Assembly (NCBI GenBank): GCA_943329845.2
Contig: CALQFM020000047.1
Coordinates: 1-33,892 of the forward strand
Reading direction: 5' to 3'
Length of the DNA: 33,892 nt
Origin: Candidatus Kuenenia stuttgartensis
GTDB lineage: Bacteria > Pseudomonadota > Alphaproteobacteria > SMXS01
The translations under genes were made by a program, and so were the position numbers. Below the pieces are notes generated by a model. That model was not told where the DNA came from and ran no database searches. It saw only the letters and a list, made by a program, of their open reading frames with translations. Of the stretch, positions 1 to 33,892 are shown one piece after another; position 1 is the stretch's first letter, and the number at the start of each line of letters is the position of its first letter.

Positions 1-55
1 CAAGCACCCGGTCGCGCAAATCCTGCGAGTAGCTCTGCCCTGATCGCCAACCCAT
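1..55 (-). CDS. IS630-family transposase, N-terminal fragment (runs off left edge)
   Basis: Only the first 18 codons are in the window. They read MGWRSGQSYSQDLRDRVL, which resembles the start of IS630-type DDE transposases (typically SGQAYSxDLRxRVL, leading into a helix-turn-helix that recognises the element ends). The ATG at 55-53 has a strong Shine-Dalgarno sequence, AAGGAGGCGGCG, just upstream on the minus strand, which supports this start. The catalytic DDE domain is outside the window, so intactness cannot be judged. Confidence 0.72.
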   Translation of the reverse strand, partial: MGWRSGQSYSQDLRDRVL

Positions 56-144
56 CGCCGCCTCCTTCGTGACGGCATCCTATGAATCACACGATCACAC
101 GGTTGGGAATCCCCTAAGTGATTCCGCTCAACGTGAGGACGCTC
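1..144 (-). mobile_element. End of an IS630-family insertion sequence (cut by window edge)
   Basis: The left edge holds the 5' part of a transposase gene reading leftwards, with its upstream sequence. Reading outward, 120-144 gives GAGCGTCCTCACGTTGAGCG followed by GAATC, a plausible terminal inverted repeat. It is followed by TA at 145-146, the dinucleotide IS630 elements target. The other end lies outside the window, so the inverted repeat and target duplication cannot be confirmed. The exact boundary at 144 is inference. Confidence 0.5.
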
Positions 145-244
145 TAGTCATCCTGGGCGCAGGCGTGAGCTACCTGATCTCACGGTAGCATACAGTTTCA
201 CTTGCGTGCGAACCGCACTATCGACCTCCGGACCGCTCAACGTG
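124..244. repeat. 12-base direct repeat CCGCTCAACGTG (124-135 and 233-244)
   Basis: The 12-mer CCGCTCAACGTG, part of the proposed IS630 terminal repeat at 120-144, recurs in the same orientation at 233-244. There it is followed by GGACC, like the AGGAC after the first copy. The second copy may be the remnant of another insertion end. The exact repeat is seen; its origin is inference. Confidence 0.4.
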
Positions 245-331
245 GACCTTGGGTGGCTCCAGTGGCGCAGTCGAAGACGGGCTGATCCTTCATTGAAGCG
301 GACACGCGACCGCCATTTTCGGCAACGGCCT
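145..331. other. Non-coding or degraded stretch next to the IS end
   Basis: No convincing gene, RNA or promoter is seen here. The overlapping short reading frames on both strands lack ribosome binding sites and recognisable domains. Apart from the 12-base repeat copy at 233-244, nothing stands out. It may be insertion debris. Confidence 0.4.
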
Positions 332-544
332 TCAGATCTCGCCCATCGCCTCCCGGAACAGCCACATGAGGTCGGCCGGCTCGCATTTCCCGGAGTCCGC
401 CGCGACCACAAGGGTAAACAGCCGGGTTTTCAAATAGACTTCACGAGCCTCCGGCATCCTCGGGTGCATGACGGCCATCTCAAGCAAGATCGCGTCGTAG
501 ACGTGATCGAGGGATACAAGGCTGCTGATGCGAGTAGCGGACAT
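332..544 (-). CDS. Hypothetical 70-residue protein
   Basis: The family is not recognised. The 70-residue product has a balanced composition, with alternating hydrophobic and charged residues (for example DHVYDAILLEMAV and LFTLVVAADSGK), and looks more like a folded small protein than the arginine- and proline-rich frames overlapping it. It has no signal peptide or obvious membrane segment. The start at 544 lacks a clear Shine-Dalgarno sequence. It lies between the IS630 end and the histidine-kinase gene, so it could be a genuine small gene, a fragment of a gene broken by the insertion, or a spurious frame. Confidence 0.35.
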   Translation of the reverse strand: MSATRISSLVSLDHVYDAILLEMAVMHPRMPEAREVYLKTRLFTLVVAADSGKCEPADLMWLFREAMGEI

Positions 545-637
545 TGCTTCGCGAGCATACGAAGATACCTCATCGCGAGGGAGACTCGGATTCTACGTAG
601 CGGCGACCCCTGGTGACGGACATCCAGGTTTGAGCAG

Positions 638-2956
638 TCACATGCGGACCCTACATGCATCTGGTGACACTGTAGAGACCGGCCAGCCAGAGGTCTCCGC
701 CTTCCATCGTCCAGGCAGCGCCGACCGGAAACACGGACTCTCAGTGAAGCATGGGGTCTCGAGCACGGCCCGCACCTTGGCGGCCAGCGCCTGGAGCGTA
801 TAGGGCTTCGACAGCAGCTCGACGTCGGCCTCGAGCCGTGAGCGCATCACCAGATCGTCGCCGATATAGCCCGAGGTGAACAGCACCTTGCCCTTGGGGA
901 AGATTTCCATGAAACGGTCGGCGACGTCCGGACCGGTCATGCCGCCCGGCAGAACCACGTCGGAGATCAACAGATCGATCTTGCCGGATTCGTGGGCGAC
1001 CTGCATGGCCTCGGGTCCGTTCTCGGCGGAGACCACCGAGTATCCGAGGCGCTTGAGGGCGTTGACGATGAACTGGCGGACGTCGGGATCGTCCTCGACG
1101 ACCATGATCCGGTCGCTGCCTTCCTGAATCTCGCGCAAGTCGATCATCTTGTCCTCGGTACGTCCGTCACGGTCTTCCGCCAGGGGCAGGAACAGCGTCA
1201 CCGTGGTGCCCTTGCCGGGGGTGCTGTCGATGTCCACCCGTCCGCCGGACTGGGCCGCGAAGCCATAAACCATGCTGAGACCCAGGCCGGACCCGACGAT
1301 GCTGGACATCTCGCCCTTCTTGGTCGTGAAGAACGGCTCGAACGCCTTTTCCAGCACGTCCTGGCTCATCCCCGTTCCGGTGTCGCTCACGGCGACGGCG
1401 ACCAGGCGATCGGCCTGGCCGGCTTGCTGCCCCGCAGGCCGCTGGTTGGCGCGTGTCGAGATGGTCAGCGTGCCGCCGGCCGGCATGGCGTCGCGGGCAT
1501 TGAGCGCGAGGTTGAGGATGGCATTCTCGAGCTGGCCGGGATCGATCGCGGCACGCACCGGTCCGGCGTCGAATTCCCGGGCGATGACGATGTTCTCCGG
1601 CAGCGTGCGTTCCAGCATGCCGGTCAGGTCGTCCAGCAGCTTGTGAAGGTCGGTTGGGCGCGGTTGGAGCGCCTGCTGGCGCGAGAAGGCAAGCAGTCGC
1701 TGGGTAAGGTCGGAGCCGCGCTCGGCCGCCCGCGCGGCCGATTCGGCGTAGAGCTTCAGTTCCGGGTCGTTTTCAACCCGCTCGACGACGAGGTCGAGGT
1801 TTCCCAGGATCGTGGTCAGCAGATTGTTGAAGTCATGTGCGACCCCGCCTGTCAGCCGTCCCACGGCCTCGAGGCGCTGGGCCCGGTCGAGCCGTTGTTC
1901 GATATCGACCTGGTGTTTGAGGTTCCGCTCGAGCGCGTGTTCGGCGGCGATGCGCGTGGATACGTCGAGCGCCACGCCGACGATGCCCGTGATCCTGCCG
2001 CCAGGGCCATGGCGCGGGCTGATCTGCGCCTCGAACACCACCGAATCGCTGCACTGCCACTCGAACCGCGCCGGCTTGCCGACCAGAGCACGCGCCACAT
2101 GGCGCCTGATGTCGGGCACGTTGTGGAACAGCTCGTAGATGGACGTGCCCGGCGCCGGCCGCGCGACACCGGCGCCTTCATCGGCCAATTGCTTGATGCG
2201 GTCGAAGCCGCGGCCGCAGACAAGTCCAATCTCACCGGTGGAATCGGCGGTCCACAGCAGGATCGGCGCACTTTCGACCAGATTGGTGAGCAGCGAATTG
2301 CTGAATCGCAGCTGCCGTTCCTTTTCGCGGCTGTGGCTCATGTCGGCGAAGGACCCGATGATCGCCGTGGGCGCGCCGTCGGAATCGCGGGTCAGGGAGG
2401 CGTGAAGGTCGACTTCCTTACCGCTGCCGTCCCTGTGCCGCACAATGACCTCACCCCGCCAGCTGCCTTTCTCCCGGACCATGTCGATAACTTCCCTGGC
2501 TTTTGCCGGGTCGAGGAAGAAGTCATCGGCGTGATGCCCCAGAACGTCCTGCAACCCGCCGGCGCCGACCAGGGTGAGAAACGAATCGTTGGCGTATTGG
2601 AGCTTGCCGTCGAGAGCCGCTATAGCGACGCCGCTGATGGAATTGCTCAGCGCGGTTTCCTGGACGCTGCGCTGCTGACGGTACTGGGCGGCCAACAGGA
2701 CCGACAGCAGCATGGGGATGCTGCTGAGGGTAAGCAGGAGCTGGCTGCTGCCCATGGACGTGATATCGAATCCGGAAAGATCGATGAATCCCGCCTGCAA
2801 GGCGGCGGCAAGCGCGATCAGTATCAGCGATGCGCTGCCAAAGAGAATTCGCACGCTGCGGATTCTGATCAAGACGAAGAGGGATACACAGGCGGCGGCA
2901 CCCCAAACGATCGCGCCGGCGGCATTGATGCCACCCAGATGTGCGCTCTCCAGCAT
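638..2956 (-). CDS. Hybrid sensor histidine kinase/response regulator with two PAS domains
   Basis: A membrane-anchored sensor that should autophosphorylate on histidine and pass phosphate to its own receiver. Two or three hydrophobic segments lie at about 12-31, 38-58 and 72-90. PAS-like domains follow at about 100-210 and 220-335. The dimerisation helix has the phosphoacceptor His374 in GVAHDFNNLL. The ATPase domain shows the N box (LNLALNARDAM, about 481-491), G1 (DTGTGM, 525-530) and G2 (GSGLGLS, 555-561). The receiver (about 615-732) has Asp622/Asp623, phosphoacceptor Asp666 (SDVVLPGG), Thr694 and Lys717. No separate response regulator or output gene is adjacent, so it is an orphan. The last 38 or so residues after VRAVLE are Cys/Ser/Pro-rich and unlike a normal receiver end; they run towards the IS-proximal region and may be fused foreign sequence. 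The signal is unknown. Confidence 0.9.
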   Translation of the reverse strand: MLESAHLGGINAAGAIVWGAAACVSLFVLIRIRSVRILFGSASLILIALAAALQAGFIDLSGFDITSMGSSQLLLTLSSIPMLLSVLLAAQYRQQRSVQETALSNSISGVAIAALDGKLQYANDSFLTLVGAGGLQDVLGHHADDFFLDPAKAREVIDMVREKGSWRGEVIVRHRDGSGKEVDLHASLTRDSDGAPTAIIGSFADMSHSREKERQLRFSNSLLTNLVESAPILLWTADSTGEIGLVCGRGFDRIKQLADEGAGVARPAPGTSIYELFHNVPDIRRHVARALVGKPARFEWQCSDSVVFEAQISPRHGPGGRITGIVGVALDVSTRIAAEHALERNLKHQVDIEQRLDRAQRLEAVGRLTGGVAHDFNNLLTTILGNLDLVVERVENDPELKLYAESAARAAERGSDLTQRLLAFSRQQALQPRPTDLHKLLDDLTGMLERTLPENIVIAREFDAGPVRAAIDPGQLENAILNLALNARDAMPAGGTLTISTRANQRPAGQQAGQADRLVAVAVSDTGTGMSQDVLEKAFEPFFTTKKGEMSSIVGSGLGLSMVYGFAAQSGGRVDIDSTPGKGTTVTLFLPLAEDRDGRTEDKMIDLREIQEGSDRIMVVEDDPDVRQFIVNALKRLGYSVVSAENGPEAMQVAHESGKIDLLISDVVLPGGMTGPDVADRFMEIFPKGKVLFTSGYIGDDLVMRSRLEADVELLSKPYTLQALAAKVRAVLETPCFTESPCFRSALPGRWKAETSGWPVSTVSPDACRVRM

Positions 2957-3019
2957 AGACCCAAGCCTTTTGTCGGACGTCGTCGAGACTACGGCTACGC
3001 CTGGCCCGAAATTAAGGCA

Positions 3020-3025
3020 ATTATA
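3020..3025 (-). promoter_or_regulatory. Candidate -10 box (TATAAT) for the histidine kinase gene
   Basis: On the minus strand, an exact TATAAT lies 63 bases or more upstream of the kinase ATG, within a strikingly AT-rich patch (3010-3080) in otherwise GC-rich DNA. About 16 bases upstream is GTGCAA, a poor -35 match. The patch also has two T7 tracts and the small palindrome AAGTAAAACTT (3033-3043). Promoter activity is inference. Confidence 0.4.
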
Positions 3026-3089
3026 TTTTTTTAAGTAAAACTTGCACTAATTCCGCCAAATTTTTTTACTTGTCCTTCCCGGTACTCCA

Positions 3090-4913
3090 CTACTGCGGCG
3101 GTGCGAGCACGGACACCAGCGCGGCAATCGTATCCGCGCCCGGCCAGACCGGACCGTCGGCGGCCTCGATAACGTGCTCCGAACACAGCTCCGATAGTCG
3201 CTGCAGGTAGGCAGCGTGCGGAAGCCCGGCGCGCACCACGGTCAACCGGCAGCGGTCGACGGGAAATCCGGCCGCCGCAACGCTCTCGGGCGTCACGCAC
3301 AGCAGCGCCGCGTCGCAATCGCGATTCTGCAGCAACTGCTGGACAAGCTCGTGGCTCGACCCGCCGGCCGGCGAAAGCCAGGTAGCGCCGACCGTGATCT
3401 CGCCGTCGCCCATCATGCCATATCGGCACACCGGCTCTGGCCCGATCGCCTCCCGAAAGGTCTCGATCACTACGCGCTGGTCCGCGGCCGTGGCAATGAC
3501 GACCACGACCGGTATCCGCCCGAGATCCTTGCCCAGAACAGCGGCGCCGATTTCCGCTTCGCCGATGCCGCTGACGATATGGACGTCGAGGCCCGGGGTC
3601 AGATTGATCTCGATAACGGCGCCAGGCACATCGCGCCATGATCTGGCGATGTCCATGGTGATGTAGTCGATGCCGACGGCTTCGACCTGAGCATTGCGCG
3701 CGATGGCTTCGGCCATGGCGCGGACTTCGGGATGGACCCGGTCGATGACATCGATCGGCGAACCACCGGTGCTGATGTTGGAGTTACCGCGGAGCCGCAC
3801 CCGTGTCCCCGCCGCGGGAACAGTATCCATATCTGCTCCCTGCCGGCGGAGTTCGCCATGGAGCGCCGCGTCGATCACCACGTCAGACAGGTACAGCGCG
3901 CCGACAGGAGAGGAGGTTCGGGCCTCGTTGAAGGCGCCGATCAACTGCCTGACGCTGCTCCTGCCATCGCCGGTGACCCAGGGCGGGTCGCGCCGTGCAG
4001 CGGCGACCAGTGTGCCGCCCACCACCAGCAGGCGATGGTCGTCGCCAGGGATGAACCGCTCCACCAAAATCGACTCCCCGCTCCATTTGCGTGCTTCAGC
4101 GAAAGCCGCCCTGATGTCGTCCTCGGTCTCGACACCGACCATGACGCCGTGACCTTTGCCACGGTCCATAGGCTTGATGACGACCGGGCCCTCCATCCGG
4201 GCGGCGGCGGCCACGGCCTCGTCGGCGCTGTCGGCGGCCATGTGCTGGGCGGCCGGAAAGCCCAGACTTCGCACGAACTGGCCGGTTATCCACTTGTCCC
4301 GGGCGATTCGCTGACCGATGGCGCCGTCCTCGTTGCTCGATGTTTCCAGGTAAAGCCTTCCCAGCCGGCCCCAGCCATAGTGCCACAGCGACCGATGAAA
4401 GAGCGATGGGGCGCAGGGAAGGTCGCGGGACCGGGCGCCCATGGTGGTCGCACGGCTGGTTGGGCCGGGATGCCAGATGCCCGCCGCGGTCCTGAAATGC
4501 CGCGTTGCCGTGGCAAGCGCCGCGTTATCGACCTGGTCTCCCGCGCTTCGGGCGATCAATGTCGACACGATGCCGAGCGCCAGGCGCGCAACCCGCGCGT
4601 TGTGAAATCCGCACCAGCCGACGATCTGGCCTTCGGGGCGCTTCGCCGCACCGGCTTCATCGATCAGGCCATTGGCGGCATTCTGAATTTCCCTGGTCCA
4701 GAGCGCCACGAGCAAGGCGACGCTGAGCAGCGGATCGGCTTTGTCCGGCCGCTTCCGGGACCGTGCCTGCGGGTACTCGGCCCGGAACGCGCTCCAGCCA
4801 GCTTCCGCCCAGGCGCACGCTCGGTCCGCGTCATCCCCCAAAGCCCACAGAAGCGCCGGACTCCGCGCATAGAGGCTGGGCCCGTGATAGATCCTCAGGA
4901 GCTTGATTTCCAT
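3090..4913 (-). CDS. Cyanophycin synthetase-like ATP-grasp protein with degenerate Mur-ligase domain (CphA2-like size)
   Basis: This 607-residue protein follows the CphA plan. It has an N-terminal domain starting MEIKLLRIYHGPSLYA, then an ATP-grasp core (about 205-460). Core motifs are VVIKPMD with Lys247, GKGHGV, VERFIPGDDHR with Glu285, the ribose/loop motif RGNSNISTGGSPIDV (372-389), and the metal-binding VIEINLTPG with Glu435 and Asn437. In CphA1 the next domain is a Mur-ligase module with a GTNGKTT P-loop. Here the equivalent stretch, after GRIPVVVV (465-472), reads IATAADQR, so the P-loop is lost, and the protein stops about 250 residues short of CphA1. This single-ATP-site layout resembles CphA2, which polymerises beta-Asp-Arg dipeptides. 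Only 25 bases separate it from the MAPEG gene upstream. No cyanophycinase or dipeptidase gene is nearby, so the real product is uncertain and may be another amino-acid or peptide conjugate. Confidence 0.82.
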   Translation of the reverse strand: MEIKLLRIYHGPSLYARSPALLWALGDDADRACAWAEAGWSAFRAEYPQARSRKRPDKADPLLSVALLVALWTREIQNAANGLIDEAGAAKRPEGQIVGWCGFHNARVARLALGIVSTLIARSAGDQVDNAALATATRHFRTAAGIWHPGPTSRATTMGARSRDLPCAPSLFHRSLWHYGWGRLGRLYLETSSNEDGAIGQRIARDKWITGQFVRSLGFPAAQHMAADSADEAVAAAARMEGPVVIKPMDRGKGHGVMVGVETEDDIRAAFAEARKWSGESILVERFIPGDDHRLLVVGGTLVAAARRDPPWVTGDGRSSVRQLIGAFNEARTSSPVGALYLSDVVIDAALHGELRRQGADMDTVPAAGTRVRLRGNSNISTGGSPIDVIDRVHPEVRAMAEAIARNAQVEAVGIDYITMDIARSWRDVPGAVIEINLTPGLDVHIVSGIGEAEIGAAVLGKDLGRIPVVVVIATAADQRVVIETFREAIGPEPVCRYGMMGDGEITVGATWLSPAGGSSHELVQQLLQNRDCDAALLCVTPESVAAAGFPVDRCRLTVVRAGLPHAAYLQRLSELCSEHVIEAADGPVWPGADTIAALVSVLAPPQ

Positions 4914-4938
4914 GGCGCGGTCTGCGTCGGTCCGCGGG

Positions 4939-5337
4939 TCAGCCCTGGAAGAGCTTGAGCACGAAGCCGATGAGCGAGCCCAGCACGAGAATGTAGATCG
5001 CCGGCATGCTGGAGATCAGACCCGGGCGCCGCGCGGGCGCAGCCTTGTAATAGCCGTGGGCATAGAAGATGCGGCCGGGCAGCCATGTGGCGCCGATGAT
5101 TGCGCCAACGACCGGGTTCCACGCCAGGCAGAACAGCCACAGCCCAGGCAGGAACAGCACCAGATGCTCAATCGTGTTCTGGTGGGCCCGGACATAGCGC
5201 TCATACTCTTCCGGGCCGGTATGGGCCGGCGGTTCGATCTTGAAGCGGCGCCGCGCGATCCCCGATCGCAGAAGCGTATAGTAGCAGACGAGCAGCGCGA
5301 GGCTGCTGACGATGCCCGGATAGACGTAATCGTCCAT
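4939..5337 (-). CDS. MAPEG-family membrane protein
   Basis: A 132-residue integral membrane protein with about four hydrophobic helices. The MAPEG signature is RAHQNTIEHLVLFLPGLWL followed by GRIFYAHGYY, as in microsomal glutathione S-transferase 2/3 and related bacterial proteins. Members often conjugate or reduce lipophilic substrates with glutathione, but many bacterial ones are uncharacterised. The ATG at 5337 was preferred over an upstream start at 5367 because GGGGAGGG lies just before it. The gene lies 68 bases after the MftD-like oxidoreductase and 25 before the CphA-like gene on the same strand, so co-transcription is likely. The substrate is unknown. Confidence 0.8.
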   Translation of the reverse strand: MDDYVYPGIVSSLALLVCYYTLLRSGIARRRFKIEPPAHTGPEEYERYVRAHQNTIEHLVLFLPGLWLFCLAWNPVVGAIIGATWLPGRIFYAHGYYKAAPARRPGLISSMPAIYILVLGSLIGFVLKLFQG

Positions 5338-5405
5338 GAAGCCCTCCCCAGGTGTTGGCACTGTCAACCACTATAGAGACGGCGGTCGCCGGGTGTCGCC
5401 GGTAA

Positions 5406-6539
5406 TCAGAATTCCGATGGCCAGAGGATCGCCCGAGACGCGTCGCGGACATCGGTCAGTCCGGTGAGCCCAACCGACACGTCCAGCTCGTTGCGGATGA
5501 CCGAGAGCGCCTTGGCCACGCCGGCCTCTCCGGCGGCGGCGAGGCCGTAAAGATGCGCGCGGCCGAGCAGCACGCCCCGGGCGCCCAGCGCCACGGCCTT
5601 GAGCACGTCCTGGCCCGAACGGACACCGCCGTCGAGGAATACCTCTCCCCGGCCATCGACGCCTGCGACCACGTCCGGCAGCGCCGAGATCGTGGACGCC
5701 GCGCTGTCCAGGTGGTTGCCGCCGTGATTGGAGACGCTGACCGCGTCGGCGCCCACGTCCATGGCGGACCGCGCATCTTCCCTGTCACAGACGCCCTTGA
5801 TGACCAGCTTGCCCGGCCAGATGCCGCGCAGCCATTCCACGTCCTTCCAGGTGGTCGAGGGATCCAGCTCGCCGACCACGCGCCCGATGCTGACCTCGCC
5901 CTTCATGAGGCCGACGAAATTGTGGAACGCCACCTTCTTGCCGGTGAGCGCGCGCCACACCCAGGCCGGCCGGCTGCCGAAATCCAGGAGGTTCCGGAGA
6001 CTCACCTTCGGCGGCAAGGTGATGCCGTTACGCACCGACCGGCTTTGCAGGCCGGATACTGTCCAAGTTGTGGTCAGCACCAGTACCGGACTGTGCAGCG
6101 CGATGGCACGCTCAACGAGGCCCCGCACCAGGCCTCGGTCCTTGAGCATGCAGAGTTGGAACCAGACCGGACCAACAGCCTCGTGGACTTCCTCCAGCGT
6201 GCGTACCGACATCATGCCGAGCGTAAACGGAATGCCGGCCGCCTTTGCCGCGCGCGCCGCCTCGATCTCGCCGCCACCACCCCACAGCATGCCGCTCAGT
6301 CCGGTGGGCGAGATCGCCGCGGGCATGGAGACCGGCTGGCCGACCATGGTCGTCGACAGGGACCGGCTGGCGATGTCCTTGAGCACACGCTGCCGGAACC
6401 GGAGCTTGCCGAAATCATCACAATTTGCCCGCAGCGTCACCTCGCCGAACGCGGCGCCATCGACGAAATCGAAGATCGGCCGCGGTAGCTTGTGGCGCGC
6501 CATCTCGCGCAAGTCGGCAATGGTGGCGATGCGGTCCAT
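5406..6539 (-). CDS. FMN-dependent alpha-hydroxy-acid-oxidase-fold enzyme, MftD-like subgroup
   Basis: A 377-residue TIM-barrel flavoprotein of the lactate dehydrogenase/glycolate oxidase fold. FMN-site and catalytic features are kept: SPTG (77-80), Lys248 in VIKGV, His272 in SVSNHGGNHLDS, and DGGVRSG (303-309) with Arg307. Residues that bind the substrate carboxylate in classical 2-hydroxy-acid oxidases are changed. The Arg after NHG(A/G) is Asn275, the tyrosine of QLY is Cys130, and the arginine of the LGRRE motif is absent. The NHGGN pattern and the TTMVGQP...SPTG stretch are what I recall from MftD, the mycofactocin-maturation enzyme, so a classical lactate dehydrogenase role is unlikely. 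No mycofactocin precursor or radical-SAM gene is in the window. It is first in a probable operon with MAPEG and CphA-like genes, and divergent from an SDR gene. Confidence 0.85.
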   Translation of the reverse strand: MDRIATIADLREMARHKLPRPIFDFVDGAAFGEVTLRANCDDFGKLRFRQRVLKDIASRSLSTTMVGQPVSMPAAISPTGLSGMLWGGGGEIEAARAAKAAGIPFTLGMMSVRTLEEVHEAVGPVWFQLCMLKDRGLVRGLVERAIALHSPVLVLTTTWTVSGLQSRSVRNGITLPPKVSLRNLLDFGSRPAWVWRALTGKKVAFHNFVGLMKGEVSIGRVVGELDPSTTWKDVEWLRGIWPGKLVIKGVCDREDARSAMDVGADAVSVSNHGGNHLDSAASTISALPDVVAGVDGRGEVFLDGGVRSGQDVLKAVALGARGVLLGRAHLYGLAAAGEAGVAKALSVIRNELDVSVGLTGLTDVRDASRAILWPSEF

Positions 6540-6596
6540 ACGGCGTCCTCCCCGGGAATCGCCTGCAGTATCGGCAGGAAGCGGGCCCTACCGCAA

Positions 6597-6637
6597 GGCA
6601 TTGGCATGACGACCGTTACACAAACCATGCCATTGGC
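6597..6637. promoter_or_regulatory. Interrupted dyad in the MftD-like/SDR divergent promoter region
   Basis: GGCATTGGCATG (6597-6608) and CATGCCATTGGC (6626-6637) form an imperfect inverted repeat. The inner seven bases, TGGCATG/CATGCCA, are exact and separated by 17 bases. It sits between two divergent genes and is a reasonable operator candidate, for example for the TetR protein encoded at 7687. The half-site spacing is longer than usual for one TetR dimer, so this is tentative. Confidence 0.35.
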
Positions 6638-6687
6638 ATCGGCCGCGCGCGTGGCATTATGGCGCGGGACTGAAACGGGAGGAAATC

Positions 6688-7500
6688 ATGGAGCAGTTGA
6701 ACGGCCGCGTGGCGGTCATCACCGGTGGCGCGAGTGGTATTGGCCTGGCCACGGCACGGCGTCTCGCCACGGAGGGCATGAAGCTGGTGCTCGCCGACAT
6801 CGAGCAAAGCTCGCTCGACAAGGCCGTGGCGGAATTCACCGGGCAGGGCACCCCGGCCATCGGCGTCAGGACCGATGTCAGCAAACGGGACCAGGTCAAG
6901 GCGCTGGCGGACGCGGCCTGGAACGAGTTCGGCGGCGTCAATGTGCTGTTCAATAATGCGGGTGTCGCCGTCTATGGCCCCGTGCAGGAAATGAGGCACG
7001 AGGACTGGGAATGGTCGATCAACGTCAATCTGTGGGGCGTAATCCACGGCATTGAATACTTCGTGCCGCGTATGCTGGAGCAGGGCGACGAAGGCCATGT
7101 GATCAGCACGGCGTCCTTCGCCGGACTCGTCCCCAACAGCGGGCTGGGCGTGTATTGCGTGACCAAATACGGCGTCGTCGCGCTGTCGGAATGCCTGTAC
7201 CGCGACCTGCGTGGAACCAAGCTCAGCGCCTCGGTGCTGTGCCCCATGCTGGTGAAGACGAATATCGGCGACAGCGCCCGCAACCGGCCCACCGAACTGG
7301 GCGGAAGCAGCATGGTCCGGCGCCGCAACCAGGAAGAGCAGGGTGCCTTGCAGGGTCGTACGCTCGAGGCCCCGGAGGTTGCCGACCGCGTGCTGCGTGC
7401 CATTCGCAAGCAGGAACTCTACATCATCACCCATGACGAGAGCCGCGAGTTCGTTCGCCGCCGGTTCGAGCGCATCGACCGGTCGTTCGACGCTCGCTGA
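6688..7500 (+). CDS. SDR-family NAD(P)-dependent oxidoreductase
   Basis: A classical short-chain dehydrogenase of 270 residues with a Rossmann fold. The dinucleotide loop is TGGASGIG (12-19). Asp37 at the end of the second strand favours NAD over NADP. NNAG is at 89-92, and the catalytic set is Asn114 (NVNLWG), Ser143, Tyr156 and Lys160 (YCVTK). The C-terminal tail is Arg-rich (FVRRRFERIDRSF). GGGAGGAA precedes the ATG. It is divergent from the MftD-like gene and followed by a TetR-family regulator, a typical setting for inducible catabolic dehydrogenases. The substrate, an alcohol or ketone, cannot be deduced. Confidence 0.93.
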   Translation: MEQLNGRVAVITGGASGIGLATARRLATEGMKLVLADIEQSSLDKAVAEFTGQGTPAIGVRTDVSKRDQVKALADAAWNEFGGVNVLFNNAGVAVYGPVQEMRHEDWEWSINVNLWGVIHGIEYFVPRMLEQGDEGHVISTASFAGLVPNSGLGVYCVTKYGVVALSECLYRDLRGTKLSASVLCPMLVKTNIGDSARNRPTELGGSSMVRRRNQEEQGALQGRTLEAPEVADRVLRAIRKQELYIITHDESREFVRRRFERIDRSFDAR

Positions 7501-7549
7501 TCTGACAGGTGGTGCCGCCAGCCCGACTCTGGTACATGTTGCGATATTG

Positions 7550-7598
7550 AGCAAGGTGTGACTATGCTGTATGCAAAAGTCACCTTTGCTGAATTTTT
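7550..7598 (+). terminator. Hairpin followed by T-run after the SDR gene
   Basis: AGCAAGGTGTGACT (7550-7563) and AGTCACCTTTGCT (7579-7591) are near-perfect inverted repeats with a loop of about 15 bases, followed by GAATTTTT. It lies 50 bases after the SDR stop, so it probably ends that transcript. It could instead be a regulatory dyad for the TetR gene beginning 90 bases further on. Confidence 0.5.
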
Positions 7599-7686
7599 GC
7601 GCGATACAAGCCGTAACCGATCGGGTATATAAAGTCATGCGTGATGGTCCGTTGATGCGTGCCGGCGCAGCAATGACGGAGGCAAC

Positions 7687-8352
7687 GTGCATACCCTGAT
7701 GACCACAAGCCGGGTCCGATCCCGCGAGGGAACCCGGCAGGCAGAAAAGAGCGATCAGACCCGCCGGCTGATTCTGGATGCGGCCATCGTCTGCCTGAGC
7801 GAGATCGGCTACAACAAGACGACCATGACGGTCATCGCCAAGACCGCCGGTCTGTCGCGCGGCGCCATGCAGTACCATTTCGAGACCATGACCGACGTGC
7901 TGCGGGCGACGCTCGCGCATATCCAGGATCTGCGCCTCGAGGCGCTGCGGCGTACGGCGCGGGAGACCATGCGCGTCGCCGGCAGCGACGGCTTCGCGGC
8001 ACGCGTCGAAGGGCTGTGGAAATTCATGTTCGACCCGCTCAGCGTCGCCTATTTCGAGATTTCCGTTGCGTCGCGCACGGACAACGGCCTGACGTCGCTG
8101 ATGAATCAGGCCCATCAGTCGTTCTGGAACGAGTGGGTGGCCACGGCGCTGGAGGCGTTCCCGGAATGGGAAGGCCGGCAGAGCGACCTGGAACTGGCCT
8201 GCGGCCTTGCCCATGCGGTTCTTGAAGGCCTGGCGCTGCAGCGGTTAACCAACCAGGGCAGCATGGTCCGGTCGGAAAGTGTCCGCGCCTACCTGGTCGA
8301 CCGGGTGCGCGAAATCTTCGAGCACGGCACGCCGGGCGCGTCCCGCAACTGA
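7687..8352 (+). CDS. TetR/AcrR-family transcriptional regulator
   Basis: A 221-residue repressor-type regulator. The N-terminal DNA-binding domain (about 22-75) begins RRLILDAAIVCLSEIGYNKT and holds the helix-turn-helix (TVIAKTAGLSRGAMQYHF). The C-terminal ligand-binding helices are variable and give no ligand. The GTG at 7687 has GGAGG four bases upstream; an in-frame ATG at 7699 is an alternative. It follows the SDR gene on the same strand and probably controls that gene and/or the divergent MftD-like operon. The end faces a convergent oxidoreductase gene across a strong terminator. Confidence 0.92.
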   Translation: MHTLMTTSRVRSREGTRQAEKSDQTRRLILDAAIVCLSEIGYNKTTMTVIAKTAGLSRGAMQYHFETMTDVLRATLAHIQDLRLEALRRTARETMRVAGSDGFAARVEGLWKFMFDPLSVAYFEISVASRTDNGLTSLMNQAHQSFWNEWVATALEAFPEWEGRQSDLELACGLAHAVLEGLALQRLTNQGSMVRSESVRAYLVDRVREIFEHGTPGASRN

Positions 8353-8506
8353 CGCTTCAGCCGCCTCGTTGGGGGAGGCAGCTTGTCTTGGCGACAAAGA
8401 AAAGCATCGACGATGAATTTCTCTGTTGCATCCGGGACAATCCCGATCGAAGCTGCTGACATCAGACATACGATGAGCGCGGCTCTCCCCTGTGCACGCG
8501 CGAATA
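8353..8506. other. Intergenic stretch after tetR
   Basis: No gene is seen. Two small hairpin-forming stretches occur just after the stop (GCCTC/GAGGC and TTGTC/GACAA). The clear terminator of this interval lies further on, at 8507-8542. Confidence 0.4.
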
Positions 8507-8542
8507 GGCCGCCCGGAGCGATCCGGGCGGCCTTCCTTTTTT
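8507..8542. terminator. Strong intrinsic terminator between convergent genes
   Basis: GGCCGCCCGGA (8507-8517), loop GCGA, then TCCGGGCGGCC (8522-8532) form a perfect 11-base stem, followed by TTCCTTTTTT. It lies between the convergent TetR gene and MDR oxidoreductase gene. It is a textbook rho-independent terminator for the plus strand and may serve both directions. Confidence 0.9.
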
Positions 8543-8609
8543 CTCGGTACCTGGGGAGACGGCGGCTGCCCATCCAGCCGGCGCGGCAGTCGATGTATAA
8601 TCCCGCTCG

Positions 8610-9599
8610 TCAGCCGACGTCGATCACCAGCTTGCCGAAGTTCTCGCCGCTGAACAGGCGGGCGAACGCGGCTGGCGCGTTCTCGATGCCCGTGACGATC
8701 GTCTCCCGGTATTTCAGCCTGCCGTCGCGCAGCCAGCCTGCCGCTTCCTCGACATATTGGTGGATCTCGTCCGCGTGGTCGCGGACCGAGAAGCCGCGCA
8801 TGTTCAGCCGCTTGCTGATGAAGTCACCGATGTTGGGCACGCATGGGCGGGGCTCGCGCTCATATTGCGAGATCGCGCCGCAGACCACGATGCGGCCGCC
8901 ATATCGCATATCGCGGAACACGGCGTCGAACACCGCGCCGCCGACATTCTCGTAGTCGATGTCGATGCCTTCCGGGCAGGCGCTTGCCACGGCTTCGGTC
9001 AGGTCCGGCGCGGTGCGGTGGTTGAAGGCGGCGTCGAACCCCAGTTCGCCCAGCAACCAGGCCACCTTGTCGTCGGTGCCGGCGCAGCCAGCGACGCGCA
9101 GGCCATTGATCTTGCCGATCTGGCCGGCGACCGAGCCAACCGCGCCGGAAGCGGCGGAAACGAACAGGGTCTCGCCCTCGTGCATGGCGCCGTAGTGTTT
9201 CAGCCCGGACCACGCTGTCAGGCCGGTGAATCCGAGGACGCTCAGATAGGCGGACGCGGGCGCGATGTTGGTGTTTACATGGCGGGCGGCGGCGCCATCG
9301 ACCAACGATACCTGCTCCCAGCGGCCCATGGCGAATACCCAGTCCCCCTCGCGGAAGTCCGGGTGGCGCGACGCCATAATCTGGCCCACCACGCGACCCT
9401 CTATCGGACGCCCCAGGTTCTCGGCGCTATTGAGCGCACTGCGCATGTAGGGGTCGAGCGACAGGTAGCGGTTGCGGATCACCACTTCGCCGGTAGCGGG
9501 GTCCGGCACCGGCATGCTGAATATTTCGAAACTTTCGGCACCAACGGGCCCCTCCGGGCGTTTGATGAACCTGATCTGCCTGGCGTCAGGGCTGGACAT
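8610..9599 (-). CDS. NADP-dependent oxidoreductase of the MDR superfamily (leukotriene B4 dehydrogenase/CurA type)
   Basis: A 329-residue zinc-independent medium-chain reductase. The N-terminal GroES-like part includes LSLDPYMR, typical of the prostaglandin reductase/CurA/YfmJ group. The Rossmann part has the nucleotide loop AASGAVGSVAGQIGK, and later motifs include DIDYENVGG and GGRIVVCGAISQY. Family members reduce alpha,beta-unsaturated ketones or aldehydes with NADPH. The frame is open for 104 more codons upstream, but that part is Ala/Ser-rich antisense of the neighbouring lipoprotein. The ATG at 9599, preceded by GGGAG, gives the usual family length. The natural substrate is unknown. Confidence 0.92.
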   Translation of the reverse strand: MSSPDARQIRFIKRPEGPVGAESFEIFSMPVPDPATGEVVIRNRYLSLDPYMRSALNSAENLGRPIEGRVVGQIMASRHPDFREGDWVFAMGRWEQVSLVDGAAARHVNTNIAPASAYLSVLGFTGLTAWSGLKHYGAMHEGETLFVSAASGAVGSVAGQIGKINGLRVAGCAGTDDKVAWLLGELGFDAAFNHRTAPDLTEAVASACPEGIDIDYENVGGAVFDAVFRDMRYGGRIVVCGAISQYEREPRPCVPNIGDFISKRLNMRGFSVRDHADEIHQYVEEAAGWLRDGRLKYRETIVTGIENAPAAFARLFSGENFGKLVIDVG

Positions 9600-9660
9600 G
9601 GTGTTCTCCCGTTCAGGTCGGTCTTGTGGGCGGCTGCCCGAATCAGTAACGGAGTGAATG

Positions 9661-9987
9661 ATGAAGATCACGACATGGATTGCCGCGGCGGCACTTGTGG
9701 GCGGCATGGCGCTGGCCGGTTGCGACAAGGAAGGCCCGGCGGAATCGGCCGGCGAAAAAATCGATAACGCTACCGAAGACGCCCGTGACGCCACCAGCAA
9801 CGCAGCGGAACATGCGGGCGAGGCCGCGGAGCAGGCCGGCGAGAAGGCGCAGGACGCCGCAGAAGACGCGGCCGATGGCGCGGGTGCCGCGGCTGACGAT
9901 GCCGCCGCCAAGGCCGGCGATGCCGCCGAGAAGGCAGGCGACGCGGCTGAAAAGGCCGGTGACGCAGCCCACGACGCAACTCACTAA
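9661..9987 (+). CDS. Alanine-rich coiled-coil lipoprotein
   Basis: A 108-residue protein with a lipoprotein signal ending in ALAGC (Cys21), so it should be lipid-anchored in the periplasm. The mature part is almost entirely Ala, Glu, Asp, Lys and Gly with heptad periodicity. The end has near-identical repeats (AGDAAEK, AGDAAEK, AGDAAHD), implying a long amphipathic helix or coiled coil, possibly a spacer or cell-envelope tether. The second of two adjacent ATGs was chosen because GGAG lies six bases before it. It starts 61 bases from the divergent MDR gene and ends before a GC-rich terminator hairpin. No enzymatic role is expected. Confidence 0.8.
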   Translation: MKITTWIAAAALVGGMALAGCDKEGPAESAGEKIDNATEDARDATSNAAEHAGEAAEQAGEKAQDAAEDAADGAGAAADDAAAKAGDAAEKAGDAAEKAGDAAHDATH

Positions 9988-10014
9988 CGTCGTCGCGCAG
10001 GCGCGGAATAGAAA

Positions 10015-10038
10015 GGGGCGCACCTCGCGGTGCGCCCC
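10015..10038. terminator. Perfect GC-rich hairpin after the lipoprotein gene
   Basis: GGGGCGCACC, loop TCGC, then GGTGCGCCCC form a perfect 10-base stem 27 bases after the lipoprotein stop. No T-run follows directly. Confidence 0.65.
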
Positions 10039-10082
10039 TCGATACGCGTCATGCCGAAAAAAGGCACCCTGGTGAAGCTGCT

Positions 10083-10100
10083 GGCCCTTGCGGGCCTTTT
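10083..10100 (+). terminator. Second hairpin with T4 tail
   Basis: GGCCC, loop TTGC, GGGCC and TTTT form a small terminator-like hairpin. An outer GTGAA/TTCAC pairing may extend it. It lies between the lipoprotein gene and the convergent MFS genes. Confidence 0.45.
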
Positions 10101-10200
10101 CACTTCTGCGCGTCAGCCAAGGTCCACTTTTGCCGATCGGGGTGTCCAGCAGCAACCTAGCTGCTTCCGTAGGATTTGCCCCGAAATCGCCTGCAGGTTG

Positions 10201-11448
10201 CTATTCGCCGGGCGCCAGCTTGGGCTGCGGTTGCGCCGGCGCGAGCGGTTTGAGCAGCAGCATCGCCAGCATGGCAGGGACCAGGATCACCAGGAATACG
10301 TTGAGCGCCAGCGAGAAGTTGCCGGTGCTGTCGCGGATGCGTCCGGCGATCCACGGGCCGGTGCCGGTAATGATGGTCGCCGGCCCGAACATGCTCATGA
10401 CCCGGCCGAACGACTGTGGCCCGAAGCGGGTGCTGATCAGCGACGCCAGCAGCGGCAGGAATGCGCCGCCGCCCAGGCCGAGCATCACGGCCGCCAGCAA
10501 CATCAGCGGATAGACGGGCTGGGTGGCGAACAGGAGCAGGCCCAGGGTCAGCAGCGAGTTGGTCACCCAGAACAGCACCCGCAGATCGACCCGGTCCGCT
10601 GTCATGCCGCAAAGAATCTTGCTCAGCAGCGCGCAGCCCGAAAACAGCGATACGAGGAAGGCTGCGTTCATGGGGCTGACGCCGACCTGCCGCGCCAGCG
10701 GACCGATATTCTGCGCGACGGCCGCCAGCGCCATCGCCATGGGCACCAGCGACGCCACCATGACCCAGAAGGTGCGCTCGCGCAGGATCTGCACGATGGT
10801 CCATTTCGGGAATACGCGGGCGGCGGCCCTGGCGGCGCTGATCTCGCTCTCGGGCTCGGGCTCGATCCCCATCTGCTCGGGCGAGTTGCGCACGACGAAC
10901 CAGACCGCCGGCACGATCAGCACGACGGCCACGGCCGCCAGTATGAGGTGTGCATCGCGCCAGCCGAAGGCGAGGACCAGCTGGGTCACGATGATCGGCA
11001 TCACCATGCCGCCGATCGAAGCGCCCGCGGTCGAGAGGCCGATGGCAAGCCCGCGCCGCCCCCTGAACCATTTCACCGCCAGCGTCTGCGCCGGCAACAG
11101 GCCGGCGAGCAGGACGCCGGGGGAGATGAACGCCCCGTAGACCGCGACGATCTGCCAAACCGCGTCGACCATGGAGAGTAGCGCCATGCCCGTCGCGGCC
11201 AGCACGGTTCCGGTGATGATCATGGCCCGGATCGATGTGCGGTCGATGAACGTGCCGGGGATCGGCGCCAGCAGGCACTGGACCGCCGTAAAGATCAGGA
11301 TGGTGATCTGCAGGTCGCCGACGCCGGCGTGAAACTCGCGCGACCACTCGGTGATCAGCAGGGTGAACGACGACGATGTCGAGCCTATCAGGATGCCCTG
11401 GAACAGGACGGTGACCGTCAGGACGTTCCAACCGTGATACCAGCGCAT
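10201..11448 (-). CDS. MFS transporter, tandem copy 2 (monocarboxylate/OFA-like)
   Basis: A 415-residue major-facilitator permease with about 12 hydrophobic helices. The inter-helix loop KWFRGRRGLAIGLS matches the conserved MFS loop region, and GWRDAHLILAA follows in the N-half. The overall look is of the OFA/monocarboxylate-porter branch, starting MRWYHGW. The ATG at 11448 has GGAGA before it. The gene follows its paralogue by 20 bases, and roughly half the residues match along the whole length, so the pair arose by tandem duplication. The substrate is not deducible, but an organic anion is likely for this branch. Confidence 0.88.
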   Translation of the reverse strand: MRWYHGWNVLTVTVLFQGILIGSTSSSFTLLITEWSREFHAGVGDLQITILIFTAVQCLLAPIPGTFIDRTSIRAMIITGTVLAATGMALLSMVDAVWQIVAVYGAFISPGVLLAGLLPAQTLAVKWFRGRRGLAIGLSTAGASIGGMVMPIIVTQLVLAFGWRDAHLILAAVAVVLIVPAVWFVVRNSPEQMGIEPEPESEISAARAAARVFPKWTIVQILRERTFWVMVASLVPMAMALAAVAQNIGPLARQVGVSPMNAAFLVSLFSGCALLSKILCGMTADRVDLRVLFWVTNSLLTLGLLLFATQPVYPLMLLAAVMLGLGGGAFLPLLASLISTRFGPQSFGRVMSMFGPATIITGTGPWIAGRIRDSTGNFSLALNVFLVILVPAMLAMLLLKPLAPAQPQPKLAPGE

Positions 11449-11468
11449 GGCAGTCTCCGTTCCGGGCT

Positions 11469-12722
11469 CTAGGCGGCGGGTTGTCCGCCGGCGATCTTCT
11501 GTTGGCTGATGGTCGCCAGCGGTTTGAGCAGCAGCATGACGAGTACCGCGGGAATCAGGATCACCAGGGTGATCTGCAGCGCCACTTCGTAGCTGCCCTG
11601 ATGGTCGCGCAGCCAGCCTGCCAACCACGGCCCGAAGCCGCCGAGCAACGCGAACGGCCCCACCAGGCCCATCACCCGGCCGAAGGATTTGGGGCCGAAC
11701 CGGCTGCTGACGACAGCGGCGAGCAGCGGCAGGAAGCCGCCGGCGCCGAGGCCGAGCAGGGCGCTCGCCGCCAGCATCACCGCGTAGGATGGTTGCAGCA
11801 TGAACAGGAAGATCGCCGCGCCGATGGACAGGTTGGCCAGCCAGAACAGGCTGCGCAAATCCCAGCGGTCGGTCACCAGGCCGAAGAACAGCTTGCTGAC
11901 CGCCGCGCTTCCCAGCATCAGGGACACCAGATAGGACGCTTGCTGCGGGCCGATCCCCGAATCGTTGGCGATGGGGCTCAGATTGTGCTGGACCGACCCC
12001 AGCGCCGTCGCCATCGGCACGAACGCCAGGATCATGATCCAGAAGTTGCGCTCCTTGAGGATCGTCACGGTCGTCCAGTCCGGGAACTCGCGCGCCGCGA
12101 TACGGGCGGCACTGATCTCGGTTTCGGGGTCGGGCTCGACGCCAAGTTCCTCGGGGTTGTTGCGGACGATCAGCCAGACCAGCGGCACGATGGCCACGAG
12201 CGCGATCGCGGCAAGGATCAGGTGCGCGTCGCGCCAGCCCACCTCGAGAAACAGCAGCGTGACCAGTGGCGGCATGACGAAGCCGCCGATGGAGGTGCCG
12301 ATCGTCGAGATGCCAACGGCGAAGCCGCGGCGCCCGCGGAACCATTTCGCGGCAAGCGTCTGGGCGGCGAGCGGACCGGCGAGCAGGGTGCCGACGGCGA
12401 TCAGCGTGGCGTAGACCGCGACGATCTGCCAGACCGCGTGGATCTGCGAGATCAGGGCAAGACCGAGGACTGTGATGACGGCGCCGGCCGAGACGAGCAC
12501 GCGGATCGAAGCCCTATCCATGGCCTTGCCGGCGAACGGTGCGAGGACGCCCTGGACGATTCCCAGGATTGTGATGCTCAGGATGAGGTCGCCCCGTGGC
12601 GCGCCGAAGTCCTTCACCCACTCGGTGACCCACAGAGTGAAGGAGTTGACAGTGAAGCCGAACAGGATCGCCTGGAACGCCACGCCGACCGCGAGGACGC
12701 TCCAACCGTAGTACCAACGCAT
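11469..12722 (-). CDS. MFS transporter, tandem copy 1
   Basis: A 417-residue 12-helix permease, first of the tandem pair, beginning MRWYYGWSVLAVGVAF. It shares with copy 2 the stretches WQIVAVY, KWFRGRRG, GWRDAHLILAA and FGPKSFGRVMG. The central cytoplasmic loop (EPDPETEISAARIAAREFPDW) is similarly acidic in both. The start at 12722 is preceded by GGAGA. No catabolic enzyme is adjacent on this strand. Two paralogous permeases this close could have split substrates or form a functional pair. Confidence 0.88.
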   Translation of the reverse strand: MRWYYGWSVLAVGVAFQAILFGFTVNSFTLWVTEWVKDFGAPRGDLILSITILGIVQGVLAPFAGKAMDRASIRVLVSAGAVITVLGLALISQIHAVWQIVAVYATLIAVGTLLAGPLAAQTLAAKWFRGRRGFAVGISTIGTSIGGFVMPPLVTLLFLEVGWRDAHLILAAIALVAIVPLVWLIVRNNPEELGVEPDPETEISAARIAAREFPDWTTVTILKERNFWIMILAFVPMATALGSVQHNLSPIANDSGIGPQQASYLVSLMLGSAAVSKLFFGLVTDRWDLRSLFWLANLSIGAAIFLFMLQPSYAVMLAASALLGLGAGGFLPLLAAVVSSRFGPKSFGRVMGLVGPFALLGGFGPWLAGWLRDHQGSYEVALQITLVILIPAVLVMLLLKPLATISQQKIAGGQPAA

Positions 12723-12939
12723 GGCGGTCTCCTGTCTGCCGGCGCCCTAGCTGGGCTGCTTCCGCGCTGTTCGGGCGGGTGCGGACGCCGGCGCAACAAA
12801 CGCCCATTCCCGGAAGGTCATTCCGGGCCGGGCGTGCTCTCGTCGATGGTGCCTTGGCATCCCGCTTGTCTCCCCAGAAAAGCGTGACGCCAAGCTTAGG
12901 CGGGGCGTTCGCACCCCGTCCACAGTTATGTGCGGTTTC

Positions 12940-12953
12940 TTACCGGCCGGTAA
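12940..12953. repeat. Perfect 14-base palindrome at the 3' end of the alpha/beta-barrel gene
   Basis: TTACCGGCCGGTAA is perfectly self-complementary and includes the stop codon of the gene at 12940. No T-run follows it on the minus strand, so it is not a clear terminator; it could be a protein-binding site. Confidence 0.5.
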
Positions 12954-13269
12954 TCTTCGGCGTCGTCGCCTTGTAGACCACCATGGTCACGGTGTTGCCG
13001 TCGATCGCGTCGGTCATGTTCAGCTTGCCGCCGCGCACCGCGCTCATCAGGCCACCCATGGCCTTGTCGGGGTCGCCCTCGATCTCGTAGACCGCCATGT
13101 AGCGGTTGGGCCCGTCTGCCGACAACTGCGCCGGCGCGAAGCGCTGGGCCGAGACGAAGCCAGGCAGGGCGAGCACCTCCTGCATGTGGATGGTCTCGTA
13201 CCAGGTGCTGTACTCGCCGTCCCGTCCGGGCTGGGCGTTGCTGATCGCCACCAGCAGATGATCGGCCAT
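12940..13269 (-). CDS. Small dimeric alpha/beta-barrel-like protein (EthD/DUF4286-type)
   Basis: A 109-residue cytosolic protein resembling ferredoxin-fold dimeric alpha/beta-barrel proteins. The pattern GREGEY-like (GRDGEYSTWYETIHMQEVL) followed by PGFVSAQRFAPA, YMAVYEIEGDP and a C-terminal strand is typical of EthD/DUF4286-like proteins found beside catabolic genes. The function is not established, though some relatives bind or convert small hydrophobic molecules. The ATG at 13269 is preferred to an upstream one because GGGGAGAC precedes it. It lies upstream of the MFS pair on the same strand, separated by 217 bases. Confidence 0.75.
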   Translation of the reverse strand: MADHLLVAISNAQPGRDGEYSTWYETIHMQEVLALPGFVSAQRFAPAQLSADGPNRYMAVYEIEGDPDKAMGGLMSAVRGGKLNMTDAIDGNTVTMVVYKATTPKITGR

Positions 13270-13330
13270 GATTGTCTCCCCATTTTGGCTGAAGTCCGCC
13301 CGCAGGTTAGCTGAAGCCAACCGGTATCGG

Positions 13331-13978
13331 CTAGATTTCTTCGGTCTTGCGGATCACCCGGCCGACCACCTCGACGCCGTCCACTGGAACGATCGGCTGG
13401 TATTCGGGATCGGTGCTCTGCGGCTCGAGCCGTTCGGGCGGACCCTTGCGCCAGGTCTTGAAGGTGGCGCGGCCCTCGTGGCGGAACACATAATGCCTGC
13501 CGTCGACCAGGGCCCGGTCGCCCAGGTCCACGATGACGATGGTCCCTTCGGGCGCCACCCGGTCCATGCTCTGGCCCTTAACCTTCAGCGCGATCAGGTT
13601 GTCGTGGTGGTGGACCACGGGCAGCCACTCGGCCGCATCGCCTGGCATGTAGGGCTCAACCGTGTCGGCGAGACCGCCGGCTTCGACCCAGCTCACCAGC
13701 GGCACGCGGATGATGCCCGCCTGCGCCCTGGCGACGGCGGACGGCGCGGCGCCGCCTTGGCCCGACAGCCATGCCACGTCCACCTCCAGCGCCTCGGCCA
13801 GCTCCAGCAGGTAGCGCGGCGCGTCGACGCCGCCCTGCTCGAGCTGATTGACGGATTGCTGCCGGACCGCGCCCTTGCCGCGGGCGCGGCGGCGCGCGCT
13901 GACCCGCCGGGCCAGCTCGGCCTGGCTCCAGCCGCGGGCTTCGCGAGCTTTCGCCACTCTTTCCGCGAGTTCGTTCAT
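13331..13978 (-). CDS. XRE-family repressor with S24 (LexA-like) self-cleavage domain
   Basis: A 215-residue phage-repressor-like regulator. The N-terminal helix-turn-helix (about 5-60: RGWSQAELARRVS, RQQSVNQLEQGG) is followed by a linker and an S24 domain. The latter shows a cleavage-type Ala100-Gly101 in VPLVSWVEAGG, nucleophile Ser137 in KGQSMDRV, and the general-base candidate Lys174 (ATFKTW). RecA-stimulated self-cleavage is therefore plausible, as in CI and HdiR-type regulators. The start at 13978 has AGGAT upstream; a longer frame to 14071 lacks support. Palindromes just before its start suggest autoregulation. No phage structural genes are near, so it is either a domesticated repressor or a host stress regulator. 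It is divergent from the small Cys-rich ORF. Confidence 0.9.
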   Translation of the reverse strand: MNELAERVAKAREARGWSQAELARRVSARRRARGKGAVRQQSVNQLEQGGVDAPRYLLELAEALEVDVAWLSGQGGAAPSAVARAQAGIIRVPLVSWVEAGGLADTVEPYMPGDAAEWLPVVHHHDNLIALKVKGQSMDRVAPEGTIVIVDLGDRALVDGRHYVFRHEGRATFKTWRKGPPERLEPQSTDPEYQPIVPVDGVEVVGRVIRKTEEI

Positions 13979-13990
13979 GACCAATATCCT

Positions 13991-14017
13991 ACAAATTAAC
14001 TTGTGGTTATTCAACCA
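13991..14017. promoter_or_regulatory. Candidate operators of the S24 repressor
   Basis: Two adjacent 14-base dyads lie 13-39 bases before the repressor ATG. ACAAATTAACTTGT (13991-14004) is palindromic except for one base pair. TGGTTATTCAACCA (14004-14017) has perfect 5-base arms. Their position over the likely promoter fits autorepression. They differ in sequence, so at most one may be the real operator class. Confidence 0.5.
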
Positions 14018-14084
14018 TATTGATCGGGTTTGCCTACCAGAAAATTTGTTGACCGCGCAAGGCCGACTCACCTAAGCTACAAAT

Positions 14085-14099
14085 GTTCTTGTTATGTTC
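14085..14099. promoter_or_regulatory. Candidate alphaproteobacterial LexA (SOS) box GTTC-N7-GTTC
   Basis: GTTCTTGTTATGTTC matches exactly the direct-repeat SOS box known for alphaproteobacterial LexA. It lies in the divergent interval between the S24 repressor and the ORF starting at 14106, seven bases before that ATG. A weak TTGACC (-35-like) is at 14049-14054. Such a motif is expected by chance about once in a window of this size and composition, so position is the main support. Confidence 0.45.
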
Positions 14100-14105
14100 T
14101 AATTC

Positions 14106-14324
14106 ATGGAGGGGCCATTGAAGCAGCCTGCGTACAAATCCTGGGCCCGTTCGAAGGAACTGAAACCCCGCTGCCGCCTCTGCCAGATTGTGCTGGTGAA
14201 AGGCTGGCCGCCGAGCGCCTGCTTTCGCCCCGAGTGCCGTTTCTCCACGGAACCGCCGGTCCGCGAGCCGCACAGCGCGATCCCCAGTTCTCTCGGCGGC
14301 GGCGATTATTCGGAAATCCGCTAG
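14106..14324 (+). CDS. Hypothetical small Cys-rich protein
   Basis: The family is not recognised. The 72-residue product is basic in its N-half and has four cysteines in two groups, CRLC (23-26) and CFRPEC, which could form a zinc-ribbon-like site. The C-terminus is Ser/Gly-rich. Third codon positions are mostly G or C, as in the neighbouring real genes. No Shine-Dalgarno sequence is visible before the ATG. The candidate SOS box sits immediately upstream, so if the gene is real it may be damage-inducible. It could still be a chance frame. Confidence 0.42.
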   Translation: MEGPLKQPAYKSWARSKELKPRCRLCQIVLVKGWPPSACFRPECRFSTEPPVREPHSAIPSSLGGGDYSEIR

Positions 14325-14393
14325 CAGGGCATGGCAGTAGCGCGCCGAAGCACTTAAACTATGATGAACGACCAACGATGACCGGACACTGGG

Positions 14394-15068
14394 ATGAACG
14401 GAATACGCTCGGCAGGCATCGTATGTGCCGTGCTGTTCTGCGTCACGGCGGCGCCTTCGGGGGCGCAGCCCGCGCCGTCCGGCGGCGTCGATGTCCAGTT
14501 CCGCATGGACGATTTTGTTGAATCCTATTCGGCGTCGAAGACATCGCTGGCCTTCCTGATCCGAGACGTGAGCTTCGGCTACGAGTTGTCGGGAACCGGC
14601 CGCGGCGCGCTTGGCGCGCAGAAGTTCTCCAAGCCCCGACAGGATGTCGACCAGGCCATCACGCCCGGCAAGGAACCACGCGGCATCATCATCGTGAAGG
14701 GGTCCGGCGATCAGCCTGTATTGCGGATCCGCATGACGGGACAGAAGGCCGATATCGGGGTGCAAGGCAAGTTCATCAGAAGCGACTGGAACATGCTGGT
14801 GGAAGGCAAGACGGTCACCATCATCGCGCCTGCGGAAGCACTCGGCATTCTCCCCTTTGTCCTGAACCAGGTCGGCAACGCCATCGTGACCGAGGTCAGG
14901 GAGCAATTGACCAATGTGCCGCCGGCTGGTCTGGAAAAGCTGGAGCTCCGTACCACCCGAACGGAAGGCGGCGACCAGGTCATCATCCAGGGCAACAAGA
15001 TGGGGTTCACCATCAGCTATCCTCGGGTGGCCGCCACCTACAGCGCCGAACTGAAAGCCGCGCCCTGA
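14394..15068 (+). CDS. Exported protein of unknown family, tandem paralogue A
   Basis: The 224-residue product starts with a signal peptide (hydrophobic core GIVCAVLFCVTAA, likely cleavage after SGA-Q near 24), so it should be periplasmic or outer. The mature part is rich in predicted beta-strands and has no recognised domain, metal motif or membrane anchor. It shares a common plan with the next gene: an ESY motif, a strand YELSGTGRGAL, PGKEPRGIIIVKG, LRIRM, F-x-(R/K)-x-DW, and a C-terminal (V)IIQGNKMGFTISYP. Only 14 bases separate the two genes, so they are probably co-transcribed. The function is unknown. Confidence 0.8.
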   Translation: MNGIRSAGIVCAVLFCVTAAPSGAQPAPSGGVDVQFRMDDFVESYSASKTSLAFLIRDVSFGYELSGTGRGALGAQKFSKPRQDVDQAITPGKEPRGIIIVKGSGDQPVLRIRMTGQKADIGVQGKFIRSDWNMLVEGKTVTIIAPAEALGILPFVLNQVGNAIVTEVREQLTNVPPAGLEKLELRTTRTEGGDQVIIQGNKMGFTISYPRVAATYSAELKAAP

Positions 15069-15082
15069 GGCATTCCCGGACC

Positions 15083-15745
15083 ATGTTGCGAGGCATCGCC
15101 ATCGCCGTCCTGGCGTTGACCGCGGCTCCCGCCGTGGCGCAGGAGGCGTCCGCGGGCATCGACGTGCATATTGCCGTCAACGGTCTCACCGAGAGCTATG
15201 CCGGCGGTACCGCGCCGCTGCGGTACTTGGTGACCCGAGCACGGGTGCAGTACGCGCTATCGGCCAACGGCAGCGGCCTGCTGGCCAGCCAGCGGCTTGG
15301 CAACGCGCCGCAATCCCGCGACGACAGCTTCGCACCGGGACAGGAGCCGCGCGGCTTTACCATCGTCAAGGGCCGCAGCGGCCAGCCGGCGCTGCGGATA
15401 TGGGCGCAGGAACTGCCGAACGAGGTCACGGTGCCGGCGCGGTTCGTCAAGGGCGACTGGACCGCGCTTGCCGACGGGCGCCGCGTGACGCTCGCAGCGT
15501 CGGCGCGGGAGCTGCAGCGCGCCCATGGCGCAACCCAGCGAATCGGCCAGGTCGCGACCCAGTGGCTGCGCCAGAATTTCAGCGACGCGATCCCGTTCGT
15601 GACCATTCGTATTGGCAACCTGGTGCTGCGGCGCATGAATCTGTCGCGCGACGACGTGATCATCGACGGCACCGCCAACCGTCTGACGGTGAGTTATCCG
15701 GACGGAGAACTCAGCTACAACGCGCCGGTTTCCATGGGCCGGTAG
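15083..15745 (+). CDS. Exported protein of unknown family, tandem paralogue B
   Basis: The 220-residue product has a signal peptide (MLRGIAIAVLALTAAPAVAQ, cleavage after AVA). The mature part parallels paralogue A: ESYAGG, YALSANGSGLL, PGQEPRGFTIVKG, PALRIW, FVKGDW, and the ending DVIIDGTANRLTVSYP. A conserved tandem pair of exported proteins suggests a shared surface or periplasmic task. No enzyme motif is visible. The stop codon lies one base from the convergent end of the MFS gene at 15747, with no terminator between. Confidence 0.8.
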   Translation: MLRGIAIAVLALTAAPAVAQEASAGIDVHIAVNGLTESYAGGTAPLRYLVTRARVQYALSANGSGLLASQRLGNAPQSRDDSFAPGQEPRGFTIVKGRSGQPALRIWAQELPNEVTVPARFVKGDWTALADGRRVTLAASARELQRAHGATQRIGQVATQWLRQNFSDAIPFVTIRIGNLVLRRMNLSRDDVIIDGTANRLTVSYPDGELSYNAPVSMGR

Positions 15746-15746
15746 C

Positions 15747-16898
15747 TCAAGCGGCGGGCGAGGCGCGCTCACGCGGCACCAGCAGGTTGGCGATCACGAA
15801 GATCAGGAAGAATCCGGCCAGGCCGTAGGCCAGTCCGTCCGGGTTCATCATGTCCATGGCCTGCCCCAGTACCGGCGGGCCGCCCATGGCGCCCGCGTTG
15901 TAGGCGACGATCAGCGCGGCGTTGGCCGACGCGAGCGCCAGCCCGGTGTACCTGCGGCCCAGCAAGGTCAACGCCACGGTGTACATCCCGGTGATGGTGC
16001 CCCCCCAGACGAACAGCACCGGCCACATCAACAGCGAATCCTTGACGGCGGGCAGCATTACGCCGCCCAGCACCCCGGTGACGGCGCACAGCATCAGCAC
16101 GCGGCGGGCGGGCGCCTTGTCGGCAAGCCAGCCCACCGGGTACTGCAGCAGGATGTTGCCCGCCGCGATCACCGTCAGCTGCGCCGCGGCCATGCCCTCG
16201 CTGAAGCCCGAGCGGACGCCGTAAACCGGCAGCAGGCCGAAGATGCCGGTCTCGATGGCGCCGTACATGAGGCCAGCCAGGATGGCGAGCGGCGCGGCCC
16301 GCACATAGGGCAGGGGCGACTTGTGGCCCGTCGGGTCGAGGTAGGGGCTGTCGCCGCGCGCCATGCTGATCGCGCCCATGGCCACCAGCACCAGCAGGGC
16401 GGCGACGACGAATGGTGTCCAGCCGCCCACGCCCGTCATCTGCATCAGCAGCGGCCCGGTGCCGAAGCCCGCGGAAATACATCCCGCGTAGACGCCCAGC
16501 AGCCGGCCGCGGTTCTGCGGCGTGGCGATCTGGTTGATCCAGATCTCGCTGATCAGGAACGGCACCACGACGGCGATGCCCATCAGGAAACGCAGCACGA
16601 ACCACGCCCGGTAGTCGTCGAAGATCTTGAAGGCGAGCAGCAGCAGCGCGGTGGCGAACAGCGTGGCGAACAAGATGCGGAACGGCCCCACCCTGAGCGC
16701 GACCGCCGGGATGAACGGGGTGAAGATCAACGCGCCAAGCGCGGTCATGGCGCCGTTGAGGCCGATCAGGCGCCCGCTCAGGCCCTGCCGCTCCAGCATC
16801 AGGTTGAGCAGCGGCGCGGTCAGCCCGAACACCAGGCCGACGACACCGATCATGCCGAAGATGGCCGCCAGACTGCGAGTGCGCGAGCGGCCTGTCAT
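15747..16898 (-). CDS. MFS transporter (YcaD-like/drug-sugar type)
   Basis: A 383-residue permease with about 12 transmembrane helices. It has the typical first-half signature NRGRLLGVYAGCISAGFGTGP and a second-half counterpart around PVGWLADKAPARRVLML. It resembles the YcaD/UMF group of uncharacterised MFS proteins. The ATG at 16898, five bases after the DUF983 stop, was preferred to a longer frame to 16943, which would overlap that gene. It is last in the long pyrB-to-rnr gene string, and its substrate is not indicated by neighbours. Confidence 0.87.
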   Translation of the reverse strand: MTGRSRTRSLAAIFGMIGVVGLVFGLTAPLLNLMLERQGLSGRLIGLNGAMTALGALIFTPFIPAVALRVGPFRILFATLFATALLLLAFKIFDDYRAWFVLRFLMGIAVVVPFLISEIWINQIATPQNRGRLLGVYAGCISAGFGTGPLLMQMTGVGGWTPFVVAALLVLVAMGAISMARGDSPYLDPTGHKSPLPYVRAAPLAILAGLMYGAIETGIFGLLPVYGVRSGFSEGMAAAQLTVIAAGNILLQYPVGWLADKAPARRVLMLCAVTGVLGGVMLPAVKDSLLMWPVLFVWGGTITGMYTVALTLLGRRYTGLALASANAALIVAYNAGAMGGPPVLGQAMDMMNPDGLAYGLAGFFLIFVIANLLVPRERASPAA

Positions 16899-16902
16899 CG
16901 GG

Positions 16903-17331
16903 CTAGAGGTCGGCGTAGACCTTGGGCTCGCTGCCGAAGCCATGCATCTGCTTGGCCCACTGGAACGCCACCAGCGCGCCCTTGATGCGCGGCAGCAGGA
17001 GCAGGCAGGCGCCGAGGGTGCCGAACACCACGAACAGCATCAGGTGCCACAGCGGCGGTGTGGCCAGCCGGTCGTAGAAGATCATCAGCGGCACGAGGAT
17101 GTGCCCGACGATCAGGATGGTGAAATAGGGCGGTGCGTCGTCGGCCCGGTGGTGCGACAGCTCCAGTCCGCAGACCTCGCAATTGTCACGCACCTTCAGG
17201 TAGGCGCGGAAGATGTGACCCTTGCCGCAGCGCGGGCACTTGCCCAGCCAGCCGCGTCGCAAGCTCCCGCCGGTGGACCGCTCGGCCGTGCCGCCGAAGT
17301 GAAGGGTGGTTTCGTCGGTACTGGCCGTCAT
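16903..17331 (-). CDS. DUF983 zinc-ribbon membrane protein
   Basis: A 142-residue protein of the DUF983 family. Two CxxC pairs (Cys32/Cys35 in KCPRCGKGHIF and Cys51/Cys54 in CEVCGLEL) form a likely zinc ribbon. They are followed by ADDAPPYFTILIVGH and two membrane helices (about 68-92 and 100-120). The biochemical role is unknown. It commonly follows rnr in alphaproteobacteria. The ATG at 17331 has GAGGAA before it, overlapping the rnr stop, which indicates translational coupling; the longer frame is discarded. Confidence 0.9.
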   Translation of the reverse strand: MTASTDETTLHFGGTAERSTGGSLRRGWLGKCPRCGKGHIFRAYLKVRDNCEVCGLELSHHRADDAPPYFTILIVGHILVPLMIFYDRLATPPLWHLMLFVVFGTLGACLLLLPRIKGALVAFQWAKQMHGFGSEPKVYADL

Positions 17332-17338
17332 TTGTTCC

Positions 17339-19555
17339 TCACCGTCGGCGCCGGGGCGGACCGCCCGATTTCCGAGGATTTCCGCGGGACCGGCGTGGGC
17401 CGGCATCATAGATGACTTCAAAACGAAGGCCACCGGTTATTGGCGCGGCCTCGGCTAGGCGCACGTCCACGGGGTCGCCCAACCGGAAGATGGTGCCCGT
17501 TTCGCGGCCGACAAGGGCATGCGCCTTTTCGTCATGGGTGAAGAACTCCCAGCCCAGCGAGCTGATCGGCGCCAGCCCCTCGGCGCCGGTGTCGGTCAGC
17601 GCGATGAACAGGCCGAAGCGGGAAACCCCGGAAATCCGGCCCTGGAACTGGCTGCCCACCTTGTCCGACATGAACTGCGCCATGTAGCGGTCGTTGGCGT
17701 CGCGCTCGGCGACCATGGCGCGCCGCTCGGTCATCGAGATGTGCTCGCCGATCTCGTTGAAGCTGCCGCCTGCGTCGTCGCGAAGGCCGTCCTGTCCGAA
17801 ACGCAGGGCGCGTACCAGCCCGCGATGGACCAGCAGGTCGGAATAGCGCCGGATCGGCGAGGTGAAATGGCCGTAGCGCGCCAGCGCGAGTCCGAAGTGG
17901 CCCTGGTTGTCCGGGCTGTAATAGGCCTGGCTCTGGCTGCGCAGCACCACGGTACTGACGATGTGCGACTGCGCCGTCTCGTGCGCTTTCTGCAGGATCT
18001 TGTTGAACTGGTGCGGCGCCAGTTTCTGGCCCTTGGGCAGCTTGAGGTCCATGGTCTCGAGGAACTCGCGCAGCGACGCCAGCTTTTCCTCGGCCGGCGG
18101 TTCGTGGACGCGGTACATGCAAGGTGTCCGGTGCTTCTCCAGCTCCTCGGCGGCCGCCACGTTCGCCGCGATCATGAACTCCTCGATCAGCCGGTGGGCG
18201 TCGAAGCGCTCGCGCAGGGCGATACGCTTGACGTTGCCCAGTTCGTCCAGCTCCACCTTGCGCTCCGGCAGGTCCAGGTCGAGCGGGCCGCGCCGGGTGC
18301 GCTCCTTCAGCCGGGCGTAATACGCCGCGTAGAGCGGCTTGATCACCGGCTCCAGCAGCGGGCCGGTCTCGTCGTCCGGATGGCCGTCGAATGCCGCCTG
18401 CACCCGTTCGTAGCTCATGTTGGCCGCCGAGCGCATCAGCCCGCGCACGAATTTGTGCGACAGCTTGTTGCCGTCGGCGTCGAACCACATGGAGACGGCG
18501 AGGCACGCCCGGTCGACGCCCGGCAGCAGCGAGCACAGGTCGGACGATAGCTCGTGCGGCAGCATGGGGACGACACGGTCGGGGAAATACACGGAATTGC
18601 CGCGCCGGTAGGCCTCGCGGTCGAGCGCGCTGCACTGGGTCACGTAATGGGCCACGTCGGCGATGGCGACGATGACGTGCCAGCCGCCGGGATTTTTCGG
18701 GTCCGGGTCGGGCTCGGCCCAGACCGCGTCGTCGTGGTCGCGCGCGTCGGCCGGATCGATGGTCACCAGCGGAATGGCCCGCAAATCCGTGCGGCCGTCC
18801 AGCCCGACGGGCTTGGCGGCGTTAGCCTCGTCGACGGTGTCGCGGGGGAATTCGGTCGGGATGCCATGGGCGTGGATGGCGATCAGGCTGGTGCTGCGCG
18901 GCGCGTTCAGGTCGCCCAGCCGCTCGAGGACGCGGGCGTGTTTCAGGCCCAGCCGGTTGGCTTTCGAACCGCGAATTTCGACCAGTACCAGCTCGCCGTC
19001 CTGGGCGCCGCCGCTGTCCTCCTGCTCGACGATCAGCTCGTGGCGCTCGCGCTTGTCGGTGGGCACCACGCGCGCGTCCTTGCGGCGGTAGACGCCCAGC
19101 ATGCGGTCGCGGGTGGCTTCCAGCTTCTTGAGGATCGTTGCCTGGTAGCCGTCGTGCAGTCGCTCGAGCCGCGCCAGCACCCGGTCGCCGGCGCCCAGAT
19201 TGCCGGTCGCCTGCTTGCCGGGTGCCACCAGGATGCGCGGCGGGTCCGAGTTCTTGTCCGTCCACTTCACCGGCTTGGCCAGCAGCTCGCCGTCCACATC
19301 CTGGCCGGTGATCTCGACCACGGTGACGTTGGGCAGCGCCGCCACCGGCTTCAGCGAGCGGCGGTGGCCCCGTTCCAGCAGGCCTTCCTGCGCCATGTCG
19401 CGCAGCAGGTCCTTCAGCAGGGCCCGGTTGTCGCCGCGCACATGGAAGGCGCGGGCGATCTCGTTCTTGCCGACGAGGCCCGGGTTCTCCTCAACGAAGC
19501 GGATGATGTCTGCCTTGGTCGGGAAGGGCGCCGGTTTGGAACTGTCCTTCGCCAC
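17339..19555 (-). CDS. rnr: Ribonuclease R
   Basis: A 738-residue 3'-5' exoribonuclease that degrades structured RNA. An N-terminal winged-helix/cold-shock region covers about 10-250. The RNB catalytic domain starts near 260 with TIDPADARDHDDAV (265-278), whose aspartates (Asp267, Asp273, Asp275, Asp276) bind the metals. A C-terminal S1 domain (FQGRISGVSRFGLFIAL) follows, then a basic tail ending in RRRR. The length is normal. It begins five bases after topA, so the two are co-transcribed; this topA-rnr pairing is usual in alphaproteobacteria. Confidence 0.97.
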   Translation of the reverse strand: MAKDSSKPAPFPTKADIIRFVEENPGLVGKNEIARAFHVRGDNRALLKDLLRDMAQEGLLERGHRRSLKPVAALPNVTVVEITGQDVDGELLAKPVKWTDKNSDPPRILVAPGKQATGNLGAGDRVLARLERLHDGYQATILKKLEATRDRMLGVYRRKDARVVPTDKRERHELIVEQEDSGGAQDGELVLVEIRGSKANRLGLKHARVLERLGDLNAPRSTSLIAIHAHGIPTEFPRDTVDEANAAKPVGLDGRTDLRAIPLVTIDPADARDHDDAVWAEPDPDPKNPGGWHVIVAIADVAHYVTQCSALDREAYRRGNSVYFPDRVVPMLPHELSSDLCSLLPGVDRACLAVSMWFDADGNKLSHKFVRGLMRSAANMSYERVQAAFDGHPDDETGPLLEPVIKPLYAAYYARLKERTRRGPLDLDLPERKVELDELGNVKRIALRERFDAHRLIEEFMIAANVAAAEELEKHRTPCMYRVHEPPAEEKLASLREFLETMDLKLPKGQKLAPHQFNKILQKAHETAQSHIVSTVVLRSQSQAYYSPDNQGHFGLALARYGHFTSPIRRYSDLLVHRGLVRALRFGQDGLRDDAGGSFNEIGEHISMTERRAMVAERDANDRYMAQFMSDKVGSQFQGRISGVSRFGLFIALTDTGAEGLAPISSLGWEFFTHDEKAHALVGRETGTIFRLGDPVDVRLAEAAPITGGLRFEVIYDAGPRRSRGNPRKSGGPPRRRR

Positions 19556-19560
19556 CGGCC

Positions 19561-22200
19561 CTACTTCGCTTTCGCCGCCGGCTTGGTGGCCTTCTTCGCG
19601 GCGGGCTTCTTCTTGGCCGCGGCCTTCTTCGGAGCGGCGGCCTTCTTCGGCGCATCTGCCTTGGGCGCGGCGGCCTTTCGCGTGGGCTTGGCCTTGCCGC
19701 TTTTCGGCTGGCCGGCCTTGGCTTCCAGCAGCGGGATGGCGTCGGCCATGGTGAAGGCTTCCGGATCGGCGCTGCGCGGCAGCGTCGCGTTGACCTTGTT
19801 GTGGGTCACGTAGGGCCCGAACCGGCCCTTCATCACGTTGACCGGCTTGCCGTCGGTCGGATGCTCACCCAGCTCCTTGATGATGCTGGAGCTACCCTGC
19901 CGGCCCGGACGCTCGGCGGCCAGCATATCGACGGCGCGGTTGATGCCGATGCTGAACACCTCGTCGCTCGTCGGCAGGTTCACGTATTTCTTGTCGTGGT
20001 TGATATACGGCCCGTAGCGGCCGACGCCCGCGAGGATCGGCTTGCCCGACTCAGGATGCATGCCCACCTCGCGCGGGAGCGCCAGCAGCGCGACGGCCTT
20101 CTCCAGGTCGATACTCTCGACCGGGATGTCCTTGGGGATTGACACCCGGGGCGGCTTGGCGCCGTCCTTGGCCTCGCCCCGCTGCAGGTACTGGCCGAAC
20201 CGGCCGCCGCGCAGGCTGATCTCGTCGCCGTCCGCTTCACCCAGCACCTTGGTGCCGTTGGCGTCGCCGTTGGCGCCCTCGCCATTGGTGCCGAGCTGGC
20301 GGGTGAACTTGCAGTCCGGATAGTTCGAGCAGCCAATGAACGCGCCGAACTTGCCCAGCTTCAGGCTGAGCCGGCCGGTGCCGCAGGACCGGCACGCGCG
20401 GGGATCGCCGCCGTCTTCCGGCACCGGGAAGATGTGCGGGCCGAGAATCTCGTTGATCGCCTCGAGCACCTGGGTGACCCGCAGATCGGCGGTACCGGCG
20501 ATGGCGTTGCTGAAATCGCCCCAGAACTCGCGCAGCACGGTCTTCCACTCGATGTTGCCGGCGGAGATCTCGTCGAGCTTCTCCTCCATCTGCGCCGTGA
20601 AGTCGTACTCCACGTAGCGGCGGAAGAAGCTTTCGAGGAACGCGGTCACCAGGCGGCCCTTGTCCTCGGGCACGAACCGGTTGCGGTCCATCTTCACGTA
20701 GGACCGGTCGCGCAGCACGTCGAGGATCGACGCGTAGGTGGACGGCCGGCCGATGCCCAGCTCCTCCATCTTGCGCACCAGGCTCGCCTCGGTATAGCGC
20801 GGCGGCGGTTCGGTGAAATGCTGCTCGGGTTTCACATCCTGGCGGCTGACGGCGTCGCCGCTGGCCAGCGCGGGCAGGCGGGTGTCGGCATCCGGGTCGT
20901 CGCTGTCGTCCAGGCCTTCCTGATAGAGCGCCAGGAAGCCCGGGAACGTGACCACCGAGCCGCGCGCGCGCAGCACCACATTGCCGTCCGCCGCCTTGAT
21001 GTCGGCGACGGTGCGCTCGAACTGGGCGCTTTCCATCTGGCTCGCCACGGTGCGCTTCCAGATCAGTTCGTAGAGCTTGAGCTGCTCGTCGTTGAGCGCG
21101 CGGGCCACCTGCGCCGGCCGGCGGTGCAGGTCGGTCGGGCGGATCGCCTCGTGGGCTTCCTGGGCGTTCTTCGCCTTGGCCTTGTAGATGCGCGGCTGCG
21201 GCGGCACGTAGCGGTCGCCGTAATCCTTGGCGATCAGCGACCGGGCGCCGGAGATGGCCTCGCCGGCGAGCTGCACGCCGTCGGTCCGCATATAGGTGAT
21301 CAGGCCGACGGTCTCGCCGCCGATGTCCATGCCCTCATACAGCTTCTGGGCGATCCGCATGGTGCGCGAGGCCGAAAAGCCGAGCTTGCGCGCTGCTTCC
21401 TGCTGCAGCGTCGAAGTGGTGAAGGGCGGCGCCGGATTGCGCCGGGCCGGCTTGCTTTCGACCGTCGACACCTTGTAGTCGCGCGCCTCGATGGCGGCGA
21501 CGGCGGCCTTGGCCGCGGCTTCGTCGGCCAGGTCGAACTTGTCGAGCTTCTTGCCGTTCAGCTCGGTCAGCGAGGCGGTGAACGCGTCGCCCGACGGAGT
21601 CTTCAGGTCGACATCGACGGTCCAGTATTCACGGGCCCGGAACGCCTCGATCTCCAATTCGCGCTCGCAGATCAGCCGCAGCGCGACCGACTGGACTCGG
21701 CCGGCCGAGCGTGCGCCCGGCAGCTTGCGCCACAGCACCGGCGACAGGGTGAAGCCGACCAGATAGTCCAGCGCCCGGCGCGCCAGATAGGCGTCGACCA
21801 GTTCCTGGTCCACGTCGCGCGGATTCGCCATGGCTTCGAGCACCGCCGACTTGGTGATCTCGTTGAACACCACGCGCTTCACCGGCGTGCCGGCAAGGCC
21901 CTTGGTATTCTTCAGGATCTGCTGGACATGCCAGGAAATGGCCTCGCCCTCGCGGTCCGGGTCGGTTGCCAGGTAGAGCATCTCGACGCCCTTGGCGGCG
22001 TCGGCGATGTCCTTCATCCGCTTCTTGGAGTTGGCGTCGATCTCCCAGTCCATGGCGAAGTCTTCGGCCGGGCGCACCGAGCCGTCCTTCGACGGCAGGT
22101 CGCGCACATGGCCAAAGCTGGCCAGCACCTTGAAGTTGCTGCCCAGGTATTTATTGATGGTCTTTGCCTTCGCCGGCGATTCGACGATAACCAGATTCAT
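19561..22200 (-). CDS. topA: DNA topoisomerase I (type IA)
   Basis: An 879-residue enzyme that relaxes negative supercoils. The Toprim domain begins VIVESPAKAKTINKYLG and includes the metal-binding DPDREGEAISWH (80-91). The catalytic tyrosine is Tyr303 in GLITYMRTDG. A single clear CxxC/CxxxxxC zinc motif (CRSCG...GCSNYPDC) comes after the core, followed by repeated Topo_C modules (for example FGPYVTHNK, YGPYINHDK, FGQYLQRG). The final 45 residues are a Lys/Ala/Pro-rich tail of PKKAAAPKKAAAKK type, probably a non-specific DNA/RNA-contacting extension. It lies 40 bases after dprA. Confidence 0.98.
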   Translation of the reverse strand: MNLVIVESPAKAKTINKYLGSNFKVLASFGHVRDLPSKDGSVRPAEDFAMDWEIDANSKKRMKDIADAAKGVEMLYLATDPDREGEAISWHVQQILKNTKGLAGTPVKRVVFNEITKSAVLEAMANPRDVDQELVDAYLARRALDYLVGFTLSPVLWRKLPGARSAGRVQSVALRLICERELEIEAFRAREYWTVDVDLKTPSGDAFTASLTELNGKKLDKFDLADEAAAKAAVAAIEARDYKVSTVESKPARRNPAPPFTTSTLQQEAARKLGFSASRTMRIAQKLYEGMDIGGETVGLITYMRTDGVQLAGEAISGARSLIAKDYGDRYVPPQPRIYKAKAKNAQEAHEAIRPTDLHRRPAQVARALNDEQLKLYELIWKRTVASQMESAQFERTVADIKAADGNVVLRARGSVVTFPGFLALYQEGLDDSDDPDADTRLPALASGDAVSRQDVKPEQHFTEPPPRYTEASLVRKMEELGIGRPSTYASILDVLRDRSYVKMDRNRFVPEDKGRLVTAFLESFFRRYVEYDFTAQMEEKLDEISAGNIEWKTVLREFWGDFSNAIAGTADLRVTQVLEAINEILGPHIFPVPEDGGDPRACRSCGTGRLSLKLGKFGAFIGCSNYPDCKFTRQLGTNGEGANGDANGTKVLGEADGDEISLRGGRFGQYLQRGEAKDGAKPPRVSIPKDIPVESIDLEKAVALLALPREVGMHPESGKPILAGVGRYGPYINHDKKYVNLPTSDEVFSIGINRAVDMLAAERPGRQGSSSIIKELGEHPTDGKPVNVMKGRFGPYVTHNKVNATLPRSADPEAFTMADAIPLLEAKAGQPKSGKAKPTRKAAAPKADAPKKAAAPKKAAAKKKPAAKKATKPAAKAK

Positions 22201-22240
22201 GACGTCCGTTTCTGCGGGCTGGTCTCAGAGGGGTCCGGCT

Positions 22241-23341
22241 TCAGGCCAGAGAAACCTTGTTTCCTGAGTGCCGGTCGAGGCGACCGGCCAATTCGAGTTC
22301 CAGCAAAATGGTCAAAACTACCTCGGGTGTCAAACCGCTTTGCCGGATCAGCTCATCCACGTCCACCGGCGTCGGCCCCAACTTCTCCATCAGCGACCCT
22401 CTGGCGGCATCGTCTGCATCGGCCGCATCCCCTTCCAGTTTCAGACTCGGCTGCGCCGGTTGCGATGGCCGCCTTTGCCAGTCCGGCAGGTTGTTGAGCA
22501 CATCTTCGACGCCCTCGGTCAGCACCGCGCCCTGGCGGATCAGGTTATTGGTCCCGCGGCACCTCGGGTCAAGGGGCGACCCCGGCACGGCGAACACCTC
22601 GCGGCCCTGTTCAAGGGCGTAGTTCGCGGTGATCAGCGACCCCGACTTCATCGCCGCCTCGACCACCACCAGGCCCAGAGTGAGCCCGGAAATCAGCCGG
22701 TTGCGGCGCGGGAAGTGCCGCGCCTGCGGCCTGGTGCCGAACGGCATTTCGCACACGATCGCGCCTGTCGCGGCGATGCTTTCGTAGAGCGCCTGATTTT
22801 CGGGGGGATAGACCACGTCCATCCCGCCGGCCATGGCCGCGACCGTCCCCGTGGGCAGCGCCGCCTGGTGCGCGGCGGTATCGATTCCCCGCGCCATGCC
22901 GGACACCACCGCGAACCCTTGCGCGCCCAGATCGGCCGACAGTTGCCGGGTGAACCGGATCCCCGCGGCGGACGCATTCCTCGCTCCCACGACGCCGATG
23001 CCGGGCACGCTCAGCAAGTCCGTCTTGCCCAGCACGGTCAGCACCGGCGGCGCGGTCGAGACGTCGGCGAGCAGGGGTGGGTAAGCGGATTGGTCGAAAT
23101 GAAGCAGCCGCGCGCCCAGCTCTTCCACGGCGGCGATCTCGTCCTCGGCCTCGTCGGCCGAGCATATCGCCGTGCCCTGGTAACCGCCCTTGCGGATCAG
23201 CTCCGGCAGCGCGTCGAGCGCCTTGCCGGCGGTGCCGTAGCGGGCCAGCAGCTGGCGGAACACGATGGGGCCCACATTGGCGCTGCGAATCAGCCGCACC
23301 CGGTCGCGCACGTCACGATCCGTGAGCGTGGCGGCCGGCAT
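22241..23341 (-). CDS. dprA: DNA-processing protein A (DprA/Smf)
   Basis: A 366-residue single-stranded-DNA-binding protein that loads RecA on incoming DNA during natural transformation. It is also conserved in species not known to be transformable. An N-terminal SAM-like region is followed by a Rossmann core with VGARNASAAG, VVSGMARGIDTAAHQAAL, GGMDVVYPPEN, SGLTLGLVVVEAAMKSGSL and VFAVPGSPLDPRCRGTN, and a C-terminal winged-helix segment (about 300-366). It begins three bases after plsY. The operon context is standard for the class. Confidence 0.97.
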   Translation of the reverse strand: MPAATLTDRDVRDRVRLIRSANVGPIVFRQLLARYGTAGKALDALPELIRKGGYQGTAICSADEAEDEIAAVEELGARLLHFDQSAYPPLLADVSTAPPVLTVLGKTDLLSVPGIGVVGARNASAAGIRFTRQLSADLGAQGFAVVSGMARGIDTAAHQAALPTGTVAAMAGGMDVVYPPENQALYESIAATGAIVCEMPFGTRPQARHFPRRNRLISGLTLGLVVVEAAMKSGSLITANYALEQGREVFAVPGSPLDPRCRGTNNLIRQGAVLTEGVEDVLNNLPDWQRRPSQPAQPSLKLEGDAADADDAARGSLMEKLGPTPVDVDELIRQSGLTPEVVLTILLELELAGRLDRHSGNKVSLA

Positions 23342-23344
23342 GGG

Positions 23345-23941
23345 CTATTTCTGTCCGATCCGGGGTTCCTCGCCGCGCAGCAGCCTGCGGATGTTCGACG
23401 AATGGCGCTGGAAGATCATCAGCGCCAGCAGCAGGAACAGCACGGCGGTCTCCAGCGGCGGCACCATCACCATGGCGTAGACCGGCGCGATGGTCGCGGC
23501 GGCCAGCGCCGCCACCGACGAGTAGCGGAACAGCAGCCCTGTCAGCAGCCAGATGACGCAGCAAATGGCGCCCAGTCCGATATTGACCGCCAGCGCGATG
23601 CCCAGGAACACGGCCACGCCCTTGCCGCCCCTGAAGTTGAGCCACATGGGATAGAGATGGCCGAAGAAGGCGGAGGCCGCGGCGATCAGCGTGGCGTCGG
23701 GTGCGATCTCCCGGGCGACGTATACCGCCAGTGCACCCTTGCCGGCATCGAGCAGCAGGGTCGCCAGCGCCAGCCACTTGTTGCCGGTGCGCAGTACGTT
23801 GGTGGCGCCGATATTGCCCGAGCCTATGGCGCGGATGTCGCCCATGCCCGCCGCCTTGGTCAGCAGCAGGCCGAACGGGATCGAGCCCAGCAGGTAGCCG
23901 GTCACGGCCGCGATGATGACGCCGAGAATTCCGTCCATCAT
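23345..23941 (-). CDS. plsY: Acyl-phosphate glycerol-3-phosphate acyltransferase
   Basis: A 198-residue inner-membrane enzyme that transfers an acyl group from acyl-phosphate to glycerol 3-phosphate, starting phospholipid synthesis. The three family motifs are visible: GSIPFGLLLTK and GSGNIGATNVLR near the N-terminus, GKGALAVYVA, and GHLYPMWLNFRGGKGVAVFLG. There are about five to six membrane helices. The gene starts directly after the stop of the DHOase-like gene and is probably translationally coupled. Two adjacent ATGs exist, and either could be used. Confidence 0.97.
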   Translation of the reverse strand: MMDGILGVIIAAVTGYLLGSIPFGLLLTKAAGMGDIRAIGSGNIGATNVLRTGNKWLALATLLLDAGKGALAVYVAREIAPDATLIAAASAFFGHLYPMWLNFRGGKGVAVFLGIALAVNIGLGAICCVIWLLTGLLFRYSSVAALAAATIAPVYAMVMVPPLETAVLFLLLALMIFQRHSSNIRRLLRGEEPRIGQK

Positions 23942-25216
23942 TTACCCCGCCTGGTAGACGGTGCGACCGCCCACGATTGTCCGCACGATTCTACCCTGTA
24001 CCGGGCGGCCTTCGAAGGGGCTGTTCTTCGCCTTGCTGCGGAATTGTTCCGGATCGACCCGCCATGGCCTGTCCGGGTCGAACAGCGCCAGGTCGGCGGG
24101 TTCGCCCTTGGCCAGCTTGCCGCCGGGAATACCCAGGATCTGGGCGGGCCGCGAGGTCAGCGCCGTAAGCAGCCGCGCCAGCGGCACGTGGCCGCCATGG
24201 TGCAACTCCAGCATGATCGGCAGGATGGTCTCGAGGCCGATCACGCCCGATGCCGCCAGGTCGAACGGTAGCCGCTTGCTCTCCACGTCGTGCGGGTCGT
24301 GCGAACTGACGATGACATCGATGGTGCCGTCGGCCAGGCCTTCGACCACCGCGCGCCGATCTTCCTCGGTGCGCAGCGGCGGCGAGGTGCGGGCGAAGGT
24401 CCGATATTCGGCGACGGCCAGCTCGTTCAGCGCGAAATAGTGCGGCGCCGTGCCGCAGGTGACCGGCAGACCCGCCGCCTTCGCCTGGCGGATGGCATCG
24501 ACCGCGGCCGCCGTCGTCACCAGCCCCACATGATAGCGGCAGCCGGTCAGCTCGACGAGGCGCAGGTCGCGCTCGATCATGATCACTTCGGCGATGGCGG
24601 GAATGCCCGGCAGGCCGAGCCGCGTCGCCATCTCGCCCTCGTTCATCACGCCTTCGCGGGCCAGCATGGGATCCTCGGCGTGCTGGATCACCAGCGCGTC
24701 ATGGGCCCGCGCATAGGTCAGGATGCGGCGCATGACCTGCGAATCGGCGATCGCCTTGCGTCCGTCGGTGAAGGCAAGCGCGCCGGCCTGCCGCAGCAAG
24801 CCGATCTCGGTCATCTCCTCGCCGCCCAGGTCCTTGGTGGCGGCGGCGATGGGATGGATGCGCACGCCTGAATCCTGCGCCAGCCGCTCCACATAGTCGA
24901 CCAGCGACGCGCGGTCGACCACCGGGTTCATGTTCGGCATGGTGGCGATCGTGGTGACGCCGCCCGCCGCCGCGGCCCTGGCCGTGGTGCCGACGGATTC
25001 GCCCAGGAACACCTGCATGTCGATGAAGCCCGGCGTCAGGCACATGCCCTTGCAGTCAACCACCTCGCTGCCGTCGGTGATGCCGTCGGCGAACAGCGCT
25101 GCGCCCAGGTCCCAGATCTTGCCGCCCACGGTCAGCAGTGCGCCGCGCTCGTCTCGGCCGCTGGACGGATCGATCAGCCTAGCGTTCATGTAGACGACGC
25201 GGCGGTCGGCGGCCAT
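23942..25216 (-). CDS. pyrC': Dihydroorotase-like protein lacking metal ligands (PyrC'-type, probably non-catalytic)
   Basis: A 424-residue amidohydrolase-fold protein matching class I dihydroorotase throughout (AAAAGGVTTIATMPNMNPVVD, GLETILPI, SRPAQILGI), but with the zinc site stripped. The usual DxHxH reads DMQVF (66-70). The histidine of the H-x-S-H-V-S-T motif is Leu232. The catalytic Asp of T-D-H-A-P-H is Ser305. Asp151 and His179 remain. In Pseudomonas the comparable PyrC' is inactive and holds aspartate carbamoyltransferase in a dodecamer; that role is inferred here. The start codon overlaps the pyrB stop (TGATG), supporting co-translation and complex formation. An active PyrC must be encoded elsewhere. 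A longer frame to 25249 is discarded. Confidence 0.92.
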   Translation of the reverse strand: MAADRRVVYMNARLIDPSSGRDERGALLTVGGKIWDLGAALFADGITDGSEVVDCKGMCLTPGFIDMQVFLGESVGTTARAAAAGGVTTIATMPNMNPVVDRASLVDYVERLAQDSGVRIHPIAAATKDLGGEEMTEIGLLRQAGALAFTDGRKAIADSQVMRRILTYARAHDALVIQHAEDPMLAREGVMNEGEMATRLGLPGIPAIAEVIMIERDLRLVELTGCRYHVGLVTTAAAVDAIRQAKAAGLPVTCGTAPHYFALNELAVAEYRTFARTSPPLRTEEDRRAVVEGLADGTIDVIVSSHDPHDVESKRLPFDLAASGVIGLETILPIMLELHHGGHVPLARLLTALTSRPAQILGIPGGKLAKGEPADLALFDPDRPWRVDPEQFRSKAKNSPFEGRPVQGRIVRTIVGGRTVYQAG

Positions 25217-26163
25217 CAGTCGTCCTCCTCGGCGTCGAGGTCCCGGCACAGGGCGTCCAGGCAGGCCATGCGGATGGCGACGCCGGTCTCGACCTGCTCG
25301 CGGATCGCGCTGCGGTCGATGTCGTCGGCCACCTCGGTGTCGATCTCCACGCCCCGATTCATCGGGCCGGGATGCATGATCATGGCGTCCGGCTTGGCCA
25401 TGGCCAGCTTGTCGGCGTCGAGGCCGTAGAAATGGAAATATTCGCGGGTCGATGGCACGAACGCGCCCTTCATCCGCTCGGTCTGCAGCCGCAGCATCAT
25501 GACGATGTCGGCGCCGGCGAGGCCGCTGCGCATGTCGTGAAACACATCGACGCCCAGCCGGTCGACGGCGACCGGCAGCAGCGTCGGTGGCGCGACCACG
25601 CGGACGCGGGCGCCCATGGCGTTGAGCAGGTGGATGTTGGAGCGCGCCACCCTGCTGTGCAGGATGTCGCCGCAGATCGCGACGGTCAGGCCCTGGATGC
25701 GGCCCTTGCGGCGGCGGATTGTCAGCGCGTCGAGCAGCGCCTGGGTCGGATGCTCGTGGCGGCCGTCGCCGGCGTTGATCACCGCGCAGTTGACCTTCTG
25801 CGCCAGCAGCGCCGCAGCGCCCGACGATCCGTGCCGGATCACCAGCACGCTGGGGCGCATGGCGTTCAGGGTCATGGCGGTGTCGATCAGCGTCTCGCCC
25901 TTCTTGATGGACGATGTCGAGGTGACCATGTTGATGACGTCGGCACCCAGCCGCTTGCCGGCCAGCTCGAACGAGGTCGAGGTGCGGGTGGATTCCTCGA
26001 AGAACAGGTTGATCTGGGTCCGGTTCTTCAGGACCTTCTTGATCTTCTTCCCGCCCCGGTAGCGTTCCAGGTAGGAATCGCCAAGGTCCAGGAGCGCAGC
26101 GATCTCCTGCGGTTTCATCCCCTCGATTCCGAGAAGATGCCTGATGCCGTCGGTTTTTGTCAT
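25216..26163 (-). CDS. pyrB: Aspartate carbamoyltransferase catalytic subunit
   Basis: A 315-residue enzyme that condenses carbamoyl phosphate with aspartate, the committed step of pyrimidine synthesis. The carbamoyl-phosphate loop [13 protein letters not shown] (STRT at 58-61), HPTQALLD, and [11 protein letters not shown] near the end are all intact. The ATG at 26163 gives the usual length. The frame also opens at a TTG (26202), adding 13 residues, and this cannot be excluded. It is coupled to the DHOase-like gene by a one-base overlap. No pyrI regulatory gene is present, consistent with the PyrB-PyrC' arrangement. Confidence 0.96.
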
Positions 26164-26205
26164 TGAAGCCGGTTGTATAGGGGCAAGCTGGTCCTCCGGC
26201 AAGCG

Positions 26206-26670
26206 TCAGTTGCGGCGCAGAAAATCCAGCGCGCCCTGAAGGATATACCCGGCGGCCATCTGGTCAACGACCTTGGCTCGTTTCGCCCGCGTTACGTCCG
26301 CGTCGATCATGGCGCGCTGGACGGCGGCGGTGGACAGCCGCTCGTCCCAGAAGGCGATGGCCATATCGCGGATGCCGAGCAGGTTGCGGGCGAACTGCCG
26401 CGTCGACTGGCAGCGCGGGCCTTCGGTCCCGTCCATGTTGACCGGCAGGCCGAGTACCAGCCCGGCGACCTGTCGCCCGTCGACGATGGCGAGCAATCTG
26501 GTCGCATCGGCGGTGAATTTGGTGCGCTGGATGGTCTCGATCGGGCTCGCCACCATCAGCGCGCCGTCGCTGACGGCGAGGCCAATGGTCTTGCTGCCCA
26601 GGTCGAGGCCGAGCAGACGGCCGCCTCTTGGCAGTGCGGCTTTCAAATCGGTCAGGGAGAGTTCGGGCAT
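26206..26670 (-). CDS. ruvX: RuvX/YqgF-family RNase H-fold nuclease
   Basis: A 154-residue RNase H-fold protein of the YqgF family, proposed as a Holliday-junction resolvase and linked in E. coli to 16S rRNA 5'-end processing. The nucleotide-proximal strand is LLGLDLGSKTIGLAVSD. It is followed by GLVLGLPVNMDGTEG, WDERLST and the terminal acidic helix VVDQMAAGYIL. The ATG at 26670 has AAGGCGG upstream, while the longer frame starts at a GTG without support. It is first in the string leading through pyrB to rnr, and is divergent from gatC. Confidence 0.95.
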   Translation of the reverse strand: MPELSLTDLKAALPRGGRLLGLDLGSKTIGLAVSDGALMVASPIETIQRTKFTADATRLLAIVDGRQVAGLVLGLPVNMDGTEGPRCQSTRQFARNLLGIRDMAIAFWDERLSTAAVQRAMIDADVTRAKRAKVVDQMAAGYILQGALDFLRRN

Positions 26671-26706
26671 GGGCCGCCTTGGAGCTTCCACGACCCTTAA
26701 TTTTTC

Positions 26707-26795
26707 TTGTCATCCCGGCGAAGGCCGGGACCCAGCATCGTAGGGCCTTGGGGTGGCAGGAAAGGTCTGGGTCCCGGCCTTCGCCGGGATGACAA
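26707..26795. repeat. REP-like element: 29-base perfect inverted repeat upstream of gatC
   Basis: TTGTCATCCCGGCGAAGGCC continues to 26735 and is exactly complementary to 26767-26795, leaving a 31-base loop. This sequence type is a common dispersed intergenic repeat in alphaproteobacterial genomes. It sits between the divergent ruvX and gatC genes, so it lies in their promoter region rather than at a transcript end. A related copy follows gatB. Confidence 0.9.
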
Positions 26796-26906
26796 TCATG
26801 GAGGGATGCCACGCACCACGCAACCTTGCCGAGCCGCCCCATCCGGGCTAATTTCCGCGCCTTCGGAACAGGGGCGGCCATCGCCCCGGCACAATTTGGA
26901 ACATCC

Positions 26907-27194
26907 ATGTCGGTTGATACGAAAACGGTCGCACGCATCGCCCATCTGGCGCGCCTCAAGGTGCCGGAAGACAGGCTCGAGCCCCTGGCGGGCGAGCTGA
27001 ACCAGCTGCTGGCGTGGGTCGAGCAATTGTCCGAGGTCAACACCGACAACGTGCCGCCGCTGACCAGCGTGGTACATGCCCGCCTGCCCAGGCGTGACGA
27101 CGTCGTCACCGACGGCGACCGGCAGGCCGACGTGCTGGCCAACGCACCCGATGCCCAGAACGGCTTCTTCGCCGTGCCGAAAGTGATCGAATAA
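26907..27194 (+). CDS. gatC: Asp-tRNA(Asn)/Glu-tRNA(Gln) amidotransferase subunit C
   Basis: A 95-residue small subunit that clamps GatA and GatB together in the amidotransferase that converts Glu-tRNA(Gln) and Asp-tRNA(Asn) to the correct aminoacyl-tRNAs. Typical motifs are the start [17 protein letters not shown] and the ending [12 protein letters not shown]...[17 protein letters not shown]. The start at 26907 fits the family. An upstream in-frame extension to 26826 is non-conserved. The stop TAA overlaps the gatA ATG by one base. Confidence 0.97.
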
Positions 27195-28675
27195 TGAGCG
27201 AGCTTACCGACCTGACCATTGCCGGCGCGCTGTCCGGCCTCGACAAGGGCGAGTTCACCTCCCGCGAGCTGACCCAGGCCTATATCGCCGAGGTCGAGAA
27301 CGGCCGTGCGCTCAACGCCTTCACCACCGAAACGCCGGACAAGGCGCTGGAGATGGCCGACGCCGCCGACGCCGCGCGCCGCTCGGGCGATGTCGGGCCG
27401 CTGAATGGCATCCCGCTCGCCATCAAGGACCTGTTCTGCACCAAGGGCGTGCTGACCACGGCGTCGAGCCACATCCTGCATGGGTTCAAGCCGCCCTATG
27501 AATCGAGCGTCACGTCCAATCTGTGGCGCGACGGCGCGGTGATGCTGGGCAAGGTCAGCCTGGACGAATTCGCCATGGGCTCGTCCAACGAGACCAGCTT
27601 CTATGGCCCGGTCCAGAATCCATGGCGCACCACCGACGGCAAGGCCCGCGTGCCGGGCGGCTCGTCGGGCGGTTCGGCCGCCGCGGTCGCCGCCCATCTG
27701 GCCGCCGCCGCCACCGGCACCGACACCGGCGGCTCGATCCGCCAGCCGGCCAGCTTCTGCGGCCTGGCCGGCATCAAGCCGACCTATGGCCGCTGCTCGC
27801 GCTGGGGCATCATCGCCTTCGCCTCGTCGCTCGACCAGGCCGGGCCGATCACCCGCAACGTGGAAGACGCGGCGATCATGCTGCGTTCCATGGCCGGCTA
27901 CGATCCCAAGGATTCCACCTCGATCAACACGCCCGTGCCCGACTACCGCAAGGCGCTGACCGGCGATATCCGCGGCCTGAAGATCGGCATACCGCAGGAA
28001 TACCGCATGGAGGGCACGCCGCCCGACGTGCTGGCGCTGTGGGACCGCGGCATCCAGTGGATGAAGGACGCCGGCGCCCAGATTGTCGACATCTCGCTGC
28101 CCCACACCAAATACGCCCTCGCGACCTACTATATCGTCGCCCCGGCCGAGGCCAGCTCCAACCTGGCCCGCTATGACGGGGTGCGCTACGGCCTGCGCGA
28201 GCAGGGCGGCAACCTGATCGAGATGTACGAGAACACCCGCGGCGCCGGGTTCGGCGAGGAAGTGCAGCGCCGCATCCTGATCGGCACCTATGTGCTGTCG
28301 GCTGGCTATTACGACGCCTACTATTTGAAGGCGCAGAAGGTCCGCACCCTGATCGCCCAGGATTTCGAGCAGGCGTTCGGCCGGGTCGACGCGATCCTGA
28401 CGCCGACCGCGCCGTGCTCGGCGTTCTCGCCGGGCGAGAAGTCCGACGATCCCATCTCCATGTATCTCAATGACGTGTTCACCGTGCCGGCCTCGCTGGC
28501 CGGCATCCCGGGCATGTCGGTGCCCGCCGGCATCTGCAGCGCGGGCCTGCCGCTCGGCCTGCAGATCCTCGGACGGCCGTTCGAGGAGGAGACCGTGCTG
28601 AAGGTCGGCCACGTCATCGAGCAGGCCGCCGCATTCGGCGCCCGGCCCAGAATCTGGTGGAAGGAGGCCGCGTGA
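27194..28675 (+). CDS. gatA: Asp-tRNA(Asn)/Glu-tRNA(Gln) amidotransferase subunit A
   Basis: A 493-residue amidase-signature enzyme that releases ammonia from glutamine for GatB. The Ser-cisSer-Lys triad is intact: Lys78 in LAIKDLF, cis-Ser157 in [12 protein letters not shown], and nucleophile Ser181 in [12 protein letters not shown]. The length is normal. It is coupled to gatC by TAATG and to gatB by TGATG overlaps, so the three subunits are translated together. Presence of GatCAB implies the organism makes Gln-tRNA(Gln) and/or Asn-tRNA(Asn) indirectly, as is usual in alphaproteobacteria. Confidence 0.98.
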
Positions 28676-30129
28676 TGTCCAAGCTGATTTCCGGCACCAC
28701 CGGCGAGTGGGAAGTGGTCATCGGCCTCGAGGTCCATGCCCAGGTCACCTCCAATTCCAAGCTGTTCTCCGGCGCGGCCACCGAGTTCGGCGCCGAGCCC
28801 AACACCCAGGTCAGCCTGGTCGACGCCGCCATGCCTGGCATGCTGCCGGTGATCAACGCCTATTGCGTCGAGCAGGCGGTGCGCACCGGCCTGGCGCTCG
28901 ACGCCCAGATCAACCTCTATTCGATCTTCGACCGGAAGAATTACTTCTACGCCGACCTGCCGCAGGGCTACCAGATCTCCCAGTACAAGCAGCCGGTGGT
29001 GGGCGAGGGGATCATCACCCTGGACCTGAAGGACGGCGAGACCAAGGAAGTCGGCATCGAGCGCCTGCACCTGGAGCAGGACGCCGGCAAGTCCATGCAC
29101 GACCAGCATCCGACCATGACCTATGTGGACCTGAACCGGTCCGGCGTGGCGCTGATGGAGATCGTGTCCAAGCCCGACATGCGCTCGTCGGAAGAGGCGG
29201 GCGCCTACCTGAAGAAGCTGCGCACCATCCTGCGCTACATCGGCACCTGCGACGGCAACATGGAGCAGGGCTCCATGCGCGCCGACGTCAATGTGTCGGT
29301 GCGCAAGCCGGGCGGCCCGCTGGGCACCCGCTGCGAGATCAAGAATGTCAACTCGGTCCGCTTCGTGCAGCAGGCCATCGAGTACGAGGCGCGCCGCCAG
29401 ATCGACGTCATCGAGGACGGCGGCAAGATCGTGCAGGAAACCCGCCTCTACGACGTGGCGGCAGGTGTCACCCGCTCCATGCGTTCGAAGGAAGAGGCGC
29501 ACGACTACCGCTATTTCCCCGATCCCGACCTGCTGCCGCTGGAGCTCGATCCGGCGTGGGTCGACAAGATCAAGGCCGGCCTGCCCGAGCTGCCCGACGA
29601 GAAGAAGAACCGCCTGATGCGCGACTTCGGCCTGTCGGTCTATGACGCGGGCGTGATGGTGTCCGAGCCCGAGATCGGCGTCTATTTCGAGGAAGTGGCC
29701 AAGGGCCGCGACCCCAAGCAGGCGTCCAACTGGGTCACCGGCAGCCTGTTCGCCGCGCTCAACGCCAAGGGGGTGTCGATCACCGAAAGCCCGGTGACCG
29801 CCGCCAACCTGGGCAAGCTGATCGACCTGATTGCCGACAACACCATCTCGGGCCGCATCGCCAAGGACGTGTTCGAGATCATGGTCGAGACCGGCGGCGA
29901 TCCGGCGAAGATCGTCGAGGAAAAGGGCCTGAAGCAGATCACCGACACCGGCTTCATCGAAGGCATCGTCGACAAGATCATCGCCGAGAACCCCGGCCAG
30001 GTCGCCCAGTACGACGGCGGCGCCAACCCGAAGGTCATCGGCTGGTTCGTCGGCCAGGTCATGAAACAAAGCCAGGGCAAGGCCAACCCCGCCCAGGTCA
30101 ACGAGCTGCTGAAGAAGAAGCTGGGCTGA
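28675..30129 (+). CDS. gatB: Asp-tRNA(Asn)/Glu-tRNA(Gln) amidotransferase subunit B
   Basis: A 484-residue tRNA-binding subunit that phosphorylates the misacylated amino acid and amidates it with ammonia from GatA. The catalytic cradle begins [12 protein letters not shown] and includes [31 protein letters not shown] and [11 protein letters not shown]. The C-terminal helical and YqeY-like tail ends [14 protein letters not shown]. The ATG at 28675 has AAGGAGG at 28661-28667, inside the end of gatA. A REP-like element follows the stop. Confidence 0.98.
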
Positions 30130-30144
30130 TCCGCTTCTTCAGGC

Positions 30145-30243
30145 GTCATCCCGGCGAAGGCCGGGACCCAGACTAGACGATCCGGCGCGCTTCGCGCCGG
30201 TCTTCCAGTGGGGACTGGATACCGCCCTTCGGCGGTATGACGA
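30145..30243. repeat. Composite REP-like element downstream of gatB
   Basis: GTCATCCCGGCGAAGGCCGG and the following ACCCAG repeat the arm found upstream of gatC exactly. They are followed by two hairpins, CCGGCGCG-CTT-CGCGCCGG (30182-30200) and ATACCGCC-CTTC-GGCGGTAT (30219-30238), ending GACGAC. The last hairpin reads like a diverged reverse copy of the same repeat. It may also help end gatB transcription. Confidence 0.8.
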
Positions 30244-30373
30244 CTGATGTGAGGCTGCTGCACATGTTGCCAAGAACTCGATCAGTGTGGCCTCGCGAAA
30301 ATTCACGCGTGAAGGCTTGGCCCCCTCCGGCCCATGCGCTAGGCTCGCCGCCGAACCGCAGGGGAGGAATGCC

Positions 30374-30832
30374 ATGACCATCGAGGAACTGCTCGAGATC
30401 GAATCCATCAAGCAGATGCGCCATCTCTATTCGCACTACTATGACGGCAACAAGCTGGACGAGCTTGTCAGCCTGTTCACCGACGACGCCATCTGCGAGT
30501 TCGGCCCGAATTTCGGCGGCGACTGGGTCGGCAAGGACCACATCCGCGCCCGCTACCACGATTTTCTCTACGGCAGCGGCCGGCTGGAGCATTCCCAGAT
30601 GCACGCGGTCACCAACCCCTGGATCAAGCTGATCGACAAGGAAACCGCCAACGGCCGCTGGTACCAGCTCAACCTGAACTTGGCGCCCGGCGCGCCCAAT
30701 CCGCTCACCCTGTTCGGCATTTATGACGACATCTACAAGAAGGTGAACGGCGAGTGGAAGATCCACCGCACCCGCATCGACTTCCTGTGGCCCAAGCGCG
30801 AGTTCTACGGCATCCGCGACAAGATCGACTGA
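30374..30832 (+). CDS. SnoaL-like/NTF2-fold protein
   Basis: A 152-residue protein of the SnoaL-like NTF2 fold (cone-shaped alpha+beta barrel). It shows IESIKQMRHLYSHYYDGN, LFTDDAICEFGPNFGG, a His-containing strand (MHAVTNPWIKL), then FGIYDDIYKKVNGEWKIHRT. Such proteins include small isomerases, dehydratases and ligand-binding proteins. No assignment to a substrate is possible. GGGGAGGAA precedes the ATG at 30374. The gene ends seven bases from the convergent end of the beta-CASP RNase gene. Confidence 0.88.
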   Translation: MTIEELLEIESIKQMRHLYSHYYDGNKLDELVSLFTDDAICEFGPNFGGDWVGKDHIRARYHDFLYGSGRLEHSQMHAVTNPWIKLIDKETANGRWYQLNLNLAPGAPNPLTLFGIYDDIYKKVNGEWKIHRTRIDFLWPKREFYGIRDKID

Positions 30833-30839
30833 GCCGGCA

Positions 30840-32216
30840 TCAGTCCAGGTCGAAACGGTCCTTGTAGTCGGGCACCGTGCACGCCCAGCCCAGGCTCTCC
30901 TCGATGCGGTGACGCAGGGCGTCTGAGGCCGCGGGTTCGCCGTGGGTGATGAAGGTCATCCTCGGTGGGCGGCGGAACTGGCCCAGCCAGCCCAGGATCT
31001 CGTTGGCATCGGCATGGGCCGAGAACATGTCCAGGTTGCGCACCTCGGCCTTCACCGGCACGTACTGCCCGAAGATCTTCACCTCTCCGGCGCCGGCCAC
31101 CATGGCCGCGCCCCGCGTTCCCCCGGCCTGGAAGCCGGCGAACAGGATGGTGTTGCGCGGGTCCGGCGCGAAGTGGGTCAGGTGATGCAGCACCCGGCCG
31201 CCCGTCGCCATGCCGCTGGCCGACACCAGCACCATGGGCATGGCCGAATGGTCGAGTGCCCGCGAGTCCTCGGGCGTGCGCACATAGGTCGCCACGCGGA
31301 ACGCCTCCTGGCATTGCTTGTGCGTCAGCTTGTGGTCGCCCTGGTGGCGGGCGAACATCTCCGTGGCGTTGATCGCCATGGGGCTGTCGAGGAGCACCGG
31401 CAGGTCGGGAATCCGGTTCGCCTGCTTCAGCCGCGAGAGGTGATAGAGCAGCGTCTGGGTGCGTCCCACCGCGAAGGCCGGGATCACCACCGTACCGCCC
31501 CGCTGGCTGGTGCGATTGATCACCTCGGCCAGCGCGTCTTCCGGATCGGCGTCCGGATGGCGGCGGTCGCCATAGGTGGATTCGACGACCAGGTAGTCGG
31601 CCTCCTCGACCCGCGCGGGCGGCGGCATGGTGGCGGAGTCCGGACGCCCCAGGTCGCCTGTGAACTGCAGGCTGGTGCCTTTCCAGGTCAGCCGCGTCAG
31701 CGCCGATCCCAGAATATGCCCGGCCCGCTCGAAGCGCAGGGTGACGCCGTTGCCGATCTGCGTGTCCTCGCCATAGTCGATGCCGCGCAGCTGCTCCAGC
31801 GCCCGGTCGGCGTCCTTGCGGGTATAGAGCGGCTGGGCGGGATGGTGCTTCGACGTGCCGTGCCGGTTGGCGAACTCGGCGTCCTTCTCCTGCAGCATGG
31901 CGCTGTCGCGCAGCAGGATCTCGCACAGGTCGGCGGTTCCGGGCGTGCACAGCACCGGCCCGCGAAACCCGTTGCGCACCAGCAGTGGCAGATAGCCCGA
32001 ATGGTCCAGATGCGCATGGGTCAGGATCACCGCGTCGAGCGCCGACGGATCAAGCGGCAGCGGCGCCCAGTTGCGCAGGCGCAGGTTCTTGAACCCCTGG
32101 AACAGGCCGCAATCCACCAGCAGCCGCGCTTTGCCGGCGCGCACCAGGTATTTCGACCCGGTCACCGTGCCGACGGCGCCGAGGAAGGTGATCCGCATCA
32201 GTCCGGTTGAAGGCAT
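30840..32216 (-). CDS. Beta-CASP metallo-beta-lactamase-fold RNase (CPSF73/YsH1-like)
   Basis: A 458-residue metallo-hydrolase. The lactamase part has HAHLDHSG (His67, His69, Asp71, His72), a later metal-binding His in AGHILGSAL, and an Asp in FTGDLGRPD. The beta-CASP insertion includes VVIPAFAVGRTQTLL, VLLDSPMAINATEMF and VSASGMATGGRVLHHL. C-terminal motifs SAHAD and FITHGEP complete the metal site. This pattern is that of the RNA-processing mRNA 3'-end-processing-factor-like group, acting as endo- or exoribonucleases. ATG 32216 is used; an internal ATG six codons in is possible. It is divergent from the GST gene across 196 bases. Confidence 0.94.
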   Translation of the reverse strand: MPSTGLMRITFLGAVGTVTGSKYLVRAGKARLLVDCGLFQGFKNLRLRNWAPLPLDPSALDAVILTHAHLDHSGYLPLLVRNGFRGPVLCTPGTADLCEILLRDSAMLQEKDAEFANRHGTSKHHPAQPLYTRKDADRALEQLRGIDYGEDTQIGNGVTLRFERAGHILGSALTRLTWKGTSLQFTGDLGRPDSATMPPPARVEEADYLVVESTYGDRRHPDADPEDALAEVINRTSQRGGTVVIPAFAVGRTQTLLYHLSRLKQANRIPDLPVLLDSPMAINATEMFARHQGDHKLTHKQCQEAFRVATYVRTPEDSRALDHSAMPMVLVSASGMATGGRVLHHLTHFAPDPRNTILFAGFQAGGTRGAAMVAGAGEVKIFGQYVPVKAEVRNLDMFSAHADANEILGWLGQFRRPPRMTFITHGEPAASDALRHRIEESLGWACTVPDYKDRFDLD

Positions 32217-32412
32217 GGGTTCTCGCCGGGAGAAAAGGGCAGGGCGCGCAGTATGCGGTCTGCGACCTCAGCGGCCAACGCAATAGCGCGCAGCGCATCG
32301 CCGCACCCATCCCTTGCGTACCTGCACTGGTGACGGTCCGCGCTCCGGTTGCCAGTGCCGGCCGTCTCGGCCATCCTGTCGCCCGACACAGAACTTCACC
32401 GAGGAGCGATCC

Positions 32413-33177
32413 ATGATCGACGTGCATTACTGGCCCACGCCCAACGGCTGGAAGGTCACCATCATGCTGGAAGAGACCGGCCTGCCCTACACCGTCGTCC
32501 CCGTGGATATCGGCGGCGGCGACCAGTTCAAGGCCGGCTTCCTGCGCATCAGCCCCAACAACCGCATGCCGGCGATCGTCGACCACGACCCGATTGGCGG
32601 CGGCGCGCCGCTGTCGATCTTCGAGTCCGGCGCCATCCTGGAATATCTGGCCGACAAGACCGGCCAGTTCCTGCCCAAGTCCGGCGCGGGCCGCTACAAG
32701 GTGCTGCAATGGGTGCACTGGCAGATGGCCAACCTTGGCCCGATGATGGGCAATGCCAACCACTTCAAGAACTACGCCAAGAACCTGACCGACAAGCCCG
32801 AACAGCTCGAATACGGCACCAAGCGGTTCGTCGGCGAGGTCGACCGGCTGTCCGGCGTGATGGACGCCCAGCTTTCGGTGAACGAATACCTGGCGGGTCC
32901 CGACTACAGCATCGCCGACATGATCACCTGGCCGTGGGCGTTCCTGCTGCCGCGGATCATCAACGAGGGCGTGCTGGAGCCGTTCCCCAATCTGAAGCGC
33001 TGGATCGACCAGGTCGGCGCGCGTCCGGCCGTCGACAAGGGCCGCAAGGTCGGCCGCGAGTTCGGCGACCGCAAGCTGACCGAGGAAGAGGAAAAGGAGC
33101 GCCGGGCGCTGCTGTTCAACCAGACCAACGACAAGGTCCGCGCCGCGCGCGAGGCCGCGGCGAAGGCGATTTCCTGA
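32413..33177 (+). CDS. Glutathione S-transferase family protein (YfcG/Ure2-like)
   Basis: A 254-residue protein with an N-terminal thioredoxin-fold GST domain (IDVHYWPTPNGWKVTIMLEETGLPY, then SPNNRMPAIVDHD and the glutathione gamma-Glu-binding FESGAILEYLA). A C-terminal helical domain follows, with IADMITWPWAF. The NxxK-type active site (Asn11) and sequence pattern match the YfcG/Ure2p-like group, which has disulfide-bond reductase activity with glutathione. The tail is Lys/Glu/Ala-rich and helical. GGAGCG precedes the ATG. A strong terminator follows. Confidence 0.95.
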   Translation: MIDVHYWPTPNGWKVTIMLEETGLPYTVVPVDIGGGDQFKAGFLRISPNNRMPAIVDHDPIGGGAPLSIFESGAILEYLADKTGQFLPKSGAGRYKVLQWVHWQMANLGPMMGNANHFKNYAKNLTDKPEQLEYGTKRFVGEVDRLSGVMDAQLSVNEYLAGPDYSIADMITWPWAFLLPRIINEGVLEPFPNLKRWIDQVGARPAVDKGRKVGREFGDRKLTEEEEKERRALLFNQTNDKVRAAREAAAKAIS

Positions 33178-33200
33178 CCATTCCGGATATTTCGCATGTG

Positions 33201-33232
33201 AAACGGCGGCTTGTGGCCGCCGTTTCTTTCTT
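33201..33232 (+). terminator. Intrinsic terminator after the GST gene
   Basis: AAACGGCGGC, loop TTGTG, GCCGCCGTTT and CTTTCTT form a perfect 10-base stem with a pyrimidine-rich tail, 23 bases after the GST stop. Confidence 0.88.
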
Positions 33233-33300
33233 GGTATCGTGCGTGGGTAGCTAGCGGCCCGGCAATGCGGGTCTGACCGATGGGATTTTGGGGGAAAGTC

Positions 33301-33759
33301 ATGCTGAAGCTTCATAAGGTTTTCGTTGCGATGTTGGGCTTGGCCACGTTGTCCGGCTGCGCCACTTACATGGAGGGAACGTCGCAGGCGCTCCCCATTC
33401 ACACCGATCCCGTCCATGCCATCTGCGACGTCTACAAAGACAATAAGCTGATTGGCGCGACGTCCGACCAAACGCCGGTGGTTTACATCACCAAGAGCGT
33501 CAGGGCGTTGAGGGTCACCTGTAGCGCGCCCGGCTATGATACCAAGTCGGTGAAGGTCATTTCCGCGACCAGTCCTTGGGGTGGAGCCGGCTTCTGGCTC
33601 TGGGATCTTGCCGTGACCGACTGGATCAGCGGCGCACTGAACAAATATCCTGACGGGGTCAGCGTCGCGCTCAATCCCACGCCCGGCCCCAGCGCCGAGC
33701 GCATGCGCCAGAGCATGAATGACGAACTCCGGACGCGGCCTAGCCTGTCTTATTCATGA
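33301..33759 (+). CDS. Small lipoprotein with PEGA-like fold
   Basis: A 152-residue secreted lipoprotein. The signal peptide ends LATLSGC, so it is lipid-anchored. The mature part has beta-strands of the form CDVYKDNKLIGATSDQTPVVYITKS...LRVTCSAPGY, as in PEGA-type surface domains. A WGGAGFWLWDLAVTDWISGAL...YPDGVSVAL segment follows, as in many uncharacterised proteobacterial lipoproteins. GGGGGAAAG precedes the ATG at 33301; an in-frame start at 33280 lacks support. The function is unknown. Nothing recognisable follows it up to the window end. Confidence 0.78.
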   Translation: MLKLHKVFVAMLGLATLSGCATYMEGTSQALPIHTDPVHAICDVYKDNKLIGATSDQTPVVYITKSVRALRVTCSAPGYDTKSVKVISATSPWGGAGFWLWDLAVTDWISGALNKYPDGVSVALNPTPGPSAERMRQSMNDELRTRPSLSYS

Positions 33760-33892
33760 GGCGTTTGGCCCGGGCTCTGACAGCTTGGTTTGAGGTTTTG
33801 CGCTTTACGCGGGACGCAGCTTCTGGTGGCGCTGGGAGCGGCGCGATTTTTAGGGTTTGGCGTGGTTGCGGGGACAGGTTCTGATCGGCGGC

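Follow-up and report, generated by a model that had tools for sequence, protein, structure and literature searches.

A shortened CphA-derived ATP-grasp protein from an alphaproteobacterium, probably a one-site amide ligase rather than a cyanophycin enzyme

The closest described systems are the cyanophycin synthetases, in which an N domain, an ATP-grasp (G) domain and a Mur-ligase-like (M) domain lie in one chain. The residue roles of the G site used here are those of the TeCphA1 structure, in which Arg458 lies near the alpha-carboxylate of the incoming Asp and His267 is thought to stabilise the acyl phosphate (PMC9427784). The HxxEH motif of the CphA1 N domain cleaves primers (PMC9262961), and the cyanobacterial CphA2 has lost the P-loop and the lid module of its M domain (PMC9427784). 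A puzzle noted for this system is that some genomes have CphA1 without a recognisable cyanophycinase (PMC10206079).

We analysed one 33,892-nucleotide stretch of DNA (the window), on the minus strand of which positions 3090 to 4913 form an ORF complete from ATG to stop, its product being termed the window protein below. The parts of this gene, with the basis of each assignment, are as follows.

3090..4913, minus: CphA-derived ATP-grasp ligase gene, 607 aa (profile and homology matches)
4473..4913, minus: N domain, residues 1–147, aligning with CphA1 N domains, without HxxEH (homology and motif check)
3525..4472, minus: G domain, ATP-grasp, residues 148–463 (alignment to TeCphA1)
4155..4157, minus: Lys253 codon; CphA1 counterpart His267 (alignment)
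3585..3587, minus: Asp443 codon; CphA1 counterpart Arg458 (alignment)
3240..3524, minus: remnant of the M core, residues 464–558 (alignment and hhalign)
3474..3497, minus: IATAADQR, where the M P-loop region has GTNGKTT (alignment)
3093..3239, minus: C-terminal tail, residues 559–607, beyond the hhalign match to CphA1 (hhalign)

The window protein matches PRK14016 with E=2.9e-92, at a score well below the family cut-off, and TIGR02068 with E=5.9e-75, where 252.8 bits against a cut-off of 850 bits leave it short of the CphA1 threshold. Its best solved relatives are 7lgm (E=1.1e-55) and 7lgn, both named cyanophycin synthase, followed by the shorter chains 7ta5 (629 aa) and 8fxh (642 aa), whose database names are glutathione synthase and RimK domain-containing protein and which we take, from their length among other things, to be CphA2. 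Profile-profile alignment (hhalign) of four window-type proteins with five named plasmid CphA1 sequences gave a probability of 100% and E=1.2e-64, with window residues 3–558 aligned to CphA1 residues 1–585 of 934 and ~350 CphA1 residues left without a counterpart. Judged from these comparisons, the relationship of the window protein to CphA is far beyond chance. An earlier note on this DNA had described a protein shortened to 607 residues, with a conserved ATP-grasp core and a lost GTNGKTT P-loop. This description holds, with the ORF complete, the alignment ending at CphA1 residue 585, the motifs Lys247, Glu285, RGNSNISTGG (375–384) and EINLTPG (435–441) all at their given places, and IATAADQR (473–480) aligned where the P-loop would lie.

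The M domain ends after its first part, as the hhalign match stops at window residue 558. A frameshift or a concealed Mur module is ruled out, with tblastn of five C-terminal parts of CphA1 or CphA1-like proteins against all frames of the whole window giving a best E of 0.51, and with the orthologues L040 (615 aa) and L041 (625 aa; 58–59% identity) truncated like the window protein. A full Mur module recoverable by frameshift correction, which would have refuted the earlier note, was thus not found in the window. The pN/pS values of the M remnant and the G domain, which are rough because synonymous sites are well diverged, are 0.42 and 0.41 respectively between the window and L040, 0.53 and 0.37 between the window and L041, and 0.55 and 0.40 between L040 and L041. 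By these values the M remnant is not decaying freely. The N region (0.69) and the C-terminal tail (0.68) are under loose constraint in the comparison of the window with L040.

The N domain bears less on the identity of the protein than it might seem. In phmmer searches the window N domain aligns with one solved CphA1 (7lgn), starting at residue 7, with four other CphA1 entries aligning with the window protein only from residue 116 or 149–150, and with 7ta5 and 8fxh, the presumed CphA2 chains, aligning from residue 148. The CphA1 profile aligns the whole window N domain, CphA1 being the only comparison profile used, and the N-domain evidence against CphA2 identity therefore looks weaker than it first appeared. 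Of 14 full-length CphA1 rows, 12 carry the HxxEH motif, which is missing from every one of the 30 members in the window genus, some of these being cut short N-terminally.

Counterparts of TeCphA1 K220, K261, R309, R323, N394, S396, D431, E450 and G456 are all kept in the window protein. Throughout the genus, Lys220, Lys261, Arg309 and Asp431 are kept in 30/30 aligned members, and Glu450 in all 29 that have a residue there. R323, N394 and S396 bind aspartate in CphA1, yet give no support for aspartate as a substrate here, since the aligned GshAB row keeps them too. In contrast to the ATP site, the amine pocket is altered. Arg458 is found in 16/16 CphA1 rows and in 3/28 genus members, with Asp at its place in all five proteins of the window clade (the window protein and its four nearest relatives), and His267 is found in 16/16 CphA1 rows and in 0/30 genus members; four of these 16 rows received the CphA1 label after their residues had been seen. 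His267 cannot be taken as a firm mark of cyanophycin synthesis, with ten P-loop-intact rows, all of which have Arg458, carrying another residue at this place: Gln in eight GTNGKTT-containing rows that lie outside the class, and Lys in L065 and L068. Arg458 is the better mark of the two. A structure model built from an alignment of the window protein and L039 only (mean pLDDT 43.8, pTM 0.29) was too poor to use.

In two G-domain trees the window protein groups with L040, L041, L042 and L043 (support 100/98 and 100/97), L044 and L046 being next to join. The window group and CphA2 form separate starred clades in both trees, with CphA1 rows spread over other starred groups and long branches leading to GshAB, L080 and L083. 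The first tree, from which six N-acetylglutaminylglutamine-synthetase rows were left out, places the window protein inside an alphaproteobacterial set of 38 rows (92/84), puts CphA2 among CphA1 with weak support (80/61), and would require five changes for loss of the M P-loop. In the larger tree, with rows from outside the class and with these six rows and a further eight near-duplicates or short rows left out, the backbone collapsed, and only the smaller starred clades are therefore claimed. AU tests rejected a clade of the window group with CphA1 (p=0.003) and disfavoured one with CphA2 (p=0.087, not rejected; two presumed CphA2 rows only). A single clade of the 41 P-loop-less rows, as a shared rather than convergent loss of the P-loop would give, was not rejected either (p=0.153), L070 and L092, which are cut before the M domain, having been counted as P-loop-positive by inference from the next frame of L070 and from L052, the near twin of L092. 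CphA1 membership of the window protein, which the earlier note had wanted checked by phylogeny, is ruled out by the first of these tests together with the TIGR02068 score.

Compared with CphA2, the window protein has a similar length (607 aa against 629–642 aa), an ATP-grasp G domain, Lys at the place of His267, and an M domain that has likewise lost its P-loop and lid module. It differs in having Asp where CphA2 has Phe or Tyr at the place of Arg458, and in belonging to a separate, alphaproteobacterial clade and a genome without a detected TIGR02069 cyanophycinase. The CphA2-like reading of the earlier note is thus upheld for the ATP/Mg residues, the dead and truncated Mur module and the length, but the label itself is not supported, the two groups forming separate clades and the AU test disfavouring a joint clade without rejecting it. 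With CphA1 the window protein shares the N domain, the G domain and the first part of the M domain, but it lacks the M P-loop, the second part of the M domain, His267, Arg458 and HxxEH.

Two further relatives belong to the same ATP-grasp branch. For GshAB, the one row aligned shares R309, R323, N394, S396, D431 and E450 as well as Asp at the place of Arg458; it lies on a long branch apart, and the NCBIfam match (E=1.5e-35) is confined to the ATP-grasp part, with the window protein scoring 122.8 bits against a cut-off of 425 for PRK02471 (GshAB/GshF), at profile positions 478–740 only. N-acetylglutaminylglutamine synthetase (TIGR03103, E=8.3e-46) also matches in its ATP-grasp part alone, its residues at 267 and 458 being Gln and Ala. 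Outside the genus, the phylum sample described below gave its strongest matches, covering approximately residues 1–561 of the window protein, to tandem CphA-like pairs from the same phylum but another class, presumably betaproteobacterial, which differ from the window protein in forming their own starred clade and in that one copy in each of the six pairs keeps GTNGKTT and Arg458. In these pairs (L135–L140, from G686, G618, G536, G583, G730 and G655), copy one has Gln at 267, Arg458 and GTNGKTT, and copy two has His267 together with Gly at position 323, no residue at 396, and Leu at 458; in four or more of the six, the P-loop region of its M domain is altered. The copies appear to complement each other, as the partners of a heteromer would.

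The order of the window organism was represented by ten genomes of one family, seven of them from the window genus. The seven genus genomes hold 30 family members at E up to 1e-25 (four in the genome of the window itself and 4, 8, 2, 3, 3 and 6 in the others), with none found at this threshold in the other three genomes of the order. One of the 30, L052 (G007), is of near-full length with the P-loop variant GSMGKT and scores 577 bits, under the cut-off, its near twin L092 (G006) being a partial relative. CphA1 above the cut-off and cyanophycinase (TIGR02069) were found in 0/10 genomes of the order, IaaA (PF01112) in one (G002), and IadA above the cut-off in none, with weak matches in five. The genome search that the earlier note had proposed, for full-length cphA, cyanophycinase and IadA, accordingly returned nothing above the cut-offs in the genome of the window, which also has no IaaA and no weak IadA match. 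This breakdown search comprised TIGR02069, PF01112 and IadA; among further cyanophycinase or dipeptidase families are the dipeptide hydrolases that PMC10206079 names.

Beyond the order, 41/385 genomes of a class sample (own genus included) match at E up to 1e-20, among them CphA1 and N-acetylglutaminylglutamine synthetases, and 27/398 genomes of a phylum sample (own genome included) match at E up to 1e-45. Many of the latter 27 carry at least two matches, the six that were fetched being the tandem pairs described above; copy numbers in both samples are lower bounds, since at most three candidates were scored per genome. A search of genome contigs with the window protein returned a single locus, L039, which is the same stretch as L040, and a plasmid search returned 129 records, none spanning 80% of the query. 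None of the literature matches listed concerned one-site ligases of CphA type from Sphingomonadales.

Three observations concern other members or relatives of the family. L112:9296-16129 holds three consecutive family members, the last two of them separated by a 376-aa protein with a weak ATP-grasp match (E=0.007, under the cut-off). L103:5494-8508, on a Microvirga plasmid and annotated as CapA family, combines a CphA-like ATP-grasp with a PGA_cap capsule domain in one fusion protein. At L116:119-2107 (G372) a family member is split by a stop, and a separate downstream frame has the Mur-type P-loop GSNGKTT.

The genes around the window ligase are as follows.

638..2956, minus: PAS hybrid histidine kinase, a conserved neighbour, downstream of the ligase past a 133-nt A+T-rich gap
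4939..5367, minus: MAPEG membrane protein, start at 5337 or 5367, 25 nt upstream of the ligase; also at L040 and L041
5406..6539, minus: FMN-dependent dehydrogenase (PF01070); also at L042
6688..7500, plus: short-chain dehydrogenase, divergent, a conserved neighbour
7687..8352, plus: TetR regulator, a conserved neighbour

The MAPEG and FMN-enzyme neighbours pointed out in the earlier note are thus present. The divergent short-chain dehydrogenase and TetR genes, followed on the opposite strand by the MAPEG, ligase and histidine kinase genes, are shared by G000, G003 and G005, with 25 nt between the MAPEG and ligase genes in the window, 13 nt at L040 and 24 nt at L041. Within this arrangement only G000 has an intervening FMN gene, none being called at the corresponding position of L040 or L041. 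No MAPEG gene is called beside L042 (G004), where the FMN gene is present, or beside L043. Further along the window, positions 10201-12722 hold two tandem transporters of one BLAST cluster, also found at L040 and L041, of which the one scanned is MFS_1.

The neighbours of other family members are frequently transferases. L043, of the window's starred clade, carries a fused C-terminal glycosyltransferase domain (PF13704, E=9.4e-20), and family members are adjoined by a methyltransferase at L049 (contig C22 of the window's own genome), by a sulfotransferase-family protein at L056 (contig C33, own genome) and by a formyltransferase-like protein at L046. At L058 a P450 and a glycosyltransferase 2 lie beside the ligase, followed by a phosphodiesterase-family enzyme and a putative receptor, which we take to be of TonB type, and the L093 family member is accompanied by three consecutive genes, for a phosphodiesterase-like protein, for a glycosyltransferase 1 and for a sulfotransferase. 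Five methyltransferases, three glycosyltransferases, one sulfotransferase and one formyltransferase-like protein make up 10 of the 28 close neighbours, defined as distinct, on the same strand and within 200 nt. These were drawn from 23 of 31 representative loci (the other eight having none), hand-picked as one per context group, with two neighbours that were pieces of the family dropped.

Among 92 operonic control genes of the same loci there were two glycosyltransferase-2 genes and no methyltransferase family with at least two members, in a tally listing 25 of 124 families. Fisher tests gave p=0.003 for methyltransferases (5/28 against an assumed 1/92) and p=6e-5 for the four transferase classes (10/28 against an assumed 4/92), values that are rough because a few more such transferases may lie among the control families beyond these 25; the transferase classes were also named post hoc, after the neighbours had been seen. 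The close neighbours of the window ligase itself (MAPEG, histidine kinase) are not transferases. The frequent presence of glycosyl-, methyl- or sulfotransferase genes beside relatives, together with the one fusion, hints at a role in conjugate biosynthesis.

Two of these contexts extend further. The region L049:3123-14077 (C22), with counterparts at L050, L051 and L059, is a possible biosynthetic gene cluster, comprising the family member, a methyltransferase, chorismate-binding and AMP-binding enzymes, a second methyltransferase, a 259-aa protein without a Pfam match, and a gene from the same cluster as the one at window positions 27194-28675, presumably an amidase. The type I phosphodiesterase-like gene follows the ligase directly at L093 and L098 and lies one gene further at L058; at 1e-5 the protein of L093 matches no Pfam family, but by BLAST it clusters with its L058 and L098 counterparts.

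Taken together, the window protein is probably a one-site ATP-grasp amide ligase of CphA ancestry and not a cyanophycin enzyme, a reading based on sequence comparison to which we assign a probability of roughly 0.57. Cyanophycin chemistry is made improbable by the replacement of Arg458 with Asp443 and of His267 with Lys253, and by the lack of matches to the searched breakdown families in the genome. A functional CphA2, whose single site re-polymerises beta-Asp-Arg or some other beta-aspartyl dipeptide, would account for the architecture and length, which are as in 7ta5 and 8fxh, and for the Lys shared with those chains at the place of His267, and neither the joint clade with CphA2 nor a clade of all P-loop-less proteins was rejected. 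We nevertheless regard it as improbable, with cyanophycinase (TIGR02069) for the supply of dipeptide and polymer-making CphA1 above the cut-off both found in none of the ten genomes, the two groups in separate starred clades, and Asp rather than Phe or Tyr at the place of Arg458. The suggestion in the earlier note of a different amino-acid or peptide ligation is better supported than its CphA2 label. A frameshifted or truncated CphA1, for which the shortened M domain might be taken, has a negligible probability: the C-terminal Mur sequence is absent from all frames of the window, the truncation is common to two other genomes, and the next gene is only 133 nt off.

The MAPEG family is linked to glutathione chemistry, and because of this neighbour the main rival is a thiol-peptide ligase, joining an amino acid or amine onto a glutathione-like peptide and working with the MAPEG protein. 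The MAPEG gene adjoins the ligase in three genomes, and GshAB belongs to the same ATP-grasp branch, the one GshAB aligned also having Asp at the place of Arg458; however, the MAPEG neighbour is uncalled beside L042 and L043, and the window protein sits among CphA-like proteins with GshAB on a distant long branch, such that we consider this role unlikely. More doubtful still is a pseudoenzyme retained in a binding or regulatory role. Whilst the M site, Arg458 and His267 are lost and the N domain and tail are loosely constrained, the ATP/Mg residues are unchanged in every genus member that has a residue there.

For the favoured one-site amide ligase, the chemistry of the family suggests that the G domain would hold an acid or short peptide, that ATP would phosphorylate the terminal carboxylate of this substrate, and that an amine would then attack the acyl phosphate to give an amide. 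The Mur module, with its P-loop and second part gone, would be a retained scaffold without an ATP site. A free alpha-amino acid held in the manner of CphA1 is an improbable amine donor, and a cationic or amide-capped amine would suit Asp443. Adjacency in three genomes suggests that the ligase may cooperate with the membrane MAPEG protein encoded upstream. Across the genus, the neighbours of its relatives suggest that expansion of the family may have led to amide bonds in different small-molecule or glycan conjugates.

More tentatively, and with less confidence than for the window protein itself, the family may be a lineage-specific, fast-diverging set of CphA-derived one-site ligases, diverted from the synthesis of a storage polymer to that of many different small molecules or glycan conjugates with amide links, with paralogues having re-cut amine pockets (267, 456 and 458) and tailoring partners of their own (a glycosyl-, methyl-, sulfo- or formyltransferase, a P450 or a MAPEG protein). 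CphA-like proteins are named cyanophycin synthetase or glutathione synthase, among others, in the collections searched; if these readings are true, such names mislead for the window genus. The family would then offer amide ligases that are as yet unexplored and for which structural templates exist, and would be a test case for the passage from a two-site polymerase to a set of one-site ligases. It may also bear on the puzzle of genomes with CphA1 and no recognisable cyanophycinase raised in PMC10206079.
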